Below, piece after piece: positions 1 through 64,000 of a stretch of 64,000 nt of DNA; position 1 is the first letter of the stretch, and each line of letters starts with the position of its first letter. The notes under the pieces were generated by a model that was given only the letters and a program-made list of their open reading frames with translations, did not search any database and was not told the origin of the DNA. A program made the translations under genes and the position numbers. The stretch covers positions 1 to 64,000 of the forward strand of contig DXAA01000011.1 of the NCBI GenBank assembly GCA_019117285.1. Direction: 5' to 3'. The DNA is from Candidatus Limosilactobacillus intestinigallinarum (GTDB lineage Bacteria; Bacillota; Bacilli; Lactobacillales; Lactobacillaceae).

Positions 1-62
1 TGACTTAATTCGTTTAATATCGATAGTTTTTCTTCTGCACTATATTTTGCTTTCCTAGTCAT
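1..62 (-). CDS. IS3-type transposase OrfA, N-terminal fragment (runs off the window)
   Basis: Only the first 20 codons lie in the window. They read MTRKAKYSAEEKLSILNELS, the usual start of the helix-turn-helix OrfA of IS3-family (IS150-like) elements in lactobacilli. A good ribosome binding site (GGAGGG) lies just before the ATG. Base composition is AT-rich and codons such as AGG, ATA and TTA differ sharply from the GC-rich genes that follow, as expected for a mobile element. Family assignment rests on this short N-terminus and on the setting, so the exact IS group is unsure. Confidence 0.6.
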   Translation of the reverse strand, partial: MTRKAKYSAEEKLSILNELS

Positions 63-71
63 AGAAAAATA

Positions 72-121
72 CCCTCCAAGTATTAAGATGAATTTTCTAT
101 TTCATCTGTATACTTAGAGGG
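72..121 (-). repeat. Near-perfect 21-bp inverted repeat covering the transposase ribosome binding site
   Basis: Two 21-nt arms (72-92 and 101-121) match at 18 positions after reversal, separated by 8 nt. On the minus strand the downstream arm contains the GGAGGG ribosome binding site of the transposase fragment. Transcripts entering from outside would therefore fold the site away. The element end may be at about position 123, where the minus strand reads TGCCCTCT. Confidence 0.7.
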
Positions 122-160
122 CATTATAGCCTGTTTCCCCGGCCGCCGTTTCTGTTATGG

Positions 161-1549
161 TTATTTCTTAATATAGTTCTTGAAGGCCTGGTAGTCCTGG
201 TCAACTTGATCGACGTAGTGGAGGGCCCAGTCGGCTAGTCCCTGGTCGAGGGCCTTCTGGTGGCGCAGGTAGCCACGCAGCATCGGTGAGGTTGGGCTTT
301 GGGCATGGGCCATGGCCAGGCAAAAGGCACAGGTCTGGCAGTACAGCTGGTAGCTGCTGAAGTCGAGCTTCTCGATCTTGATCGACTCCTTCATGTCCCG
401 GAACTGCCGGATGTAGTAGCTCCGCTGACCAAACCTGGTGCTGGCCAGGAAGGGGTCAGAGGTGGACTGGAGGACACGCTGGGCCGTCACAATCCGCCGG
501 CCCGCCTGAAGGCCATTGGCGATGGCCTGCTGAACCTGGAGCTGGAGCAGGTTGTATCGCAGGGGCATAGCCTCCTTGACCTGGAGGACCAGGTGGCTGC
601 CGTCGATCCCGGTCAACAGAATCAGGTAGCAACGAGTCCCAAAACTCCCGACGCCAACGCTGTAACGAATGATGTCGGTGATGTGGAAGTTAGCCAGGTA
701 GACCCGGATATCTTGACGGACGTTCTCCCGATACGTCTCGTAACCAGCAGCGACGGCCTGGTAGTCCGCATCGCTGAGGTGCTTAGCACGGGGCGGGTTG
801 TCCCGGAAGACCAGCTGGCCGCGGTTGTTGATGGTCCCCATCTTGCGGATGATTTCCTCGGAATTACTGTGCTGGCTCTTCTTGATGATGTTTTGCAGGA
901 CCGCCTCCATCTGCTCTGGGGCGTCACCATCCCCGAGCTTGTGGATGTTTTCGATCATGTCATGGATTTCAAAGGAGTAGTAGAAGACCGCGGACAGGGG
1001 GAGCTTATTGGCACTCTTGATGGCGTGCCGGTAGGTCTTGGTGGTCAGTTCGAGCAGGTCATGGAGGTCGCTTTTCTTGAAGCCGTTCTCCTCGCCGGCC
1101 AGCTCAATGCTGACGAGGAGGCGCTTGAGGTCACTTTCCCAGTTACCGATCCGGGCTTCGTCGAAGTCGTTGAGGCCGAAGAGCAGCTTACGCTCGGGGG
1201 AAGCGTAGAAACCAAAGTTATTCACGTGGGCATCACCACAGATCACAACTGGCATCATGCTCTGGTGCTGCTTCTTGAGGTCGCGTTCCATCAACTCGGC
1301 CGTGCCCCGGAAGAAGGCAAAACGACTGGCAAGCATCCGCTGGTGGCGTAAGGGAAGCAGCTCGGGGATCATCTTGGCCTCGGTCTGTTTGATATCGGTG
1401 ACCGGATCTCGGTGAACGGGGACGAAGGTACTCAGGTCCGCGCTGGTCACCTCTTTTTGCCGCTGCTTGCCAGCCTGCTCAAGCTCGGCCTTACTCTTGT
1501 TGATCTTAATCTTTTTTAAGTCAAAAATATCTAGTCGTTGTTTGTCCAT
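161..1549 (-). CDS. DUF2252 family protein
   Basis: A 462-residue soluble protein of the DUF2252 family, which has no settled function. The family has a kinase-like fold, here marked by the stretch around VVICGDAHVNNFGFY (about residue 100) and the following LNDFDEARIGNWESDLKRL, which resemble the catalytic and metal-binding loops of aminoglycoside phosphotransferase-like proteins. Whether it phosphorylates anything is unknown. The start is an ATG with GAGGAAG upstream. It is transcribed away from the next gene, sharing a short intergenic region, and runs towards the IS fragment. No signal peptide or membrane segment is visible. Confidence 0.85.
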   Translation of the reverse strand: MDKQRLDIFDLKKIKINKSKAELEQAGKQRQKEVTSADLSTFVPVHRDPVTDIKQTEAKMIPELLPLRHQRMLASRFAFFRGTAELMERDLKKQHQSMMPVVICGDAHVNNFGFYASPERKLLFGLNDFDEARIGNWESDLKRLLVSIELAGEENGFKKSDLHDLLELTTKTYRHAIKSANKLPLSAVFYYSFEIHDMIENIHKLGDGDAPEQMEAVLQNIIKKSQHSNSEEIIRKMGTINNRGQLVFRDNPPRAKHLSDADYQAVAAGYETYRENVRQDIRVYLANFHITDIIRYSVGVGSFGTRCYLILLTGIDGSHLVLQVKEAMPLRYNLLQLQVQQAIANGLQAGRRIVTAQRVLQSTSDPFLASTRFGQRSYYIRQFRDMKESIKIEKLDFSSYQLYCQTCAFCLAMAHAQSPTSPMLRGYLRHQKALDQGLADWALHYVDQVDQDYQAFKNYIKK

Positions 1550-1635
1550 GTTGCCGCTTCCTCTTCTGCTTAGATTTGCTGATTACCCTTCATTTTAATG
1601 AATTCTTTAAATTTGTAAATATTGCTTGTTGTTTA

Positions 1636-1661
1636 TCTCACAATTCTGCCACAATTGTGTT
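1636..1661. promoter_or_regulatory. Repeated CACAATT motif in a divergent promoter region
   Basis: CACAATT occurs at 1639 and again at 1650, one helical turn apart. The second copy is part of the palindrome CACAATTGTG (1650-1659). It sits between two divergent genes, so an operator is possible, but no regulator is known. Confidence 0.3.
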
Positions 1662-1688
1662 AGAGAATGAATTCGAGGAGGAGATAAC

Positions 1689-3239
1689 GTGATTATTACC
1701 GTGGAAAGACCGGTTGCCCAGCACCTACACGTCAACCCCCAGATGGTCAATGAGCTGAGCCTGACCATACCGGAAGCGTGGTCGGTCCGCATCTGTGGAG
1801 ACTTCATGATTGTCATGAACAACCTGCTGGCATTGCCGGTGATTGTCCGCCATCCTCAGCGCTTCAATGATTCCCGTTCCTTTGTCACCGCCTTCAAGCA
1901 GGAGTTTCTGCAGCTGATGGAGCTAGCCCCGATCCCACACGCCAAGATTCGGATGATCCGCGATGCCCAGTTTCAGGACGTCCGTTTCACCAGTCAAATG
2001 GCCGCTACGGCCCCGCTGCACCTGCAGACCTACCAGAATATTCTAGCCGGCCCCACCTCCGTCATCGACTGGGACCGTCACCCGTCCAACGCTGAACTGG
2101 CCCTCCAGCTGGCTGACCAGACCGAACTGCAAGACCCCGATGCTGATGGTGGGGTGACGGTGATCGAGTTGTTTGAAAACTACGTGATGGAAAACTTTGC
2201 CCTACCGGCGCACCCAACCCTAAATGAGCATAACCGCAGCTACCGCTACCACAGCGGGTCACTCAATGATGTGATGAACGCGGTCGCGGTGGACGAGCGC
2301 CTGCTTGGCGACTACCGCCATTACTTGGAGAACCGGGGGAAGAGCGACCAGATCATCGACCGGGATCTCGACGTTGCGGATGACTACTTCAGCTTCTGTG
2401 ATGGCTATGAAGAAACTATCCTCGACGACCTGACCCTGGTCTATAACTACCTAATCCATTATGAAGAGGCCACCCAGACCCACCTGAGTGCCACCCAACT
2501 TCGTGATAAGGGAATCGCCCTGCGGGAGCTCGGCCGTTTCCTGCGTTACCAGCGGCTTTTTTCCGCCGAGGATTTCGATCACTTTGTCCAGGCGATCGGG
2601 CAGGGGGTCAAGGATCTTGACCCGACGGAACGGAACTTCTACTTCCAACGCCTGCTGCGCAACGTTCAGGACCAGATGCAGGACCAACGGGACGCCTTGA
2701 ACGGGGCCTATCGCTACAGTCGCCAGCGCTATCAGCTAACGGTGACCCTGGCGGACTATCAGCCGACTATGTGGCGCCGGTTGACCCTCAGCGGTGATAC
2801 CCGCCTGGACACCCTCTGTTACCAGATCCTGGCGAGCTTCCGGGCCACCGGCAGCCACCTCTTTGCCCTCCAGGACGGCCAGCACAACTACCAATTGCCA
2901 ATCTTTGCTAGCGGCCTTGGCGACCCGGAGAGTCTATTGACCCACTGGCTGGGTGAGTACCAGGCCGGTGACGAACTGACCCTATTCTACGATTTCGGCG
3001 ATAGCTGGCGGTTCCAGATCAAGATTGACACGGTCACTACCCGATCCCGGCTGCGGACGGCGGGTGCGGCCAAGCTGTTGGCCGGCAGCGGTCGGGGGAT
3101 CATTGACGACATCGGTGGGGTCAGTGGCCTGACCGACGTCGCTAAGGATGATCCGACCATCGACCGGCCTCTGAACGTCAACCAGGAGCAGACGGCCTGG
3201 CAAAAGCGTGTTGACCGCCTTAAGAAGAGTTATCGTTAG
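1689..3239 (+). CDS. Plasmid pRiA4b ORF-3-like (IS1096 TnpR-like) family protein
   Basis: A 516-residue protein. The C-terminal part (about residues 345-500) matches the pRiA4b ORF-3/IS1096 TnpR-like domain: a basic start YRYSRQRYQLTVTL, then PTMWRRLTLSG, and the hallmark LTLFYDFGDSWRFQIKI. The first 340 residues are not recognised; they are acidic and appear helical and soluble. The function of the domain is unknown despite its name, and there is no transposon context here. The start is GTG with GAGGAGG 5 nt upstream. It is a single gene, divergent from the DUF2252 gene. The family is secure, the role is not. Confidence 0.75.
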   Translation: MIITVERPVAQHLHVNPQMVNELSLTIPEAWSVRICGDFMIVMNNLLALPVIVRHPQRFNDSRSFVTAFKQEFLQLMELAPIPHAKIRMIRDAQFQDVRFTSQMAATAPLHLQTYQNILAGPTSVIDWDRHPSNAELALQLADQTELQDPDADGGVTVIELFENYVMENFALPAHPTLNEHNRSYRYHSGSLNDVMNAVAVDERLLGDYRHYLENRGKSDQIIDRDLDVADDYFSFCDGYEETILDDLTLVYNYLIHYEEATQTHLSATQLRDKGIALRELGRFLRYQRLFSAEDFDHFVQAIGQGVKDLDPTERNFYFQRLLRNVQDQMQDQRDALNGAYRYSRQRYQLTVTLADYQPTMWRRLTLSGDTRLDTLCYQILASFRATGSHLFALQDGQHNYQLPIFASGLGDPESLLTHWLGEYQAGDELTLFYDFGDSWRFQIKIDTVTTRSRLRTAGAAKLLAGSGRGIIDDIGGVSGLTDVAKDDPTIDRPLNVNQEQTAWQKRVDRLKKSYR

Positions 3240-3314
3240 AACGTTGTTTTCTTCACAAGTCCGCGAAAAGGGTTACAATAAATATGTAAGTTCAATTAAG
3301 TGAGGCTGATAGAC

Positions 3315-4364
3315 ATGGAAACGCAAATTGATGATTTACCAAAGACAATGCGGGCCTGGGCCGTTACCACCCCGGGACCGATCGACGGTGACCGGGCGCC
3401 CCTGAAGATGGTGGAGAAGCCGGTACCAACCCCGGGCCGGGGGGAAGTCCTGGTCAAGGTGCTGACCTGTGGGGTCTGCCACACCGACCTCCACGTAACC
3501 GAGGGTGACCTGCCCGTCCACCAGGAACACGTCACTCCGGGCCACGAGATTGTCGGCCGGGTAGTTGCCCAGGGACCGGAGACCCAGCGCTTCAGCCTTG
3601 GCGAGCGGATTGGGATTCCGTGGTTCCGGCACGCTTGCGGAGTCTGCAAGTTCTGTCGGTCCGGACACGAGAACCTCTGTCCACACTCTGTCTACACCGG
3701 CTGGGATCATGACGGTGGCTATGCCGAATACGTGACGGTGCCGGAGGGCTTTGCCTACCGGATCCCAGAGAAGTTTGATTCCTTAGAGGCTGCCCCGCTG
3801 CTCTGTGCCGGAATTATTGGCTACCGGGCCTTTGAGCGGGCCAATGTACCGGCAGGTGGTCGGTTGGGTCTATATGGCTTTGGTGGCTCAGCCCACATCA
3901 CGGCCCAGATCGCCATGGCCCAGGGGATCGAGGTCCACGTCTTTACCCGGGGGGCCGACGCCCGGAAGTTTGCCCTTCAATTGGGCTGTGCCTCAGCCCA
4001 CGGGGCCTATGACCTCTCCGACGTGCCGTTGGACTCCTCAATCATCTTTGCCCCTGTTGGTGACATCGTGCTACCGGCGATGGCCAGCCTGATTCCAGGC
4101 GGGACCCTGGCCCTGGCCGGAATCCACATGACCGACGTGCCAGCTCTCAACTACCAGAAGCACCTCTTCCACGAGAAGACAATCACCAGTGTCGAGAGTA
4201 ACACCCGGCGTGACGGCGAGGAGTTCTTAACCCTGGCCGACCGGCTGGACATCCACCCCGAGGTTCACGAGTACCCGTTTGAAAAGGCCGACGAGGCCCT
4301 GAAGTACGTTAAGCGGGGTGACATCAAGGGGGCCTGCGTTCTGCGGATTAGCCAGGACGATTAG
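3315..4364 (+). CDS. Zinc-dependent alcohol dehydrogenase family protein
   Basis: A medium-chain dehydrogenase/reductase of 349 residues. The catalytic zinc site shows as CGVCHTDLH and GHE, and the structural zinc site as [15 protein letters not shown]. The nucleotide-binding region carries [11 protein letters not shown], a variant of the GxGxxG turn, so the NAD(P) preference is uncertain. It would interconvert an alcohol and an aldehyde in the cytoplasm. I chose the ATG at 3315, not the GTG at 3300 in the ORF track, because TGAGG lies 9 nt before the ATG. It is a different lineage from the AdhP-type enzyme at 50.7 kb. The natural substrate cannot be told. Confidence 0.85.
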
Positions 4365-4410
4365 TCGATGTTATACTAGAGCACATCCTAAATTGAAATG
4401 AGGAAAGAAT

Positions 4411-4995
4411 ATGGATTATCCACAATTAGACCTGGCCTCGGCACAGGGACCCAAAGCAATCATCAAGACCAACCAGGGGACGATTGAGGTCCAGCTCTTT
4501 GAGAAGCTGGCCCCCAAGACGGTTAAGAACTTCGTCGAGCTGGCCAAGCAGGGCTACTACGACGGGGTAACCTTCCACCGGGTCATTCCCGACTTCATGA
4601 TCCAGGGTGGTGACCCGACCGGGACCGGCCGTGGTGGCGAGAGCAGCTACGGTCACCCGTTTGAGGATGAGTTTGCTGACCAGTTGTTTAACTTCAACGG
4701 CGCCCTCTCGATGGCCAACGCCGGCCCAAACACCAACGGTAGCCAGTTCTTCATTGTTTCCAACGAACACGTGCCGGCCAACATGATCGACCAGATGAAG
4801 ATGGTTGGTTACCCGCAGGAAGTCATCGACCACTACCAGAAAGTCGGTGGGACGCCATGGCTTGATCACCGGCACACCGTTTTTGGCCAGGTGATTAAGG
4901 GGATGGATGTTGTCCAGAAGATCAGCAAGGTCGAGCGTGATCAGATGGACAAGCCCAAGGATGATGTTGTGATGGAAAAAGTTACGATTGAATAA
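4411..4995 (+). CDS. Cyclophilin-type peptidyl-prolyl cis-trans isomerase
   Basis: A 194-residue cytoplasmic cyclophilin that catalyses cis-trans isomerisation of X-Pro bonds. The active-site core is visible as [19 protein letters not shown] (about residues 55-73), with the catalytic Arg in FHRV, and NTNGSQFFI further on. There is no signal peptide or membrane anchor, unlike the PrsA foldases. The ATG has AGGAAAG upstream, and the 46-nt gap to the alcohol dehydrogenase lacks a clear terminator, so the two may be cotranscribed. A strong terminator follows. Confidence 0.92.
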
Positions 4996-5006
4996 TTATG
5001 ATCAAT

Positions 5007-5047
5007 GGGACCGGGGAATGAAAATAATTTGCCCAGTCCCTTTATTT
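5007..5047 (+). terminator. Intrinsic terminator after the cyclophilin gene
   Basis: Hairpin with arms GGGACcGGG and CCCaGTCCC, followed by TTTATTTTT. Confidence 0.8.
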
Positions 5048-5071
5048 TTGATAAAAATTCATTAAAGCGGG

Positions 5072-5101
5072 GCGATTAAATATCGCGTCGGTCATTATAA
5101 T
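5072..5101 (+). promoter_or_regulatory. Promoter region of the alarmone synthetase operon
   Basis: A TATAAT -10 box lies at 5096-5101. Near the expected -35 position there is a short inverted repeat, GCGAT-N5-ATCGC (5072-5086), which could be an operator. No good -35 hexamer is seen. Confidence 0.4.
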
Positions 5102-5124
5102 GGGAGACAAGGAGATGAAGAGCA

Positions 5125-5736
5125 ATGTCAATTTACGGGGACTACGAGCAGGTTTTGCCCCAGATCCTGGCGATGACGACCAAGCGGATCCAACAGTTGA
5201 ACCAGCAAGTGCTTGCTGATCACCAGCCTAAATTGTATGAACACCTGATTGGCCGGGTGAAGACGTCGACCAGTATGGCAGAGAAGTGCCGGCGCAAGGG
5301 CTATCCGGTTACTACGCGGTCAGCACTGCGTGAATGCCGGGATGCGGTTGGCTTGCGAGTGGTCTGCAACTTCATCGATGATATCAACCGTTGCTTGACC
5401 CTGCTTCGCCAGGCTGACTGGTGGACGGTGGTCAAGGAAAAGGATTATATTACCAATGCCAAGCCTAACGGGTATCGAAGTTACCACCTGATCTTAGACG
5501 AGACGGCCCCTTACCAAGATCCGGATGGTCACCTACCAGGACACTTCTTTGTTGAAATCCAGCTGCGTACGATCGCAATGGATTCTTGGGCCAGTCTGGA
5601 ACATGAGATGAAATATAAACACCACATTAAGGATCCCGAACGGATCGGCCGGGAGTTGAAGCATTGCGCCGACCAACTAGCATCCTGTGATGTTCAAATG
5701 CAGACAATTCGCCAATTGATTAACGAAAAATATTAG
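5125..5736 (+). CDS. relP: Small alarmone synthetase, (p)ppGpp synthetase (RelP/RelQ type)
   Basis: A 203-residue protein with only the synthetase domain of the RelA/SpoT family, so it should make (p)ppGpp from ATP and GDP/GTP but has no hydrolase, TGS or ACT parts. Conserved elements are GRVKTSTSMAEK, RDAVGLRVVC, NGYRSYHL and the VEIQLRTIAMDSWASLEHEMKYK block that forms the nucleotide site. The PNGYRS and TIAMDxWASLEH wording is closer to B. subtilis YwaC (RelP) than to YjbM (RelQ); the subtype is a judgement. It lies 12 nt before a two-component system and is probably cotranscribed with it, suggesting induction by an envelope or stress signal. Confidence 0.85.
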   Translation: MSIYGDYEQVLPQILAMTTKRIQQLNQQVLADHQPKLYEHLIGRVKTSTSMAEKCRRKGYPVTTRSALRECRDAVGLRVVCNFIDDINRCLTLLRQADWWTVVKEKDYITNAKPNGYRSYHLILDETAPYQDPDGHLPGHFFVEIQLRTIAMDSWASLEHEMKYKHHIKDPERIGRELKHCADQLASCDVQMQTIRQLINEKY

Positions 5737-5748
5737 GAGGCTTGGGCG

Positions 5749-6426
5749 ATGAAGATTCTAGTTGCAGAAGATGAAAAACAGTTGGCCCACGTCTTAGCGA
5801 CCGCCCTCCGGACCAGTGGCTACCAGGTGGATGTTGTTGGTGACGGTCAGGCTGTTATCGACCATGTCAAACAGCACCCGTATGATGTCATCATTCTAGA
5901 CATTATGATGCCAGTCAAGTCTGGGCTGACGGCCCTGAAGGAATTGCGTGCCAGCGGGGACCAGACCTACGTGATGATATTGACTGCCATGGGTGAGGAA
6001 GATGATAAGGTGAACGGCCTGGATGACGGTGCCGATGATTACCTGACCAAGCCGTTCTCCATCAAGGAGCTACTCGCCAGGTTACGGTCGCGGGAACGAC
6101 GGGGGGCGCAGTTTGCCAGTCCAGAGCTGCAATTTGGTGACTTGATCCTCAACACCGGTGACCAATCATTGATCAGCCACAATTCAATCAGCCTGTCTAA
6201 TAAGGAGAGCAGCCTCTTACGGTATCTGATTCTCAATGCCGGAAAGCAGATATCGACCACCGAATTGATCAACCACGTTTGGCCGAACGACCAGGCCGAC
6301 GCCAAGGACGTCTGGATCACCATTTCTTACCTGCGCCAAAAGCTGCGGTCGATTTGCTCAACGGTCCGAATTGCTGGTGAGGAAGGCGGTTCCTTTCAAC
6401 TTGAGCAGTCAGGGGTAGAGTCATGA
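5749..6426 (+). CDS. OmpR-family response regulator
   Basis: A 225-residue DNA-binding response regulator. The receiver domain has the acidic pair in VAEDEKQ, the phospho-acceptor Asp in VIILDIMMP (about residue 52), the switch Thr in ILTAMGEEDD and the conserved Lys in DYLTKPFSI. A winged-helix output domain follows, with LSNKESSLLRYLI and ISYLRQKL. The recognition helix region reads DAKDVWITISYLRQKL. It is preceded by GGAGG, and its stop overlaps the kinase start (ATGA). The target genes are unknown; the alarmone synthetase upstream is the obvious candidate for autoregulated output. Confidence 0.92.
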   Translation: MKILVAEDEKQLAHVLATALRTSGYQVDVVGDGQAVIDHVKQHPYDVIILDIMMPVKSGLTALKELRASGDQTYVMILTAMGEEDDKVNGLDDGADDYLTKPFSIKELLARLRSRERRGAQFASPELQFGDLILNTGDQSLISHNSISLSNKESSLLRYLILNAGKQISTTELINHVWPNDQADAKDVWITISYLRQKLRSICSTVRIAGEEGGSFQLEQSGVES

Positions 6427-7664
6427 TTCAGAAGTTTCGCTACAAGTTCATTGCCATATCAACGCTGGCACTGGTTGTCGTGATCGTAACGATCATCGGC
6501 AGTATCTCGGCGTTGACCTACTACCATGCCCGCCGGGAGGTCGATGATGTCTTGACGATCCTGGTTGATAACGAGGGTCAGATCCCAGCGCACAGCCAGA
6601 TTAAGAATTACGCCCAGCCCCAATTCAGTCGGGAGGGGCTGCACCAATATCGCTACTTCAGTGTCATTTTTGGTAAAAACAACCACGTTGCAGCGATTGA
6701 AGATGATCACATTACCAGTATCGACCCCCGGGATGCCCGGGTGATTACACAGCGGATCATGCAGAAGAAGCGTCAGAATGGTCAACTCAAGTATCATGGA
6801 ATGGCGTATGCCTATAAGGTTCAGAAGAAGGGCCAGCAGACAACGATCGTGGTGCTTGACGAGTCCTTACTGATGGATCGGACCAGGGACCTCTTGCACA
6901 GTGGCCTGTTGCTCGGGGCCATCGTCTTAGTTCTGTATACCCTCATCTTGACTCTCTATTCCCGGCGGGCGATCCGACCGATCATCCAGGCTGAACAGCG
7001 ACAGAAGCAGTTCATCACCAATGCCAGTCATGAGTTAAAAACCCCCTTGACCGTGATTGCCGCGAATACGGAGATGCAGGAGATGCTGAGTGGTGAGACC
7101 GAGTGGACTAAGAGCACCCACCAGCAGGTGCAACGCCTGACCCACTTGATCAACAACCTGGTGGCCCTGGCCCGGATGCAGGAACAACCACAAGTTGCAA
7201 TGACCCCGGTCAACGTCAGCCACTTAGCCCAAAATGTCGGGAATGGCTTCAACAGTGTTCTGGAAGCAGCTGATAAGCAGTTTCTGATGACGATTGCACC
7301 CGATGTTGTCGTCAGGGCCGATCAGAATCGGCTGCGTGAGTTGCTTAATATCCTTCTGGATAACGCCAGTAAATACTGTGATCCACGGGGAATGGTTAAG
7401 CTGACGGTGCGGCCTGGAAAGTATGGTAAGACGGCGGTAATCACCGTGGCCAATTCTTATCAGGCCGGGAAAGACGTCGACTATCGCCGCTTTTTCGATC
7501 GATTCTACCGGGGGGATGAGTCGCACAGTAATCATGGTAAGAGTGGCTTTGGCATTGGCCTATCAATGGCTCAAGACATTGTGCATTCGATGAAGGGGAA
7601 GATCAGTGCCAAGTACAACCACGGGATGTTGGCGTTTGTCATCACCATGAAACTGGCTTCATAA
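6423..7664 (+). CDS. Sensor histidine kinase
   Basis: A 413-residue membrane kinase, partner of the regulator whose stop codon it overlaps by 4 nt. Two membrane segments (about residues 11-34 and 157-180) enclose an extracellular sensor loop of about 120 residues with no domain I recognise. There is no obvious HAMP domain beyond a short linker. The H box is FITNASHELKTPL with the phosphorylated His, the N box NILLDNASKYC, the F box RFFDRFYRGDESH and the G2 box GFGIGLSMAQ. The set is complete, so it should be active. The signal is unknown. Confidence 0.92.
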   Translation: MIQKFRYKFIAISTLALVVVIVTIIGSISALTYYHARREVDDVLTILVDNEGQIPAHSQIKNYAQPQFSREGLHQYRYFSVIFGKNNHVAAIEDDHITSIDPRDARVITQRIMQKKRQNGQLKYHGMAYAYKVQKKGQQTTIVVLDESLLMDRTRDLLHSGLLLGAIVLVLYTLILTLYSRRAIRPIIQAEQRQKQFITNASHELKTPLTVIAANTEMQEMLSGETEWTKSTHQQVQRLTHLINNLVALARMQEQPQVAMTPVNVSHLAQNVGNGFNSVLEAADKQFLMTIAPDVVVRADQNRLRELLNILLDNASKYCDPRGMVKLTVRPGKYGKTAVITVANSYQAGKDVDYRRFFDRFYRGDESHSNHGKSGFGIGLSMAQDIVHSMKGKISAKYNHGMLAFVITMKLAS

Positions 7665-7706
7665 GAAAAACCAGGTGAACTACAAAAAAGATCATCATTT
7701 AATAAA

Positions 7707-7747
7707 AGCCGGCCACGTTTGAGAGTTCAAGCGTAGCCGGCTCTTTC
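7707..7747. terminator. Bidirectional terminator between the kinase and the LysR gene
   Basis: Arms AGCCGGC and GCCGGCT with further pairing in the loop. A T-rich stretch lies on both sides (AAAA before, CTTTCGTT after). Confidence 0.75.
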
Positions 7748-7760
7748 GTTAAGGGATTAA

Positions 7761-8645
7761 TCAAGAAGTGGTGTGCCTGGTCAGCAGGTCCCAGAGTTCC
7801 TGCTTGCGGGGCGTCAACTCCTCTGTCTCCCGCATCGTCACGGACAGGTGGAAGATCGGCAGGTCAGGCCCGTTGACCTGGACCTGTTTGACCCCGTCGC
7901 CGGGCTCGATGGCGAGGCTGGTCAGGAAGGTGATGCCGAGGTTTTCACTGACCATTGCCTTGATGACGTGGATGTCGGCGGTCCGGTAGAGAATGTGGGG
8001 ACGGAAGTGGGCCCGCCGACACATCTGCTTGAAGGCCTGGTCGTGGAAAAACTCGGTGTCGGGGATGATGAACTGCTCATCCTTCAGGGCGGCGAAATCT
8101 ACCGTCGCCTGCTTGGCCAGGGGATGGTCGGTGCCGACAACTACCTGGAAGGGGAAACGGGCCAGCTCCTGGGCTTTCAGCCGGGCCTCCTTGAGGGGGG
8201 TCAGGGAACCGAGCAGGGCCATGTCGAGCTTGCCATCTTGGAGCATCTTCAACAGCTCCTTGGAGCCGTGCTCGTAGGTTTCCAGCGCCGGCATTAACTG
8301 GTGGCGCATCAGGCGAGGCGTCAGCGGCGGGAAGTAGTAGTTGCCGATGATCGGCGGCAGGCCAAAACGGATCTTGGTGGAGTTGGCCCGGGCAATCTCC
8401 AGGTGGGCGACCCGGAGCTCGTTTAAAATCAGGTCGACGTGGTTGGCGAACTGACGGCCGGTCGTGGTGACCCGCAGCTCCCGGTGGACATGGTCGCGGA
8501 CGAAGAAGGTGGTATCAAAGTCACGCTCCAGGCGTTGGATAGCCATGGTAATTGTGGGCTGGCTGACCCCAAAGTGCTGGGCCACCTTGGAAAAATTTTG
8601 ATCTTTTATCAACTGCTGGAAATATTCTAAATCTTTGATCTTCAT
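7761..8645 (-). CDS. mleR: LysR-family regulator, divergent from the malolactic enzyme gene (MleR-like)
   Basis: A 294-residue LysR-type regulator. The N-terminal winged helix-turn-helix reads NFSKVAQHFGVSQPTITMAIQRLERDF (about residues 17-43), followed by the substrate-binding domain in which the co-inducer would sit. It is divergently transcribed from the malolactic enzyme gene, the same arrangement as mleR-mleS in other lactic acid bacteria, where malate is the inducer. The gene symbol follows that context. A second regulator at 15.2 kb is clearly related (shared RFGxPPIIG motif), so the two bracket the dicarboxylate block. Confidence 0.8.
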   Translation of the reverse strand: MKIKDLEYFQQLIKDQNFSKVAQHFGVSQPTITMAIQRLERDFDTTFFVRDHVHRELRVTTTGRQFANHVDLILNELRVAHLEIARANSTKIRFGLPPIIGNYYFPPLTPRLMRHQLMPALETYEHGSKELLKMLQDGKLDMALLGSLTPLKEARLKAQELARFPFQVVVGTDHPLAKQATVDFAALKDEQFIIPDTEFFHDQAFKQMCRRAHFRPHILYRTADIHVIKAMVSENLGITFLTSLAIEPGDGVKQVQVNGPDLPIFHLSVTMRETEELTPRKQELWDLLTRHTTS

Positions 8646-8699
8646 TTAAATCCCTTCATACCGGTAATCTAATTGGTGCGCATCAAGTTTATTTATATC

Positions 8700-8740
8700 A
8701 TAGCACGAATTTGACTATAAAATAATCCGGTCGCTATGAT
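8700..8740 (+). promoter_or_regulatory. mleS promoter with a LysR-type box
   Basis: TTGACT (8711-8716) and TATGAT (8735-8740) are separated by 18 nt. ATAG-N11-CTAT (8700-8718) overlaps the -35 box and fits the T-N11-A rule for LysR binding sites. Transcription would begin after 8740, which excludes the ATG at 8736 as the start of mleS. Confidence 0.6.
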
Positions 8741-8774
8741 GGGGACAATTAAACGAAAAGGAAGACGATTATTA

Positions 8775-10394
8775 ATGAATAAGGCAATGGCAATCTTAAA
8801 TGATCCCTTCAAGAACAAGGGGACCGCATTTACGATGGAAGAACGGGAACAACTGGGACTGATGGGAGCCCTGCCACCGCGCGTCAAGACCCTTGAGGAG
8901 CAGGCGAGTGAAACCTACGCCCTCTTTGAAACCAAGTCGAGTAACATCGAGAAGCGCCACTTCCTGATGGAGGTCTTCAACACCAACCGGACCCTCTTCT
9001 TCTACCTGATGGGCCAACACATCACCGAATTCATGCCGATCGTGTATGACCCGGTGATCGCCGAATCGATCGAAAACTACAACGAACGTTACCAACGGCC
9101 ACAGGACGCCGTCTACCTCTCTGTTAAGCATCCGGAACGGATCAAGGAGAGCCTGGCCAACGTCAGCGGTGACCGGGACATCCGCTTGATCGTGGTTACC
9201 GACGCCCAGGGGATCCTCGGTATCGGTGACTGGGGGGTTGACGGGGTCGACATCGCGGTCGGCAAGCTGATGGTCTACACGGCCGCCGCCGGGATCAACC
9301 CGGCCCAGGTCCTGCCGGTTTCCATCGATGCCGGGACCGATAACCAACAGCTGTTGGACGACCCGAACTACCTCGGTGAACGACACCACCGGATCAGCGG
9401 CCAGGAATACTTCGACTTCATCGACCGCTTTGTCAGTGAGGTTGAAAAGCTCTACCCGAAGAGCCTGCTCCACTTTGAGGACTTCGGTCGGGGGACCGCG
9501 GCCCGGATCCTCGACAAGTACCAGGATAAGATCCTGACCTTCAACGACGACATCCAGGGGACCGGGATCATTGCCCTCGCCGGAGTCCTCGGTGCCATGA
9601 ACATCTCCAAGGAGAAGCTGGTCGACCAGACCTTCCTGACCTTTGGTGCTGGGACCGCCGGCATGGGGATCGCCAAGATGCTCTACGACGAACTGGTTCG
9701 CCAGGGCCTGAGCCCCGAAGACGCTAAGAAGCACTTCTACCTGGTCGACAAGCAGGGCCTGCTCTTCGATGATACCGAAGGCCTGACCGACAAGCAGAAG
9801 CCATTCACTCGCCAGCGGAGCGAATTTGCCAACGCCGACGAGCTGACCAACCTGCTGGCCGTGGTCAAGGCGGTGCACCCAACCGTGATGATCGGGACCT
9901 CCACCCAGCCGGGCACCTTCGACGAGGCCGTGGTCAAGGAGATGGCCGCCCACACCAAGCGGCCAGTGATCTTCCCACTGTCCAACCCAACCAAGCTGGC
10001 CGAGGCCAAGGCTGAAGATCTCTTGAAGTGGACCGATGGCCGGGCCCTCGTGGCAACTGGGATCCCGGTTGACGACATCACCTACCAGGGCGTGACCTAC
10101 CAGATCGGTCAGGCCAACAACGCCCTGATCTATCCTGGGGTTGGCTTCGGTGCCCTGGCCGTTCAGGCAAGCAAACTGAACGACACCATGTTGGCCGCCG
10201 CTGCCCACGCCCTGTCTGGCTTGGTCGACCCCGACCAACCAGGTGCCGCCGTCCTGCCACCAGTGGCCAAGCTGGCTGAATTCTCCCAGCGGGTTGCCCA
10301 AAAGGTTGCCCAATCCGCCATTGATCAAGGCTTGACTGACATGACCGATGCCAAACAGGCGGTAGCCGCTGCCAAGTGGGAGGCTAAGTACTAA
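8775..10394 (+). CDS. mleS: Malolactic enzyme (NAD- and Mn-dependent malate decarboxylase to lactate)
   Basis: A 539-residue enzyme of the malic enzyme family. Long stretches match malolactic enzymes as I recall them from Oenococcus: AILNDPFxNKGTAFT at the N-terminus, [12 protein letters not shown]-like [21 protein letters not shown], the metal-binding LHFEDFGRG and FNDDIQGTG, the Rossmann [10 protein letters not shown], and [20 protein letters not shown]. It converts L-malate to L-lactate and CO2 in the cytoplasm, helping pH balance. A plain malic enzyme (pyruvate product) is the alternative but fits less well. The start at 8775 follows AAAAGGAAG; the earlier ATG in the track lies in the promoter. 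No permease is adjacent. A terminator separates it from fumC. Confidence 0.9.
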
Positions 10395-10463
10395 TAAGTG
10401 CGTCCGGCTGGGCAAAAGCACCTGGTTCAGTCTAAAAAGTTTGTGATTCTGATCTTAAAATCA

Positions 10464-10507
10464 AAAATTCTCAAGAAATTTATTTAATAAAATCTTGAGA
10501 ATTTTTT
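10464..10507 (+). terminator. Terminator after mleS
   Basis: AAAATTCTCAAGA pairs with TCTTGAGAATTTT and is followed by a T run. Confidence 0.85.
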
Positions 10508-10706
10508 ATTTGCTTGATTGTGAAAAAAATTACAGGCAATGAATGGAAACGCCTTAACCGCGGCCCACTATTCAATCGTCATAAGTGAAATTTATGGAAT
10601 ACTTAAGGTTTGACTATGTCGGGGGCGACGGGTTAGGATAGTGGTGTAATGATGTGTAACATTTCACAAATGATAACTTTTGATTACACTATTGGAGGCG
10701 TCAAAA
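10508..10706 (+). promoter_or_regulatory. fumC promoter region with two Rex-like sites
   Basis: TTGACT (10610-10615) and TAGGAT (10634-10639), 18 nt apart, form a plausible promoter. Just downstream, ATGTGTAACATTTCACAA (10652-10669) matches the Rex operator pattern TTGTGAAATATTTCACAA at 15 of 18 positions by eye. A weaker copy, TTGTGAAAAAAATTACAG, lies at 10518-10535. A half cre-like sequence (ATGGAAACG) is at 10542. No gene is visible in this stretch. Confidence 0.5.
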
Positions 10707-12098
10707 ATGACAGAATACCGTACTGAAGAAGACACCCTGGGTCCCGTTAAGATTCCCGCTGATGCACTGTGGGGACCACAGACGGAACGTAGCCGGAACA
10801 ACTTCCCAACTGGTCAATACATGCCACTGGCCATCATCCGGGCACTGCTGAACATCAAGAAGGCCGCTGCCCAGGCTAACATGGAAACTAAGGCCATCTC
10901 TGATGAGAAGGGTAACCTGATCGTCAAGGCTATCGACGAACTGCTGGCCCTGAGTGACGAAGACCTCCGTAAGGACTTCCCACTGAAGGTTTACCAGACC
11001 GGTTCTGGTACCCAGACTAACATGAACACGAACGAGGTTGTTGCCCACAAGGCCCACCAACTCAACCCAGATGTTGAAATTCTGCCAAACGACGATGTTA
11101 ACAAGGGCCAAAGTTCCAACGATACCTTCCCAACGGCCATGAACGTGGTGGCCCTGGAAGCCGTTAACAAGCTGAAGCCAGCCGTTCAACACCTGATCGA
11201 TGAGCTGAAGATCAAGCAGGACAAGTACTGGAAGACGGTCAAGGTTGGCCGGACCCACCTGCAAGATGCCGTGCCGTTGACGTTTGGTCAGGAGGTTTCC
11301 GGTTACGTTGCCGCCCTCGAACACGACCTGGACTACATCAAGACCCTGGAACCAACCTTAGACGAATTGGCCATCGGTGGAACGGCCGTTGGTACTGGCC
11401 TGAACGCCGCTGAGGGGATGCCAGAGAAGATCGCCGAAAAGCTCTCCGCAGTTTACGGCCTGAACCTGACCGCCAAGAGCAACAAGTTCTACGGCCTGGC
11501 TAACCACTCCGGCTTAAACGTTGTCCACGGGGCCCTGAAGACCCTGGCTGCTGACATGTTTAAGATCGCCCAGGACATCCGTTTCCTTGCTTCTGGTCCC
11601 CGGGCTGGTTACGACGAATTAAACATCCCAGCGAACGAACCTGGTTCATCCATCATGCCTGGTAAGGTTAACCCAACCCAGGCCGAGGCCGTGACGATGG
11701 CCGCACTCCGGGTCTTCGGTAACGACACCGTAGTTACGATGGCTTCATCCCAAGGTAACTTCGAGATGAACGTCTACAAGCCAGTCATGATCGACGCCTT
11801 CCTCGAATCCGCCGACCTGCTGACCGGGACGATCACTGGCTTCACGGACCGTTGCGTCAAGGGCCTGACCGTCAACGAAAAGCGGATGGCGGAACTGGTT
11901 GACAACTCCCTGATGACGGTTACGGCACTGTCACCACACATCGGTTACCACGACAGCGCCAAGATTGCCCAGGCCGCAGACAAGGCCGGCAGCACGCTGA
12001 AGGAAGCCGCTCTGAAGTCTGGCAAGGTCACGGAAGAACAATACGATGAGTGGATGGACATGCTGAAGATGACCAACGCTGATCGCAAGGACAAGTAA
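10707..12098 (+). CDS. fumC: Fumarate hydratase, class II
   Basis: A 463-residue class II fumarase, an iron-free homotetramer that interconverts malate and fumarate. Signature elements are TGSGTQTNMNTNEV, the active-site GQSSNDTFPTAM and the loop GSSIMPGKVNPTQAEA with the catalytic Ser. The ATG at 10707 is preceded by GGAGG 8 nt upstream; the TTG at 10680 in the track has no such site. In this setting it most likely runs malate to fumarate, feeding the reductase that follows 75 nt later. Codon use suggests high expression. Regulation by Rex is suggested by the upstream operator-like sequence. Confidence 0.95.
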   Translation: MTEYRTEEDTLGPVKIPADALWGPQTERSRNNFPTGQYMPLAIIRALLNIKKAAAQANMETKAISDEKGNLIVKAIDELLALSDEDLRKDFPLKVYQTGSGTQTNMNTNEVVAHKAHQLNPDVEILPNDDVNKGQSSNDTFPTAMNVVALEAVNKLKPAVQHLIDELKIKQDKYWKTVKVGRTHLQDAVPLTFGQEVSGYVAALEHDLDYIKTLEPTLDELAIGGTAVGTGLNAAEGMPEKIAEKLSAVYGLNLTAKSNKFYGLANHSGLNVVHGALKTLAADMFKIAQDIRFLASGPRAGYDELNIPANEPGSSIMPGKVNPTQAEAVTMAALRVFGNDTVVTMASSQGNFEMNVYKPVMIDAFLESADLLTGTITGFTDRCVKGLTVNEKRMAELVDNSLMTVTALSPHIGYHDSAKIAQAADKAGSTLKEAALKSGKVTEEQYDEWMDMLKMTNADRKDK

Positions 12099-12110
12099 TT
12101 AAACGGCAAC

Positions 12111-12137
12111 AGGGGCAGGCGAGGATCGGCTGCCTCT
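12111..12137 (+). terminator. Hairpin between fumC and the fumarate reductase gene
   Basis: AGGGGCAG and CTGCCTCT pair, with only a weak T tract. It is more likely an mRNA stabilising or partial termination element than a full terminator. Confidence 0.4.
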
Positions 12138-12173
12138 TTGCCTGGTTAAACACACGAAAAGGAGCGCATTATA

Positions 12174-13568
12174 ATGGCAGAAAAGTTTCAACCATTATCC
12201 GTAAGCAAGCTGGCGGACAGCTACGACGCCGTCATCATCGGTTCCGGTGGTACCGGCCTGTCCGCGGCCATCCAGGCCCATGAGCTGGGTCTGAAGGTGG
12301 CCGTCTTTGAAAAGGAAGCCGAACTGGGTGGGAACACCAACCGGGCTTCCTCCGGGATGAATGCTGCCGAGACCAACGTACAACTGCAGCACGGGGTCAT
12401 CGACAACGTGGCCGACTTCTACCACGAAACATACAAGGATGGTGGCCGCCTGAACGATAAGGACATGCTGGGTTACTTTGTCTACCACACGGCACCGGCA
12501 ATCGACTGGCTGGCCGATCACGGCATCAAGCTGGATGACATCACGGTGACCGGGGGGATGTCCAAGAAGCGGACTCACCGGCCAGCCAGCATGGCCCCAA
12601 TTGGTGGCTTCCTGGTCAAGAGTCTGTTAGACGTCGTTGCCAAGGAAGACATCCCGGTCTTCAACAAGACCAAGGTCACTAGCCTGGTTCAAGACGAAAA
12701 CGGCAAGATCGACGGGGTCAAGGTCAACGCCAACGGTCTGATCAAGACGATTGGTGCCAAGGCGGTCATCCTGGCCACCGGTGGTTTCGGGGCTTCCAAG
12801 GAATACATCGAACGGTTCCGTCCCGACCTTAAGGACTACAAGACCACGAACCAGCCGGGTGCCACCGGTGACGGCCTCAAGCTGGCCGAAAACGTCGGTG
12901 CCGAGCTGATGCAGATGAACCTGGTCCAGGTGCACCCAACGGTTCAGCAGGATCACCCCCACGTCTACCTGATCGGTGAGGCGGTTCGTGGTGAGGGTGC
13001 CATCCTGGTCAACGCCCAGGGGAAGCGGTTCGTCAACGAGCTCAACACTCGGAAGATCGTTTCCAACAGCATCACGGCTTTGCCGGAACACAGTGCCTAC
13101 CTGATCTTTGACCAGGGCATCCGTGACCGGGCCAAGGCCATCGAGTTCTACGACAAGACTGGTCTGGTGGTTCACGGTGACACCATCGAAGACCTCGCCA
13201 AGAAGCTGAAGATGGACCCAGACACGCTGGCCCAGACAGTGGCAACCTGGAACAAAGCCGTGGAAGACCACCACGATGCCGAGTTTGGCCGGACCACCGG
13301 GATGGACCGGGGAATCAGCAAGCCTGGTTTCTTCGCCATCCACATCGCCCCAGCCATCCACTACACGATGGGTGGGATCCACATCACACCGAAGACCCAA
13401 GTACTCGACGGTAACGGTGATGTGATCAAGGGTCTGTTCGCAGCCGGTGAAGTTGCCGGGGGACTCCACGGTAACAACCGGGTCGGCGGAAACTCCATTG
13501 CCGAAACAGTGGTCTTTGGTCGTCAGGCTGGGCAACAGGTCACCCTGTACGTTCGCAAGCAAAAGTAA
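12174..13568 (+). CDS. Soluble fumarate reductase flavoprotein (flavocytochrome c family)
   Basis: A 464-residue FAD-dependent enzyme expected to reduce fumarate to succinate. The FAD-binding motif is DAVIIGSGGTGLSAAIQAHE near residue 19. The covering domain includes GGNTNRASSGMNAA, and the substrate/active-site region carries HPTVQ, RGEGAILVN and HYTMGGIHI, with the C-terminal GGLHGNNRVGGNSIAE. There is no heme domain, FMN-binding domain or signal peptide, so it is a cytoplasmic single-subunit form and its electron donor is not evident. GGAG precedes the ATG. It probably shares a transcript with fumC and the carrier downstream, giving a malate-to-succinate route that reoxidises cofactors. 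Confidence 0.88.
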   Translation: MAEKFQPLSVSKLADSYDAVIIGSGGTGLSAAIQAHELGLKVAVFEKEAELGGNTNRASSGMNAAETNVQLQHGVIDNVADFYHETYKDGGRLNDKDMLGYFVYHTAPAIDWLADHGIKLDDITVTGGMSKKRTHRPASMAPIGGFLVKSLLDVVAKEDIPVFNKTKVTSLVQDENGKIDGVKVNANGLIKTIGAKAVILATGGFGASKEYIERFRPDLKDYKTTNQPGATGDGLKLAENVGAELMQMNLVQVHPTVQQDHPHVYLIGEAVRGEGAILVNAQGKRFVNELNTRKIVSNSITALPEHSAYLIFDQGIRDRAKAIEFYDKTGLVVHGDTIEDLAKKLKMDPDTLAQTVATWNKAVEDHHDAEFGRTTGMDRGISKPGFFAIHIAPAIHYTMGGIHITPKTQVLDGNGDVIKGLFAAGEVAGGLHGNNRVGGNSIAETVVFGRQAGQQVTLYVRKQK

Positions 13569-13649
13569 TTGGCATTAACGGTCGGGGGTTCCGGCCGACG
13601 TGCCTTGCAATTATTATCAACGATGAGACATAAGAGGAATTATTGAAAG

Positions 13650-15071
13650 ATGAAAAAATTAGAACACGTTAACTACCGTGGCTTCATCTTGCCAGTCGTC
13701 GTGGGATTGATCCTCTGGCTGATGGCGCCAATCAAACCGGCCGCGGTACCGGTTGCCGGCTGGCACATGTTCGCCCTGTTTGTGGGGACGATCATTGCCT
13801 GCATCACCCGGCCGTTGCCCATCGGTGGGGTTTCAATTGTCGCTTTTGCCTTAACCGTTCTGACCAAGACGGTACCAATGGACAAGGCAATTGTCGGCTT
13901 CGGGAACGCCTCTATCTGGATGATCGCGATGGCCTTCTTCATCGCCCGGGGGTTCATCAAGACCGGTCTCGGCCGGCGGATCGCCCTCAACTTTGTGAAG
14001 GCCTTCGGTAAGCGGACCCTGGGTCTGGCCTACTCCCTGATCGGGGTTGACCTGATCCTAGCCCCAGCCACGCCAAGTAACACGGCCCGTGCCGGTGGGG
14101 TCCTGTACCCAATCATCAAGTCCCTGTCCCAGTCCTTTGGTTCCGACCCGAAGAACGGGACCCAGCGCAAGATCGGTTCCTTCCTGATCTTCGCCGAATA
14201 CCATGGTGACATGATCACCGCGGCCATGTTCATGACCGCGATGGCCGCCAACCCGCTGGTCCAAACCTTAGCTAAGGGATGCGGCGTCAACATTACCTGG
14301 GGTGGCTGGTTCCTGGCCGCCCTGGTCCCGGGGATCATCTCATTGATCATCGTTCCATGGTTGATCTACAAGATGTACCCGCCGGAGATCAAGGAAACGC
14401 CGAACGCCAAGCAATCGGCGGAAAAACAGCTTACCGAGATGGGCCCAATGAGTGTGGCCGAAAAGATCATGGCCGTTATCTTTGTCCTGGCCCTGATCCT
14501 GTGGATGACTGGGAGCTTCATCGGCATCGACGCCACCCTGGCCGCCTTCATCGCCCTGGCCCTCTTACTGCTGACCGGGGTTCTGAGCTGACAGGATGTC
14601 CTTCACGAGACTGGTGCCTGGAACACCCTGACCTGGTTCTCCGTCCTGGTTATGATGGCCGGTTCCCTGACCAGCCTGGGCTTCATCCCCTGGCTGAGTA
14701 AGGCGATCAGCAGTTCCCTGCACGGGATGAACTGGGTCCTCGTCCTGATCATCCTGATCGTCTTCTACTTCTACAGTCACTACCTGTTCGCCAGTTCAAC
14801 GGCTCACGTTACGGCGATGTACAGTGCCCTGTTAGCCGTTGCCATCTCTGCAAGTGTGCCACCAATGCTGGCGGCCCTCCTGCTTGGGTTCTTCGGTAAC
14901 CTGATGGCTTCCACGACCCACTACGCCTCTGGTCCGGCGCCAGTTCTCTTCGGTTCTGGCTACGTTCCGCAGTCTAAGTGGTGGACGCTGAACTTTGTCC
15001 TGGGGATCTTCTACCTGGTCGTTTGGATCGGGATCGGTAGTCTCTGGATGAAGCTGATCGGTATGTGGTAA
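13650..15071 (+). pseudogene. DASS-family dicarboxylate carrier interrupted by an in-frame TGA
   Basis: The first 313 codons and the later 139-codon ORF lie in the same reading frame and together make one DASS (SLC13-like) anion carrier of about 473 residues with many membrane segments. Family marks are PLPIGGVSIVAFALTVL, APATPSNTARAGG near the first substrate motif and, after the break, FASSTAHVTAMYSALL. Codon 314 (14589-14591) is TGA where the context GVLS-x-QDVLHETGAWNTL calls for Trp (TGG). A single base change or a sequencing error explains it. The protein would bring malate, fumarate or succinate across the membrane. Both halves remain free of other lesions, so the change is recent, wrong or tolerated. 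Confidence 0.85.
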
Positions 15072-15081
15072 TTAAATCAAC

Positions 15082-15118
15082 GAGTCTGACTAGCAATTTG
15101 CTAATCAGGCTCTTTTTG
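15082..15118 (+). terminator. Terminator after the dicarboxylate carrier
   Basis: GAGTCTGACTAGCAA pairs with TTGCTAATCAGGCTC; TTTTT follows. Confidence 0.88.
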
Positions 15119-15185
15119 TTTTCTCCCGTGAAGAATTGCTATAATAAACTATTGTAAGTAAAATCTGCCCGATGGAGGAAAACAA

Positions 15186-16073
15186 ATGAACACGCGTGAT
15201 CTACAGTATTTTGTCGCCCTGGTTAAGTACAAGAACTACACCCAGGTGGCCAAGCAATTCCAGGTATCCCAGCCCACGATCACCCAGGCGATCCAGCGGC
15301 TTGAACGCGAATTTGGTGCGCCCCTGGTCCGCAAAGACCGGGTCCACCGCGACGAGATGATCACCCGTAGTGGACGCCTGCTCTACGCCAACGCCCAGCT
15401 GATCAACGAGAAGATTGAGCTAACCCACAAGGAGATCCGCCGGGCCAACCAGAAACAGATCCGCTTTGGGATGCCGCCAATCATCGGCAAACTCTACATC
15501 TCTAAGATCGTCAGCGAGTTCTCCAAAGATCTCCTGTCGCGGCTCAAGATTACCTCGGTCGGCTCCCACGAGCTGCTGAACCAGGTCCGCAACGGCAAGA
15601 TCGACATCGCCCTGCTGGGGTCGACCGCGCCGATCAACGAACCCGGGGTGTTTGCTGACCTGATCTCAACCCGGCGTTTTGGGGTGATCGTCAGTACGAC
15701 CAACCCGCTGGCCAAGCGCGACCGGGTCAGCTTCAAAGAGCTGGCGGACGAGCGCTTCATCAGCTTCGACCAGCAATACGTTCACCAGGCCGCTTTTCGG
15801 GCGTACTGTACCTATGCCCAAATCAACCCGACCGTGGCAATGTATCGGATTCCCAACATCTCCTGGATCAAGGAGCTGGTGCGTCAGGACATCGGGATCA
15901 GCCTGATGGCCAAGGACGCCGTAGCCAACGAGCCGGGGATCAAGTTCGTTGAGATCACCGATCCCCTGCCGGAACGCTTCTACATCTCGGTGGCCACCCG
16001 GGAGGGCTACGTGCTGAGTGCCGATGAGCAGGACTTCCTTGATCGGCTTCGCAAGCTCCACGTTAAAAACTAG
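15186..16073 (+). CDS. LysR-family regulator, paralogue of the mleS-linked regulator
   Basis: A 295-residue LysR-type regulator with helix-turn-helix NYTQVAKQFQVSQPTITQAIQRLEREF and a ligand domain that shares the IRFGMPPIIG stretch with the regulator at 7.8 kb. It follows the dicarboxylate carrier after a strong terminator, with its own TATAAT (15140-15145) and GGAGG before the ATG. The likely role is control of the fumC-fumarate reductase-carrier operon in response to a C4-dicarboxylate. This is inference from position and from the paralogy. Confidence 0.85.
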   Translation: MNTRDLQYFVALVKYKNYTQVAKQFQVSQPTITQAIQRLEREFGAPLVRKDRVHRDEMITRSGRLLYANAQLINEKIELTHKEIRRANQKQIRFGMPPIIGKLYISKIVSEFSKDLLSRLKITSVGSHELLNQVRNGKIDIALLGSTAPINEPGVFADLISTRRFGVIVSTTNPLAKRDRVSFKELADERFISFDQQYVHQAAFRAYCTYAQINPTVAMYRIPNISWIKELVRQDIGISLMAKDAVANEPGIKFVEITDPLPERFYISVATREGYVLSADEQDFLDRLRKLHVKN

Positions 16074-16156
16074 TGCTGGATATTGACAGGGGTCGTATAA
16101 TGATTAGTGATATTTTGGCAAATTTGATTAATTGATTTTGGGGGACATTGAGAGTC

Positions 16157-17521
16157 ATGAGCAAAGATGATGAACTCATGTCGGCGTTCGAGCCGGCGCG
16201 GCACCTATCCGCAAAACACCACATGGCAATTCCATGGCAGGACTTCTTCACCAACGATAATTTCACGCCGGCCAGTGAGGCCAACCTGGTCGAACGGGCG
16301 GCCATCGTCGGCCGGATCGGCCTGATGATGCTTTCCTACGGGACCGGGGCCTGGCGGGTGCGGGACTCGATGAACATCGTGGCCCGAAAACTCAAGATGA
16401 CCTGCACGGTTGACATCGGCCTGGTGTCCCTCGAGTATACCTGTATGGATGCCCACCACAGCTACACCCAGGCGGTCTCACTGCCCAGCACCGGGGTCAA
16501 CACGACCAAGCTCTCCAAGATGGAGCGCTTCATCGATGAGTTCAACGACCATGGTGACGAGATGACGATCGGCGAGATCCACGCCCACCTGGAAAAGATC
16601 GCCCACTCCAAGGGCAATTACGCCCCATACCAGGTGGGGCTGGCGGCGGCCTTGGCCTGCAGTGCCTTCGTTTTCCTGCTCGGTGGGGGACCGATCGAGA
16701 TGATCTGCAGCTTCATCGGTGCCGGTTTGGGTAACTTCGTCCGGCGGAAGCTGATTGACCGCCACATCACCCTCTTCGCCTGCATCGCCGTGGCGGTGGC
16801 GGTGGCCTGCCTGACCTACCTGTTATCGCTGAGCCTGCTCCAGCTCTGCCTCCACGTCAGCTCGCGGCACGAGGCCGGCTACATCGGGGCGATGCTCTTC
16901 ATCATTCCGGGATTCCCGTTCATCACCAGTGGCCTGGACATCTCCAAGTTAGACATGCGGTCCGGTCTGGAGCGGATGGCCTACGCGATTGCCATCATCA
17001 TGGTGGCGACCCTGGTGGGCTGGATCGTGGCCCTGGCGGTGAACCTGCGGCCGGAGAACTTTGCCACCCTGCCGCTGTCGACCATGGCGATGCTGCTGCT
17101 GCGGATCCCGGCCAGCTTCTGCGGGGTCTTCGGCTTCTCAATCATGTTCAATAGTACCCCACGGATGGCGGCGATTGCGGGCCTGATCGGGGCGGTGGCC
17201 AACACCACCCGGCTGGAATTGGTTGACCTGACGATGATTCCGGCGGGGGCCGCGGCCTTCATCGGTGCCCTGGTGGCCGGTCTGCTGGCGGCGGTTGCCA
17301 AGCGCAAGGTCCGCTTCCCCCAGATTTCGATCACGGTCCCATCGATCGTTATCATGGTACCGGGACTCTACCTCTACCGGGGGATGTACAACCTCGGGCT
17401 GACCTCGATCAGCGTCGGTGCCCTCTGGATCACCAAGGCCCTGCTGATCGTTGTCTTCCTACCACTCGGCTTGATTGCGGCCCGGATTCTGACCGATACC
17501 AAGTGGCGCCACAACGGCTGA
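16157..17521 (+). CDS. Threonine/serine exporter family protein, fused ThrE form
   Basis: A 454-residue membrane protein joining the two halves of the ThrE family (DUF1212 and DUF3815). The cytosolic N-terminal part (residues 1-150) has the AAIVGRIGLMMLSYGTGAWRVRDSM block. About ten membrane segments follow, with the conserved IPGFPFITSGLDISKLDM near the middle and VPSIVIMVPGLYLYRGMY towards the end. The family exports threonine and serine or small peptides; the substrate is inferred. The ATG at 16157 sits 10 nt after GGGGGAC and is preferred over TTG at 16148. A split version of the same family lies at 42.1-43.4 kb. It is followed 13 nt later by the UDG-like gene. Confidence 0.85.
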   Translation: MSKDDELMSAFEPARHLSAKHHMAIPWQDFFTNDNFTPASEANLVERAAIVGRIGLMMLSYGTGAWRVRDSMNIVARKLKMTCTVDIGLVSLEYTCMDAHHSYTQAVSLPSTGVNTTKLSKMERFIDEFNDHGDEMTIGEIHAHLEKIAHSKGNYAPYQVGLAAALACSAFVFLLGGGPIEMICSFIGAGLGNFVRRKLIDRHITLFACIAVAVAVACLTYLLSLSLLQLCLHVSSRHEAGYIGAMLFIIPGFPFITSGLDISKLDMRSGLERMAYAIAIIMVATLVGWIVALAVNLRPENFATLPLSTMAMLLLRIPASFCGVFGFSIMFNSTPRMAAIAGLIGAVANTTRLELVDLTMIPAGAAAFIGALVAGLLAAVAKRKVRFPQISITVPSIVIMVPGLYLYRGMYNLGLTSISVGALWITKALLIVVFLPLGLIAARILTDTKWRHNG

Positions 17522-17534
17522 CGGGGGTGAGTGG

Positions 17535-18200
17535 ATGATCATTAAGTATCCCGCTGACCTCCTGGCCCAGGTTAAGGCGGCCACCGCGGGGCGGCGCCTG
17601 ACTGGGTTTACCCCGGGGCAGGGTCCCCGTCATCCGGAGCTAATGCTGATCGGTGAGGCTCCCGGCCGGCACGAGGAGCAGGTCAACATCCCCTTCTCCG
17701 GGGCGTCGGGCCAGGAGCTGATGAAGCTGGTCGAGTCGATCGGCTACTCCCGGCAGACGGTCTACATCACCAGTGTTGTCCGCCAGCGCCCGTACTCGAT
17801 CAAGCGGGTCCGGGACAAAAAGACCGGGGCGATGGTGGAGAAGCGGCCAAACCGGACGCCAACCAAGGGTGAGGTCCGGGCCTTCGCGCCGCTTTTTGAC
17901 TGGGAGCTACACTACGTTGATCCCCAGGTACTGGTCCCGTTGGGAAACACCGCCCTCCAGCGCCTCCTTGGGTCCCAGGCCAACATCGGCCAGCTGCATC
18001 GCCACTTGCTAACCGCCCCAATCCAGGAGGCCGATCCGGCGGGGAAGGGCTACCGGATGAGCCAACGTTCGTACCAGATCTTTCCGATGTACCACCCGGC
18101 GGCGATCCTCTATGCTCGCCGCCTTCAGCCCACGGTGGAGGATGACTGGCAGCGCCTCGGCCGGTTCATGCAGAAATTGCATAATCAGAAAAACAAATAA
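17535..18200 (+). CDS. Uracil-DNA glycosylase superfamily protein without iron-sulfur cysteines
   Basis: A 221-residue member of the UDG superfamily, nearest to the family 4 layout: motif 1 LMLIGEAPGRHEEQ (about residue 37) and the distal MYHPAAIL with the conserved His. Family 4 enzymes normally carry four Cys that hold a 4Fe-4S cluster; this protein has no Cys at all. Activity on uracil therefore cannot be assumed. An insert rich in Lys and Arg (RDKKTGAMVEKRPNRTPTK) lies where other members are shorter. GGGGGTGAG precedes the ATG, and the gene is probably translated from the same mRNA as the exporter upstream. Confidence 0.75.
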   Translation: MIIKYPADLLAQVKAATAGRRLTGFTPGQGPRHPELMLIGEAPGRHEEQVNIPFSGASGQELMKLVESIGYSRQTVYITSVVRQRPYSIKRVRDKKTGAMVEKRPNRTPTKGEVRAFAPLFDWELHYVDPQVLVPLGNTALQRLLGSQANIGQLHRHLLTAPIQEADPAGKGYRMSQRSYQIFPMYHPAAILYARRLQPTVEDDWQRLGRFMQKLHNQKNK

Positions 18201-18228
18201 AGTAATATACTTTTGGCCGTTTTCTCGA

Positions 18229-18278
18229 TATAATAGAAACATAGGTTTTGAAACTTCTTGCTTGCAAGGAGTTTTTTT
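18229..18278 (+). promoter_or_regulatory. Leader of the MFS gene: -10 box followed by an intrinsic terminator
   Basis: A TATAAT box lies at 18229-18234. Between it and the ribosome binding site at 18285 is a terminator: AAACTTCTTG (18251-18260) pairs with CAAGGAGTTT (18265-18274) and is followed by seven T. No room remains for a promoter after the hairpin, so the pump gene must be reached by read-through or antitermination. Confidence 0.6.
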
Positions 18279-18300
18279 AGTTCTAAAGGAGGATGAGTCT

Positions 18301-19779
18301 GTGCTAAAAAATCAACGTCGGACAATTGTGACCGGAGCCCTGCTGCTCTCCAACATCATGGCCGGAATGGACGGGACGATCGTCAACACCGCCCTGCCGG
18401 CGATTACCAGTGACCTCCACGCCCTGCAGTACATGGGCTGGATCGTGGCCACCTTCCTGCTGGGGATGGCGGTGGCCACGCCCCTGTGGAGTAAGTTCGG
18501 GGAGCATAAGGGAAACAAGGTGGCCTATATCAGCGCCACGACGATGTTCATGGTCGGGGCCATCTTCCAGGGCCTAGCGCCCAACATCCTCTGGTTTATC
18601 ATCGCTCGGACGGTGATGGGGATCGGCGCCGGGGGGATGAACACCATCCCCTTCATCGTCTTCGCGGAGATCTACCAGAACCTGCGAAAACGAGCCGAGG
18701 TATTAGGTATCTCCAGCGCCTGCTTCGGGACGGCCTCGATCATCGGCCCGCTGCTCGGGGGCTGGCTGGTTGACACCTGGAGCTGGCACTGGGTCTTCTA
18801 CGTCAACGTCCCGATTGCAATCGTGGCGATCACCATTATCTCGATTTTCTACCGGAACTCGGGGCAGCAGGCGGCCGGGAAGCCGGTCGACTACCTCGGC
18901 GCCACCCTGCTGGTGACCAGCCTGACCACGATCCTGGTGGCCGTTCAGCTGATCGGCTCGGTTGCCTGGTGGGTGGTCCTGATCCTCTTCCTGATCGGTG
19001 TGGGCCTGCTCTACTGGATGGCCAGGGTTGACAACCAGGCGGCCGACCCGATTGTCCCGAGTCGACTCTTCAAGAACCGTGAGCTGGTGATTGACTTCTC
19101 CCTGTTCGTGATCATCTGGGGTTCCTTCATCGCCTTCATCACCTACATTCCGATGTGGGCCCAGGGCCTGCTGGGGTTGAGCGCCCTCCTCGGGGGGATG
19201 ACCCAGATCCCCGGGGCGGTTACCAACTTCATCGGCTCCGAACTGGTGCCGTTTCTCCAGGACCGCTGGGGGAAGTACTGGATCGTCACTTGTGGGGCCG
19301 CCTCGATCTTTATCGCCTTCCTTGGCATCTGGATCGCCGGTGAGGACGCGCCCTTCTGGCTCCTGCTGACGATGGGGGCCTTCGAGGGGATGGGGGTTGG
19401 TCTGGTCTTCAACATCCTGCAGATCAGTGTCCAGACCGATGCCGAACTGCGTGACGTCCCAATCGCTACCTCGATGGGCTACCTCCTGCGGATCCTCAGT
19501 CAGACCCTGATGGCGGCGGCCTACGGGGTCATCCTCAACAACCAGCTGTTCAAGGGGGTCCAGCATTCTCACGGCATCACGATGACCATGCTGAACAAAC
19601 TGTCGAACGCCGAGACAGCTGGGTCGCTGCCCAAGGCCCTGGTACCGACGATGCGCAACATCCTCTACAACGGTTACCGCGACATCATCATTGCGGCGAT
19701 CATCCTGATCGTTGTCTCGCTGCTGATCGTGGTCCCACTGGGTTGGAAACACCACCTGGCGGCCCAGCAACGCGGCTAA
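18301..19779 (+). CDS. MFS multidrug-type efflux transporter (DHA2-like)
   Basis: A 492-residue major facilitator transporter with about 14 predicted membrane segments, the count usual for DHA2 drug:proton antiporters. Family motifs: LSNIMAGMDGTIVNTALPAI in helix 1 (motif D1-like), WSKFGEHKGNK (motif A) and the antiporter motif C-like stretch GPLLGGWLVD in helix 5. It would export drugs or other toxic amphiphiles using the proton gradient. The real start is GTG at 18301 with the strong site AAAGGAGGATGAG; the longer ORF in the track begins inside the UDG-like gene. Expression may be governed by the leader terminator. Confidence 0.87.
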   Translation: MLKNQRRTIVTGALLLSNIMAGMDGTIVNTALPAITSDLHALQYMGWIVATFLLGMAVATPLWSKFGEHKGNKVAYISATTMFMVGAIFQGLAPNILWFIIARTVMGIGAGGMNTIPFIVFAEIYQNLRKRAEVLGISSACFGTASIIGPLLGGWLVDTWSWHWVFYVNVPIAIVAITIISIFYRNSGQQAAGKPVDYLGATLLVTSLTTILVAVQLIGSVAWWVVLILFLIGVGLLYWMARVDNQAADPIVPSRLFKNRELVIDFSLFVIIWGSFIAFITYIPMWAQGLLGLSALLGGMTQIPGAVTNFIGSELVPFLQDRWGKYWIVTCGAASIFIAFLGIWIAGEDAPFWLLLTMGAFEGMGVGLVFNILQISVQTDAELRDVPIATSMGYLLRILSQTLMAAAYGVILNNQLFKGVQHSHGITMTMLNKLSNAETAGSLPKALVPTMRNILYNGYRDIIIAAIILIVVSLLIVVPLGWKHHLAAQQRG

Positions 19780-19783
19780 TACA

Positions 19784-19831
19784 AAAAAACGGAAAGCTAC
19801 CTCATGGTGGGGTAACTTTCCGTTATTTTTT
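19784..19831. terminator. Bidirectional terminator between the MFS gene and rarA
   Basis: AACGGAAAGcTACC pairs with GGTAaCTTTCCGTT; A and T runs flank the hairpin on both sides. Confidence 0.85.
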
Positions 19832-21157
19832 GTCTGCGGGATGCTGGCGGTGCCACGCGGCAATCTGGGCCATCCGGGCCTTGAAGCGGGGCTCAAAGCC
19901 CTGGTCGCCAGGGTGGTAGAAGTGACTGCCGGCCAGCTCCGGCGGCATCGTAGTCATGGTGGTCAGCTTGTCCTTGGTATCGTGCGCGTACTGGTAGCCC
20001 TGGCCGTAGTGGAGGTCTTTCATTAGCTTGGTCGGGGCGTTGCGGATTTGGAGCGGCACGGGAAGGTTGCCGGTCTTCTTGATCGCCGCGTGGGCCTCTT
20101 GGCGGGCCTGGTAGGCAGCGTTAGACTTGGGTGCAATCGCCAGGTAGATTACGCACTCGGTCAGGTGGACATCACACTCCGGCATCCCCAAAAATTGGCA
20201 GGCCTGGAAGGTGTTGATCGCCACGCGGAGGGCGTTGGTGTCCGCCAGGCCGATGTCTTCACTGGCGAAGCGGACCAGCCGACGGGCGATGTAGAGCGGG
20301 TCCTCGCCACCGTCGATCATCCGTGAGCACCAGTAGACCGCCGCATCGACGTCGCTGTTGCGCATCGATTTATGGAGGGCCGAGATAATGTTGTAGTGCT
20401 CCTCACCGTGTTTGTCGTAGCGTAGGGACTTAGTGTTGACCAGCTGGTCGAGGTCATTGCCAGTGATGGTGACTTCCTTGCCCGACCGCTGCCCGTTGAG
20501 CACCGCCATCTCTAGGGTGTTGAGGGCGATCCGGGCGTCTCCGTTGGCAAACTGGGCGATGGTGTGAAGCTCGTCGGCACTGCAATGAATGGTCAGGCTC
20601 GGGAAACCGGCGGGGTGTTTGAGGGCCCGGCGGAGGACCTGCTCGATGTCTTCAGTGGTCAACGCCTTGAGGACGAAGACCCGGCAGCGGCTGAGCAGGG
20701 CGGCGTTGATCTCAAACGAGGGGTTCTCGGTGGTTGCCCCGATCAGGGTGATACTGCCGCGCTCGACGAAGGGAAGAAAGGCGTCCTGTTGAGCCTTGTT
20801 GAAGCGGTGGATCTCGTCGATGAAGCAGATGGTCCGTTCCCCGTACTCCCGGTTCTGTTCAGCTTTCTCCATGATCTTACGAATGTCGCGGATGCTGGAA
20901 GTTACCGCGCTGAAGGTGATGAAGTGGGCCTTAGTCTGGTGGGCGATGATCTCTGCCAGGGTGGTCTTGCCGATGCCGGGTGGTCCCCAGAAAATCATGG
21001 ATGAGATCTGGTCGTTTTCAATGATGTCACGCAGGACTTTTCCCGGCCCGAGTAGGTGGCGTTGGCCGACAAACTCGTCGATGGTGGTCGGCCGGACTCG
21101 GTTGGCCAGGGGGGTGTTGTCGGCGTTGTCCTGAGCAAACAGTGACTCTTGGTGCAT
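19823..21157 (-). CDS. rarA: Replication-associated recombination protein A
   Basis: A 444-residue AAA+ ATPase of the RarA/MgsA/WRNIP1 family, which acts at stalled replication forks and interacts with single-strand DNA-binding protein. Walker A is GPPGIGKTTLAEII (about residues 57-70), Walker B FIDEIHRFNKAQQDAFLP, sensor 1 LIGATTENPSF, and the arginine finger region ALLSRCRVF. The C-terminal tetramerisation part includes RRLVRFASEDIGLADTNAL and YQYAHD. Length is typical. The start ATG is preceded by GGAGAT. It is a single-gene unit. Confidence 0.95.
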   Translation of the reverse strand: MHQESLFAQDNADNTPLANRVRPTTIDEFVGQRHLLGPGKVLRDIIENDQISSMIFWGPPGIGKTTLAEIIAHQTKAHFITFSAVTSSIRDIRKIMEKAEQNREYGERTICFIDEIHRFNKAQQDAFLPFVERGSITLIGATTENPSFEINAALLSRCRVFVLKALTTEDIEQVLRRALKHPAGFPSLTIHCSADELHTIAQFANGDARIALNTLEMAVLNGQRSGKEVTITGNDLDQLVNTKSLRYDKHGEEHYNIISALHKSMRNSDVDAAVYWCSRMIDGGEDPLYIARRLVRFASEDIGLADTNALRVAINTFQACQFLGMPECDVHLTECVIYLAIAPKSNAAYQARQEAHAAIKKTGNLPVPLQIRNAPTKLMKDLHYGQGYQYAHDTKDKLTTMTTMPPELAGSHFYHPGDQGFEPRFKARMAQIAAWHRQHPADKK

Positions 21158-21257
21158 ACTAAAAATCTCCTTTGCCCATATTCTAAACTAAATCTTAACA
21201 AAATTGTATTATGAAGCGTGTTACGATAAGGATAAAGAGGTTAAAGGGGCGGAAAAA

Positions 21258-22244
21258 ATGGAAAGACTCAAACGGTTCCGGGGCGGACTCGCCGGCCGGC
21301 TGGTGAACAACTTAAGCAACAGTTTTCGTGACCTACACCGGTGTGGTGACCACCGCTCCAACAAGGCCACCTTCATTGAGATGGGGATCCAACTCAGCGG
21401 CTTCAAGCACGCCCTCGCCGAACCCGCCGCATATGACGAGCTGATCCGGACGGCCCGGCAGACCAACGCCCAGCGTTATGACCTGCCGCAGGTGACCTTC
21501 AACGTCAAGCTCCGCCAGCTGAAGCACTACCGGATTCCGGTCTACGTCCTCAACGAGCGCGGCTTCAATCAGCGGGTGATCGTCTACCTGGCCGGCGGGG
21601 CCTACATCCAGCCCGCTGATAAGACCCACTGGCAGTACCTGAACCGGCTGGCCCAGGCGACCGGGGCCCGGATCTACATTCCAATCTACTCCCTGGCCCC
21701 CCAGCACAACTTCCGGGCGGCCTACCAGGAGATCGCCCAGCTCTACGGCGCCCTCTACCAACAGGCCCCAGCGAGTGACATCACCCTGATGGGGGACTCG
21801 GCGGGGGCCGGATTGGCGCTGGGCTTCAGTGAGTACCTCGGTCAACGGGGTCTGCCCCAGCCGGGCCACCTGATCCTGATCTCGCCCTGGTTGGACCTGG
21901 ATCTGACCAATCCGGTGATCGCTCGTTATGAACAGGATGATGTCACCCTGTCCTGCTACGGCCTGCGCCGGATTGCGGACCTGTGGGCGGGGGACACCAA
22001 CCACCGCGACTACCGGTTGAGCCCGCTGAACGGTGATCTTGACCAGCTCCGCGACGTCCACGTCTACGCCGGCACCAAGGAGATCATGTACCCGGATGCC
22101 GCCCGGCTGGTGGAAAAGCTCAAGGCGAGCCGGATTCCGGTTCACTTCACGGTGGGGCGGGGGATGTTTCACATCTACCCCCTCTACCCGGTGCCCGAGG
22201 CCAACACCGTGATGAAACAAGTTGTTAAGATTGTGAATAGTTAG
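21258..22244 (+). CDS. Alpha/beta hydrolase (hormone-sensitive lipase-like)
   Basis: A 328-residue alpha/beta hydrolase of the HSL/acetyl esterase kind. The nucleophile elbow is GDSAGAG with the catalytic Ser, the catalytic acid is probably in TKEIMYPDA and the His in GMFHIYPLYP. The oxyanion HGG motif of the family is changed to YLAGGAYIQP, where Ala replaces His. This alters the usual hydrogen-bonding group but keeps the glycines. The substrate is unknown. The ATG at 21258 follows AAAGGGGCGG and is preferred over the TTG 18 codons upstream. It is cotranscribed with the DJ-1 gene 15 nt downstream. Confidence 0.82.
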   Translation: MERLKRFRGGLAGRLVNNLSNSFRDLHRCGDHRSNKATFIEMGIQLSGFKHALAEPAAYDELIRTARQTNAQRYDLPQVTFNVKLRQLKHYRIPVYVLNERGFNQRVIVYLAGGAYIQPADKTHWQYLNRLAQATGARIYIPIYSLAPQHNFRAAYQEIAQLYGALYQQAPASDITLMGDSAGAGLALGFSEYLGQRGLPQPGHLILISPWLDLDLTNPVIARYEQDDVTLSCYGLRRIADLWAGDTNHRDYRLSPLNGDLDQLRDVHVYAGTKEIMYPDAARLVEKLKASRIPVHFTVGRGMFHIYPLYPVPEANTVMKQVVKIVNS

Positions 22245-22259
22245 GATGGAGTGATTACT

Positions 22260-22832
22260 TTGACAAAGGTAGCAGTAGTATTTGCCCCCGGTTGTGAGGA
22301 AGTTGAAGGATTATCGATCGTCGACGTGCTGCGGCGCATGGGAATTGAAACAACCATGGTCGGCCTGGAAGGGATCAAGGTTCCCGGGGCCCACGGGATT
22401 GAACTAACCTGTGACCAGACCCTCAATGACCACCTGCTGGACTACGACCTCGTCGCCTTCCCCGGCGGCCGGGGCGGGGCCGAAAAGCTTCGTGATAACG
22501 AGCGGCTGGCGGACCTGATGCGGAAGCGGAACCAGCAGGGCAAGTGGGACGCCGCCATGTGTGCGGCCCCGATCGCCCTGGCCAAGTATGGCCTGCTGGA
22601 CGGGCGGGACTACACCTGCTTCCCAGGAATCAACGAAGAGGTTGACCGCCTGGCCAAGGACGCCCACTTTAAGGAGACGATCACCGTGGTCGACGTCGCC
22701 GGTAAGGTGGTCACCAGCCGCGGCCCGGCTACGGCCCTGGCCTTTGCCTACCAGATTGCTGAGGTGCTCGGCTACGACACCAAGCAGATCAAGCACGAGA
22801 TGCTTTACGATTACCTGATGGATCAACGTTAA
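22260..22832 (+). CDS. DJ-1/PfpI family protein
   Basis: A 190-residue protein of the DJ-1/YajL branch of the DJ-1/PfpI superfamily. The glutamate preceding the strand (GCEEVEG), the FPGGRGGAEKL loop and the reactive nucleophile Cys in AAMCAAPIALA are all present, as is the TSRGPATALAFA segment near the C-terminus. Members act as oxidative-stress chaperones or have claimed deglycase activity; the latter is debated. The start is most likely TTG at 22260, eight nt after GGATGGAG; GTG at 22251 overlaps that site. It forms a two-gene unit with the hydrolase. Confidence 0.87.
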   Translation: MTKVAVVFAPGCEEVEGLSIVDVLRRMGIETTMVGLEGIKVPGAHGIELTCDQTLNDHLLDYDLVAFPGGRGGAEKLRDNERLADLMRKRNQQGKWDAAMCAAPIALAKYGLLDGRDYTCFPGINEEVDRLAKDAHFKETITVVDVAGKVVTSRGPATALAFAYQIAEVLGYDTKQIKHEMLYDYLMDQR

Positions 22833-22840
22833 GAGATACG

Positions 22841-22884
22841 AAAAGGAGCGGCACGTTTAAGAAAAGCGTGCCGCTCCTTTTGTG
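22841..22884. terminator. Bidirectional terminator between the DJ-1 gene and the dehydrogenase gene
   Basis: Perfect 15-nt arms beginning AAAAGGAGCGGCACG, 11-nt loop. Confidence 0.92.
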
Positions 22885-22900
22885 TACTGTGGGATTGCAT

Positions 22901-23863
22901 TTATTTATTAACGATGTACTTGACCAGGTCCCCCTTGAGGGCCGCGATGGCGTTGGTGGCCACGATCTTGCCCATGGCGTCCCGGGCCTCCACGGAGGCG
23001 TTACCGATGTGCGGCGTCAGGATGACGTTGTCGAGAGTCTTGAACTCGTCATCAACCTCAGGTTCCTTCTCGTAGACGTCGAGGGCGGCCCCGGCGATCT
23101 CCTTGTTGATGAGGGCCTTCAGGACGGCTTCCTCGTTGATGACCGGTCCCCGGGCACAGTTGATCAAAACGGCCGACTTCTTCATCATCTTCAGCTGGGC
23201 TGCATCGATCATGTGGTGGGTTGCATCGGTCAGCGGACAGTGGAGGGTGACCACGTCAGCGCGCTTAAGTAGCTCGTCTAATGGTACGTATTCGGCGGCG
23301 CAGGCCGCTTCAACTGCTGGAGCGGCCTGGTGCCGTTGGGTGTAGATGATCTTCATGTTGAAGGCGTGCATCCGCTTAGCAACCGCGCTCCCGATGCTGC
23401 CAAGGCCGACGATCCCGAGGGTCTTACCGGCCAGCTCATGGCCGAGGAAGAAGAGCGGGGCCCAGCCATCGAAGCCGATCGACCGCATCCGTTGGTCCCC
23501 CTCGACGATCCGCCGCATCAGGGCGATCATCAGGCCACAGGCAACTTCGGCGGTTGCCGTGGATGAGACGAATGGAGTGTTGGTGACGTCGATTCCCTTA
23601 CTCCGGGCGTACTTGACGTCGATGTTGTTGAAGCCAGCTCCAAAGTTGGCAATCAGCTTGAGCTGCGGAGCGGCATCGATGACCTCAGCATCGACCTGGG
23701 TTGACAGGGGGGTGATCAGGACCTGGCAGTCCCCAACGTGCTTAAGGAGCTCGTCCTTAGTGATCAGGCCGTCACCATCATAGACCTTGTAATCCAGCCC
23801 AGCAGAATCAAGTAGCTTGGTCGCGATGGTTGGTAATTTTGCGGAAAGATATACAGTAGCCAT
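22901..23863 (-). CDS. D-isomer-specific 2-hydroxyacid dehydrogenase
   Basis: A 320-residue NAD(P)-dependent dehydrogenase that would reduce a 2-oxoacid to the D-2-hydroxyacid. The dinucleotide-binding motif is GKTLGIVGLGSIGSAVAKR (about residues 150-168), the substrate-binding Arg is in INCARGPVINEEAV, the acid partner in DVYEKEPEVD, and the catalytic His in LTPHIGNAS. It fits the glyoxylate/hydroxypyruvate reductase-like group, not the D-lactate dehydrogenases. The upstream region has a near-consensus promoter with a cre-like site just after the -10 box, so carbon catabolite repression is likely. Confidence 0.88.
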   Translation of the reverse strand: MATVYLSAKLPTIATKLLDSAGLDYKVYDGDGLITKDELLKHVGDCQVLITPLSTQVDAEVIDAAPQLKLIANFGAGFNNIDVKYARSKGIDVTNTPFVSSTATAEVACGLMIALMRRIVEGDQRMRSIGFDGWAPLFFLGHELAGKTLGIVGLGSIGSAVAKRMHAFNMKIIYTQRHQAAPAVEAACAAEYVPLDELLKRADVVTLHCPLTDATHHMIDAAQLKMMKKSAVLINCARGPVINEEAVLKALINKEIAGAALDVYEKEPEVDDEFKTLDNVILTPHIGNASVEARDAMGKIVATNAIAALKGDLVKYIVNK

Positions 23864-23891
23864 ATTCTCGCCTTCCTATATTAAATCAAAA

Positions 23892-23941
23892 AGTAAACGC
23901 TTTCCACCGATTATTATAGGTTAAGTCGATTTGTTATTCAA
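23892..23941 (-). promoter_or_regulatory. Promoter with cre-like site for the 2-hydroxyacid dehydrogenase
   Basis: On the minus strand, TTGAAT (23941-23936) and TATAAT (23918-23913) are separated by 17 nt. Directly downstream GGAAAGCGTTTACT (23905-23892) fits the CcpA pattern TGNAANCGNTNNCA at all but the two end positions. Confidence 0.65.
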
Positions 23942-23958
23942 ATCAACGGCCACACTAA

Positions 23959-23997
23959 AACAAGCCAGCACAACTAGGCAGTTGCCGCTGGCTTGTT
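23959..23997. terminator. Terminator after mprF
   Basis: AACAAGCCAGC pairs with GCTGGCTTGTT. A run of A at 23957-23960 gives the T tail on the minus strand. Confidence 0.75.
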
Positions 23998-24005
23998 CAA
24001 TGAAA

Positions 24006-26594
24006 CTAGTTCTTATTCAACCAGAAGAAGAAGAGGTGCCGGTTCTGCGCATCGACCCGCTGGTTGACGACACTGACCAGGATCAGCATGGTGGCAATCA
24101 GGGAGTTCTTCTTGCGGTAGGCGATGTAACGGGGGTACCAGACGGAGGCGTACTTGTCCTTGTAGTGCCGCAGCCCCTGGAAGCCGTAGAGGTGGTAGCC
24201 GTATTCATAGATGAAGTGGGCTGCCTTCTCCTCGATAAAGCTGAACTGGTACTCACCAACGTTGGAGAGGGGAGCCATCCCGAGGTCGAAGTAGGTGTAG
24301 CCATTCTCCTGGCCGTACTGGTACATGCTGATAAAGATCTTGTCCATGATTCCGGATGGGGCGTCCTTACTGTGCCGCATCAGGTCGATGGTCAGGATCT
24401 CCTTGCCACCGGTCGGCATGAAGGTGGCAAAGGCGACCATCTTGCCGTCCTTATCACGAACAACTCCGACGGGCGCTTGGTTGATGTAGTAGGGGTCAAA
24501 GAAGCCCAGCGAGAAGCCCTTCTCGACCTGGTTGCCCAGCCAACTGTCCGAAACCCGCTTCAGTTCGGCCAGCTGGTCGGCGGAAAACGGTGGCTGCTCG
24601 ACGGTGAAGGTGTAACCCTCCCGGTCGAACTTGTGCATCAGAGCCCGCTGGGACCGCTGCTTCTTGCCGGCCAGGGTGAAGTCGGCCAACTTGACCAGAC
24701 CGGTCTCCCCGGTCTTGATGAAGTCGAAGCCAAACTCGTGCAGAAGGAGGGTGACCTCACTAGAGACCTCGTAGAAGACCAGCTGGTAATCATACTTGTC
24801 CGCCGTCCGGATGAACTGGCGGAAGGCCGGGCGCCAGACGGCCTGGTTGCCGACCGGGTCCCCCATGACCACGAGCCGGTCATTCTTCTTGCGGTACATG
24901 AAGAAGAGTTGGTCGTGTTTGTCTTCCTGATAGTAGTAGATTGCCTTGTCCCGCAGGAAGGCGAGGTGACTGGTGGAAGAGCCGCCAAACTCATCAATCA
25001 CGCCCCGCACCCGGTCGGCATCGAAACTGTGAACCGCGGCGAAGGGGTCACGACCGGCGGTGAAGTAACGCAGGATCAAGAACATTAGGATCAGGCCGAG
25101 AAACAGCCCGATCAGTCCGGAGAACCAGACGCTCTCACCGGGGAAGAAGAGAAAGTCGGGGATGTGGTGCTTGCTGATATACTGCGGCGCGTTGATCACC
25201 CCAACGATGACGTAGAGGATGAAACTGCCGGCGAAGATGGTCCCGTCGATCATGAACTTACCAACGGAGTACTGGAGCTTCTCTCGGTAGAGGACGTGCC
25301 GGGACATCAGTACGAGGAGTAGGACGATGACCAGGTAGATGGTCAGACTCAGTGTCCCCAGGTTCCAGATGGTGTTACCGATTCCGATCAACAGTAGGAT
25401 CAGGGTCGGCCAGTACGCCTTCTTGATTTTAGCCTGCAAGCCCCGGGCACAGGCCAGCATGGCGACCGCGAAGAGAATCGTGGTCATCTGGTGCAGGAAG
25501 AAGAAGGTGTAGGGGTAGAGACGCTGGATGATCTTGTTCTGGCTGGTCAGGTCCGGAACCGAGGCGGTCAGCAGCATCAGGATGCCGGAGATGTACATGA
25601 AGGCGGTGATCAGGAAGTAGGCCGTCTTCCGCAGCATCATCAATGGCAGGCCATCGAAGAACTCGTTGACCTGCTGGGCCAGGTTGTGGAGGAACATAAC
25701 GGCCGCCAGGATCAGCGGCACGATGTAGTAGAAGATTCGGAAGAGCAGCAGCCAGATGATGATGGTCGTCTGGGGAACCCCCAGCAGGGATAGCTCGAAG
25801 ATCATCATGACGTCGAAGGACCCCAACGCCCCGGGAATCATGGAGAGGACCCCGAGAACCTGGGCAACGACGTAGAGGGGCAGGACACTGATCAAGTTGT
25901 CCTGGACCCCGAGACACCAGCCAACCAGTAGGAAGAAGAGGGCCACGAAGAGCCACTCAAAGGTCGAGCTGGTGACGATGAAGGCCTCCAACTTCGGAGT
26001 GACGTCCTTGAAGACGTTGCTGTTGTAGACCTGGGTGACGAAGAAGACGATCGGGAAGTAGAGCCCCCCGCCGACCAACCAGATGGCATACTGGTTGAAG
26101 TGGCCACCATCGTGGAAGCCAAACATGATGATCAGGGCGATCCAGCAGAGGACCGACAGCCCGGACAAGAGGAAGATGGCGATCTTCGAGATGGCCAGCA
26201 GGATCTCCTTCTTGCTGGCGTTCTTCCGGTAGAAGTAGGCCCGCAGCGATGACCCGAGCAGGCCCCCAAAGCCCGCAATGTTGGTCAAGGTGTTGGTGAT
26301 CCACCCGCAGCGGATGATGTAGGATCGCTTAAATTTCCCGGGTAATAATCGGGTCACCGCAAAGTCGTAACCGAGCATTGGGATGACGGCGATGCAACCG
26401 GCGACCATCAACAGGAGAATTTTCTCCCAGCTGAGCTCGGTCAGGCCGATCCCAACCTTGTGCCAGTCGACGGTCTTGAAAAAGCTGCCGAGGGCGTGGA
26501 CCACGAACACGAGGACCGAGGTCACGAACAGCAGCTTGATGATCCGTGAATATTTTTCCCACCAGGATTCAAAACGCATACCTAGTGCTTTCAT
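24006..26594 (-). CDS. mprF: Bifunctional lysylphosphatidylglycerol synthase/flippase
   Basis: An 862-residue membrane protein. The first roughly 540 residues hold about 14 membrane segments (the flippase part, with the PGALGSFDVMMIFELSLLG stretch). The remainder is the cytosolic GNAT-like synthase that transfers lysine from Lys-tRNA to phosphatidylglycerol, seen in VMGDPVGN, FYEVSSEV, NGYTYFDLGMAPLSNVG and the C-terminal YGFQGLRHYKDKYASVWYPRY. The product lowers the negative surface charge and protects against cationic peptides. Which aminoacyl lipid is made is inferred. GAGAGGAG precedes the ATG. Length and domain order are normal. Confidence 0.95.
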   Translation of the reverse strand: MKALGMRFESWWEKYSRIIKLLFVTSVLVFVVHALGSFFKTVDWHKVGIGLTELSWEKILLLMVAGCIAVIPMLGYDFAVTRLLPGKFKRSYIIRCGWITNTLTNIAGFGGLLGSSLRAYFYRKNASKKEILLAISKIAIFLLSGLSVLCWIALIIMFGFHDGGHFNQYAIWLVGGGLYFPIVFFVTQVYNSNVFKDVTPKLEAFIVTSSTFEWLFVALFFLLVGWCLGVQDNLISVLPLYVVAQVLGVLSMIPGALGSFDVMMIFELSLLGVPQTTIIIWLLLFRIFYYIVPLILAAVMFLHNLAQQVNEFFDGLPLMMLRKTAYFLITAFMYISGILMLLTASVPDLTSQNKIIQRLYPYTFFFLHQMTTILFAVAMLACARGLQAKIKKAYWPTLILLLIGIGNTIWNLGTLSLTIYLVIVLLLVLMSRHVLYREKLQYSVGKFMIDGTIFAGSFILYVIVGVINAPQYISKHHIPDFLFFPGESVWFSGLIGLFLGLILMFLILRYFTAGRDPFAAVHSFDADRVRGVIDEFGGSSTSHLAFLRDKAIYYYQEDKHDQLFFMYRKKNDRLVVMGDPVGNQAVWRPAFRQFIRTADKYDYQLVFYEVSSEVTLLLHEFGFDFIKTGETGLVKLADFTLAGKKQRSQRALMHKFDREGYTFTVEQPPFSADQLAELKRVSDSWLGNQVEKGFSLGFFDPYYINQAPVGVVRDKDGKMVAFATFMPTGGKEILTIDLMRHSKDAPSGIMDKIFISMYQYGQENGYTYFDLGMAPLSNVGEYQFSFIEEKAAHFIYEYGYHLYGFQGLRHYKDKYASVWYPRYIAYRKKNSLIATMLILVSVVNQRVDAQNRHLFFFWLNKN

Positions 26595-26679
26595 TAGTAA
26601 AACTCCTCTCTAAACAACTAATATAATTATTATAAGCTATTTACCGGACCGTCGGGAGGGGCAAAGGCAAATTAGTGGT

Positions 26680-26708
26680 TGACGACCGGATTAATTTCAC
26701 GTATACTC
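26680..26708 (+). promoter_or_regulatory. Promoter of tRNA-Asp
   Basis: TTGACG and TATACT separated by 17 nt, 16 nt before the tRNA. Confidence 0.75.
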
Positions 26709-26724
26709 TTAGATGTTGTCAAAT

Positions 26725-26799
26725 GGTCCGTTGGTCTAGTTGGTTTAGGACGCATCCCTGTCACGGATGAGATCACGAGTTCGAGTCTCGTACGGACCG
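26725..26799 (+). tRNA. tRNA-Asp (GTC)
   Basis: Cloverleaf with acceptor GGTCCGT/ACGGACC, anticodon loop CTGTCAC giving GTC, T-loop GTTCGAGTC and discriminator G. CCA is not encoded. A terminator follows 8 nt later. Confidence 0.95.
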
Positions 26800-26807
26800 T
26801 CGTTACG

Positions 26808-26837
26808 AAGTTGAGTCAGCCGACTCAACTTTTTTTG
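26808..26837 (+). terminator. Terminator after tRNA-Asp
   Basis: AAGTTGAGTC pairs with GACTCAACTT and runs into TTTTTT. The next gene's ribosome binding site lies only 15 nt later, so read-through may also serve that gene. Confidence 0.85.
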
Positions 26838-26861
26838 TACAGAAATTTTGGGAGGTAAACA

Positions 26862-27737
26862 ATGGAAGCAAGTTGGCAGTACACCGGTACGGAGCCGGTC
26901 AAGATCAAGAAGTTCCTGCAGTCGTTGGGGATGGGGCACCGCCTCTTCAACGACATCAAGAAGGGGCAGGGGGAGTTTCTGGTTGACCACCGTCCGGTCC
27001 GGCCGACTACCAAGATCCTGCCCAACCAGCCGCTGACGATCAAAGTTAATCCCGAGCCGGCCGATCCAACGGTGACGGTCAGTCATGATCCCCTGCAGGT
27101 CGTTTACGAGGATGATAACTGGCTGGTCATTGATAAGCCGGTCGGGGTGGCCTCAATCCCCGGTCCCAGTGTGACCGACGGGACGATCCTGAACCGGGTC
27201 ACCGGCTACCTGATTGACCGGCAGTCACCCGACCAGCGGCCCCACCTGATCACCCGGCTCGACCGTGACACAGGGGGCCTCCTGCTGGTGGCAAAACATC
27301 ACGTAGCTTCAAGCATGATCAGCCAGCAGGTTCAGCAGCACCAGATGGTAAAGGAGTACACGGCTTTGGTCAGCGGTAACTTCACTGATGACCACGGCAC
27401 GATTGACCAGCCGATCGCCCGGGTGGTCGGCCAGGTCCGGCGGGTAGTGGCCAAGGATGGCCAGCCGGCACTGACCGAGTACTGGGTTGAGGACCAGGGC
27501 GACGGTTGGGCTCGCGTCCGGGTTCGTCTCCACACCGGTCGGACCCACCAGATCCGGGTCCACTTCGCTGCCATCGGCCATCCCCTGCTCGGTGACGCCC
27601 TCTATGGTGGGGACACCAGCCGGGTTAACCACCAACTGCTCCACGCCAGCCACCTGGCCTTTCTAGATCCCTTCAGTCGGCGCCAGCTCAGTTTTACCTC
27701 ACCGCTGCCGGCCGCCTTTAACGAAATTATGAAATAA
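26862..27737 (+). CDS. RluA-family pseudouridine synthase
   Basis: A 291-residue pseudouridine synthase of the RluA family, which isomerises uridines in rRNA or tRNA. The catalytic Asp is in the hallmark RLDRDTGGLLLVAK (about residue 131); DKPVGV precedes it and GRTHQIRVH follows. The N-terminal region is S4-like (IKKFLQSLGMGHRLFNDIKKGQG). Which RNA site it modifies cannot be told. GGGAGGT precedes the ATG. No promoter is visible between the tRNA-Asp terminator and this gene, so transcription may come from the tRNA promoter. Confidence 0.9.
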   Translation: MEASWQYTGTEPVKIKKFLQSLGMGHRLFNDIKKGQGEFLVDHRPVRPTTKILPNQPLTIKVNPEPADPTVTVSHDPLQVVYEDDNWLVIDKPVGVASIPGPSVTDGTILNRVTGYLIDRQSPDQRPHLITRLDRDTGGLLLVAKHHVASSMISQQVQQHQMVKEYTALVSGNFTDDHGTIDQPIARVVGQVRRVVAKDGQPALTEYWVEDQGDGWARVRVRLHTGRTHQIRVHFAAIGHPLLGDALYGGDTSRVNHQLLHASHLAFLDPFSRRQLSFTSPLPAAFNEIMK

Positions 27738-27739
27738 TA

Positions 27740-27773
27740 AAAACGGCGTCATCGCTTGGATGGCGTCGTTTTG
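27740..27773. terminator. Bidirectional terminator after the pseudouridine synthase gene
   Basis: AAAACGGCGTCATC pairs with GATGGCGTCGTTTT (two wobble pairs), with A and T runs at the ends. Confidence 0.82.
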
Positions 27774-27784
27774 ACGTTTAAATG

Positions 27785-28501
27785 CTATTTTAGCAGGGCC
27801 TGAACCATCTTGGCTTGGAACTCCTGCTCGGCCTGCTGGGAGACAGCCCGGATCTGGGCGGCTGTCATGTGCGGGTTCTTGGCCATGGCGGCTTGGACCC
27901 GACCGGTAACGTAGCTTTGCCCCTGCTGGCGAGCCGCAGCCATGGCCTGCTGACCGGCCGGCGACTTGGCCTTAGCCCGCAGTTGCTGGGCCTGCTTGGT
28001 GGTCAGCAGGACGTAGGTCCGGGGGTATTCCAGGGTATTGGTCCGCTTGACCAGGGTACCGTCCATCCCGGACCAGGCGTAGAGCGTCTTATAGAAGTCG
28101 TTCTTGAAGCGCCAGCGGGTCGTAGTGGTCACGAGGCGGGGATTACCGGCCTGCTTCCACTTGACCTGACTGTGGGTGTATTCATTGGCCTGGGTGTGAC
28201 TTGGCTTCGCCTGGGCTGGCGTGGCCTTGTAGATGTAGACGTCGTCCTTGCCGCTGGTGCCGACCGGCTGGTAGAGGGCCAGCGGCATCTTGGCGTTGAC
28301 CGGGTAGATCCGGCGACTGGTGGTCGTGGTGACCTGGTGCATGCCGAAGTGGTGGCTGTAGTTCAGGGTCATCAGGGCCGTTGAGGCGACGAAGATCAGA
28401 CCGGTGATGGTGGCCAGAACGATCCGTGAAGCCTTGCTGTGGGTGAACATGATACTGAGGAAGAAGCAGATCGCCCCGAGAAAGGTTAAGACAATAACCA
28501 T
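27785..28501 (-). CDS. DUF4811 family membrane protein
   Basis: A 238-residue protein of the DUF4811 family, found in lactobacilli next to MFS drug transporters. Two membrane helices lie at the N-terminus (about residues 2-20 and 28-46), followed by an extracytoplasmic domain with the stretch RRIYPVNAKMPLALYQPVG and a basic, Ala/Gln-rich C-terminal helix region. No catalytic motif is evident. Its start overlaps the stop of the MFS gene by one nucleotide (TAATG), indicating translational coupling and a joint function, perhaps as an accessory part of the pump. The function is unknown. Confidence 0.8.
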   Translation of the reverse strand: MVIVLTFLGAICFFLSIMFTHSKASRIVLATITGLIFVASTALMTLNYSHHFGMHQVTTTTSRRIYPVNAKMPLALYQPVGTSGKDDVYIYKATPAQAKPSHTQANEYTHSQVKWKQAGNPRLVTTTTRWRFKNDFYKTLYAWSGMDGTLVKRTNTLEYPRTYVLLTTKQAQQLRAKAKSPAGQQAMAAARQQGQSYVTGRVQAAMAKNPHMTAAQIRAVSQQAEQEFQAKMVQALLK

Positions 28502-30003
28502 TAGTTGGCACCTCCCTTATCGTTGAGGATGTCTTCGCTGTCGATCCGCGGGTGAATCCCGTTGCCTGACGTGACGAAGAAGGTCAGAATCAACCCCAGG
28601 AAGGCGAAGGCAATGGCGAACCAGAAGGCGGCATGGTAGCCCATCAGGGTGGCGTCGAACATCTTGGCCTTGTACTGGAGTGGTGACTGGGTCAACAGGG
28701 CGTGACCCGGCTTGTGACTGTTGGTGATGTTGGTCAGCACTGAGATCATGATCGCGGTCCCGACGGAAGTGGCCACCTGCCGGATGGTGTTGTTGACCGC
28801 GGTCCCGTGGGAAATCAGGTTGTACGGCAGGGAGTTCATTCCGGCGGTCGTGACCGGCATCATGACCATTGAGATCCCAAACATCCGCACCGCGTAGAGG
28901 AAGACGATGTCGATGGTTGGGGTGTCCCGGGTGATGAAGGCAAAGGGCAGGGTGCCGACACAGAGGATGAACATCCCGGTGACGGCCAGCCGCTTGGCCC
29001 CGTAACGGTCAAAGAGGTTCCCGGTGATCGGGCTCATCAGTCCCATGAAGATTGCCCCGAAGAGTAGGGTCAGCCCAGAATGGAAGGCCGACATCCCGTG
29101 GATGATCTGCAGGTAGAGCGGGATAACCAGCTCGACCCCGACCATTGCCATCATGACGATGGAGCTGAGGGCCGTGGCGAGGGTAAATTCACCACTCTCA
29201 AAGACCTTGAATTCCAGGAAGGGTTCGTCGAGCTTGCCCTGGCGCCAGACCAGGATGGCGACCAGGATCGCCCCGACGATGATCGTGGTGATGACCACCG
29301 GATTGGTCCAACCCTTGTCTCCGACGCTGGAGAACCCGTAGAGCATGCTACCGAAACCAAGCGTCGAGATGACGACTGATAGCCAATCGAGGTGCGGGCG
29401 CCGGTTGGGAATGACGTTCTTGACGAAGACGAAGCTGGCCAGGATGACCACGGCGGCGATCGGGACGATCATCCCGAAGAGCCAGCGCCAGCTGAAATTA
29501 TCGATGACCCATCCGGACAGGGTCGGGCCGATCGCTGGGGCCAGTCCGATGACCAGGCCGTTGATCCCCATGGCGGCCCCCCGCTTCTCGGGTGGGTAGA
29601 TGGTCAGCATGATGTTTTGCATCAGCGGCATGTTGACCCCCACGCCGACCGCCTGGATGAGTCGTCCGGCGAGCAGGACGGCAAAGGATGGGGCCAGCCA
29701 GGACATGATGGTCCCCAACTCAAAGGTCGACATCGCCAGGATGAACAGCAAGCGCGTATTGAAGCGGCTGCTCAGGTAGGCGCTGACCGGGATCATGATC
29801 CCGTTGACCATCAGGAAACCGGTAGTTAGCCATTGAACCGTGGATGTGCTGATGTTAAAGGCATTCATTAATGCGGGGAAAGCGGTCGAGAGGATCGTCT
29901 GGTTTAAAATCGTACAAAAAGCCCCGATCAATAGGACCAGGACCATTAGGCTACGATTATAGGGTTTACCAGTGATATCAACCGCTTGTGCATCGTGATT
30001 CAC
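28501..30003 (-). CDS. DHA2-family MFS multidrug efflux transporter
   Basis: A 500-residue drug:proton antiporter with about 14 membrane segments. Motifs include NQTILSTAFPALMNAFNIS (D1), LSSRFNTRLLF (motif A region) and GLAPAIGPTLSGWVID (motif C). It resembles EmrB/LmrB-type pumps. I take the GTG at 30003 as the start because AAAAGAGGTC lies upstream and the promoter is at 30043-30071; the track's start lies too near the -10 box. It forms an operon with the DUF4811 gene and is divergent from a MerR regulator across a shared palindrome. Confidence 0.88.
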   Translation of the reverse strand: MNHDAQAVDITGKPYNRSLMVLVLLIGAFCTILNQTILSTAFPALMNAFNISTSTVQWLTTGFLMVNGIMIPVSAYLSSRFNTRLLFILAMSTFELGTIMSWLAPSFAVLLAGRLIQAVGVGVNMPLMQNIMLTIYPPEKRGAAMGINGLVIGLAPAIGPTLSGWVIDNFSWRWLFGMIVPIAAVVILASFVFVKNVIPNRRPHLDWLSVVISTLGFGSMLYGFSSVGDKGWTNPVVITTIIVGAILVAILVWRQGKLDEPFLEFKVFESGEFTLATALSSIVMMAMVGVELVIPLYLQIIHGMSAFHSGLTLLFGAIFMGLMSPITGNLFDRYGAKRLAVTGMFILCVGTLPFAFITRDTPTIDIVFLYAVRMFGISMVMMPVTTAGMNSLPYNLISHGTAVNNTIRQVATSVGTAIMISVLTNITNSHKPGHALLTQSPLQYKAKMFDATLMGYHAAFWFAIAFAFLGLILTFFVTSGNGIHPRIDSEDILNDKGGAN

Positions 30004-30042
30004 AAATAAAGACCTCTTTTCGTAAAAATTAGCAATGTGAAA

Positions 30043-30105
30043 AATATAGTACAATTCGTTATCTTTGTCAAATAATTTGACAAAGCACTCGGATTAAATA
30101 ATAAT
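30043..30105. promoter_or_regulatory. Divergent MFS/merR promoters sharing one perfect palindromic operator
   Basis: CTTTGTCAAA (30063-30072) and TTTGACAAAG (30076-30085) are exact inverted copies with 3 nt between. Each arm contains a TTGACA -35 box. On the minus strand TTGACA pairs with TATATT at 17 nt spacing for the MFS gene; on the plus strand TTGACA pairs with AATAAT at 17 nt for the merR gene. Confidence 0.8.
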
Positions 30106-30136
30106 AAGACCCGATAAAAGATGGAGGGAGTATCAT

Positions 30137-30586
30137 ATGGACGCACTGGGAAAACAATTCCGCGAAATCTTCAAGAGTGACGACATCAAGATTGGCATGA
30201 CCGAGCTGGCCAAGGTAACCGGGGTGTCGCCGAGTCAGCTGCGTTACTGGGAGCGCAAGGGTTTCATCCACTCTCAGCAGGACCAGCAGAACAAGAACCA
30301 CCACTTCAGCCTGATGACGGCTTACCAGGTCCGGACGATCAAGTTCTATCTCGACCAGGGTTACACCCTGCAGGTTGCCGTCCAAAAGGAACGCGAGCGT
30401 CGGGCCCTGGGGAAGGTCTTTCGCCACTTCATCACCGACCGAATCCAGTCAATCGACCAGGACGATGATGGGGATGGTCTGGTCATGCTGGGACAACTTG
30501 ACGATGACCCGACCAAGGAGGTCTATGCCCGAGTCGACCGGGATGGCAAGACGACCCTGCACCTCCGGCCGGCTCAGGATGATTAG
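30137..30586 (+). CDS. MerR-family transcriptional regulator
   Basis: A 149-residue regulator with an N-terminal MerR winged helix: MTELAKVTGVSPSQLRYWERKGFI (about residues 21-44) and YQVRTIKFYLDQGYTLQ. The C-terminal half is short and mostly charged, without the Cys residues used by metal-sensing members, so an organic ligand or none is expected. It lies divergent from the MFS-DUF4811 operon, and the palindrome between them is the likely operator for both. GGAGGGAG precedes the ATG. Confidence 0.87.
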   Translation: MDALGKQFREIFKSDDIKIGMTELAKVTGVSPSQLRYWERKGFIHSQQDQQNKNHHFSLMTAYQVRTIKFYLDQGYTLQVAVQKERERRALGKVFRHFITDRIQSIDQDDDGDGLVMLGQLDDDPTKEVYARVDRDGKTTLHLRPAQDD

Positions 30587-30656
30587 TTAACCTGACCGGA
30601 TTATTGTGGTATGGTGTAATTGAGCAATTATTTTTAATATGAAAGGGACGAGTCTT

Positions 30657-31004
30657 GTGAGTGAAGAAGGATTACATTATTCTGACCTGAGTGCCGAAGC
30701 CCAGGAACATGCCTTGAAGTCGTTTATCAACTACTACATCAAGCAGTATCGGCAGGGCAGTCTGGAAATTATGGGAGCCAAGGTTTCCAACGGGGTCATG
30801 GCGACGATCAACGAAACCCTCAATCTGAACAAGTTCATGGACCACAGTGAATTGGTTGCCGAGAGCTACCGGCTGTCCAAGAGCGCCTACGTCGAGATCA
30901 TGAAGCAGCTCACCGACGTGCTCTACCAAGAGGATGGCGAGCCGGTCGTGAACTGGGAGGTTGCCTGGGAGGACCAGGAAGAACAACTGCCGAGTGAAGA
31001 CTAA
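30657..31004 (+). CDS. Conserved hypothetical protein, 115 residues
   Basis: A small acidic, soluble protein I do not recognise by family. It appears helical with no signal peptide, membrane segment or metal motif; the C-terminus ends in an acidic stretch (EDQEEQLPSED). The start is probably GTG at 30657, since AAAGGGA lies 8 nt upstream and overlaps the earlier ATG in the track. It has its own terminator and stands between a MerR gene and rnjA, so the neighbours say little. Coding is supported by the ribosome binding site and by codon use like the neighbours. Confidence 0.7.
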   Translation: MSEEGLHYSDLSAEAQEHALKSFINYYIKQYRQGSLEIMGAKVSNGVMATINETLNLNKFMDHSELVAESYRLSKSAYVEIMKQLTDVLYQEDGEPVVNWEVAWEDQEEQLPSED

Positions 31005-31018
31005 CTTAAATATTTTGC

Positions 31019-31050
31019 TAAGACCGCGGACGCGTTTCGCGGTCTTTTTT
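31019..31050 (+). terminator. Terminator upstream of rnjA
   Basis: AAGACCGCG pairs with CGCGGTCTT, then a T run. Confidence 0.88.
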
Positions 31051-31051
31051 G

Positions 31052-31235
31052 TTGTCCTGCTTTTCTGACTTGTGGTAAAATAAGTGTAGTTTTACGTACG
31101 GATAAAATTAACCCAAAATAAGAAAACTGAATAAGTATTAGCCGTCCTTGCCAACCCGCAAGCGGTTCTTTTGGCTTACTTATTTTCCGTTAGTATAGTC
31201 ACGCTAAATAAAATTAAAAAGGAAAGAAAGGTATT
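31052..31235 (+). promoter_or_regulatory. rnjA promoter and structured 5' leader
   Basis: TTGTCC (31052) and an extended -10 TGGTAAAAT (ending 31081), 18 nt apart, put the start near 31088 and leave a leader of about 145 nt. Within it AATAAGTAttAGCC (31130-31143) pairs with GGCTTACTTATT (31173-31184), closing a domain that contains smaller hairpins (AACC-N7-GGTT). No terminator tail follows, so control of stability or translation is more likely than attenuation. Confidence 0.55.
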
Positions 31236-33116
31236 ATGGCAAAGTTAAAGATCAAGAATAATGAAGTTGCCTTTTACGCCATGGGTGGCCTTGGCGAAAT
31301 CGGTAAGAACATGTACTGTGTCCAGTTCCAGGATGAAATCATCATCATTGACTGTGGGGTTCTCTTCCCGGAAGATGAACTCCTCGGGGTTGATTACGTC
31401 ATCCAGAACTACGACTACCTGGTTGAAAACAAGGATAAGATCAAGGGGATCTTCATCACTCACGGTCATGAAGACCACATCGGTGGGTTACCCTTCTTCC
31501 TCCAGAAGGTGAATGTGCCAATCTACGCGACCCCATTCGCTATGTCCCTGATCAAAGGGAAACTGGATGAAAAGCACCTCTTGCGCAGTGCCGAACTGCA
31601 TGAAATTGACGAGTTTGATGAGGTCCACTTCAAGAAGCTCTGGGTCAGCTTCTTCCGGACTACCCACTCCATCCCCGACACAATCGGGGTGGCGGTCCAC
31701 ACACCACAAGGAACAATCGTTCAGACCGGGGACTTCAAGTTTGACCTGACCCCGGTTGGCCACCTGCCAGGTCCGAACCTTCAGCAGATGGCCAAGTTGG
31801 GGTCTGATGGGGTCCTCCTGCTGACCTCCGACAGTACGAACGCCGAACGACCGCAGTTTACTAAGTCGGAGCGATGGGTTGACATCCATATTCGCCGGAT
31901 CTTTGAACGGATCAAGGGGCGGATCATCTTCGCCTCCTTTGCCTCCAACGTCTACCGGCTGCGTGAGGCTTCCGATGCGGCCATCGCCCAGGGGCGGAAG
32001 ATTGCTGTCTTCGGGCGGAGTATGGAGAACGCCATTGCCGCGGGGCAGGAGCTCGGTTACCTGAATATTCCTGAGGATTCGCTGATTGACCAGAACGAGA
32101 TCAATAACTACCCACCGGAGAAAGTCCTGATTATGTGTACTGGATCTCAGGGTGAACCAATGGCGGCCCTCAGTCGGATCGCCAACGGGACCCACCGGCA
32201 GATCTCGATTCAGCCCGGCGACACGGTGGTCTTCTCCAGTAACCCAATTCCAGGGAACACCACCAGCGTCAATGCCCTGATCAACAAGCTCGAAGAGGAT
32301 GGGGCCGCGGTGATCCACGGTTACGTCAATAACATCCACACCTCCGGCCACGGTGGCCAGATCGATGAAGAATTCATGCTGCGGTTGATGCGGCCAAAGT
32401 TCTTCGCGCCGGTCCACGGTGAATACCGGATGCAAAAGATTCACACCAAGCTGGCTCAGATGACGGGGGTACCAAAGGAGAACTGCTTCATCCTTGAGAA
32501 TGGGGATGTCCTGGCCCTGACCAAGGACTCATGTCGGCTGGCCGATCACATCGACAGTGTCTCGGACGTCTACATCGACGGCCGGGATGCCGGTGATACG
32601 GTTGGTAACCCTGAAATTCGCGAACGACGTCTGCTCTCCGAGGAAGGGGTCGTCACTGCCATCGCTGTGGTTGACCTTAAGGATTACCAGATTGTGGCCG
32701 GGCCCGATATCGTTTCCCGAGGTTTCGTCTACATGCACGAATCACAGGAGTTGATTAAGGCCGCCAACCACGAGGTTTTCTGGGCAATCTTGAATACCTT
32801 CAAGAATCACAAGGTGGTCGACCAGCGGGCCCTGAACCGGACAATTGTCAGCCGGTTGCAGAAGCTGCTCTTTGACCGGACGGGTCGGAAGCCGGTGATC
32901 ATCCCAATGATTACGATTCTGAACGGTGATAACCGGGCCGAAAATCATCACTACCGTCGTTCCAACCGGAAGGGCGAGCAGCATGAAGGAAAGAGGAGCC
33001 GCCAGGGTAATAACAACCATGGTAGCAACAATAATCATGGTGGTAACCACCAACACCGGTCCCGTAACCACCATAACAACAAGAAAACTGAAAAGGCACC
33101 GGTTGCTAGCAAGTAA
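31236..33116 (+). CDS. rnjA: Ribonuclease J with a His/Asn/Arg-rich C-terminal tail
   Basis: A 626-residue RNase J of the metallo-beta-lactamase/beta-CASP family, a 5' exonuclease and endonuclease in mRNA turnover and rRNA maturation. The zinc site is THGHEDHIGG (residues 75-84), the beta-CASP part covers about residues 215-390 with GSQGEP and HTSGHGG, and CPVHGEY-like APVHGEYRM follows. The normal protein is about 555-560 residues; this one has roughly 60 extra residues, basic and rich in His, Asn, Arg and Gly (NNNHGSNNNHGGNHQHRS). The tail may bind RNA or metal. AAAGGAAAG precedes the ATG. A structured leader lies upstream. Confidence 0.95.
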   Translation: MAKLKIKNNEVAFYAMGGLGEIGKNMYCVQFQDEIIIIDCGVLFPEDELLGVDYVIQNYDYLVENKDKIKGIFITHGHEDHIGGLPFFLQKVNVPIYATPFAMSLIKGKLDEKHLLRSAELHEIDEFDEVHFKKLWVSFFRTTHSIPDTIGVAVHTPQGTIVQTGDFKFDLTPVGHLPGPNLQQMAKLGSDGVLLLTSDSTNAERPQFTKSERWVDIHIRRIFERIKGRIIFASFASNVYRLREASDAAIAQGRKIAVFGRSMENAIAAGQELGYLNIPEDSLIDQNEINNYPPEKVLIMCTGSQGEPMAALSRIANGTHRQISIQPGDTVVFSSNPIPGNTTSVNALINKLEEDGAAVIHGYVNNIHTSGHGGQIDEEFMLRLMRPKFFAPVHGEYRMQKIHTKLAQMTGVPKENCFILENGDVLALTKDSCRLADHIDSVSDVYIDGRDAGDTVGNPEIRERRLLSEEGVVTAIAVVDLKDYQIVAGPDIVSRGFVYMHESQELIKAANHEVFWAILNTFKNHKVVDQRALNRTIVSRLQKLLFDRTGRKPVIIPMITILNGDNRAENHHYRRSNRKGEQHEGKRSRQGNNNHGSNNNHGGNHQHRSRNHHNNKKTEKAPVASK

Positions 33117-33127
33117 CCGCTAAGCAG

Positions 33128-33167
33128 AAGGTCTGTGATCGTAATTTAACGGTCACAGACCTTTTTT
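33128..33167 (+). terminator. Terminator after rnjA
   Basis: AAGGTCTGTGATCG pairs with CGGTCACAGACCTT, then TTTT. Confidence 0.9.
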
Positions 33168-33251
33168 GGTTAAACAAGGGCCATTTTTCTGGTATCATCA
33201 AGGGTAGCAATTATTACTTTATAACTATTTGAAGAGAGGAAGGTATTCCAG

Positions 33252-34439
33252 ATGTCTGGAAGTGATTACCTAAAGATTTGGTACCGTGTGCAAATCGGTG
33301 CCACCCTATTAATTCTTGCGATGATGATGATTCGTAACTATGAATTTAACCGTCACCGGGTCGCTACCCTGCTCCTGGCCACGGTCATTATCCTCGCGAT
33401 CGCCTTGGTGGTGGAACTGTGGGAGCAGTTGCCGTCGGCTATCAAACGCGTTAACGCCTGGCTACAAGCCCTGACCCAGCCCTTGATTCTAATTCTGGCC
33501 TGGGATGTTATTACCCGGGAAATAATTGTGCTCCTGCACCTGCCATCCCGGGGGGTAGTTACGCTGATGATTGCTTACTATTTCATCATGTTTGCCCCCT
33601 TTGCCAGTGTGATCGGTAGTCAATTGAATTTTAGTATTGAGCGGTTTATCTTCGCCTTTTGGATGGTGCCGGTGGTCTTTCTGCCCCTGATGGCCCTGCC
33701 GACCGACCTGATCGATAACCACTTTCTGCTGCTGGCCCTGTCGACCGGGGCAGTAGGCACGGTTGCCTACTTTATCCTGATGACAACGGCGATGCGGGCT
33801 TGGAAACTGTCCTGGCCGGGACTGCGGCCGCACTGGAGTGGGGACTTCAACTGGTGGATCCTGCTCGGGCTGGTGGTCGTTGACATCCTCTTCACCGGCC
33901 TCAACATCGGTGAGTGGCCAAACTTCCACCTGGCCAGCTGGCACCTGACGATGTCGGCCTTTGAGGCGGGGGTGATGGAGGAGACCCTCTTTCGCTTTGC
34001 CGTTCTTGGCATTCTCTTCTATGCTTGGCGAAACGTTAAGCAACGCCTGCCACTGGCGATTTTCACCAGTGCCTTGCTGTTCGGCCTGGCCCACCTGTCC
34101 AACGCCATGCTTCAACATTGGGACATGACGGTCCTGCAGGCGGTCAGTGCCTTCGCCCTGGGTCTCTTCTTCGCCGTGGTCTATGTCTATACGGGTCAGC
34201 TTTGGTTGCCGATGGTGATGCATGGTCTGCTGGATTGGACGAGCTTCATCGTCACCGGCTCCGATTTGATGAAGGGGTCCACGACCTGGGCCGACTGGGT
34301 CAGCGTGATTTTGGAACTGGTCGTCTTTACGGGCATCACGGCCTGGATGATGTTCGGTCAGCGACGGAAGGTCATGGAGCGTCATGTTGCCCGCTTGACC
34401 GGTGAGGACCAGCACTTTGGTTTTATGGTTCGTTACTAA
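33252..34439 (+). CDS. CPBP-family intramembrane glutamic endopeptidase
   Basis: A 395-residue membrane protein with about nine to ten segments. The C-terminal half carries the CPBP (Abi) motifs: EETLFRF with the catalytic Glu pair, FGLAHLSN with the first His, and VMHGLLDW with the second His and Asp. The N-terminal 200 residues add further membrane helices not recognised as a family. In lactobacilli such proteins are often linked with bacteriocin immunity, but no bacteriocin genes are nearby. The ATG follows GAGAGGAAG. It is a single-gene unit. Confidence 0.85.
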   Translation: MSGSDYLKIWYRVQIGATLLILAMMMIRNYEFNRHRVATLLLATVIILAIALVVELWEQLPSAIKRVNAWLQALTQPLILILAWDVITREIIVLLHLPSRGVVTLMIAYYFIMFAPFASVIGSQLNFSIERFIFAFWMVPVVFLPLMALPTDLIDNHFLLLALSTGAVGTVAYFILMTTAMRAWKLSWPGLRPHWSGDFNWWILLGLVVVDILFTGLNIGEWPNFHLASWHLTMSAFEAGVMEETLFRFAVLGILFYAWRNVKQRLPLAIFTSALLFGLAHLSNAMLQHWDMTVLQAVSAFALGLFFAVVYVYTGQLWLPMVMHGLLDWTSFIVTGSDLMKGSTTWADWVSVILELVVFTGITAWMMFGQRRKVMERHVARLTGEDQHFGFMVRY

Positions 34440-34458
34440 TTGGCAATATTAAAACAAA

Positions 34459-34500
34459 AAATAACCATCTCCGTTAAAACTAACGTGAGATGGTTATTTC
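34459..34500. terminator. Bidirectional terminator between the CPBP gene and the ABC operon
   Basis: AAATAACCATCTC pairs with GAGATGGTTATTT; the loop adds CGTTA/TAACG. Confidence 0.88.
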
Positions 34501-34514
34501 GTGTTTAAAAGCTC

Positions 34515-35168
34515 TTAGGCAATGTGCCGGTGCAGGTAGTCGGCCAGTAGCGACAGGGAGTAGCAGACAATGAAGTAGAGCACTGCCAGAGCCACGAACA
34601 TTGGAATGATGTAGTTGGTGTTCTGCCCGTAGATGATCTGGGCATGGTACATCAATTCCGGTAGGACGATGATAGTGGCTAGTGAGGTATCCTTGACCAG
34701 CGAGATGAACTGACTGACCAGGGCCGGCGTCATGTTCTTAATCGCCTGCGGCAAGACAATGATCCGCAGGGCCTGCCAGCGGGTCAGCCCGTTGGCCAGG
34801 GCCCCCTCCGTCTGCCCCTTGTCGATCGAGTTGATCCCCGATCGAACAATCTCGGCGACCATGGCCGACTCGAAGATTGACATCGCCATGATGGCGGCCG
34901 GGATGATCTCCGGCTTGATGCCGATATTTGGCAGGCCAAAGTAGGTGAAGAAGATGATCAGCAGGAGGGGCAGATTCCGGATGATGTCGATGATGAAACC
35001 GACGATTGCGGAGACGTACTTGATCTTCGCGTAGCGGATGATCCCCAGCAGGGTACCAGCAATGAAACTAATTACGATTGACGCCACGGAAATCTCAATG
35101 GTGATCCACAACCCCTGCAAGAGGAAGCGGACGTTGATCCAGGAATAAGCATCAATAAAGTTTTGCAT
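34515..35168 (-). CDS. Polar amino acid ABC transporter, permease 2
   Basis: A 217-residue HisM/GlnP-type permease with about five membrane segments. The EAA loop that contacts the ATPase reads EGALANGLTRWQALRIIVLPQAI (about residues 120-142). It is the last gene of a four-gene operon (ATPase, binding protein, two permeases), each separated by 14 nt or less. It pairs with the upstream permease to form the membrane channel. The glutamate/glutamine-type order and two distinct permeases suggest an acidic or amide amino acid, which is inference. Confidence 0.92.
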   Translation of the reverse strand: MQNFIDAYSWINVRFLLQGLWITIEISVASIVISFIAGTLLGIIRYAKIKYVSAIVGFIIDIIRNLPLLLIIFFTYFGLPNIGIKPEIIPAAIMAMSIFESAMVAEIVRSGINSIDKGQTEGALANGLTRWQALRIIVLPQAIKNMTPALVSQFISLVKDTSLATIIVLPELMYHAQIIYGQNTNYIIPMFVALAVLYFIVCYSLSLLADYLHRHIA

Positions 35169-35181
35169 ATCAAGTCACCTC

Positions 35182-35820
35182 CTAGGCCAGTTTCTTTTCC
35201 AGATGTCGCATGTAGTAACTGAGCGGCAGCGTGATGATCAGGTACATGATACCGACGATGAAGTAGGTCGGGATCGTCTGCAGGGTGTCGTTAGCGATCA
35301 GGTTTCCCTGGTACATCAGGTCAAAGCCAGCCACGAAGGCCAGGACGGACGAGTTCTTGACCAAGTTGATGAACTGGTTGCCCAGCGGCGGGATGACAAC
35401 CCGGAAGGCCTGGGGCAGGATGATGTAGCGCATCGCTTGGTGGTAGGTCATCCCGTTGGAGAGGGCCCCCTCCAGTTGGCCACCCTCGACGGAGTTAATC
35501 CCGGCCCGGACGGTCTCCGCAATAAAGGCGGAGGTGTAGAGAGTCAGGCCGATCGTCCCGGCGGTGAAGCCGTTGATCTTAGCGATGTACATCGGGATAA
35601 TCAAGAAGAAGGCCATCGTGATGACCAGCAGGGGAATGTTCCGAAAGACTTCGACATATACCTTGCCGATGACATGCAGGACCCGGTTCTGTGAGATTTC
35701 GAGGAGCGCAAAGAGCGTTCCGATGATCATGCTGCCGACCAGGGCGATGATACTACAGAGGATGGTGTTCCAGAGGCCCATCAGCAGCGGCTGCCATTGT
35801 GTTGCAATTAAGTGTGCCAT
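35182..35820 (-). CDS. Polar amino acid ABC transporter, permease 1
   Basis: A 212-residue permease paralogous to the next gene. The EAA loop reads GALSNGMTYHQAMRYIILPQAFRVVIPPLGNQF and the conserved FRNIPLL is present. Its ATG overlaps the stop of the binding-protein gene by one base (TAATG), pointing to translational coupling. Together the two permeases would form a heterodimer. Confidence 0.92.
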   Translation of the reverse strand: MAHLIATQWQPLLMGLWNTILCSIIALVGSMIIGTLFALLEISQNRVLHVIGKVYVEVFRNIPLLVITMAFFLIIPMYIAKINGFTAGTIGLTLYTSAFIAETVRAGINSVEGGQLEGALSNGMTYHQAMRYIILPQAFRVVIPPLGNQFINLVKNSSVLAFVAGFDLMYQGNLIANDTLQTIPTYFIVGIMYLIITLPLSYYMRHLEKKLA

Positions 35821-36650
35821 TAGCGTTTCATCTCCTGATAATTAAAGCCTTTGACGTTACCGAACCACTTGAGGAGGAGACGGTTATAGGTGCCATCCTT
35901 CTCGACTTCCTTCAGAGCCCAGTTCAGCTTGTTACGGAAGCGTTCCTGATTCTTGTTGACGGCGATTCCGTAGGGCTCCTTGGTGAAGTTGCCCCCGACG
36001 ACCTCGTAGCCGGGATTCTCGGCGGCCATCCCATAAAGGATCCCGTTATCCGTGGTCAGGGCGTCACCCTGCTTGGACTTGAGGGCCGTCATCGCCTGGG
36101 CATAGTCAGAGAGCTGGAGTACCCGAGCCTTGGGCGCGTACTTAGCAACGTTCTTGACCGAGTTGGACCCGGAGACCCCCAGGACCACTTTACCGGGTTG
36201 GTTCAGGTCATTGATGTTCTTGATTGGGCTACCCTTCTTGACCAGTAAGGACTGACCGGCGTCAAAGTAGGAATGGGTGAAGTCAACCTGCTTCTCCCGT
36301 TCCGGCGTGATCGTCATGGTAGCCATGATAGCGTCGATGTTACCGTTCTTTAGCAGCGGTACCCGGGTCCCACTGGTGACGGGAACAAAGACGCACTTGC
36401 CCTTGGGGCCGAGGATCTTCTTGGTCATTGCCTTGGCCAGGTCGATCTCGAAGCCCTCCAGCTTCCCGGTTCGGATGTTTTCTAGCCCAAACAGGCGGGT
36501 ATCGGACTTGACCCCCCAAGTGATCTGCTTGCTCTGTTCATCGCGGGCCAGCACATCCTGCTTGGCCACGGATTGCCCGCAGGCCGACAGGGTCAATAGC
36601 ATTACTGCCAACAGGGTGCCTAGTCCTAATAAGTGCCATAATCTTTTCAT
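35820..36650 (-). CDS. Amino acid ABC transporter, substrate-binding lipoprotein
   Basis: A 276-residue extracellular solute-binding protein of family 3. The N-terminus is a lipoprotein signal (membrane helix ending LTLSAC, with Cys at about residue 24 as the lipidation site). The ligand-binding lobes show GFEIDLAKAMTKKI, MATMTITPEREKQVDFTHSYFDAGQSLLVKK and GVSGSNSVKNV, typical of glutamate/glutamine-type binding proteins. The ligand itself is not certain. It sits between the ATPase gene (13 nt gap) and permease 1 (overlap). Confidence 0.92.
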   Translation of the reverse strand: MKRLWHLLGLGTLLAVMLLTLSACGQSVAKQDVLARDEQSKQITWGVKSDTRLFGLENIRTGKLEGFEIDLAKAMTKKILGPKGKCVFVPVTSGTRVPLLKNGNIDAIMATMTITPEREKQVDFTHSYFDAGQSLLVKKGSPIKNINDLNQPGKVVLGVSGSNSVKNVAKYAPKARVLQLSDYAQAMTALKSKQGDALTTDNGILYGMAAENPGYEVVGGNFTKEPYGIAVNKNQERFRNKLNWALKEVEKDGTYNRLLLKWFGNVKGFNYQEMKR

Positions 36651-36663
36651 GACGAGGCCTCCC

Positions 36664-37410
36664 TTAGATGATGTGTCCGCTGATCTTACTCATGAACTCC
36701 TGGGCCCGCTTGGTGGTTGGCTGTTGGCCAAAGAACTTATCGGTCGTGTCATCCTCAAGAATCTGGCCATCCGCCATAAAGATGACCCGGTCGGCCACGG
36801 CCCGGGCAAAGCTCATTTCGTGAGTGACAACCAGCATTGTCATGTTGGAGTTCTCGGCGATATCCTTCATGACGTCGAGGACATCATCAATCATCTCAGG
36901 GTCCAGGGCACTGGTTGGTTCGTCGAAAAGTAGGCACTTTGGCTTCATCGCTAGACTGCGGGCGATCGCAATCCGCTGCTTCTGGCCCCCGGAGAGCTGG
37001 GCGGGCATGCTATCCGCCTTGCTGGCCAGGCCGACCTTATCCAGGAGTTTCATCGCCAGTTCCCGGTTTTCATCCTCTGGTCGTTTGAGGACGATCCGTG
37101 GGGCGAGCATAATGTTCTCAATAACGGACTTATTATTGTAGAGATTGAAGTGCTGGAAGACCATCCCGACCTCGCGCCGGATCTTATTGATGTTGGTCTT
37201 CTTGTCCGACAGGTCGTAGCCGTTGACGATCAGCTGGCCGGACTGAATCGGGTCGAGCCCGTTGATGGTTCGGATCAAAGTACTCTTCCCAGAACCGGAT
37301 GGGCCGATCAGGACAACCGTCTCCCCGCTATCAATTGTGAGGTTGATGTTTTTCAGTGCATGAAACTTACCATAATATTTTTCCACATTATGGAATTCAA
37401 TCATTGACAT
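36664..37410 (-). CDS. Amino acid ABC transporter, ATP-binding protein
   Basis: A 248-residue ATPase of the polar amino acid uptake family. Walker A is IGPSGSGKSTLIRTI, the signature LSGGQKQRIAIARSLA, Walker B CLLFDEPTSALDPE, and the switch His is in VVTHEMSFA. It is the first gene of the operon. I place the start at the ATG at 37410, because GGGGAG lies 8 nt upstream; the GTG-like start five codons earlier in the track overlaps that site. Confidence 0.94.
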   Translation of the reverse strand: MSMIEFHNVEKYYGKFHALKNINLTIDSGETVVLIGPSGSGKSTLIRTINGLDPIQSGQLIVNGYDLSDKKTNINKIRREVGMVFQHFNLYNNKSVIENIMLAPRIVLKRPEDENRELAMKLLDKVGLASKADSMPAQLSGGQKQRIAIARSLAMKPKCLLFDEPTSALDPEMIDDVLDVMKDIAENSNMTMLVVTHEMSFARAVADRVIFMADGQILEDDTTDKFFGQQPTTKRAQEFMSKISGHII

Positions 37411-37471
37411 AGGTATACTCCCCAATCCATATAAACTTAATTATGACCTCAACATGGACACAATCCACTTA

Positions 37472-37500
37472 ATTATAGTTCTCTATGAAGGGGGCGTCAA
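37472..37500 (-). promoter_or_regulatory. Promoter of the amino acid ABC operon
   Basis: On the minus strand TTGACG (37500-37495) and TATAAT (37477-37472) are 17 nt apart. Confidence 0.8.
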
Positions 37501-37526
37501 AAGCAAATTTCAAGCATAATTCCATA

Positions 37527-37556
37527 AAAAGTCTGATTGATAGGACTTTTGTTTTA
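37527..37556. terminator. Isolated terminator-like hairpin between divergent promoters
   Basis: AAAAGTC pairs with GACTTTT around a 10-nt loop, with T runs in both directions. It lies upstream of the ABC promoter and upstream of usp, so it ends no annotated gene. The rest of the 266-bp gap holds the ABC promoter and the usp leader. Confidence 0.5.
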
Positions 37557-37613
37557 GGATAACCAAAATAATTATTTACAAACCGCAGATAAGTAGTAAC
37601 ATAGGGAGTGTAA

Positions 37614-37651
37614 TTTAACGAAGACGAGCGTGTCATGCTTTCATCGTTAAA
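37614..37651 (+). ncRNA. Hairpin in the usp 5' leader (possible Lacto-usp motif)
   Basis: TTTAACGA (37614-37621) and TCGTTAAA (37644-37651) pair perfectly around a 22-nt loop that can itself fold (GAGC/GCTT). It lies 25 nt before the usp start. The Lacto-usp RNA motif is known from leaders of usp operons in Lactobacillales; whether this is it needs a covariance search. Confidence 0.4.
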
Positions 37652-37676
37652 TGAGAACATAGAGAGGGGTATACTA

Positions 37677-38153
37677 ATGTTCGAAATTAAACCAAAGAAG
37701 TTCAAGCGAATCCTCGTTGGGGTTGATGACGCACCGGATGCCCGGGCCGCTTTTTCCTACGCGGTTGACAAGGCTAAACGTGATGGTTCGGAAATCGGGA
37801 TCGTTTCTATCCTGGAGACGGGCCACGTTAGCGTCTACCAAATTTTAGATAAGGACTATGTCCACAGCAGTGAAGACGAGCTGCGTAAGCGGATCAACGA
37901 ATACGTTCAAGCGGCTATTGATTACGGTGTTGATCCAAAGAAGATCACGGCCATTGTCGACCATGGTGAGCGGCCAGCCGAACGGATCTGCAACCACGTT
38001 ATCCCAGCCTTCCAGCCAGACCTGCTGGTAGTTGGCTCCATCGGTAAGTGGGGTAACCGGAAGGCCGTTGGTTCCCAGGCTTCCTACATGACTCGTCATG
38101 CTGGGACCTCCGTCTTCGTTATCCGGACGACGGCAGTTGAAACATACGAATAA
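37677..38153 (+). CDS. Universal stress protein, UspA family
   Basis: A 158-residue single-domain UspA protein. The N-terminal strand reads KRILVGVDDAPDARAAFSYAV, with the Asp that contacts nucleotide. The ATP-binding motif G-2x-G-9x-G(S/T) appears as VVGSIGKWGNRKAVGSQASYMTRHAGTSVFVI, somewhat altered. It acts as a cytoplasmic stress protein, probably as a dimer. The ATG at 37677 follows GAGAGGGG; the earlier start in the track lies in the leader hairpin. Short upstream distance and strong codon bias suggest good expression. Confidence 0.9.
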   Translation: MFEIKPKKFKRILVGVDDAPDARAAFSYAVDKAKRDGSEIGIVSILETGHVSVYQILDKDYVHSSEDELRKRINEYVQAAIDYGVDPKKITAIVDHGERPAERICNHVIPAFQPDLLVVGSIGKWGNRKAVGSQASYMTRHAGTSVFVIRTTAVETYE

Positions 38154-38201
38154 TATCACGCTTGTATTTAGTATTGCGTTGTCCTGATTGAGGACAACAT
38201 G

Positions 38202-38235
38202 AAAGAGGCTGAGTTAATGCTCAGCCTCTTTTTCC
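38202..38235 (+). terminator. Terminator after the usp gene
   Basis: AAAGAGGCTGAG pairs with CTCAGCCTCTTT; T run follows. Confidence 0.9.
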
Positions 38236-38291
38236 ATGCTTAGGCAAATTTGAATGTTTCTAAGCTAGCAATGAATAGCATTATAAAACGC

Positions 38292-38319
38292 TTGTAACTT
38301 AATACTTTGATGTTATAAT
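38292..38319 (+). promoter_or_regulatory. Promoter of the VIT gene pair
   Basis: TTGTAA and TATAAT separated by 16 nt. Confidence 0.6.
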
Positions 38320-38350
38320 GGTTCTAAACTAGAGAAGAGAAGGCGAAACT

Positions 38351-39034
38351 ATGCCAAAGAAGAAAATGTCATTGGCCCAGAAGGTCAACGTCTTACGGGC
38401 GAGTGTCATGGGCGCCAATGACGGGATTATCTCTGTTGCCGGGATTGTCATTGGGGTGGCCGCGGCGACAAGTAATCCTTATTCCATTTTAATTTCTGGC
38501 CTGTCAGGTAGTCTGGCCGGAACAATTTCGATGTGCATGGGGGAGTACGTTTCGGTCTCTACCCAGAAGGATTCCCAGAAGATGGCCCTGATCAGTGAGC
38601 GCCAGCGGCTGCAAGACCAGTACCAGCAGGAATTCGCTTACGTTCAAAAGCAGTATGAGAAACAGGACATCGATCCCAAGCTAGCCAAGCAGGCTACCAA
38701 GGAACTGATGGACAAGGATGCCCTGTCGACCGTAGTTCAGGAGCGCTACGGTTTTAACCCCAAGGAGTTCACCAGTCCCTACGCGGCGGCGATTGCCTCC
38801 TTTATCTCGTTTCCGACCGGTTCAATCCTGCCGATGGTGGCGGTGACGATGGCGCCGGAACACGTCCGGATCTTTGCAACTATGATTGCCGTTTTGATCG
38901 CCCTGCTGATCACCGGGTACTTTGCGGCGGTACTGAGCAAGGCCGACCGGGTCAAGTCAATGTTACGGAACGCCACGGCGGGCCTGTTGACGATGTGTGT
39001 GACCTATCTGATTGGGCAACTGTTTGCCCGCTAA
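38351..39034 (+). CDS. VIT/CCC1-family metal ion transporter 1
   Basis: A 227-residue VIT-family protein (vacuolar iron transporter type), expected to move Fe(II) or Mn(II) out of the cytoplasm. It has five predicted membrane segments and the family marks LRASVMGANDGIISVAGIV, in which Asp lines the metal path, and MGEYVSVSTQKDS. The cytosolic loop after segment 2 is rich in charged residues (QKQYEKQDIDPKLAKQATKELMDKD) and would be the metal-binding domain. A second copy follows 15 nt later, so they form an operon and perhaps a heterodimer. Confidence 0.92.
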   Translation: MPKKKMSLAQKVNVLRASVMGANDGIISVAGIVIGVAAATSNPYSILISGLSGSLAGTISMCMGEYVSVSTQKDSQKMALISERQRLQDQYQQEFAYVQKQYEKQDIDPKLAKQATKELMDKDALSTVVQERYGFNPKEFTSPYAAAIASFISFPTGSILPMVAVTMAPEHVRIFATMIAVLIALLITGYFAAVLSKADRVKSMLRNATAGLLTMCVTYLIGQLFAR

Positions 39035-39049
39035 AGGAGATGAGTGTTC

Positions 39050-39736
39050 ATGGCGAAAATTAAACGGAAGAAGCAAACAATGGAAGAAAAGCTGAACACG
39101 CTCCGGGCGGGGGTTCTCGGCTCTAACGATGGGATCCTGACGGTTGTTGGGGTTCTGGTTTCCGTGGCGGCGGCCACGACCGACCGGTTCACGATTTTCA
39201 TCGCCGGTCTGTCCGACCTGCTGGCCTGTGCCTTCTCAATGGCCTGCGGGGAATACGCCTCCGTTTCCACTCAGCGGGATACCGAGGAGTCGGCGGTCAG
39301 CACCGAGGAGCGCCTGCTCAAGACCGACTTTGCGGGTGAGTTAGCCACAGTCAAGCAGTACTACGTTGCTAAGGGAGTTACCCCAGCAACCTCCCTGGCG
39401 ATTGCCAAGGATCTGTTGAGCAAGAAGCCCCTGGAGACGATGGTGCGGGTCAAGTACGACATCGAGTTGGGGCACTTCCTGAGCCCATGGGATGCCGCCT
39501 TCTCGTCCCTCTTTAGTGCAGCAGCTGGGGGACTCTTCCCGCTGATGGCGATGACCTTTGCGCCGAACGCCTACAAGTGGTATGCGGTGATCCTGGCAGT
39601 GATTCTGACCAGTGCGTTGACCGGGTTTATCAGTTCCAAGCTGGGGAACGGTCTGGTCAAGGTGGCCGTCATTCGGAACATCATCATTGGGCTGATCACG
39701 ATCACGATCCACTACGGTGTTGGTAAGCTCTTCTAA
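39050..39736 (+). CDS. VIT/CCC1-family metal ion transporter 2
   Basis: A 228-residue paralogue of the preceding gene with LRAGVLGSNDGILTVVGVLV and CGEYASVSTQRDT. The cytosolic loop differs, with TEERLLKTDFAGELATVKQYY. AAAGGAGATGA lies upstream; the ATG at 39050 is 7 nt from its end, and the GTG at 39044 is a possible alternative. Tandem VIT genes occur in other lactobacilli and may differ in metal preference. The CDF exporter and the DtxR-type regulator downstream strengthen the metal-homeostasis theme. Confidence 0.9.
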   Translation: MAKIKRKKQTMEEKLNTLRAGVLGSNDGILTVVGVLVSVAAATTDRFTIFIAGLSDLLACAFSMACGEYASVSTQRDTEESAVSTEERLLKTDFAGELATVKQYYVAKGVTPATSLAIAKDLLSKKPLETMVRVKYDIELGHFLSPWDAAFSSLFSAAAGGLFPLMAMTFAPNAYKWYAVILAVILTSALTGFISSKLGNGLVKVAVIRNIIIGLITITIHYGVGKLF

Positions 39737-39771
39737 ATTTAATGAGTAATATGAACTGCGTGCAAAAAGAG

Positions 39772-39860
39772 GCGGGCAATTCATCACGTCCTTAAAAGAA
39801 CGTGTTTTCTTGCCCGCTTTCAAAAAATGCGGTTGACGAAGATTCGTCAGCCGCATTTTG
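39772..39860. terminator. Two consecutive hairpin terminators between convergent VIT and CDF genes
   Basis: Hairpin 1: GCGGGCAA with TTGCCCGC plus inner CACGT/ACGTG, then CTTT. Hairpin 2: AATGCGGTTGACGAA with TTCGTCAGCCGCATT, flanked by A and T runs. Confidence 0.85.
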
Positions 39861-39872
39861 GTGTTTCATGAC

Positions 39873-40799
39873 TTAGTGCCGATGTTTGTAGCCGCCCGAC
39901 TTAATGACGTTTTCCTCATCGACGGGGGTATTGAAGAGCTCCTCATCCTTTCCCCGGGAGCACTCCGCCTGAAGGGTGATGTGGCAGATGCCGTACTTGT
40001 GGCGGAGGATGTCCTCAACCTGGCGGTAGATCCCCTCTACCTGACTGAGGGGGAGGTTCTGGCAGTTGAGGTGGGCGGAGAAGATGATCCGGTGCTCATC
40101 GATCATCCAGGCGTGGACGTGGTGAACATCGACAACACCGGGCACCTGCTTGATGTCCTTGGCGATATTGTCGTAGTCCAGGTCGGGGGATGACTGCATC
40201 AGGATCTTGATGGTCTGGACAATGATCGGCCAGGACTCGTAGGCGATGTAGAGGGCTACGGCGATGGTCAGGGCCGGGTCAAGCCAGGGCACGTTGACGA
40301 AGGTCAGGATCAGTCCACCGATGATGACGGCAACCGAGGAAAGGGCGTCACTGAGCACGTGGAGGTAGGTGGCCTTGACATTTAGACTGTCGTGGCTGCC
40401 GGCGTGAAGCAGCAGGGCGGAGGCCAGGTTGGCCACCAGACCGACGATCGCCACGGTCAGCATAATCCCCCCATTGATGTGTTGGGGATGATCTAGCCGT
40501 TGGATGGCTTCGCCGATCAGGAAGATAGCGATGATGACCAGTAGGAGACTGTTGGTCAGTGCCGAGAGGATCTCCGCCCGCCGGTAACCATAGGTTCGTT
40601 CCCGGGTCTCGGGATGGCTGCCGATGTGTTGGGCGAAGTAGCCGAGGACGATTGAGAACGAATCTCCCATGTTGTGGAAGGCGTCAGAGAGCAGGGCCAG
40701 ACTGCCTGAGACCAGGCCCCCAATGATTTCAACAACCGTAATTAAAACGTTCAGTAGGGTAACCGCTAAGAAGCGTTTACCAGTGATCTTTTCTTCCAT
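39873..40799 (-). CDS. Cation diffusion facilitator (CzcD/ZitB-like) metal exporter
   Basis: A 308-residue CDF transporter with six membrane segments. The two halves of the transport site show as SDAFHNMGDSFSIV in helix 2 and YLHVLSDALSSVAV in helix 5 (HxxxD in both), the pattern of zinc-transporting members and not the DxxxD of manganese ones. The C-terminal cytosolic domain has VDVHHVHAWMIDEHRIIFSAHL. The protein exports Zn(II) or similar in exchange for protons. The C-terminus ends GGYKHRH. GGAGCGACC precedes the ATG. It is divergent from the DtxR-type gene. Confidence 0.92.
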   Translation of the reverse strand: MEEKITGKRFLAVTLLNVLITVVEIIGGLVSGSLALLSDAFHNMGDSFSIVLGYFAQHIGSHPETRERTYGYRRAEILSALTNSLLLVIIAIFLIGEAIQRLDHPQHINGGIMLTVAIVGLVANLASALLLHAGSHDSLNVKATYLHVLSDALSSVAVIIGGLILTFVNVPWLDPALTIAVALYIAYESWPIIVQTIKILMQSSPDLDYDNIAKDIKQVPGVVDVHHVHAWMIDEHRIIFSAHLNCQNLPLSQVEGIYRQVEDILRHKYGICHITLQAECSRGKDEELFNTPVDEENVIKSGGYKHRH

Positions 40800-40884
40800 A
40801 ATAAAATGGTCGCTCCTTAAATAATATGAATTGCAATTTTTAACCCGATCGCATTATAATAACTAAATGTTATTAACAGAAAAG

Positions 40885-40923
40885 TTAGGGCTTCCAAACT
40901 ACCCTTCCATGATATGCTATAAT
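40885..40923 (+). promoter_or_regulatory. DtxR/MntR-like box before the metal regulator gene
   Basis: TTAGGGCTTCCAAA (40885-40898) resembles the TTAGG-N4-CCTAA core of DtxR/MntR sites with one change. It lies about where the -35 box of a promoter with TATAAT at 40918-40923 would be. Confidence 0.35.
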
Positions 40924-41004
40924 AATGGTATGTTCAATATTTGACGAGGAGTATTATTTTTCGTGACCGTTCGAAGGCCAGAAATTCTTATTAGAGGTGA
41001 ATTG

Positions 41005-41655
41005 ATGTTGACTCCAATGAAGGAAGACTACCTGAAAATTATTTTTGAGCTGGGCGGCAGTCACAAAAAGGTATCCAATAAGGAGATCTCACTGGGCCTG
41101 GGCATCGCGGCCGGGTCCGTTACCGAGATGATTTCCAAGCTAGCCGACGAAGGGCTGGTGGTTCACGAACCGTACTCGGGAATCTCATTGACGGACAAGG
41201 GGCAGCGCTATGCGGCCGAACTGGTCCGTAAGCACCGGCTCTGGGAGACCTTCCTGGTGGATAAGCTTCACTACAACTTCGCTGACGTTCACCCGGAGGC
41301 TGAGGTCCTTGAACACCAGACCAGTGATCGGCTGGCCACGGCGTTGGATGACTTCCTTGGTCATCCCCAGAACTGTCCCCACGGTGGGGTCATTCCGGCG
41401 GCCAATGGGCACTTCCCGGATGTCAGTCACCGACTGCTGGCGGATGCCGCGGATGGTGAGGAGGTCGAATTGGAACGGTTCCTGGATAACCACGAGCTGT
41501 TGACCTACCTCGAGGAACTCAACCTGCGTCCCCAGGATAGGGTCAAGGTCGTCCGGCACGAGCCGTTTGAGGGTCCAATCGTGATCACCAAGGACGGGGA
41601 CGACAAGCAAGTCAGCGTCTCCTATAAAGCGGCCCACAACATTTTCATTAAATAA
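41005..41655 (+). CDS. DtxR/MntR-family metal-dependent regulator
   Basis: A 216-residue iron- or manganese-dependent repressor. The helix-turn-helix is VSNKEISLGLGIAAGSVTEMISKLADEGLV (about residues 22-51), followed by the dimerisation domain with metal ligands in EVLEHQTSDRLATALDDFLGHPQNCPHG, and a C-terminal SH3-like FeoA domain (LRPQDRVKVVRHEPFEGPIVI), which makes it a long-form member. It would repress metal uptake or activate efflux; the nearby VIT and CDF genes are the natural targets. The ATG at 41005 follows AGAGGTGA and replaces the earlier GTG in the track. Confidence 0.9.
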   Translation: MLTPMKEDYLKIIFELGGSHKKVSNKEISLGLGIAAGSVTEMISKLADEGLVVHEPYSGISLTDKGQRYAAELVRKHRLWETFLVDKLHYNFADVHPEAEVLEHQTSDRLATALDDFLGHPQNCPHGGVIPAANGHFPDVSHRLLADAADGEEVELERFLDNHELLTYLEELNLRPQDRVKVVRHEPFEGPIVITKDGDDKQVSVSYKAAHNIFIK

Positions 41656-41660
41656 CCAGG

Positions 41661-41690
41661 AAAGCGGTCATGGAAAATGATCGCTTTTTT
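41661..41690 (+). terminator. Terminator after the DtxR-type gene
   Basis: AAAGCGGTCAT pairs with ATGATCGCTTT, T run. Confidence 0.85.
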
Positions 41691-41833
41691 ACTAGGGCCA
41701 TGTTAAAATTAAATTTGTAGTTTTTAAGTGCGGCTGGCTCGATTTGTTTCATCTATAAGTAAAGCGATCTTCCATCTTCACCAATGATTATTACAAATAC
41801 AGCGTGCCGATGAGCACAGGAGGATTCATACGA
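41691..41833 (+). promoter_or_regulatory. Long 5' leader of the cold-shock gene
   Basis: About 140 nt separate the previous terminator from the csp start. A small hairpin GTGC-N5-GCAC (41804-41816) lies directly before the GGAGG. Long structured leaders are usual for csp mRNAs and control their translation at low temperature. No clear -35/-10 pair is seen. Confidence 0.4.
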
Positions 41834-42034
41834 ATGGAACAAGGAACAGTTAAATGGTTTAACAACGACAAGGGCTATGGCTTCATCAACCGGGAGAGCG
41901 GCGACGACGTGTTTGTTCACTTCTCTGCCATCCAAGGCGACGGCTTCAAGAGTCTAGACGAGGGTCAACACGTGACCTTCGATGTTGAAGAGGGCGACCG
42001 GGGCCTTCAAGCGGTCAACGTTGTTAAGGATTAA
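41834..42034 (+). CDS. Cold-shock protein, CspA family
   Basis: A 66-residue single-domain cold-shock protein, an RNA and single-strand DNA chaperone. RNP1 is KGYGFINRE and RNP2 VFVHFSAIQ, both intact. The real start is the ATG giving [10 protein letters not shown]; the ORF in the track adds ten upstream residues that are leader sequence. AGGAGGATTC lies 10 nt before it. A terminator follows, so it is monocistronic. Confidence 0.95.
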
Positions 42035-42049
42035 CGACTAAATCTGATG

Positions 42050-42090
42050 GGTGCTGCTGACAATGCAAATTGTTAGTGGTACCTTTTTTA
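42050..42090 (+). terminator. Terminator after the cold-shock gene
   Basis: GGTGCTGCTGACAAT pairs with ATTGTTAGTGGTACC using G-U pairs, then a T run. The promoter for the next gene is not evident. Confidence 0.75.
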
Positions 42091-42121
42091 GTAGAGTCAA
42101 TTGCACAAAGGAAGTGGACAG

Positions 42122-42877
42122 ATGCTAACGAAGAAACGGCGCCGGCTGGCCCTGCGGACGTGCTCACTGGCCGGGCGGATTCTCATCGAGAATGGTTCCA
42201 ACATGGAGCGGGTCAACGATACCCTCCACCGGATGGCGCACACGGCTGGCCTCCAGGACTTTCAAGCCTTCACGACGGTGACCGGGATCGTGCTCGGCGC
42301 CAACAACATGCCCAATGCAATGGTGATGAACATCCGTCGGCGTAAGAATGATCTGAGCAAGGTGACCGCGGTCAACGAAATTTCCCGGGAAATGTCCCAG
42401 GGCCTGATCACCCTCCCTGAGGCCTATGCCCAGTTGCAGTGGGTTGATCGTCAGGGCCCGTACAAGTACCAGAACCTGGTTGAGGCCCTGGCCGCTGCCG
42501 TCTTAAGCATGGCGTTGATGATCGTTTTCACCGGCGATTACCAAGACTCCTGGGCCGGATTTGTCGACGGTGGGATCAGCTACGCGGTTTTCTCCTACGT
42601 GATCCGTAAGTTCAAGATCCAGTACCTGGGCGAGTTCTGCTCGTCCCTGGTGATCGGCTTCCTGGCGGTCCTGATGGTCAAACTCGGCTGGGCCCACAGC
42701 ATCAACGACATCATCATCGGGGCCGTAATGCCACTGGTCCCGGGAATCCCATTGACCAACGCGGCCCGCGACCTGGTGTCGGGCAACCTAATCTCGGGAC
42801 CAACCCGGGGGATTGAGGCTATCCTGACGGCGGTCTCGATCGGTAGCGCCATTGTCATTGTTCTGCATTTCGCTTAG
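42122..42877 (+). CDS. Threonine/serine exporter family, ThrE N-terminal part (split form)
   Basis: A 251-residue protein equal to the first half of ThrE: a cytosolic N-terminal part (AGRILIENGSNMERVNDTLHRM) and five membrane segments with the conserved VMPLVPGIPLTNAARDLVSGNLISG. Its partner follows 11 nt later. The ATG at 42122 lies after AAAGGAAGTGG and replaces the TTG seven codons upstream. The substrate, threonine/serine or related small molecules, is inferred from family. Confidence 0.88.
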   Translation: MLTKKRRRLALRTCSLAGRILIENGSNMERVNDTLHRMAHTAGLQDFQAFTTVTGIVLGANNMPNAMVMNIRRRKNDLSKVTAVNEISREMSQGLITLPEAYAQLQWVDRQGPYKYQNLVEALAAAVLSMALMIVFTGDYQDSWAGFVDGGISYAVFSYVIRKFKIQYLGEFCSSLVIGFLAVLMVKLGWAHSINDIIIGAVMPLVPGIPLTNAARDLVSGNLISGPTRGIEAILTAVSIGSAIVIVLHFA

Positions 42878-42888
42878 GGGGTGGAAGA

Positions 42889-43356
42889 ATGCATTATTGG
42901 TTGAACCTGGCACTGCAGTTTTTCCTCTCCTACATCTCGACAGTCTGCTTCGGCATCCTTCTCCATATCCCGCCGCGTGCCTACAACGTGGCCGGGATTA
43001 TCGGTGGGGGCTCTTGGGTCATCTATTGGGTCATGTATTACCAGCATGGGATCGGCCTGGCCTTTGGCAACCTCTTTGCCGCCGTTTTGATTGCTCTGTG
43101 CAGCCGCTGGGCGGCCCAGCACAAGAAGATGCCGGCAATTGTCTTCGAGGTCCCCGCCCTGGTTCCCTTTGTTCCCGGTGGCCAGGCCTACAAGATGGTT
43201 CGTAATTTTGCTATCGGCAACTACCACCTGGTCACCGTCTACTTCTACCAGGTGGTAGTTATCGTCGGTGCAATCACCCTGGGCTTTGGACTGGGTGAAC
43301 TGCTGAACCGGATCATTCACTACCGTCGCTGGAAAATTGTGAAAAAGAACCGTTGA
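42889..43356 (+). CDS. Threonine/serine exporter family, ThrE C-terminal part (DUF3815)
   Basis: A 155-residue membrane protein with four to five segments forming the second half of the split ThrE exporter. The signature is VFEVPALVPFVPGGQAYKMVRN. GGGGGTGG precedes the ATG 11 nt after the partner's stop. The fused form at 16.2 kb contains both parts in one chain. Confidence 0.87.
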   Translation: MHYWLNLALQFFLSYISTVCFGILLHIPPRAYNVAGIIGGGSWVIYWVMYYQHGIGLAFGNLFAAVLIALCSRWAAQHKKMPAIVFEVPALVPFVPGGQAYKMVRNFAIGNYHLVTVYFYQVVVIVGAITLGFGLGELLNRIIHYRRWKIVKKNR

Positions 43357-43416
43357 CGGCGGGGCAGTGTGGTATACTCAGTTAATGTTATCAATATCAA
43401 AATAGGAGATTTATTA

Positions 43417-44091
43417 ATGTTTATCGAACGCGATCATCACCGGTGGTGGCGATTTGCCATCTCTGGTGGTGCCTTTATCATTTTAATGCTGCTCATCAAG
43501 TTTAACTCGTCGGTGGTCACCATGATTGATGCCGTCCTGCAATCCTTATTCACCGGGCAACGAATCGAGAATGTGGGCTGGTTCCACGCCCTGATGACCC
43601 TCCTGTCGTTCCTGGCAAGCCCGAAGATGGACCTGCTCTGGGTGCTTATCATTGCCGCCCTACTCTGGTACAAGCGCTACCAGATTCCGGCGCTGTGGGC
43701 CCTGGGGACGCTCGTCGGTGGGGATGTTCTCGGCGAGATCTTTAAGCACATCGTCAAGCGGGCCCGGCCGGCGCAACACCTGGCCGCCGATGATGGCTAC
43801 AGCTTTCCGAGTGGTCACACCCTAGGGATCTTCCTGGTGGCGGCCATCCTGCTGCTGATCGTAATTCCACTGATCAGAAAGCACTCGACCCGGACGATCT
43901 GCCAACTGTTGATCGTCTTCGTGGTCTTCTTCCTGGCGGTCTCCCGGGTTTACCTGTATGCCCACTGGCCGTTCGACACGATTAGTGCGATGCTCTTGGC
44001 CTATGCCTGGCTTCAGGTAGCCGAATGGCTTTACGTGGTCTGGGCACCACGCCTACGCAGGATTCCGTTCCTGTCGACTTCTGAAATCTAG
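43417..44091 (+). CDS. PAP2-family lipid phosphatase
   Basis: A 224-residue membrane phosphatase with six segments. The three phosphatase motifs are intact: KRARPAQH, the central SFPSGHT and SRVYLYAHWPFDT with the catalytic His and Asp. Likely substrates are phosphatidic acid, phosphatidylglycerolphosphate or undecaprenyl pyrophosphate; BcrC-type activity is one option. The start at 43417 follows TAGGAGAT; the ORF track adds 16 residues from the promoter area, where TATACT is seen. Confidence 0.9.
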   Translation: MFIERDHHRWWRFAISGGAFIILMLLIKFNSSVVTMIDAVLQSLFTGQRIENVGWFHALMTLLSFLASPKMDLLWVLIIAALLWYKRYQIPALWALGTLVGGDVLGEIFKHIVKRARPAQHLAADDGYSFPSGHTLGIFLVAAILLLIVIPLIRKHSTRTICQLLIVFVVFFLAVSRVYLYAHWPFDTISAMLLAYAWLQVAEWLYVVWAPRLRRIPFLSTSEI

Positions 44092-44099
44092 TTATTACC

Positions 44100-44124
44100 G
44101 CCGTGTCTCGTACACGGCTTTTTA
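44100..44124 (+). terminator. Terminator after the PAP2 gene
   Basis: GCCGTGT pairs with ACACGGC, then TTTTTATTT. The next gene's ribosome binding site is 5 nt further on. Confidence 0.8.
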
Positions 44125-44140
44125 TTTAGGAGGGAAAACA

Positions 44141-44578
44141 ATGCCAGCAATCAAACTTAATATGGCGACTTCCGATGACAGCGCGGACATCGCCCAGATT
44201 TTGGCCGATCCACTGGTTCGCCAGCGGGCCCACCTGCTGGTCGTCCCCGATCCAACCGCGGTGGCCATGCTGATGCACAGCGTCCACCTGCTGACGATCC
44301 GTTGCGATGACCGGGTGGTAGGAATCATCACCCTCGACCGGGTTAATGCGGACTGTTGGGAACTGGGCTACCTGCTGAATCGGGCCGACTGGGGTCAGGG
44401 GATCATGACGATGGCGGTGGGGTACCTCCTTGACCGTCTGAAGCCGGGAACCCGGCTGAGGGCCATCGTGGACGATGACAATGTTGCCTCCCAACGGGTC
44501 CTAGCCAAGAACGGGTTCAGTCAAGTACGTAATGATGGCGAGCAGGGGACGTGGTGCTTTAAAAAGGGCTTGCGTTAG
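44141..44578 (+). CDS. GNAT-family N-acetyltransferase
   Basis: A 145-residue acetyltransferase of the RimJ/RimL-like sort. The acetyl-CoA binding turn is RADWGQGIMTMAVGYLLD (variant of Q/RxxGxG/A), followed by the family's VDDDNVASQRVLAKNGFSQV. The substrate is unknown. It lies just after the PAP2 terminator with GGAGG before the ATG. The promoter of the lysine permease overlaps its 3' end. Confidence 0.85.
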   Translation: MPAIKLNMATSDDSADIAQILADPLVRQRAHLLVVPDPTAVAMLMHSVHLLTIRCDDRVVGIITLDRVNADCWELGYLLNRADWGQGIMTMAVGYLLDRLKPGTRLRAIVDDDNVASQRVLAKNGFSQVRNDGEQGTWCFKKGLR

Positions 44579-44598
44579 TCAAATATTAGAGTATAATT
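44571..44598 (+). promoter_or_regulatory. lysP promoter
   Basis: TTGCGT and TATAAT at 16 nt spacing, partly inside the GNAT gene end; transcription would start just before the riboswitch. Confidence 0.6.
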
Positions 44599-44608
44599 AG
44601 AAAACAAT

Positions 44609-44775
44609 GAAGAGGTTGCATTCCTTATCAGTATTCTGCAATAGGTGAATGAGCACCGGACGGCGGATGAAAGGGAGGAATGCCGAAACGAATGGCGGCT
44701 TATTCTGCCATCCTGTTGGGCCATGGCTGAACAAGTCATGGACTGTCGCAAAAAATGCGGGGCGCTTCCGGATAA
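44609..44775 (+). ncRNA. Lysine riboswitch (L box)
   Basis: The leader carries the lysine riboswitch core: AAGAGGTTGC at the 5' side, GGATGAAAGGGAGGAATGCCGAA in which GAAAGGG and GCCGAA are hallmark segments, and the TTGG-stem-ACTGTC element near the 3' side, as in the B. subtilis lysC leader. Lysine binding should favour the terminator that follows and so shut off the permease when lysine is plentiful. Confidence 0.9.
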
Positions 44776-44795
44776 GATTTACCGTGGTTATTACC

Positions 44796-44835
44796 AGGTC
44801 TTCTGATGGGCGTTCCGTTGGAAGACTTTTTATTT
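44796..44835 (+). terminator. Riboswitch expression platform: terminator before lysP
   Basis: GTCTTC (44799-44804) pairs with GAAGAC (44821-44826), followed by TTTTTATTT. It lies between the aptamer and the ribosome binding site. Confidence 0.75.
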
Positions 44836-44856
44836 ACTATTGGAGGAATGAGTTAT

Positions 44857-46350
44857 ATGGCAGAAACAAGTCACAGTGACAGCGCTGGCGGCCACATTAA
44901 ACGGTCACTGAAGACGCGTCACCTTTCAATGATCGCCCTCGGTGGGACGATCGGGACGGGGCTTTTCATCACCAGTGGTGAGGCGATCTCGACCGCCGGA
45001 CCTGGTGGGGCCCTCGTTGCCTATGTTGTGATGGGGATGATGGTCTACTTCCTGATGACCAGCCTCGGTGAGATGGCGACCTACATGCCACTGACCGGGT
45101 CCTTCTCCGCTTACGCCACCAAGTTCATCGATCCCGCCCTGGGTTTTGCCATGGGGTGGAACTACTGGTTAAACTGGGCTGTCACCATCCCCGTGGAGGC
45201 GACGACGGCCGGCATCATCATGAACTACTGGCTGCCGTCGGTTCCCCAGTGGATCTTCAGTGTCACCGTCCTGGCCCTGATCTTCTTGATCAACTATCTC
45301 TCCGTGCGTTCCTATGGTGAGACGGAGTACTGGTTGGCCCTGGTCAAGATCGTCACCGTGGTTGTCTTCCTGATCGTCGGGGTGGCCATCATCCTTGGAA
45401 TCATGGGTGGTCACGCCGTGGGGGTCAGCAACTTCCACTACAAGAAGGCGCCGTTCGTCGGTGGGATCCCAGCCATCATCAGTATCTTCCTGATCGCCGG
45501 ATTCTCCTTCCAGGGGACGGAGTTGGTCGGGATCACGGCCGGTGAAGCGGCTACCCCTGAGGTTTCGGTCTCTAAGGCCATTCACTCAACCTTCTGGCGG
45601 ATCCTGATCTTCTACATCTGCACGATCTTTGTGATTGCATGCATCCTGCCATACACTGATAAGAACCTGTTGAACCAGGATGTCTCCAACATCACGATGA
45701 GTCCGTTCACCATCGTCTTCAAGCGGGCTGGCCTGGCCGTCGCCGCCAGCGTGATGAACGCGGTTATCCTGACGGCGGTTGTTTCGTCTGCTAACTCCGG
45801 ACTCTACGCCTCGACACGGATGCTCTTCTCCCAGGCACGGGAGGGGTACGCATGGCGCTTCTTCGGCTACGTCAACAAGCGGGGAATTCCAATCTACGCC
45901 CTGTTGGGGACAATGCTGGTTTCCTGCCTGATCTACCTGACCCAATTCATCGGGCCCCAGGCATATAACTACCTGATCAGTGCCTCCGGGTTGTGCGGGT
46001 TCATTGCCTGGCTCGGGATCGCCGCCTCACACTGGCGGTTCCGGCGGGCTTACGTCAGTCAGGGACGGGACCTCAATGATCTGAAGTACAAGTCATCCTT
46101 CTTCCCATTTGGCCCGATCTTTGCCTTCATCCTTTGCTTTATCGTGATCTGTGGGCAAAACGTCGACGCCTTCATCAAGTGGGACTGGCAGAACATCGCC
46201 ATCTCTTACATGAGTGTGCCGATCTTCCTGATCCTGTTCATCTACTACAAGCTGCGTTACAAGACCCACATTATCCCACTGGACAAGGTGGATCTGTCAC
46301 CAAGTACCAAAGGTGAGAAGTACGTGGCACCAGATGATGAGGATAAATAA
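44857..46350 (+). CDS. lysP: Lysine-specific permease (APC superfamily, AAT family)
   Basis: A 497-residue amino acid permease with 12 membrane segments. It is close to E. coli LysP as I recall it: LKxRHLxMIALGGTIGTGLF at the first helix, AGPGGALVAYVVMGMMVYFLMTSLGEMA, GWNYWLNWAVTIPVE and LIFLINYLSVRSYGETEYWLALVK. The lysine riboswitch directly upstream supports the substrate independently. The ATG at 44857 lies 10 nt after GGAGG; the track's earlier start falls in the riboswitch terminator. Transport would be driven by protons. Confidence 0.93.
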   Translation: MAETSHSDSAGGHIKRSLKTRHLSMIALGGTIGTGLFITSGEAISTAGPGGALVAYVVMGMMVYFLMTSLGEMATYMPLTGSFSAYATKFIDPALGFAMGWNYWLNWAVTIPVEATTAGIIMNYWLPSVPQWIFSVTVLALIFLINYLSVRSYGETEYWLALVKIVTVVVFLIVGVAIILGIMGGHAVGVSNFHYKKAPFVGGIPAIISIFLIAGFSFQGTELVGITAGEAATPEVSVSKAIHSTFWRILIFYICTIFVIACILPYTDKNLLNQDVSNITMSPFTIVFKRAGLAVAASVMNAVILTAVVSSANSGLYASTRMLFSQAREGYAWRFFGYVNKRGIPIYALLGTMLVSCLIYLTQFIGPQAYNYLISASGLCGFIAWLGIAASHWRFRRAYVSQGRDLNDLKYKSSFFPFGPIFAFILCFIVICGQNVDAFIKWDWQNIAISYMSVPIFLILFIYYKLRYKTHIIPLDKVDLSPSTKGEKYVAPDDEDK

Positions 46351-46359
46351 TTATTAACC

Positions 46360-46400
46360 ACAAAATATGGTCACTTTCGGGTGGCCATTTTGTTTTTTAG
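46360..46400 (+). terminator. Terminator after lysP
   Basis: ACAAAATatGGTCAC pairs with GTGGCCATTTTGT (bulge of two), then TTTTT. Confidence 0.8.
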
Positions 46401-46458
46401 TGATAGAATTGTATTCGTGTGTTTTTAAAGACTCTAATTAAGAAAGGGAACGTTATTA

Positions 46459-47100
46459 ATGATTGCTTTAGCCGGAACAATTGGTGCTGGGAAGACCAGC
46501 CTGACGCAACTCTTAGCCAACCATCTGAACAGCCAGGCCTTCTACGAGTCGGTTGAGGGCAACAAGATCCTGCCGCTCTTCTACAAGGACCCGAAGAAGT
46601 ACGGTTTCCTTCTTCAGATCTACTTCCTGAATAAACGGCTGGACGAGATCAAGGCCTCCTATGGCAACGACCTGAATGTCCTGGACCGGTCAATCTTCGA
46701 GGATGCCCTCCTCTTTAAGCTGAATGCCGACATGGGGCGAGCCACTGAGACCGAGTCAGACATCTACTCCTCCCTCCTAAACAACATGATGGAGGAACTG
46801 CCGGACCAGGTTCATCAGAAGGCCCCAAACCTGTTGATCACCATTCAGGTTTCGTTCGATACCATGCTGAAGCGGATCAAGAAGCGGGGGCGGTCATACG
46901 AACAGATCGCTAACGATCCATCCCTGTACAGTTACTACAAGAACCTGAACGAGCGTTACGTCGACTGGTACCAGCAGTACGACGAGAGTCCGAAGATGCT
47001 GATCGACGGGGACAAGTACGACTTTGTTGAGGATGACCGGGCCGCTCAGCAGGTACTGAAGATGATCGATGCCAAGCTGGAAGAATTAAATCTCAAGTAG
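46459..47100 (+). CDS. Deoxynucleoside kinase (deoxyadenosine/deoxyguanosine kinase type)
   Basis: A 213-residue kinase that phosphorylates deoxynucleosides for salvage. The P-loop is LAGTIGAGKTSLTQLL at the N-terminus, the substrate-side DRS motif is VLDRSIFEDALLF, and the lid has KRIKKRGRSYEQI. Lactobacilli often carry two such kinases working as a pair (dAK/dGK); only one is present here, so its precise nucleoside is open. AAAGGGAACG lies before the ATG. It ends just before the tRNA cluster. Confidence 0.9.
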   Translation: MIALAGTIGAGKTSLTQLLANHLNSQAFYESVEGNKILPLFYKDPKKYGFLLQIYFLNKRLDEIKASYGNDLNVLDRSIFEDALLFKLNADMGRATETESDIYSSLLNNMMEELPDQVHQKAPNLLITIQVSFDTMLKRIKKRGRSYEQIANDPSLYSYYKNLNERYVDWYQQYDESPKMLIDGDKYDFVEDDRAAQQVLKMIDAKLEELNLK

Positions 47101-47103
47101 GCC

Positions 47104-47132
47104 TTGACGGAATAGTGAGATAATGTTATATT
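47104..47132 (+). promoter_or_regulatory. Promoter of tRNA-Val and tRNA-Leu
   Basis: TTGACG and TATATT with exactly 17 nt between. Confidence 0.8.
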
Positions 47133-47165
47133 GATTAAGCTGATTTGTTTCAGTTTAATCGTTTC

Positions 47166-47238
47166 GGAGGATTAGCTCAGTTGGGAGAGCATCTGCCTTA
47201 CAAGCAGAGGGTCACAGGTTCGAGCCCTGTATCCTCCA
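47166..47238 (+). tRNA. tRNA-Val (TAC)
   Basis: Acceptor GGAGGAT/ATCCTCC, anticodon loop CTTACAA giving TAC, T-loop GTTCGAGCC, discriminator A. CCA is not encoded. Confidence 0.95.
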
Positions 47239-47241
47239 TAT

Positions 47242-47323
47242 GCGGATGTGGCGGAATTGGCAGACGCGCAAGATTTAGGATCTTGTATCTTTTGATGTAA
47301 GGGTTCAAGTCCCTTCATCCGCA
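47242..47323 (+). tRNA. tRNA-Leu (TAG)
   Basis: Acceptor GCGGATG/CATCCGC, anticodon loop TTTAGGA giving TAG, and an extra long variable arm as class II tRNAs have. It starts 3 nt after tRNA-Val, so the two share a transcript. Confidence 0.94.
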
Positions 47324-47353
47324 TACGGCTTTTGAACTTTTTAGAAAAAGCTG

Positions 47354-47382
47354 TTGACAAATTACCGTTTATCATGTATAGT
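47354..47382 (+). promoter_or_regulatory. Internal promoter of the tRNA cluster (Gly-Arg)
   Basis: TTGACA and TATAGT with a 17-nt spacer, in the 97-nt gap after tRNA-Leu. Confidence 0.78.
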
Positions 47383-47420
47383 TTATAACTGTTGATACGG
47401 AATGTGTCAAAACTTAATAT

Positions 47421-47492
47421 GCGGAAGTAGTTCAGTGGTAGAACATCACCTTGCCATGGTGGGGGTCGCGGGTTCGAATCCCGTCTTCCGCT
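47421..47492 (+). tRNA. tRNA-Gly (GCC)
   Basis: Acceptor GCGGAAG/CTTCCGC, anticodon loop TTGCCAT giving GCC, T-loop GTTCGAATC, discriminator T. Confidence 0.95.
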
Positions 47493-47497
47493 CTTAT

Positions 47498-47571
47498 GCA
47501 CCCATAGCGCAATTGGATAGAGTGTCTGACTACGAATCAGAAGGTTGAAGGTTCGACTCCTTCTGGGTGCA
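47498..47571 (+). tRNA. tRNA-Arg (ACG)
   Basis: Acceptor GCACCCA/TGGGTGC, anticodon loop CTACGAA giving ACG, whose A34 would be edited to inosine by TadA to read CGN codons. Discriminator A. Confidence 0.95.
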
Positions 47572-47576
47572 TCATT

Positions 47577-47624
47577 AAAGCGTGACAGTTATCTCGTTGA
47601 GATGGGTGTGGCGCTTCTTTTTTT
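47577..47624 (+). terminator. Terminator-like hairpin between tRNA-Arg and tRNA-Pro
   Basis: AAGCG pairs with CGCTT around an imperfect stem (ATCTC/GAGAT inside), and TTTTTT runs into the first base of tRNA-Pro. Confidence 0.6.
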
Positions 47625-47698
47625 CGGAAATTAGCTCAGCTTGGTAGAGCGCTGCGTTCGGGACGCAGAGGTCGCAAGTTCGAATCTTGTATTTCCGA
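47625..47698 (+). tRNA. tRNA-Pro (CGG)
   Basis: Acceptor CGGAAAT/ATTTCCG, anticodon loop TTCGGGA giving CGG, T-loop GTTCGAATC, discriminator A. A CGG anticodon reads only CCG and is a supplementary isoacceptor, consistent with GC-rich codon use. No separate promoter is visible after the preceding T run. Confidence 0.9.
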
Positions 47699-47703
47699 CT
47701 ACT

Positions 47704-47747
47704 AAAAAGCCCGTTGTAGCAATCATTGCTGCAATGGGCTTTTAATT
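47704..47747 (+). terminator. Terminator of the tRNA cluster
   Basis: AAAGCCCGTTGTAGCAA pairs with TTGCTGCAATGGGCTTT (two G-U pairs), then T-rich. Confidence 0.9.
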
Positions 47748-47771
47748 TTACTGCAAGAGGGTAGGTAGACG

Positions 47772-48632
47772 ATGCACAACTTGATTTATCTAAATGACCT
47801 TGCCGGCACCGCGTTGGATCCTTACGTGCGGCTCAACGAGGCCCAACTCTCGCATGCCATGAAGCCGGGCATGTTCATTGCCGAGAGTCCCAAGGTGATC
47901 GAACGGGCGCTGCGTGCGGGCTATCGGCCGGCGTCTCTTTTGATGGAGGAACGGGCCCTGGAGCGTGACTTGGCAGACCTGGATCACGAGATGGCCGCCA
48001 ACAACACTCAGGGGCTAGGACAAACCCTCATCTACGTGATCAGCAGTACCCTGATTCGCCAGCTGTCCGGCTACAACATGCTGCGGGGGGCGCTGGCCGC
48101 GATGTACCGGGCGGAGCGGCCCAGCCTGGCTGATTTTCTGGCGACCCTGCCGGGTGATCACCCACGAGTCGCGGTCCTGGAACGGGTGGTTAATCCCGCC
48201 AACGTCGGGGCAATCTTCCGATCTGCCGCGGCCCTGGGCATCGATGGGGTGGTTGTGACGAGTGACTCCGCCGATCCCCTCTATCGGCGGTCCTCGCGGG
48301 TAGCGATGGGAACCGTCTTCCAGGTACCGTGGACTTATGTTGACGCCAAGGTCTGGCAGGAAGCAGGAATCGGTCTTCTTCATCAGCTGGGCTACCAAAC
48401 GGCGGCGATGGCCCTGCGCCATGACACCGTCAGCATTGACGATCCACAATTATCGCGGGTGGAAAAATTGGCCATCATTCTCGGTGCGGAGGGCCCCGGC
48501 CTGATGGAACGGACGATTGCCCAGAGCGACTTTACGATCAAGATCCCAATGGCTCCCGGTGTCGATTCACTAAACGTCGCCGCAGCCTCGGCCCTGGCCT
48601 TCTGGGAGCTAGGGAATCGCAATGACAGTTAA
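47772..48632 (+). CDS. TrmH/SpoU-family RNA 2'-O-methyltransferase
   Basis: A 286-residue SPOUT-class methyltransferase that would 2'-O-methylate a ribose in rRNA or tRNA using S-adenosylmethionine. Motif 1 is VVNPANVGAIFRSAAALGIDGVVV with the catalytic Arg, motif 2 ILGAEGPGLME, and motif 3 IPMAPGVDSLNVAAASALAFWEL, which forms the trefoil knot. The N-terminal substrate-binding domain spans about residues 1-120. GAGGGTAG precedes the ATG. The precise RNA target is not known. Confidence 0.9.
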   Translation: MHNLIYLNDLAGTALDPYVRLNEAQLSHAMKPGMFIAESPKVIERALRAGYRPASLLMEERALERDLADLDHEMAANNTQGLGQTLIYVISSTLIRQLSGYNMLRGALAAMYRAERPSLADFLATLPGDHPRVAVLERVVNPANVGAIFRSAAALGIDGVVVTSDSADPLYRRSSRVAMGTVFQVPWTYVDAKVWQEAGIGLLHQLGYQTAAMALRHDTVSIDDPQLSRVEKLAIILGAEGPGLMERTIAQSDFTIKIPMAPGVDSLNVAAASALAFWELGNRNDS

Positions 48633-48699
48633 CGTTAGAATTTGCTCCAGTTTGAAAGTGAATTCTGCCCAACAGCTATCCGCCGTATTTAGTATCGAT

Positions 48700-48756
48700 A
48701 ACGAAAAAGCGAGCATCATCAGCTGGTAATTGGCCAAACTGATGATGCTCGTTTGT
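48700..48756. terminator. Bidirectional terminator between the methyltransferase and SDR genes
   Basis: GCGAGCATCATCAG pairs with CTGATGATGCTCGT; an A run precedes it, giving the T tail for the minus-strand gene. Confidence 0.82.
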
Positions 48757-48778
48757 GTTGTGAACCTTAAAATTGGGG

Positions 48779-49549
48779 CTATCCCCGGACGGACTGACCG
48801 CCATCGACGATCAGTTCGGCCCCGTTGACGTACTTGGCCTCGTCACTGGCCAGGAAGAGGACCGGGTAGGCCACGTCCTCGGGATCACCGAGGTGGCCGA
48901 GCGGAATTCCGTCGATCAGTGAGTCCAGCAATTGCTTATTGAGGGTGAAGGCCTGCATCATTGGAGTAACGATCCAGCCAGGCAGGACGGAGTTGACCCG
49001 GATGTTATACTTGCCGAGGTCGCGAGCGGCCCCCTTGGTGAATGCCCGTGAGGCCCCCTTCGAAGCGGTGTACGGGGACGCTCCGGCGATCCCCTGGACA
49101 CTGGCGAGGGAGGAGATGTTGATGATTGAGCCGCCGCCGTTCTTCTTCATTACGGGAACGACGTGCTTCATTCCCAGGAAGTGGGCCATGGCGTTGGTAT
49201 CCATGAACCGGTGCCAGTCGGCAACTGTGGAGTCGGTCAGCCCGGACGTCTTATCGGTAACCCCGATCCCGGCATTGTTGACCAGGATGTCAATCTTGCC
49301 GAACTTATCGACTCCCTTGCTGATGGCATCGGCCCATTGGTCTTCCTGCGTGACGTCTAACTTCAGTGGCAGGATCACGTCACCATACTGTTCACGCAGG
49401 TTGTCCGCGTGCTGGTTGAGGAGTTTAGTATTGACGTCAGTTGCAATTACCTTCGCACCCTCTTTAACGAAGAGGGCCGTTTCGGCTGCCCCTTGGCCAC
49501 TCGCTGCTCCAGTGATCAATGCTACTTTATCAATCAGTCGTTTTGACAT
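48779..49549 (-). CDS. Short-chain dehydrogenase/reductase
   Basis: A 256-residue classical SDR. The cofactor turn is TGAASGQGAAETA (the usual GxxxGxG with Gln in place of Ile), NNAGIG follows, the catalytic Ser is in IINISSLASV and the Tyr/Lys pair in YTASKGA. It would oxidise an alcohol or reduce a ketone with NAD(P). The Asp at the end of strand 2 (VIATDVN) favours NAD. The substrate is unknown. It is divergent from the protease gene. Confidence 0.88.
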   Translation of the reverse strand: MSKRLIDKVALITGAASGQGAAETALFVKEGAKVIATDVNTKLLNQHADNLREQYGDVILPLKLDVTQEDQWADAISKGVDKFGKIDILVNNAGIGVTDKTSGLTDSTVADWHRFMDTNAMAHFLGMKHVVPVMKKNGGGSIINISSLASVQGIAGASPYTASKGASRAFTKGAARDLGKYNIRVNSVLPGWIVTPMMQAFTLNKQLLDSLIDGIPLGHLGDPEDVAYPVLFLASDEAKYVNGAELIVDGGQSVRG

Positions 49550-49748
49550 ATATAAGATCTCCCTTGATATGGTTTAAAACGTTATTTACATGATAGCAAC
49601 AAATGCCGGTGATGGGTACTTAAATTTAAGTTACTTGTATATTAAAAGTAGTTTAAAATTATCGAAATAACCATGAGCCATAATAGTTGCTTGCCTTATT
49701 CAAATGATCCATCATTGTTATAGCTGTTAAGCGAGGGGAGAGAGAGTG
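49550..49748. promoter_or_regulatory. Divergent intergenic region with a perfect palindrome
   Basis: ACTTAAATTTAAGT (49618-49631) is a perfect 14-bp palindrome in an AT-rich gap between the SDR and protease genes. No promoter stands out. Confidence 0.3.
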
Positions 49749-50435
49749 ATGAAACGCCTTTTATTTTTAGTAAGTACATTGTTGGCCCTCAGCGGAGCCG
49801 GTGCACCGGTCCAGGCGGCTGACGTTTCTTCCATTAATAACCAGTCGGCAGTCTTCAGTAATGATGACGGGCAATCAACTACCTTGGATGATTCCACCCA
49901 AGCCAATCGGGCGGCGGCCAAGAGTCTGCGGATCCCATCGCGGACCCCAACGCCGACCGAGGGCTACCGGTGGCCAACCCGCAGTCTGAAGATCTATATG
50001 GCAACCCAGGATAAGCCTCTTCAGCAGGCTTTCCGGGACGCGGTACGGGCCTGGAATAAGACGGGGGCCGTCCACATTAAGTGGTGTCACGATGAGGACC
50101 GCGCTGATATCATTGCCCGCGATGGTTCCTTGTCCAGCACGGCGCCAACGCCGACCGTGGGCTATACCTCCGCCCAGCTGGGTTCGACCAGTACCGAGTA
50201 TAATCCTGACACCCACGCCCTCATTCAGGCCAAGTCGACCCTGGACCCCAATCAATTGGACTATACCAGCCGCCACTTTCGGACGGCGGTTGCCGAACAT
50301 GAGTTGGGCCATTCCCTGGGCCTGGCCCACGCCCCAGAGTATATGCATAGTGTCATGATTCCACGAAATGTCCGGACCGGGATCACCAAGGAAGACCGGA
50401 CGACAATCCGGCTGCTCTATGGTCTTGATCGGTGA
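49749..50435 (+). CDS. Secreted matrixin-like zinc metalloprotease
   Basis: A 228-residue protein with a clear signal peptide (KR, then LLFLVSTLLALSGAGAPVQA) and predicted cleavage near AQA|AD. The C-terminal half is an M10-type catalytic domain: the zinc motif HELGHSLGLAH (HExxHxxGxxH) and a following Met in SVMIP that fits the Met-turn of metzincins. Substrate strands such as RWPTRSLKIYMA precede it. No cell-wall anchor is present, so it is secreted. There is no Cys-switch propeptide (PRCGxPD). GAGGGGAGAGAG lies before the ATG; GTG at 49746 is an alternative. The target is unknown. Confidence 0.87.
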   Translation: MKRLLFLVSTLLALSGAGAPVQAADVSSINNQSAVFSNDDGQSTTLDDSTQANRAAAKSLRIPSRTPTPTEGYRWPTRSLKIYMATQDKPLQQAFRDAVRAWNKTGAVHIKWCHDEDRADIIARDGSLSSTAPTPTVGYTSAQLGSTSTEYNPDTHALIQAKSTLDPNQLDYTSRHFRTAVAEHELGHSLGLAHAPEYMHSVMIPRNVRTGITKEDRTTIRLLYGLDR

Positions 50436-50670
50436 CCGAATTGTGAGTGCTTCACAATCCTGTTACTTTTAGTTAGTGATATAATTTAATTTTTATAATT
50501 GGTTTGCCTGGGCGAATTCTAGTAATAACGCTGCCATTGCCAATTTAATCGTGAGTGGTCCGCTTTCATTGTGAATTTTTTTGTGAAATAGCCTTTAAAA
50601 AATGAGCTTGTTCTGCTATCATAATAATTGTGAAAAATATAACATGTCTTTGAGAAGGAGATCTTACCTT
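50436..50670 (+). promoter_or_regulatory. adhA upstream region with Rex-like and TTGTGA motifs
   Basis: TTGTGAAAAATATAACAT (50628-50645) matches the Rex operator pattern at about 14 of 18 positions. TTGTGAA occurs twice more, at 50569 and 50581. Near the end of the protease gene ATTGTGA-N5-TCACAAT (50440-50458) is a perfect palindrome one base shorter than a Rex site. No gene is visible here. Confidence 0.45.
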
Positions 50671-51693
50671 ATGAAAGCTGCTGTTATTAATGATCCAGTA
50701 GATGGATACGTTACTGTTAAGGATGTTAAGCTTCGTGACCTCAAGCCAGGCGAAGCTTTAGTTGACATGGAATACTGTGGTCTTTGCCACACCGACCTTC
50801 ACTGTGCTGCCGGTGACTTCGGTAAGAAGCCAGGCCGGATTATCGGTCACGAAGGTGTCGGCCGTGTATCCAAGGTTGCCCCTGGTGTTACCTCATTGAA
50901 GGTTGGGGACCGGGTATCAATCGCTTGGTTCTTCAAGGGCTGTGGCCACTGTGAATACTGCCTGACTGGTCGTGAAACTCTTTGCCGGAACGTCCTGAAC
51001 GCTGGTTACACTGCTGATGGTGCCATGGCACAACAATGCATCGTCCCAGCTGACTACGCCGTTAAGGTTCCAGAAGGCTTGGACCCCGTTGAAGCTACCT
51101 CACTGACCTGTGCCGGTGTTACGATGTACAAGGCACTGAAGGTTGCCGACATCAAGCCTGGTCAATGGGTATCAATCGTTGGTGCTGGTGGTCTTGGTAA
51201 CCTCGGTATCCAATTTGCTCACAACGTCTTCGGTGCCCACGTTATCGCCGTTGATGGTAACGAAGACAAGCTGAAGGCTGCTAAGGAAAACGGTGCTGAA
51301 ATCTGCATCAACCGTCACGATAACAACGTTGACGAACAGATCCAAGAAAAGGTCGGCGGTGTTCACGCTGCAGTTGTTACTGCTGTTACGACTGCTGCCT
51401 TCGACCAAGCCGTTAACTCCCTTCGTCCAGATGGCCGCTTAGTTGCCGTTGCCCTTCCACAAGGTGACATGAAACTGAACATTGCCAAGACGGTTCTGGA
51501 TGGGATTATCGTTGCCGGTTCCCTGGTTGGTACCCGTCAAGACCTGGCAGAATGCTTCCAATTCGGTGCTGAAGGTAAGGTTCACCCAATCGTTCACACT
51601 CGTAAGCTTTCTGAAATCAACGACATGATTCAAGAACTCAAGGACAACAAGGTTGTTGGCCGGAACGTTGTTGACTTCAGTCTTGAAGACTAG
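50671..51693 (+). CDS. adhA: Zinc-dependent alcohol dehydrogenase, AdhP type
   Basis: A 340-residue NAD-dependent alcohol dehydrogenase. The catalytic zinc site is [11 protein letters not shown] with GHEGVG, the structural zinc site [15 protein letters not shown], and the dinucleotide turn [14 protein letters not shown]. In a heterofermenter it would reduce acetaldehyde to ethanol and regenerate NAD. Unlike its neighbours, the gene prefers T- and A-ending codons (GGT, GCT, GTT), as strongly expressed genes do. AGAAGGAGAT precedes the ATG; the ORF in the track begins too early. Redox control through Rex is suggested by the upstream motifs. Confidence 0.92.
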
Positions 51694-51716
51694 TTAAATT
51701 CGATTTAATAATATCC

Positions 51717-51758
51717 TAGAACTACAAGGAATCTCGTTATTTCTTGTAGTTCTTTTCG
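51717..51758 (+). terminator. Terminator after adhA
   Basis: AGAACTACAAGGAA pairs with TTTCTTGTAGTTCT, T run. Confidence 0.88.
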
Positions 51759-51790
51759 TTTAGGGCGTTATTCGGGCAGAATTTAGCAAA

Positions 51791-51822
51791 ATATGGTAAA
51801 ATAATGGTCAAGATTAGTCAGA
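51791..51822 (+). promoter_or_regulatory. ctsR promoter with a CtsR operator
   Basis: An extended -10 box, TGGTAAAAT (ending 51802), is followed at once by GGTCAAGATTAGTCAGA (51806-51822), which matches the CtsR heptad repeat RGTCAAA-NAN-RGTCAAA with three changes. CtsR would block its own transcript, with clpC. Confidence 0.7.
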
Positions 51823-51839
51823 TGATGGAGGGCGATGAA

Positions 51840-52307
51840 ATGGAGAACCGAAGTATTTCGGACGTTATTGAAGCATATCTCAAAGAGATCTTTGGCAACG
51901 ATACCCAGATCGAGATTCGTCGTTCTGAAATTGCTGATCATTTTAACGTTGTTCCATCACAAATTAACTATGTGATTAAGACCCGATTCACCATTCAGAA
52001 TGGCTACCTTGTTCAGAGTAAACGGGGCGGTGGTGGCTATATCCGCATCGAGCGGGTTAATTTACTTGGCGACGTGGATGTGCTAAACTCACTGGTCCAG
52101 GCAATTGGTGACTCAATTCGCGAACGGGACGCGTTTGCGATTATTCAAACGCTTTATAATGAAAAGGTGATTTCACAACGTGAGGGTGACCTGATGCTGG
52201 TGGCACTATCGAAACAGACTTTAGCAGTTGATGATACCAATATGGAGAATAAACTTCGCGCACGGATTTTAGTTTCATTTCTTAATCGATTACGGTATGA
52301 AAGTTAG
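51840..52307 (+). CDS. ctsR: CtsR, repressor of class III heat-shock genes
   Basis: A 155-residue repressor of clp genes. The winged helix-turn-helix region reads EIRRSEIADHFNVVPSQINYVIKTRFTIQNGY, followed by the conserved glycine-rich wing KRGGGGYIRIERV that senses heat. The ATG at 51840 lies 7 nt after GGAGGGC and gives MENRSISDVIEAYLK; the earlier start in the track overlaps the operator. It is followed 12 nt later by clpC, with no mcsA or mcsB between, as is usual in lactobacilli. Release by heat would derepress both genes. Confidence 0.95.
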   Translation: MENRSISDVIEAYLKEIFGNDTQIEIRRSEIADHFNVVPSQINYVIKTRFTIQNGYLVQSKRGGGGYIRIERVNLLGDVDVLNSLVQAIGDSIRERDAFAIIQTLYNEKVISQREGDLMLVALSKQTLAVDDTNMENKLRARILVSFLNRLRYES

Positions 52308-52319
52308 AGGATGATGCAG

Positions 52320-54815
52320 ATGGATAACATGTTTACACCTAGCGCCAAGCACGTTTTAGCGATTGCTCATGAGCAGGCAAAGTACTTTAAGCACCAGGCC
52401 GTGGGGACCGAACACCTCCTGCTGGCCCTGTCGATGGATAAAGACGGCATTGCCAACAAGATCTTTGAGCAGTTCTCAATCACGAGCGATGATATTCGCG
52501 AAGAGATTGAACGGCTGATCGGCTACGGGACGATGGATGACCTTGGCCCGGCCGATTATCTGCCATACTCACCAAAGGCCAAACAGGTTCTGGCACTGGC
52601 GGGGCGTGAAGCTCAACAGATGCATGCCTTGAAGATTGGGACCGAGCACTTGCTCCTAGCCCTGATTGCCGATGAAGGGGTTCTTTCATCCCGAATCCTG
52701 TACAGCCTAGACGTTTTGCCACGTCAGGTTCGCAAGGTTACCCTCCGGCGGCTCGGCATCTCTGAAAGTCAGGTTCGGCGACAGGCCGGCCAGAATAACA
52801 ACAATGCCCAGACGGCCGGAACCCCGACCCTGGATAAGTTGGCCCGGGATATGACCCAGTTAGCGCGGACCAAGCGGCTTGATCCGGTTGTCGGTCGGGA
52901 CAAGGAAATTAAACGCGTTGTCCAGATCTTGAGCCGCCGGACGAAGAATAACCCCGTCCTGATCGGGGAGCCGGGGGTCGGGAAGACGGCGATTGTCGAA
53001 GGCCTGGCCCAACGGATGATTGCTGGGACCGTTCCCGAGGAACTGGCCAACAAGCGCCTGATGGTCCTCGATATGGGGTCCCTGGTGGCCGGCACCAAGT
53101 ACCGTGGTGAGTTCGAGAACCGGCTGAAGAAGGTTATCGAGGAGATTCAAAACGACGGTCACGTCATCCTCTTCATTGATGAACTCCACACCCTGATCGG
53201 GGCTGGTGGTGCCGAGGGGGCTATCGATGCTTCAAACATTCTGAAACCGGCCCTGGCCCGGGGGGAACTGCAGACGATCGGGGCTACCACCCTGGACGAG
53301 TACCAAAAGTACATTGAATCCGATGCGGCCCTGGAGCGGCGGTTCGCCACCGTACAGGTCGATGAGCCAACGCCGGAGGCCACCCTGCAGATTCTAAAGG
53401 GGTTGCGGCCCAAGTATGAAGAACACCACCATGCCAAGATCACGGATGATGCCCTGGAACAAGCGGTTAAGCTCTCCGACCGTTACATCTCTGACCGGTT
53501 CTTGCCAGACAAGGCCATCGATCTGATGGATGAGTCAGCAGCGATGGTCCGGATTGATGCCGAGGAGAAACGGGACCGCCAGCCGTCCTTGCAGAGTAAG
53601 TTGGACGACCTGCGCACGGCCAAGGAGACGGCGATTGAGAACCAGAACTTCGACCGGGCAGCTCAGCTCCGCCAGGATGAGCTGACCTTGAAGGCCGAAC
53701 TGAATCGCCAGCAGCAGAAGATGGCCTCACGGACGGCGGCTAAGGGTGACTACCGGCTCAAGGTTACCGGTGAAGACGTCGCCAAGGTGGTTGCCGAATG
53801 GACCGGGGTCCCGTTGACCCAGCTGAAGAAGAGCGAGAGTGAACGCCTGGTCAACCTCGAACGGGTTCTCCACCGGCGGGTCATCGGCCAGGAAGAGGCC
53901 GTCAGTGCCGTGGCTAAGGCCATCCGGCGGGCCCGCAGTGGGCTGAAGGATCCTAACCGGCCGATTGGCTCCTTCATGTTCCTCGGACCAACCGGGGTTG
54001 GGAAGACTGAGCTGGCCAAGGCCCTGGCCGAGGCAATGTTTGGTTCCGAAGACAACATGATTCGAATTGACATGTCCGAATATATGGAGAAGTACAGTAC
54101 CAGCCGGTTGATTGGAGCGGCCCCGGGCTACGTCGGCTACGATGAAGGAGGCCAGTTGACCGAGAAGGTTCGTCAACACCCGTACTCGGTTGTTCTGCTG
54201 GATGAGGCCGAGAAGGCCCACCCGGACGTCTTCAACCTGCTTCTTCAGGTCTTAGACGACGGTTACCTGACCGATGCCAAGGGCCGCAAGGTTGACTTTC
54301 GGAACACGATTATCATTATGACCTCCAACCTAGGGGCTACCCAGCTCCAGGACGAGAAGGAGGTCGGCTTTGGGGCCAAGGACCTAAGTCACGACTACAA
54401 TGCTATGGCGGCCGCCATCAAGCAGCAGTTGAAACTGCACTTCCGGCCAGAGTTCCTCAACCGGATCGACGAGACGATTATTTTCCACTCCCTCAACAAG
54501 AAGGAGCTGCACCAGATCGTCAAGTTGATGGCTGGTGACCTGAGCACGCGGATTGCCGAGCAGGGGATCAACCTGAAGATCACCCCGGCTGCCATTGACG
54601 AGATTGCCAAAATTGGGTACAATCCGGCATATGGTGCCCGGCCACTGCGGCGGGCCCTCCAGGACCACGTTGAGGATAGCCTCAGTACGGCCCTACTGGA
54701 CGGGCAGATCAAGGTTGGCGATGACGTCACCATTGGCGCCCACCGCGGTCAGCTGACGATGAAGATCAAGAATTCAAACACGGCCAAGCCCATCTTGGTC
54801 AAGATGAATAAGTAA
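52320..54815 (+). CDS. clpC: ATP-dependent Clp protease ATP-binding subunit ClpC
   Basis: An 831-residue Hsp100 unfoldase that feeds ClpP. Order: two N-terminal Clp repeats (residues 1-145); AAA domain 1 with Walker [14 protein letters not shown] and Walker [12 protein letters not shown]; the middle coiled coil with a UVR motif ([12 protein letters not shown]), which marks ClpC; AAA domain 2 with [14 protein letters not shown] and [15 protein letters not shown]. MecA-type adaptors normally activate it. The C-terminal D2-small domain is complete. I chose the ATG at 52320, 8 nt after AGAGGA, over the ATG at 52311 that overlaps the site. Confidence 0.95.
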
Positions 54816-54820
54816 CGCTT

Positions 54821-54856
54821 TAGGAGCTGTCTTCACGATGAAGCAGCTCCTAATTT
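54821..54856 (+). terminator. Terminator after clpC
   Basis: TTAGGAGCTG pairs with CAGCTCCTAA; T tail is short (TTTG). Confidence 0.7.
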
Positions 54857-54943
54857 GCGTGAATTTGTGAATCCGTTGTCAAAAAACGCTGACTGGTAAT
54901 ATAATATTGATAAATGTGGATTTTTTAGGAGGATGTCAATGCA

Positions 54944-55552
54944 ATGAAACGAACGGAGCAGCTTGAAAAGACGCGGGCCGCGATTCTGCGGACGGCGACG
55001 CGGCTCTTCTTACAAAAGGGGTTTGCCCAAACGTCAACCCGGGATATTGCCAAGGAGATCGGGATCACCCAGCCGGCCCTATACCACCACTTCAGCGATA
55101 AAGAGGTACTCTTCTTAAACGTGATGACAAACTTTTCCGGTAAGGTTCGTCAGGATATCAATAAGGTCCTGCGCAAGCACAAACTATCGCCAGAGGACCA
55201 GCTCTTTGAAATCGTGAAGGTCCTGAAGAAACACCACCCAATCAGCATCTATGACCAGTACAATCAGGCCATGCAACTCCTTTCCAAGAGTGCCCAGCGG
55301 AAGTTCAACATGATCTTTGTGATGGATTACCTGGTACCAATTGGCGAGTACTTCAAGCAGCCTGAGGTTGGTCTCCGGGCGGATCTCCTGCCCAAGGAAG
55401 CGGCGGAACTCTTCCTGGCGAGCCTGACTCCTGTCTTTGGAACCTACCAAGTGATCGGTGGACACGCCATCAACAGTGACCAACGGACCAAGTTAATCAT
55501 TGATTGCATTATCAATGGCCTGAAACGGACGCCGAAGCAGGAAATTATTTAA
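54944..55552 (+). CDS. TetR-family transcriptional regulator
   Basis: A 202-residue TetR-type repressor. The helix-turn-helix reads TSTRDIAKEIGITQPALYHHFSDKEVLF (about residues 28-55); the rest is the variable ligand-binding domain. TTGTCA and TATAAT, 18 nt apart, form a promoter upstream, and GGAGGATG precedes the ATG. No transporter or enzyme is adjacent that would betray the target; it stands alone between clpC and rpoB. Confidence 0.88.
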   Translation: MKRTEQLEKTRAAILRTATRLFLQKGFAQTSTRDIAKEIGITQPALYHHFSDKEVLFLNVMTNFSGKVRQDINKVLRKHKLSPEDQLFEIVKVLKKHHPISIYDQYNQAMQLLSKSAQRKFNMIFVMDYLVPIGEYFKQPEVGLRADLLPKEAAELFLASLTPVFGTYQVIGGHAINSDQRTKLIIDCIINGLKRTPKQEII

Positions 55553-55555
55553 TCC

Positions 55556-55584
55556 TTGACAATTAAATATATTGAGCTTATACT
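55556..55584 (+). promoter_or_regulatory. rpoB promoter
   Basis: TTGACA and TATACT at 17 nt spacing, starting 4 nt after the TetR gene. Confidence 0.85.
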
Positions 55585-55590
55585 ACAATA

Positions 55591-55700
55591 GTATGTAATT
55601 TGTGAGTTCATTTGGGCCTGGTGATCTATTGTCCATCGGGTCCTGCAATAAAACCAAAGACAGTTGCTAACTGTTTTTGGATTTTTTTTGCCCAAAAGTT
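55591..55700 (+). ncRNA. rpoBC leader RNA with attenuator (Lacto-rpoB-type)
   Basis: The roughly 185-nt leader contains a hairpin around GGGCCTGGTGAT and ATCGGGTCCT (55614-55643). Next comes an intrinsic terminator: CCAAAgACAGT pairs with ACTGTtTTTGG (55654-55680) and eight T follow. The Lacto-rpoB RNA motif is described from this position in Lactobacillales; identity with it is likely but not tested. The terminator lies before the gene, so transcription of rpoB-rpoC is probably attenuated. Confidence 0.65.
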
Positions 55701-55774
55701 GCTTTTGATGGTAATTGTAATCAAAATGTAACATTTGAAAATGGCTCACCCAACAAATTAGAGAGGTGAACAGT

Positions 55775-58700
55775 TTGGCCGGACATTTAGTAAAATACGG
55801 TAAGCACCGTACCCGTCGTAGTTACTCCCGGATTAAAGAAGTTCTCGAGTTGCCTAACCTGATTGAGATCCAGACTAATTCCTACAATTGGTTCATGGAC
55901 AAAGGGTTGCGGGAAATGTTTGATGACATTATGCCAATTGATGACTTCCAAGGTAAGCTTTCCCTGGAATTCGTTGACTATCAACTTTTAGAACCTAAGT
56001 ACACTGTTGATGAAGCACGTGAACACGATGCAAATTACTCAGCACCACTACACGTTACTTTACGGTTGACCAACCACGAAACTGGTGAGATCAAGTCGCA
56101 GGATGTTTTCTTCGGTGACTTCCCACTGATGACTGATCAAGGGACCTTCATTATTAACGGGGCCGAGCGGGTTATTGTTTCTCAATTAGTCCGTTCCCCT
56201 GGTGTCTACTATAATGAAGAAACCGACAAAAATGGTCGGCCAAGCTACGGTGCCACCTTCATTCCAAACCGTGGTGCCTGGTTGGAATACGAAACCGACG
56301 CTAAGAACGTTTCCTATGTCCGGATTGACCGGACCCGGAAGCTGCCAATGACCGAACTGGTTCGGGCACTGGGCTTCGGTTCTGATGACGAAATCATTGA
56401 TATGTTCGGCGGTGACAGTGAGACCTTGTCTTTGACCTTGGACAAGGATGTTCACAAGAACGCCGAAGACTCCCGGGTTGAAGAAGCCCTGAAGGATATT
56501 TATGAACGGCTGCGTCCAGGTGAACCAAAGACCGCTGACTCAGCCCGGAACCTGCTGACGGCCCGCTTCTTCGATCCTAAGCGTTACGACATGGCACCGG
56601 TTGGCCGTTACAAGACCAACAAGAAGCTGATGCTCAAGTACCGCCTGCTCGGCAACACCCTGGCCGAAACCCTGGCTGACCCTGACACTGGTGAAGTGTT
56701 GGCTCAAAAGGGTGACACGGTTACCAAGGAAGTCCTCAAGAAGCTGGAACCTTACCTGGACCGTGACGACTTCAAGATGGTTACCTACACGCCATCCGAC
56801 GAAGCCGTGGTTACCGATCCAGTTAAGCTCCAGAAGATCCTGGTTTACTCCAAGAAGGATCCAGAACGGGTTGTGCCGATCATCGGTAACGGCCACATTC
56901 CGTTGGAATACAAGCACATCGAACCAGCTGATATCCTGGCTTCCCTGAACTACTTCTTCAACCTGCAAGAAGGAATCGGCTCAACCGATGATATCGACCA
57001 CTTGGGTAACCGGCGGATTCGTTCCGTGGGTGAATTGTTGCAGAACCAATTCCGGATCGGTTTGGCCCGGATGGAACGGGTGGTTCGTGAACGGATGTCA
57101 ATTCAAGATCCTGACACCGTCACTCCACAACAGCTGATCAATATTCGGCCGGTGGTTGCCTCCATCAAGGAATTCTTCGGTTCTTCCCAGCTGTCTCAAT
57201 TCATGGACCAAACCAACCCACTGGGTGAACTGACCCACAAGCGGCGTCTGTCTGCCTTAGGTCCTGGTGGTTTAACGCGTGACCGGGCCGGTTATGAAGT
57301 CCGGGACGTGCACTACACCCACTACGGCCGGATGTGCCCAATTGAAACGCCTGAAGGACCAAACATTGGTCTGATTAACAGTCTTTCCTCATACGCCCGG
57401 GTTAACAAGTATGGCTTCATTGAAACGCCATACCGGCGGGTTTCCTGGAAGACCCACAAGGTTACGGACAAGATCGACTACCTGACGGCCGACGAAGAAG
57501 ATAACTTTGTGATTGCCCAAGCCAACTCACCACTGAATGACGATGGTTCATTCGTTGATGATGAGGTCATGGCTCGTGACAAGGATGAATACGTTGAAAC
57601 TAGTGTTGAGAACGTCGACTACATGGACGTTTCACCAAAACAAGTTGTCTCCGTCGCTTCCGCATGTATTCCATTCCTTGAAAACGATGACTCCAACCGT
57701 GCCCTGATGGGTGCCAACATGCAGCGGCAAGCTGTTCCGTTGCTCAACCCACACGCACCGCTGGTAAGTACTGGGATCGACTACAAGGCTGCGCATGACT
57801 CTGGGGTAGCCATGATTGCCAAGAAGGCCGGGACCGTGGAATACGTCGACGCCCGTGAAGTCCGGGTTCGTGAGGATGACGGCACGCTTGATACTTACAA
57901 GCTGATGAAGTTCCGTCGTTCCAACGGTGGTAAGAACTACAACCAACGGCCAATCGTCAAGGTCGGTGAACACGTCGATGCCGACGATGTCCTGGCCGAT
58001 GGTCCATCAATGGAACAAGGTGAACTGGCCCTTGGTCAAAACCCATTGATCGCCTTCATGACTTGGCAGGGTTACAACTTCGAAGATGCCATTGCCATCA
58101 ACGAACGTCTGGTTAAGGACGATGTCTACACGTCCATTCACATTGAATCCTACGAGTCTGAAGCGCGGGAAACTAAGCTAGGGCCTGAAGAAATGACGCG
58201 GGAAATTCCAAACGTCGGTGACGACGCCCTGAAGGACCTCGATGAAAACGGGATCGTCCGGGTCGGTGCCGAAGTTCATGATGGCGATATCTTGGTTGGT
58301 AAGGTTACGCCAAAGGGAATGACCGAACTGTCTGCCGAGGAACGGCTCCTGCACGCCATCTTCGGTGAAAAGTCCCGTGAAGTCCGTGACACCTCACTGC
58401 GGGTTCCTCACGGTGGTGGCGGAATTATTCAGGACGTCAAGGTCTTCACCCGTGAAAACGGGGACGAACTGTCACCAGGTGTTAACACCATGGTTCGGGT
58501 CTACATTGCCCAAAAGCGGAAGATCCAGGTTGGTGACAAGATGTCCGGTCGTCACGGTAACAAAGGGACGGTTTCCATTGTTATCCCTGAAGAAGATATG
58601 CCGTACATGCCAGATGGGACGCCAATCGACATCATGCTGAGTCCAATGGGTGTGCCAAGTCGTATGAACATCGGTCAGCTGCTTGAATTGCACCTGGGGA

Positions 58701-59383
58701 TGGCTGCTAAGCGGCTTGGTATCCACATGGCAACGCCAGTCTTCGATGGGGCTTCCGACAAGGACGTCTGGGACGCCGTTCGGGAATCTGGTTTCCCAGA
58801 AGACGGGAAGACGATCCTCTATGATGGTCGGACCGGTGAACCATTCGAAAACCGGATCGCCGTTGGTTCCATGCACTACCTGAAGCTGGCCCACATGGTT
58901 GATGATAAGATTCACGCCCGGTCAACTGGTCCTTACTCACTGGTTACCCAACAGCCACTGGGTGGTAAGGCACAATTCGGTGGTCAGCGGTTCGGTGAAA
59001 TGGAGGTTTGGGCCCTCGAAGCTTACGGTGCGGCCTACACCCTGCAGGAAATCCTGACCTACAAGTCCGATGATACGGTTGGTCGTGTCCGGACCTACGA
59101 TGCCATCATCAATGGTCAACCAATTCCAAAGCCAGGTGTCCCAGAATCATTCCGGGTTCTGGTTAAGGAACTCCAGGCCCTGGGTCTTGACATGAAGGTC
59201 CTCGATGGTAACCATCAGGAAGTTCAATTAAAGAACATGGATGAAGATGACTCCGAAGTTGTCAGTGTTGACGCCCTGGCCAAGTACGCCGAGCAGCACA
59301 ACACCGACAATGATAAGAAGAAAGAATCGGCTTCGAAGACCCCATCTGCATCAACGACTGAAGATAAAACTAAGCAAGATTAA
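55775..59383 (+). CDS. rpoB: DNA-directed RNA polymerase, beta subunit
   Basis: A 1202-residue beta subunit. Landmarks include the N-terminal [31 protein letters not shown], the rifampicin region [34 protein letters not shown] (wild-type residues at the usual resistance positions), and the C-terminal [12 protein letters not shown] and [19 protein letters not shown] place the start at TTG 55775, since GAGAGGTG ends 6 nt before it and the resulting (M)AGHLVKYG is the family N-terminus. The last 30 residues are a charged Lys/Ser/Thr tail. It is followed by rpoC after 43 nt. Confidence 0.97.
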
Positions 59384-59426
59384 TCGTTCTTCAACTGAGA
59401 TTTACTGAAATAAGGAGGAACATCCT

Positions 59427-62400
59427 TTGATTGATGTCAATAAATTTGAAAGCATGCAGATCGGTCTGGCATCTCCAGATAAGATCCGTAGCTGGTCTTA
59501 CGGTGAAGTAAAGAAGCCGGAAACGATCAACTATCGGACTCTGAAGCCGGAAAAGCAGGGCCTGTTTGACGAACGAATCTTTGGCCCAACTAAGGACTAC
59601 GAGTGTGCTTGTGGTAAGTACAAGCGGATTCGTTACAAGGGTCGGATTTGTGACCGCTGTGGGGTTGAAGTTACCAGTTCCAAGGTTCGTCGTGAACGGA
59701 TGGGCCACATTGAACTGGCCGCTCCGGTTTCCCACATCTGGTACTTTAAGGGAATCCCAAGCCGGATGGGCCTGGTCCTGGACATGAGCCCACGGTCCCT
59801 GGAAGAAGTTATCTACTTTGCTTCCTACGTAGTGCTTGATCCTGGTGACACCCCACTGGAGAAGAAGCAACTGCTCTCCGAAGCCGAATACCGTGACAAG
59901 AAGGCCGAATTTGGTAACCGGTTCACCGCTGAGATGGGTGCCGCAGCCATCAAGAAGCTGCTCGCCGATGTGGACCTGGAGAAGGAAGCCAAGGAACTCA
60001 AGGAAGAGTTGAAGGAAGCCACTGGTCAAAAGCGGACCCGGGCCATCCGGCGACTGGACATCCTGGAAGCCTTCATCAAGTCTGGTAACAAGCCAGAATG
60101 GATGGTCATGGATGTTATTCCGGTTATGCCACCGGACCTGCGTCCAATGGTTCAACTGGAAGGTGGCCGGTTTGCCACCTCTGACCTAAACGACCTCTAC
60201 CGGCGGGTCATCAACCGGAACAACCGGTTGAAGCGGCTGCTCAAGCTGCAAGCCCCTGGGATCATCGTGCAAAACGAAAAGCGGATGCTGCAGGAAGCTG
60301 TTGACGCTCTGATCGATAACGGTCGGCGGGGTCGTCCGGTTGCCGGTCCGGGTAACCGTCCGCTGAAGTCCCTGTCCCACCTGCTCAAGGGTAAGCAAGG
60401 GCGGTTCCGTCAAAACCTGCTTGGTAAGCGGGTCGACTACTCTGGTCGTTCCGTTATCGATGTTGGTCCATCCCTGAAGATGAACCAGATGGGTCTGCCA
60501 GTACCAATGGCCCTCGAGTTGTTCAAGCCATTTATCATGCACGAACTGGTTAAGCGGGGCCTGTCCGCCAACGTCAAGGCGGCCAAGCGGAAGATCGACC
60601 GGCGTGATGACGATGTCTTCGACGTATTGGAAGACGTTATCAAGGAACACCCAGTATTGCTGAACCGGGCACCTACCTTGCACCGGCTTGGTATCCAAGC
60701 CTTCGAACCAATCCTGGTTTCCGGGAAGTCCATGCGGCTGCACCCACTGGTATGTACCGCCTACAACGCCGACTTCGATGGTGACCAGATGGCCATCCAC
60801 GTGCCGTTGTCTGACGAGGCTCAGGCTGAAGCCCGCTTGCTGATGCTGGCTGCCCACCACATTCTGAGTCCACGTGACGGTGAACCAATCGTGTCACCAT
60901 CCCAGGATATGGTTATCGGTAACTACTACATGACCACTGAAGACAAGGGTCGTGAAGGCGAAGGAATGATCTTTAAGGACACCGACGAAGCTGAAATGGC
61001 CTACAAGAACGGTTACGTTTCCCTGCAGACCCGGGTCGGTGTTCAGGTATCATCATTCCCTGACAAGCCATTCACCGACGAACAACGGGGTCGGATCATG
61101 GTAACCTCCGTTGGTAAGCTCCTCTTCAACCGGATCATGCCAAAGGACTTTGCCTACATCAACGAACCAACCGATGCCAACATTCATGAAGGGGTTGACG
61201 ACAAGTTCTTCCTTGAACCTGGCGAAGACATCCATGAATACCTCGAAAACGCACCACTGGTTCCACCATTCAAGAAGGGCTTCCTGTCCGACCTGATTGC
61301 CGAAGTTTACAAGCAGTACAAAGTTACCAAGACCTCCCAGTTCCTGGACCGGATCAAGGACCTTGGTTACTACGAATCCACGATTTCTGGTCTGACTACC
61401 GCCATGTCCGATATTCATGACCTGCCAGAAAAGCCAGAGATCATTAAGAACGCTCGTAAGCAGGTGGCCCTGATCACCAAGCAGTTCCGTCGTGGCCTGA
61501 TCACGGACGACGAACGGTACGAGCGGGTTATCGCTGCCTGGAACGACGCCAAGGATGAGGTTCAAAACAAGCTGATTGAGCACATGGATATCCACAACCC
61601 AATCAACATGATGTCCGACTCCGGTGCGCGTGGTAACATTTCTAACTTCACCCAGCTGGCCGGGATGCGTGGCCTGATGGCTTCACCAAACGGTAAGATT
61701 ATGGAGCTGCCAGTCCTGTCCAACTTCTACGAAGGGCTGTCTGTCCTGGAAATGTTCCTGTCCTCACACGGTGCTCGTAAGGGGATGACTGATACCGCCC
61801 TGAAGACCGCTAACTCAGGTTACCTGACCCGGCGGCTGGTTGATGTTGCTCAAGACGTCGTTGTTCGTGAAAAGGACTGTGGTACTGACCGTGGTCTGGA
61901 AGTTACTGCCATCACCAACGGTAACGAAATGATCGAACCACTGTACGACCGGATCATGGGTCGTTACACCATGAAATCCGTCTTCGACCCGAAGACCGGC
62001 GAGAAGATCGTTGGCAAGAACGTCCTGATCGACGAAGACATGGCCCAGAAGATCGTTGACGCTGGGGTCAAGAAGGTTACGATTCGTTCCGCCTTCACTT
62101 GCAACACCGAACACGGTGTCTGCGAACGTTGCTACGGCCGGAACGCCGCTACTGGTGACCGGGTCGAAGCCGGTGAAGCTGTCGGGACCGTTGCCGCTCA
62201 ATCAATCGGTGAACCAGGTACTCAGCTGACCTTGCGGAACTTCCACACTGGTGGTGTTGCCGGCAACGACGATATCACCCAAGGTCTCCCTCGTGTGCAA
62301 GAAATTGTGGAAGCCCGGAACCCTAAAGGTCGGGCAACGATCAGTGAGGTTACCGGTGAGGTTGTCTCCATCGAAGAGAACCCGGCTGAACGGACCAAGG

Positions 62401-63062
62401 ATGTTACCGTTAAGGGTGAAACCGACACCCGGACCTACACTCTGCCAATCACGGCCCGGATGCGGGTGGCTGAAGGTGACTTCATTCACCGTGGGACGGC
62501 CCTCAACGAAGGTTCCATCGACCCGAAGGAACTGATTCGGGTTCGCGACGTCCTGTCCACCGAAACTTACCTGCTGGCTCAGGTTCAGGGTGTTTACCGG
62601 ATGCAGGGGATTGACCTGCTTGATAAGCACGTTGAAATTATGATCCGTCAGATGATGCGGAAGGTCCGGGTCATGGATCCTGGTGACACCGATCTCCTGC
62701 CAGGTCAACTGATGGACATCGGTCAATTCCGTGAAGCCAACAAGCCAACCCTGTACGCTGGTGGAATCCCGGCAACCGCTCGTCCGGTGATCCTCGGGAT
62801 TACCAAGGCGGCCCTCGAAACCAACAGTTTCCTGTCCGCGGCTTCCTTCCAAGAGACGACCCGGGTACTTACCGACGCTGCTATTCGTGGTAAGAACGAC
62901 CCACTGGTTGGTCTGAAGGAAAATGTTATCATTGGTAAGATCATTCCAGCCGGGACTGGGATGCCAACCTACCGGAACATTAAGCCAAAGGAAGTCAGTG
63001 TTGCTGCTTACTCCATCAAGGACCTTGAGGCCAAGATGAAAGAGGAAGACAAGCAAAACTAG
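59427..63062 (+). CDS. rpoC: DNA-directed RNA polymerase, beta' subunit
   Basis: A 1211-residue beta' subunit. The N-terminal zinc site is [22 protein letters not shown], the catalytic magnesium loop [10 protein letters not shown], and the second zinc site [13 protein letters not shown]. The bridge helix region includes [20 protein letters not shown]. The start is TTG at 59427 with AAGGAGGA 8 nt upstream. It is cotranscribed with rpoB and ends in a strong terminator. Codon use is biased as in adhA, in line with high expression. Confidence 0.97.
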
Positions 63063-63086
63063 GCTTGTGGATAAGTGATAAGTAAA

Positions 63087-63128
63087 AGAAGAGAGGCTGG
63101 TAAATGCACTTACCGGCCTCTCTTTTGT
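63087..63128 (+). terminator. Terminator after rpoC
   Basis: AAGAGAGGCtGGTAA pairs with TTACCGGCCTCTCTT, then TTG-rich tail. Confidence 0.85.
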
Positions 63129-63146
63129 TGTGAACGAGGTGGTTAT

Positions 63147-64000
63147 TTGACCAAAAAATATCAAATTGAAATCCCGGAAACGGCCCTCGACCAGACCGAC
63201 TTTCAACCCGGCGACCGTTTGGCCCTGAGCGTCAATCATAAGCAGATCGATGTTCGTCCCGCCCGGGTGATCGACCAATTGCCGCAGATTGCCTTCTGGT
63301 GGTATGCTCTGCCGGCCGCGGTGGTCACCCTGGTCTTCTATGCCTTTTTCCGAGAACGGAATGCGGTGCACCCGATCCCACTGACGGGGAGTGACTACTC
63401 TTTGGCTAACGGGGCGATGTTTTTGGGGGTGATCTCGGGCCTGGTGATCTTTATCACCACCTTCATTGTGGAAAAGGTGCGCAAAACCGGACCGACGAAG
63501 GACTTCTACTGGCGCAGTCTACCGCCACTGGCGATTGCCTGTGGATTAATCATGGTCTTCTCCTTCTCGGCCTTCTTCTGGCTGCTCGGCCAGATGTTTA
63601 CCAACGCTAGCTTCGACCTCTACACGACGACGGTCTTTGCCTTCGTGATTTTCGCCGCGGTCAACTACGTGATGATCAACCTGGCGATGACCCTGACCTC
63701 CGGGGTGGTCACCAACCTGTTGACAATCATGATCATCGGCGGGATGCTCTTCTCGATGCTGACCAACTCCTCGCGGGACTGGTGGAAGCACAACTTCAGC
63801 TTCCTGGGGACCGCGGAGAACTCCGCCAGCCTCCAGTTCAACGTTACCCTAATCTTCTCGGGGCTGTTGATGCTGACCCTGGTTGACTACCTATTTGTTA
63901 ACCTGCAGAAGCGTTACCGGGGACGGCGGGTGCTGACCCTGCGCTGGCTGTTGTACATGCTGTCGGCCTGCATCGCCTCGATCGGTCTCTTCCCCAACGA
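63147..64000 (+). CDS. DUF998-like multi-pass membrane protein, C-terminus outside the window
   Basis: An open frame of 284 codons without a stop, absent from the ORF track because it runs off the edge. The start is TTG with GAGGTGG 4 nt upstream, giving MTKKYQIEIPETALDQ. The first 50 residues are soluble and resemble a small DNA-binding or AbrB-like strand region. About seven membrane segments follow. HNFSFLGTAENSASLQFNVTLIFSGLLM is typical of DUF998-type proteins of lactobacilli. Function is unknown. Coding is supported by the good ribosome site and codon use. Confidence 0.78.
   Translation, partial: MTKKYQIEIPETALDQTDFQPGDRLALSVNHKQIDVRPARVIDQLPQIAFWWYALPAAVVTLVFYAFFRERNAVHPIPLTGSDYSLANGAMFLGVISGLVIFITTFIVEKVRKTGPTKDFYWRSLPPLAIACGLIMVFSFSAFFWLLGQMFTNASFDLYTTTVFAFVIFAAVNYVMINLAMTLTSGVVTNLLTIMIIGGMLFSMLTNSSRDWWKHNFSFLGTAENSASLQFNVTLIFSGLLMLTLVDYLFVNLQKRYRGRRVLTLRWLLYMLSACIASIGLFPN

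Follow-up and report, generated by a model that had tools for sequence, protein, structure and literature searches.

Described regulators and pumps of related type

Divergent pairs of an efflux pump and its repressor that share one operator are known, TetR and tetA being the model. The locus described here is like them in that a single operator would lie between regulator and pump and control both, but its regulator belongs to another protein family and the two arms of the operator coincide with two -35 boxes. Classical MerR activators (MerR, CueR, SoxR, BmrR) have the wHTH domain family in common with this regulator. They bind inside spacers of 19-20 nt and activate transcription by untwisting the DNA (PMC5045206), whereas the present site sits over the -35 boxes instead of within a spacer, and the spacers measure 16-18 nt. 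MerR-type repressors also exist, namely CvkR, HnoC, McdR and BldC (PMC9938897). CvkR (Alr3614), the repressor of V-K CRISPR-associated transposons, binds a palindrome and is the best Foldseek match of the regulator's predicted fold (7xn2, E 3.8e-4, with a low overall TM-score of 0.47), ahead of CueR and GlnR. Its motif, AnnACATnATGTnnT, lies within the spacer or covers the -10 box and the start site (PMC9938897), in contrast to the position over two -35 boxes seen here.

By sequence, the best matches in the PDB are structures of the GlnR/TnrA type (7tea, 7tec, 4r4e), GlnR being mainly a repressor. The box recognised by these proteins has the literature consensus TGTNAN7TNACA, and the core of the palindrome, TGTCA-AATAATT-TGACA, conforms to it. 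The 17-bp half-site spacing is the same, the frame is that of the boxes found before glnR in relatives, and the regulator shares with GlnR/TnrA a segment N-terminal to the wHTH. The half-site differs, TGTTA(G/T) in GlnR/TnrA boxes and TGTCAA here. The C-terminal tail of GlnR and TnrA is flexible and binds feedback-inhibited glutamine synthetase, while the present protein is modelled with a small beta domain and appears dedicated to one divergent pump locus.

For the pump, the closest described system is the Lactococcus lactis pair of EmrB and DUF4811 proteins Llmg_1210-Llmg_1211, which exports c-di-AMP and whose operon is led by the MarR gene rmaX (PMC6108528); the pump type is therefore common to the two loci and the regulator is not. 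The order of an EmrB-type MFS gene followed by a DUF4811 gene is the same here, and by this gene order the pump may be a candidate c-di-AMP exporter.

MerR-type repressors and shared divergent regulator/pump operators are thus already known, and no published account of a MerR/DUF4811 operator was found in the open-access literature. The new part would be a predicted MerR repressor acting on a box of GlnR frame whose two arms are two -35 boxes, an arrangement conserved through Lactobacillales. Neither this spread nor the GlnR/TnrA geometry of the 17-bp core figured in the initial annotation of the locus.

The palindrome, its promoters and the regulator

A perfect palindrome, CTTTGTCAAAT-A-ATTTGACAAAG, separates the MerR gene from the MFS/EmrB-DUF4811 operon and overlaps both divergent promoters (Table 1). 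The initial annotation was right about its perfection but gave the arms 10 bp; each has 11 bp (30063-30073 and 30075-30085), 100% complementary around a 1-nt centre at 30074. The divergent TTGACA boxes with 17-nt spacing that it had read in the two arms were recovered as promoter-like sites scoring 11/12 on each strand, and domain matches agree with its naming of a divergent MerR/MFS pair with a DUF4811 partner. The centres of the -35 hexamers (30068.5 and 30079.5) are 11 bp apart, which puts both TTGACA on one face of the helix. The likely start of the pump gene is a GTG at 30003-30001 preceded by AAAGAGG, while the mechanical list of open reading frames gives a TTG at 30054.

Table 1. Features of the MerR/MFS-DUF4811 locus (positions in the 64-kb window)
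Feature	Position	Strand	Basis or remark
DUF4811 membrane protein, second gene of the pump operon	27785..28501	-	PF16069, E 6.5e-52
MFS efflux pump, DHA2/EmrB type	28501..30003	-	PF07690; TIGR00711, 360.6 bits
Pump promoter -10 box TATATT	30043..30048	-	17-nt spacer, kept in 85/85 loci with a -10 match of 4/6 or better
Operator palindrome (putative), CTTTGTCAAAT-A-ATTTGACAAAG	30063..30085	.	Inverted repeat; conservation; 5-nt gap fixed in 85/85 loci
Conserved core TGTCAA-N5-TTGACA	30066-30082		Within the putative operator palindrome
Pump promoter -35 box TTGACA	30066..30071	-	In the left arm
Regulator promoter -35 box TTGACA	30077..30082	+	In the right arm; conserved in aligned loci
Regulator promoter -10 box AATAAT	30100..30105	+	17-nt spacer; best spacing 16-18 nt across loci
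MerR-family regulator, 149 aa	30137..30586	+	PF13411/PF00376; AlphaFold model; Foldseek

When gaps of up to 5 nt are considered, this is the longest perfect palindrome in the window, that is, in the whole stretch of 64,000 nucleotides analysed. In first-order Markov simulations of the window, palindromes of that size number 0.07 on average, and none of 3000 simulated intergenic regions held one. The core TGTCAA-N5-TTGACA occurs a single time in the window; a match with one mismatch at 59435 falls where the rpoC coding frame begins and is put down to chance. The 21-bp site pattern has no second copy at up to 3 mismatches in the source genome, of which the assembly is 67% complete, and the scan of the family counted one site per genome. 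A regulon of several sites was rejected on these two grounds. A second perfect palindrome, AAGTTGAGTC-AGCC-GACTCAACTT at 26808-26831, has 10-bp arms and a 4-nt gap; it stands just upstream of a pseudouridine-synthase-like ORF at 26862 and is possibly a terminator stem.

The regulator exceeds the curated cut-offs of the MerR wHTH families PF13411 (43.9 bits; cut-off 21.6) and PF00376 (40.9 bits; cut-off 28.2), and the MerR domain is matched in all 66 of its aligned relatives. The nearest named relative is from Limosilactobacillus pontis (95%). In the AlphaFold model (mean pLDDT 92) the wHTH is preceded by one helix and followed by two (residues 59-73 and 78-102), and the C-terminal part forms a four-stranded sheet (residues 105-145). 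The helix that follows the wHTH is short and of dimerisation type; as the model is a monomer, the geometry of the dimer is one that we infer. Residues 105-145, modelled as a beta domain with a mean pLDDT of at least 90, are a candidate ligand-binding domain. They carry a conserved I-LG...P...VYA pattern that has no Pfam match. Downstream of the regulator gene, a conserved ORF of 121 aa (30639-31004) matches nothing in Pfam convincingly (best E 0.019).

Conservation of the site in Lactobacillaceae and Lactobacillales

Orthologues of the regulator are present in 50 of the 54 genomes of the genus Limosilactobacillus, and relatives in 306 of the 401 sampled genomes of the family. The family comparison was made on 110 regulator loci, 97 adjacent to an MFS gene and 13 not. 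The search for the arm sequence before orthologous pairs, which the initial annotation had proposed, returned the exact core TGTCAA-N5-TTGACA in 85 of the 97 MFS-adjacent loci, all 85 divergent, and in none of the 13 paralogous MerR loci without an adjacent MFS gene; shuffled upstream regions gave 0.01 loci with the core. As only exact cores are counted, the six core positions are bound to look fully conserved in the logo, and the informative numbers are these fractions of loci. No recognisable site was found at some pump-adjacent loci (L125, L136, L140 and L153).

The gap between the two hexamers is 5 nt in all 85 loci, at distances between the two start codons that range from 118 to 261 bp. 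A pump -10 box with at least 4/6 matches is found at exactly 17 nt in each of them, while the best spacing of the regulator -10 box is 16 nt in 52 loci, 17 nt in 25 and 18 nt in 8. The spacers of 19-20 nt typical of classical MerR activators are therefore absent on both sides, as the initial annotation had it for this one locus.

Within the genus the palindrome is conserved beyond the needs of a -35 box, as ATCTTTGTCAAATWATTTGACAAAGAT. Three loci have TTGATA or TTGCTA as the regulator-side hexamer but retain AAAGAT at the palindrome's outer edge, and one locus has both arms changed together (TGTAAATAATTTTTACA). Complementarity of the inner pentamer at +/-2 is found in 98% of sites in Limosilactobacillus and in 5% of 55 distinct sites from other genera.

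The site is also present outside Lactobacillaceae. A search for DUF4811 in 149 Lactobacillales genomes yielded 20 loci that were read: the 17 linked to a MerR gene have the exact core (14) or a near copy of it (3), and the 3 without a MerR gene, one of which has a MarR-like gene instead, lack the exact core. In the four genomes of the genus without the regulator, the paralogues of the pump and DUF4811 genes have neither the site nor a GlnR-like box; one of these paralogues is divergent from a TetR gene, and others had no regulator that could be identified beside them. The site therefore goes with the regulator and not with the pump. In the tree of the regulators the site-bearing proteins do not form one clade, paralogues being nested among them, and the tree is poorly resolved, so that no single origin is claimed for them.

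One exception (L025; G036:C1, 303477-306911) was set aside from the comparison. It has an rnj-like end, a small gene, the MerR gene and the MFS gene in one orientation and joined stop to start. The record seems to be a string of coding sequences placed end to end and not a true chromosome; having no intergenic DNA, it cannot carry the site. At another locus (L200 of genome G173, positions ~2520-2640) three GlnR-like 17-bp boxes, TGTTAAAAAATCTTACA, TGTCAAATTTTCTTACA and TGTTGTAAAAACTTACA, lie between the MFS and MerR genes, which suggests that the site was multiplied in that genus.

Control of the pump and regulator genes

The palindrome is best read, with a probability of about three in four, as an operator devoted to the MerR-family protein encoded next to it; a dimer of that protein would repress both the pump-DUF4811 operon and the regulator gene until a ligand releases it. 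Its near letter-for-letter conservation across lactic acid bacteria argues that it is very probably a single switch holding both genes off. The homodimer would insert its two recognition helices into the major grooves of both TTGACA sequences and exclude sigma from the two -35 boxes, a single binding event thus turning off the operon and, by autoregulation, the regulator. Bile acids, or some other amphiphile that the pump exports, are plausible ligands, and their release of the dimer would bring both genes on together. The spacers of 16-18 nt need no untwisting of the MerR type. The proposal of the initial annotation that an operator covers both -35 boxes accords with a site that this gene pair keeps in different genera and families, that has a fixed 5-nt gap and that tracks the regulator; every comparative test that was run also agrees with its view of this MerR member as a probable plain repressor.

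Three proteins of Enterococcus faecalis whose accessions run consecutively (Q838M3-Q838M5), namely a MerR regulator, an EmrB/QacA transporter and an uncharacterized one, rise under all five bile-acid conditions and belong to the 37 proteins raised in every one of them (PMC10988882). Linked to the present locus by their names and accession order, they probably represent the same locus type. A joint rise of this kind is what a single repressor acting on both sides would produce.

The fit of the core to TGTNAN7TNACA is exact and the MerR wHTH is closest to GlnR by sequence, two features that would suit a nitrogen-control box for GlnR/TnrA, with the pump as a member of the nitrogen regulon. This is very unlikely, and a GlnR site was rejected on the ground that GlnR was undetected at E <= 1e-8 in all 54 genomes of the genus, whereas in other genera the same query, as a positive control, recovers it from 17 of 18 genomes at E <= 1e-13. 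The site is kept where glnR was not detected, and copies of the pump without MerR have no box. Boxes before glnR in other genera are of the type TGTTAGAAAATCTAACA and not TGTCAA-N5-TTGACA, and the genes named in the published additions to the GlnR regulon of Lactobacillales are other ones (PMC3616900). The MerR regulator is not itself the orthologue of GlnR, as true GlnR genes coexist with it in other genera. Two ordinary promoters placed back to back would also give symmetry, that of two consensus -35 boxes, and the regulator could then bind elsewhere or act as an activator. Both boxes match the sigma-A consensus, TTGACA, and are well partnered by -10 boxes, and part of the TTGACA conservation does stem from promoter function. 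Against this stand the invariance of the 5-nt gap, the extension of the palindrome past the hexamers in the genus, the retention of the outer flank in copies with a damaged -35 box and the lack of a site where the regulator is absent; an activator of MerR type, moreover, would find no 19-20 nt spacer to correct on the pump side. We regard such a pair of plain promoters as improbable.

The -35 boxes are so close that two polymerases could hardly bind at once, and promoter competition may add to repression by the dimer. That competition is the main switch, with one polymerase bound at a time and MerR tilting the balance to the pump instead of blocking both genes, is consistent with the geometry, namely the 11 bp between hexamer centres and a spacing fixed across the order. 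Little weight is given to it: the symmetry of the operator offers no obvious way of favouring one side, and regulator and pump rise together under bile acids in E. faecalis, unlike a see-saw, if that locus is homologous (PMC10988882). A wider proposal, in which a MerR repressor of GlnR frame senses bile acids or c-di-AMP in a single-operator regulon found across Lactobacillales and the 17 bp, besides being the operator, serve as a mutual-exclusion element admitting one polymerase at a time, is unlikely.

With repression by the neighbouring regulator as the preferred reading, the site gives a precise predicted operator to a MerR group that has had little study and that accompanies DUF4811-type pumps in gut and food lactic acid bacteria, and would make a MerR-family protein a plain repressor seated on two -35 boxes. 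Should the link to bile acids be true, the motif marks a conserved gut-stress switch that can be read in any Lactobacillales genome. As the frame of the GlnR box would here serve a different regulator, scans for GlnR motifs in the order could pick up these sites wrongly.

Nitrogen control may work differently in Limosilactobacillus, GlnR being undetected in the 54 genomes and nearly universal in the other genera sampled. Though no GlnR was found in it, the source genome holds 16 matches to TGTNAN7TNACA, against 7 for the reversed pattern.
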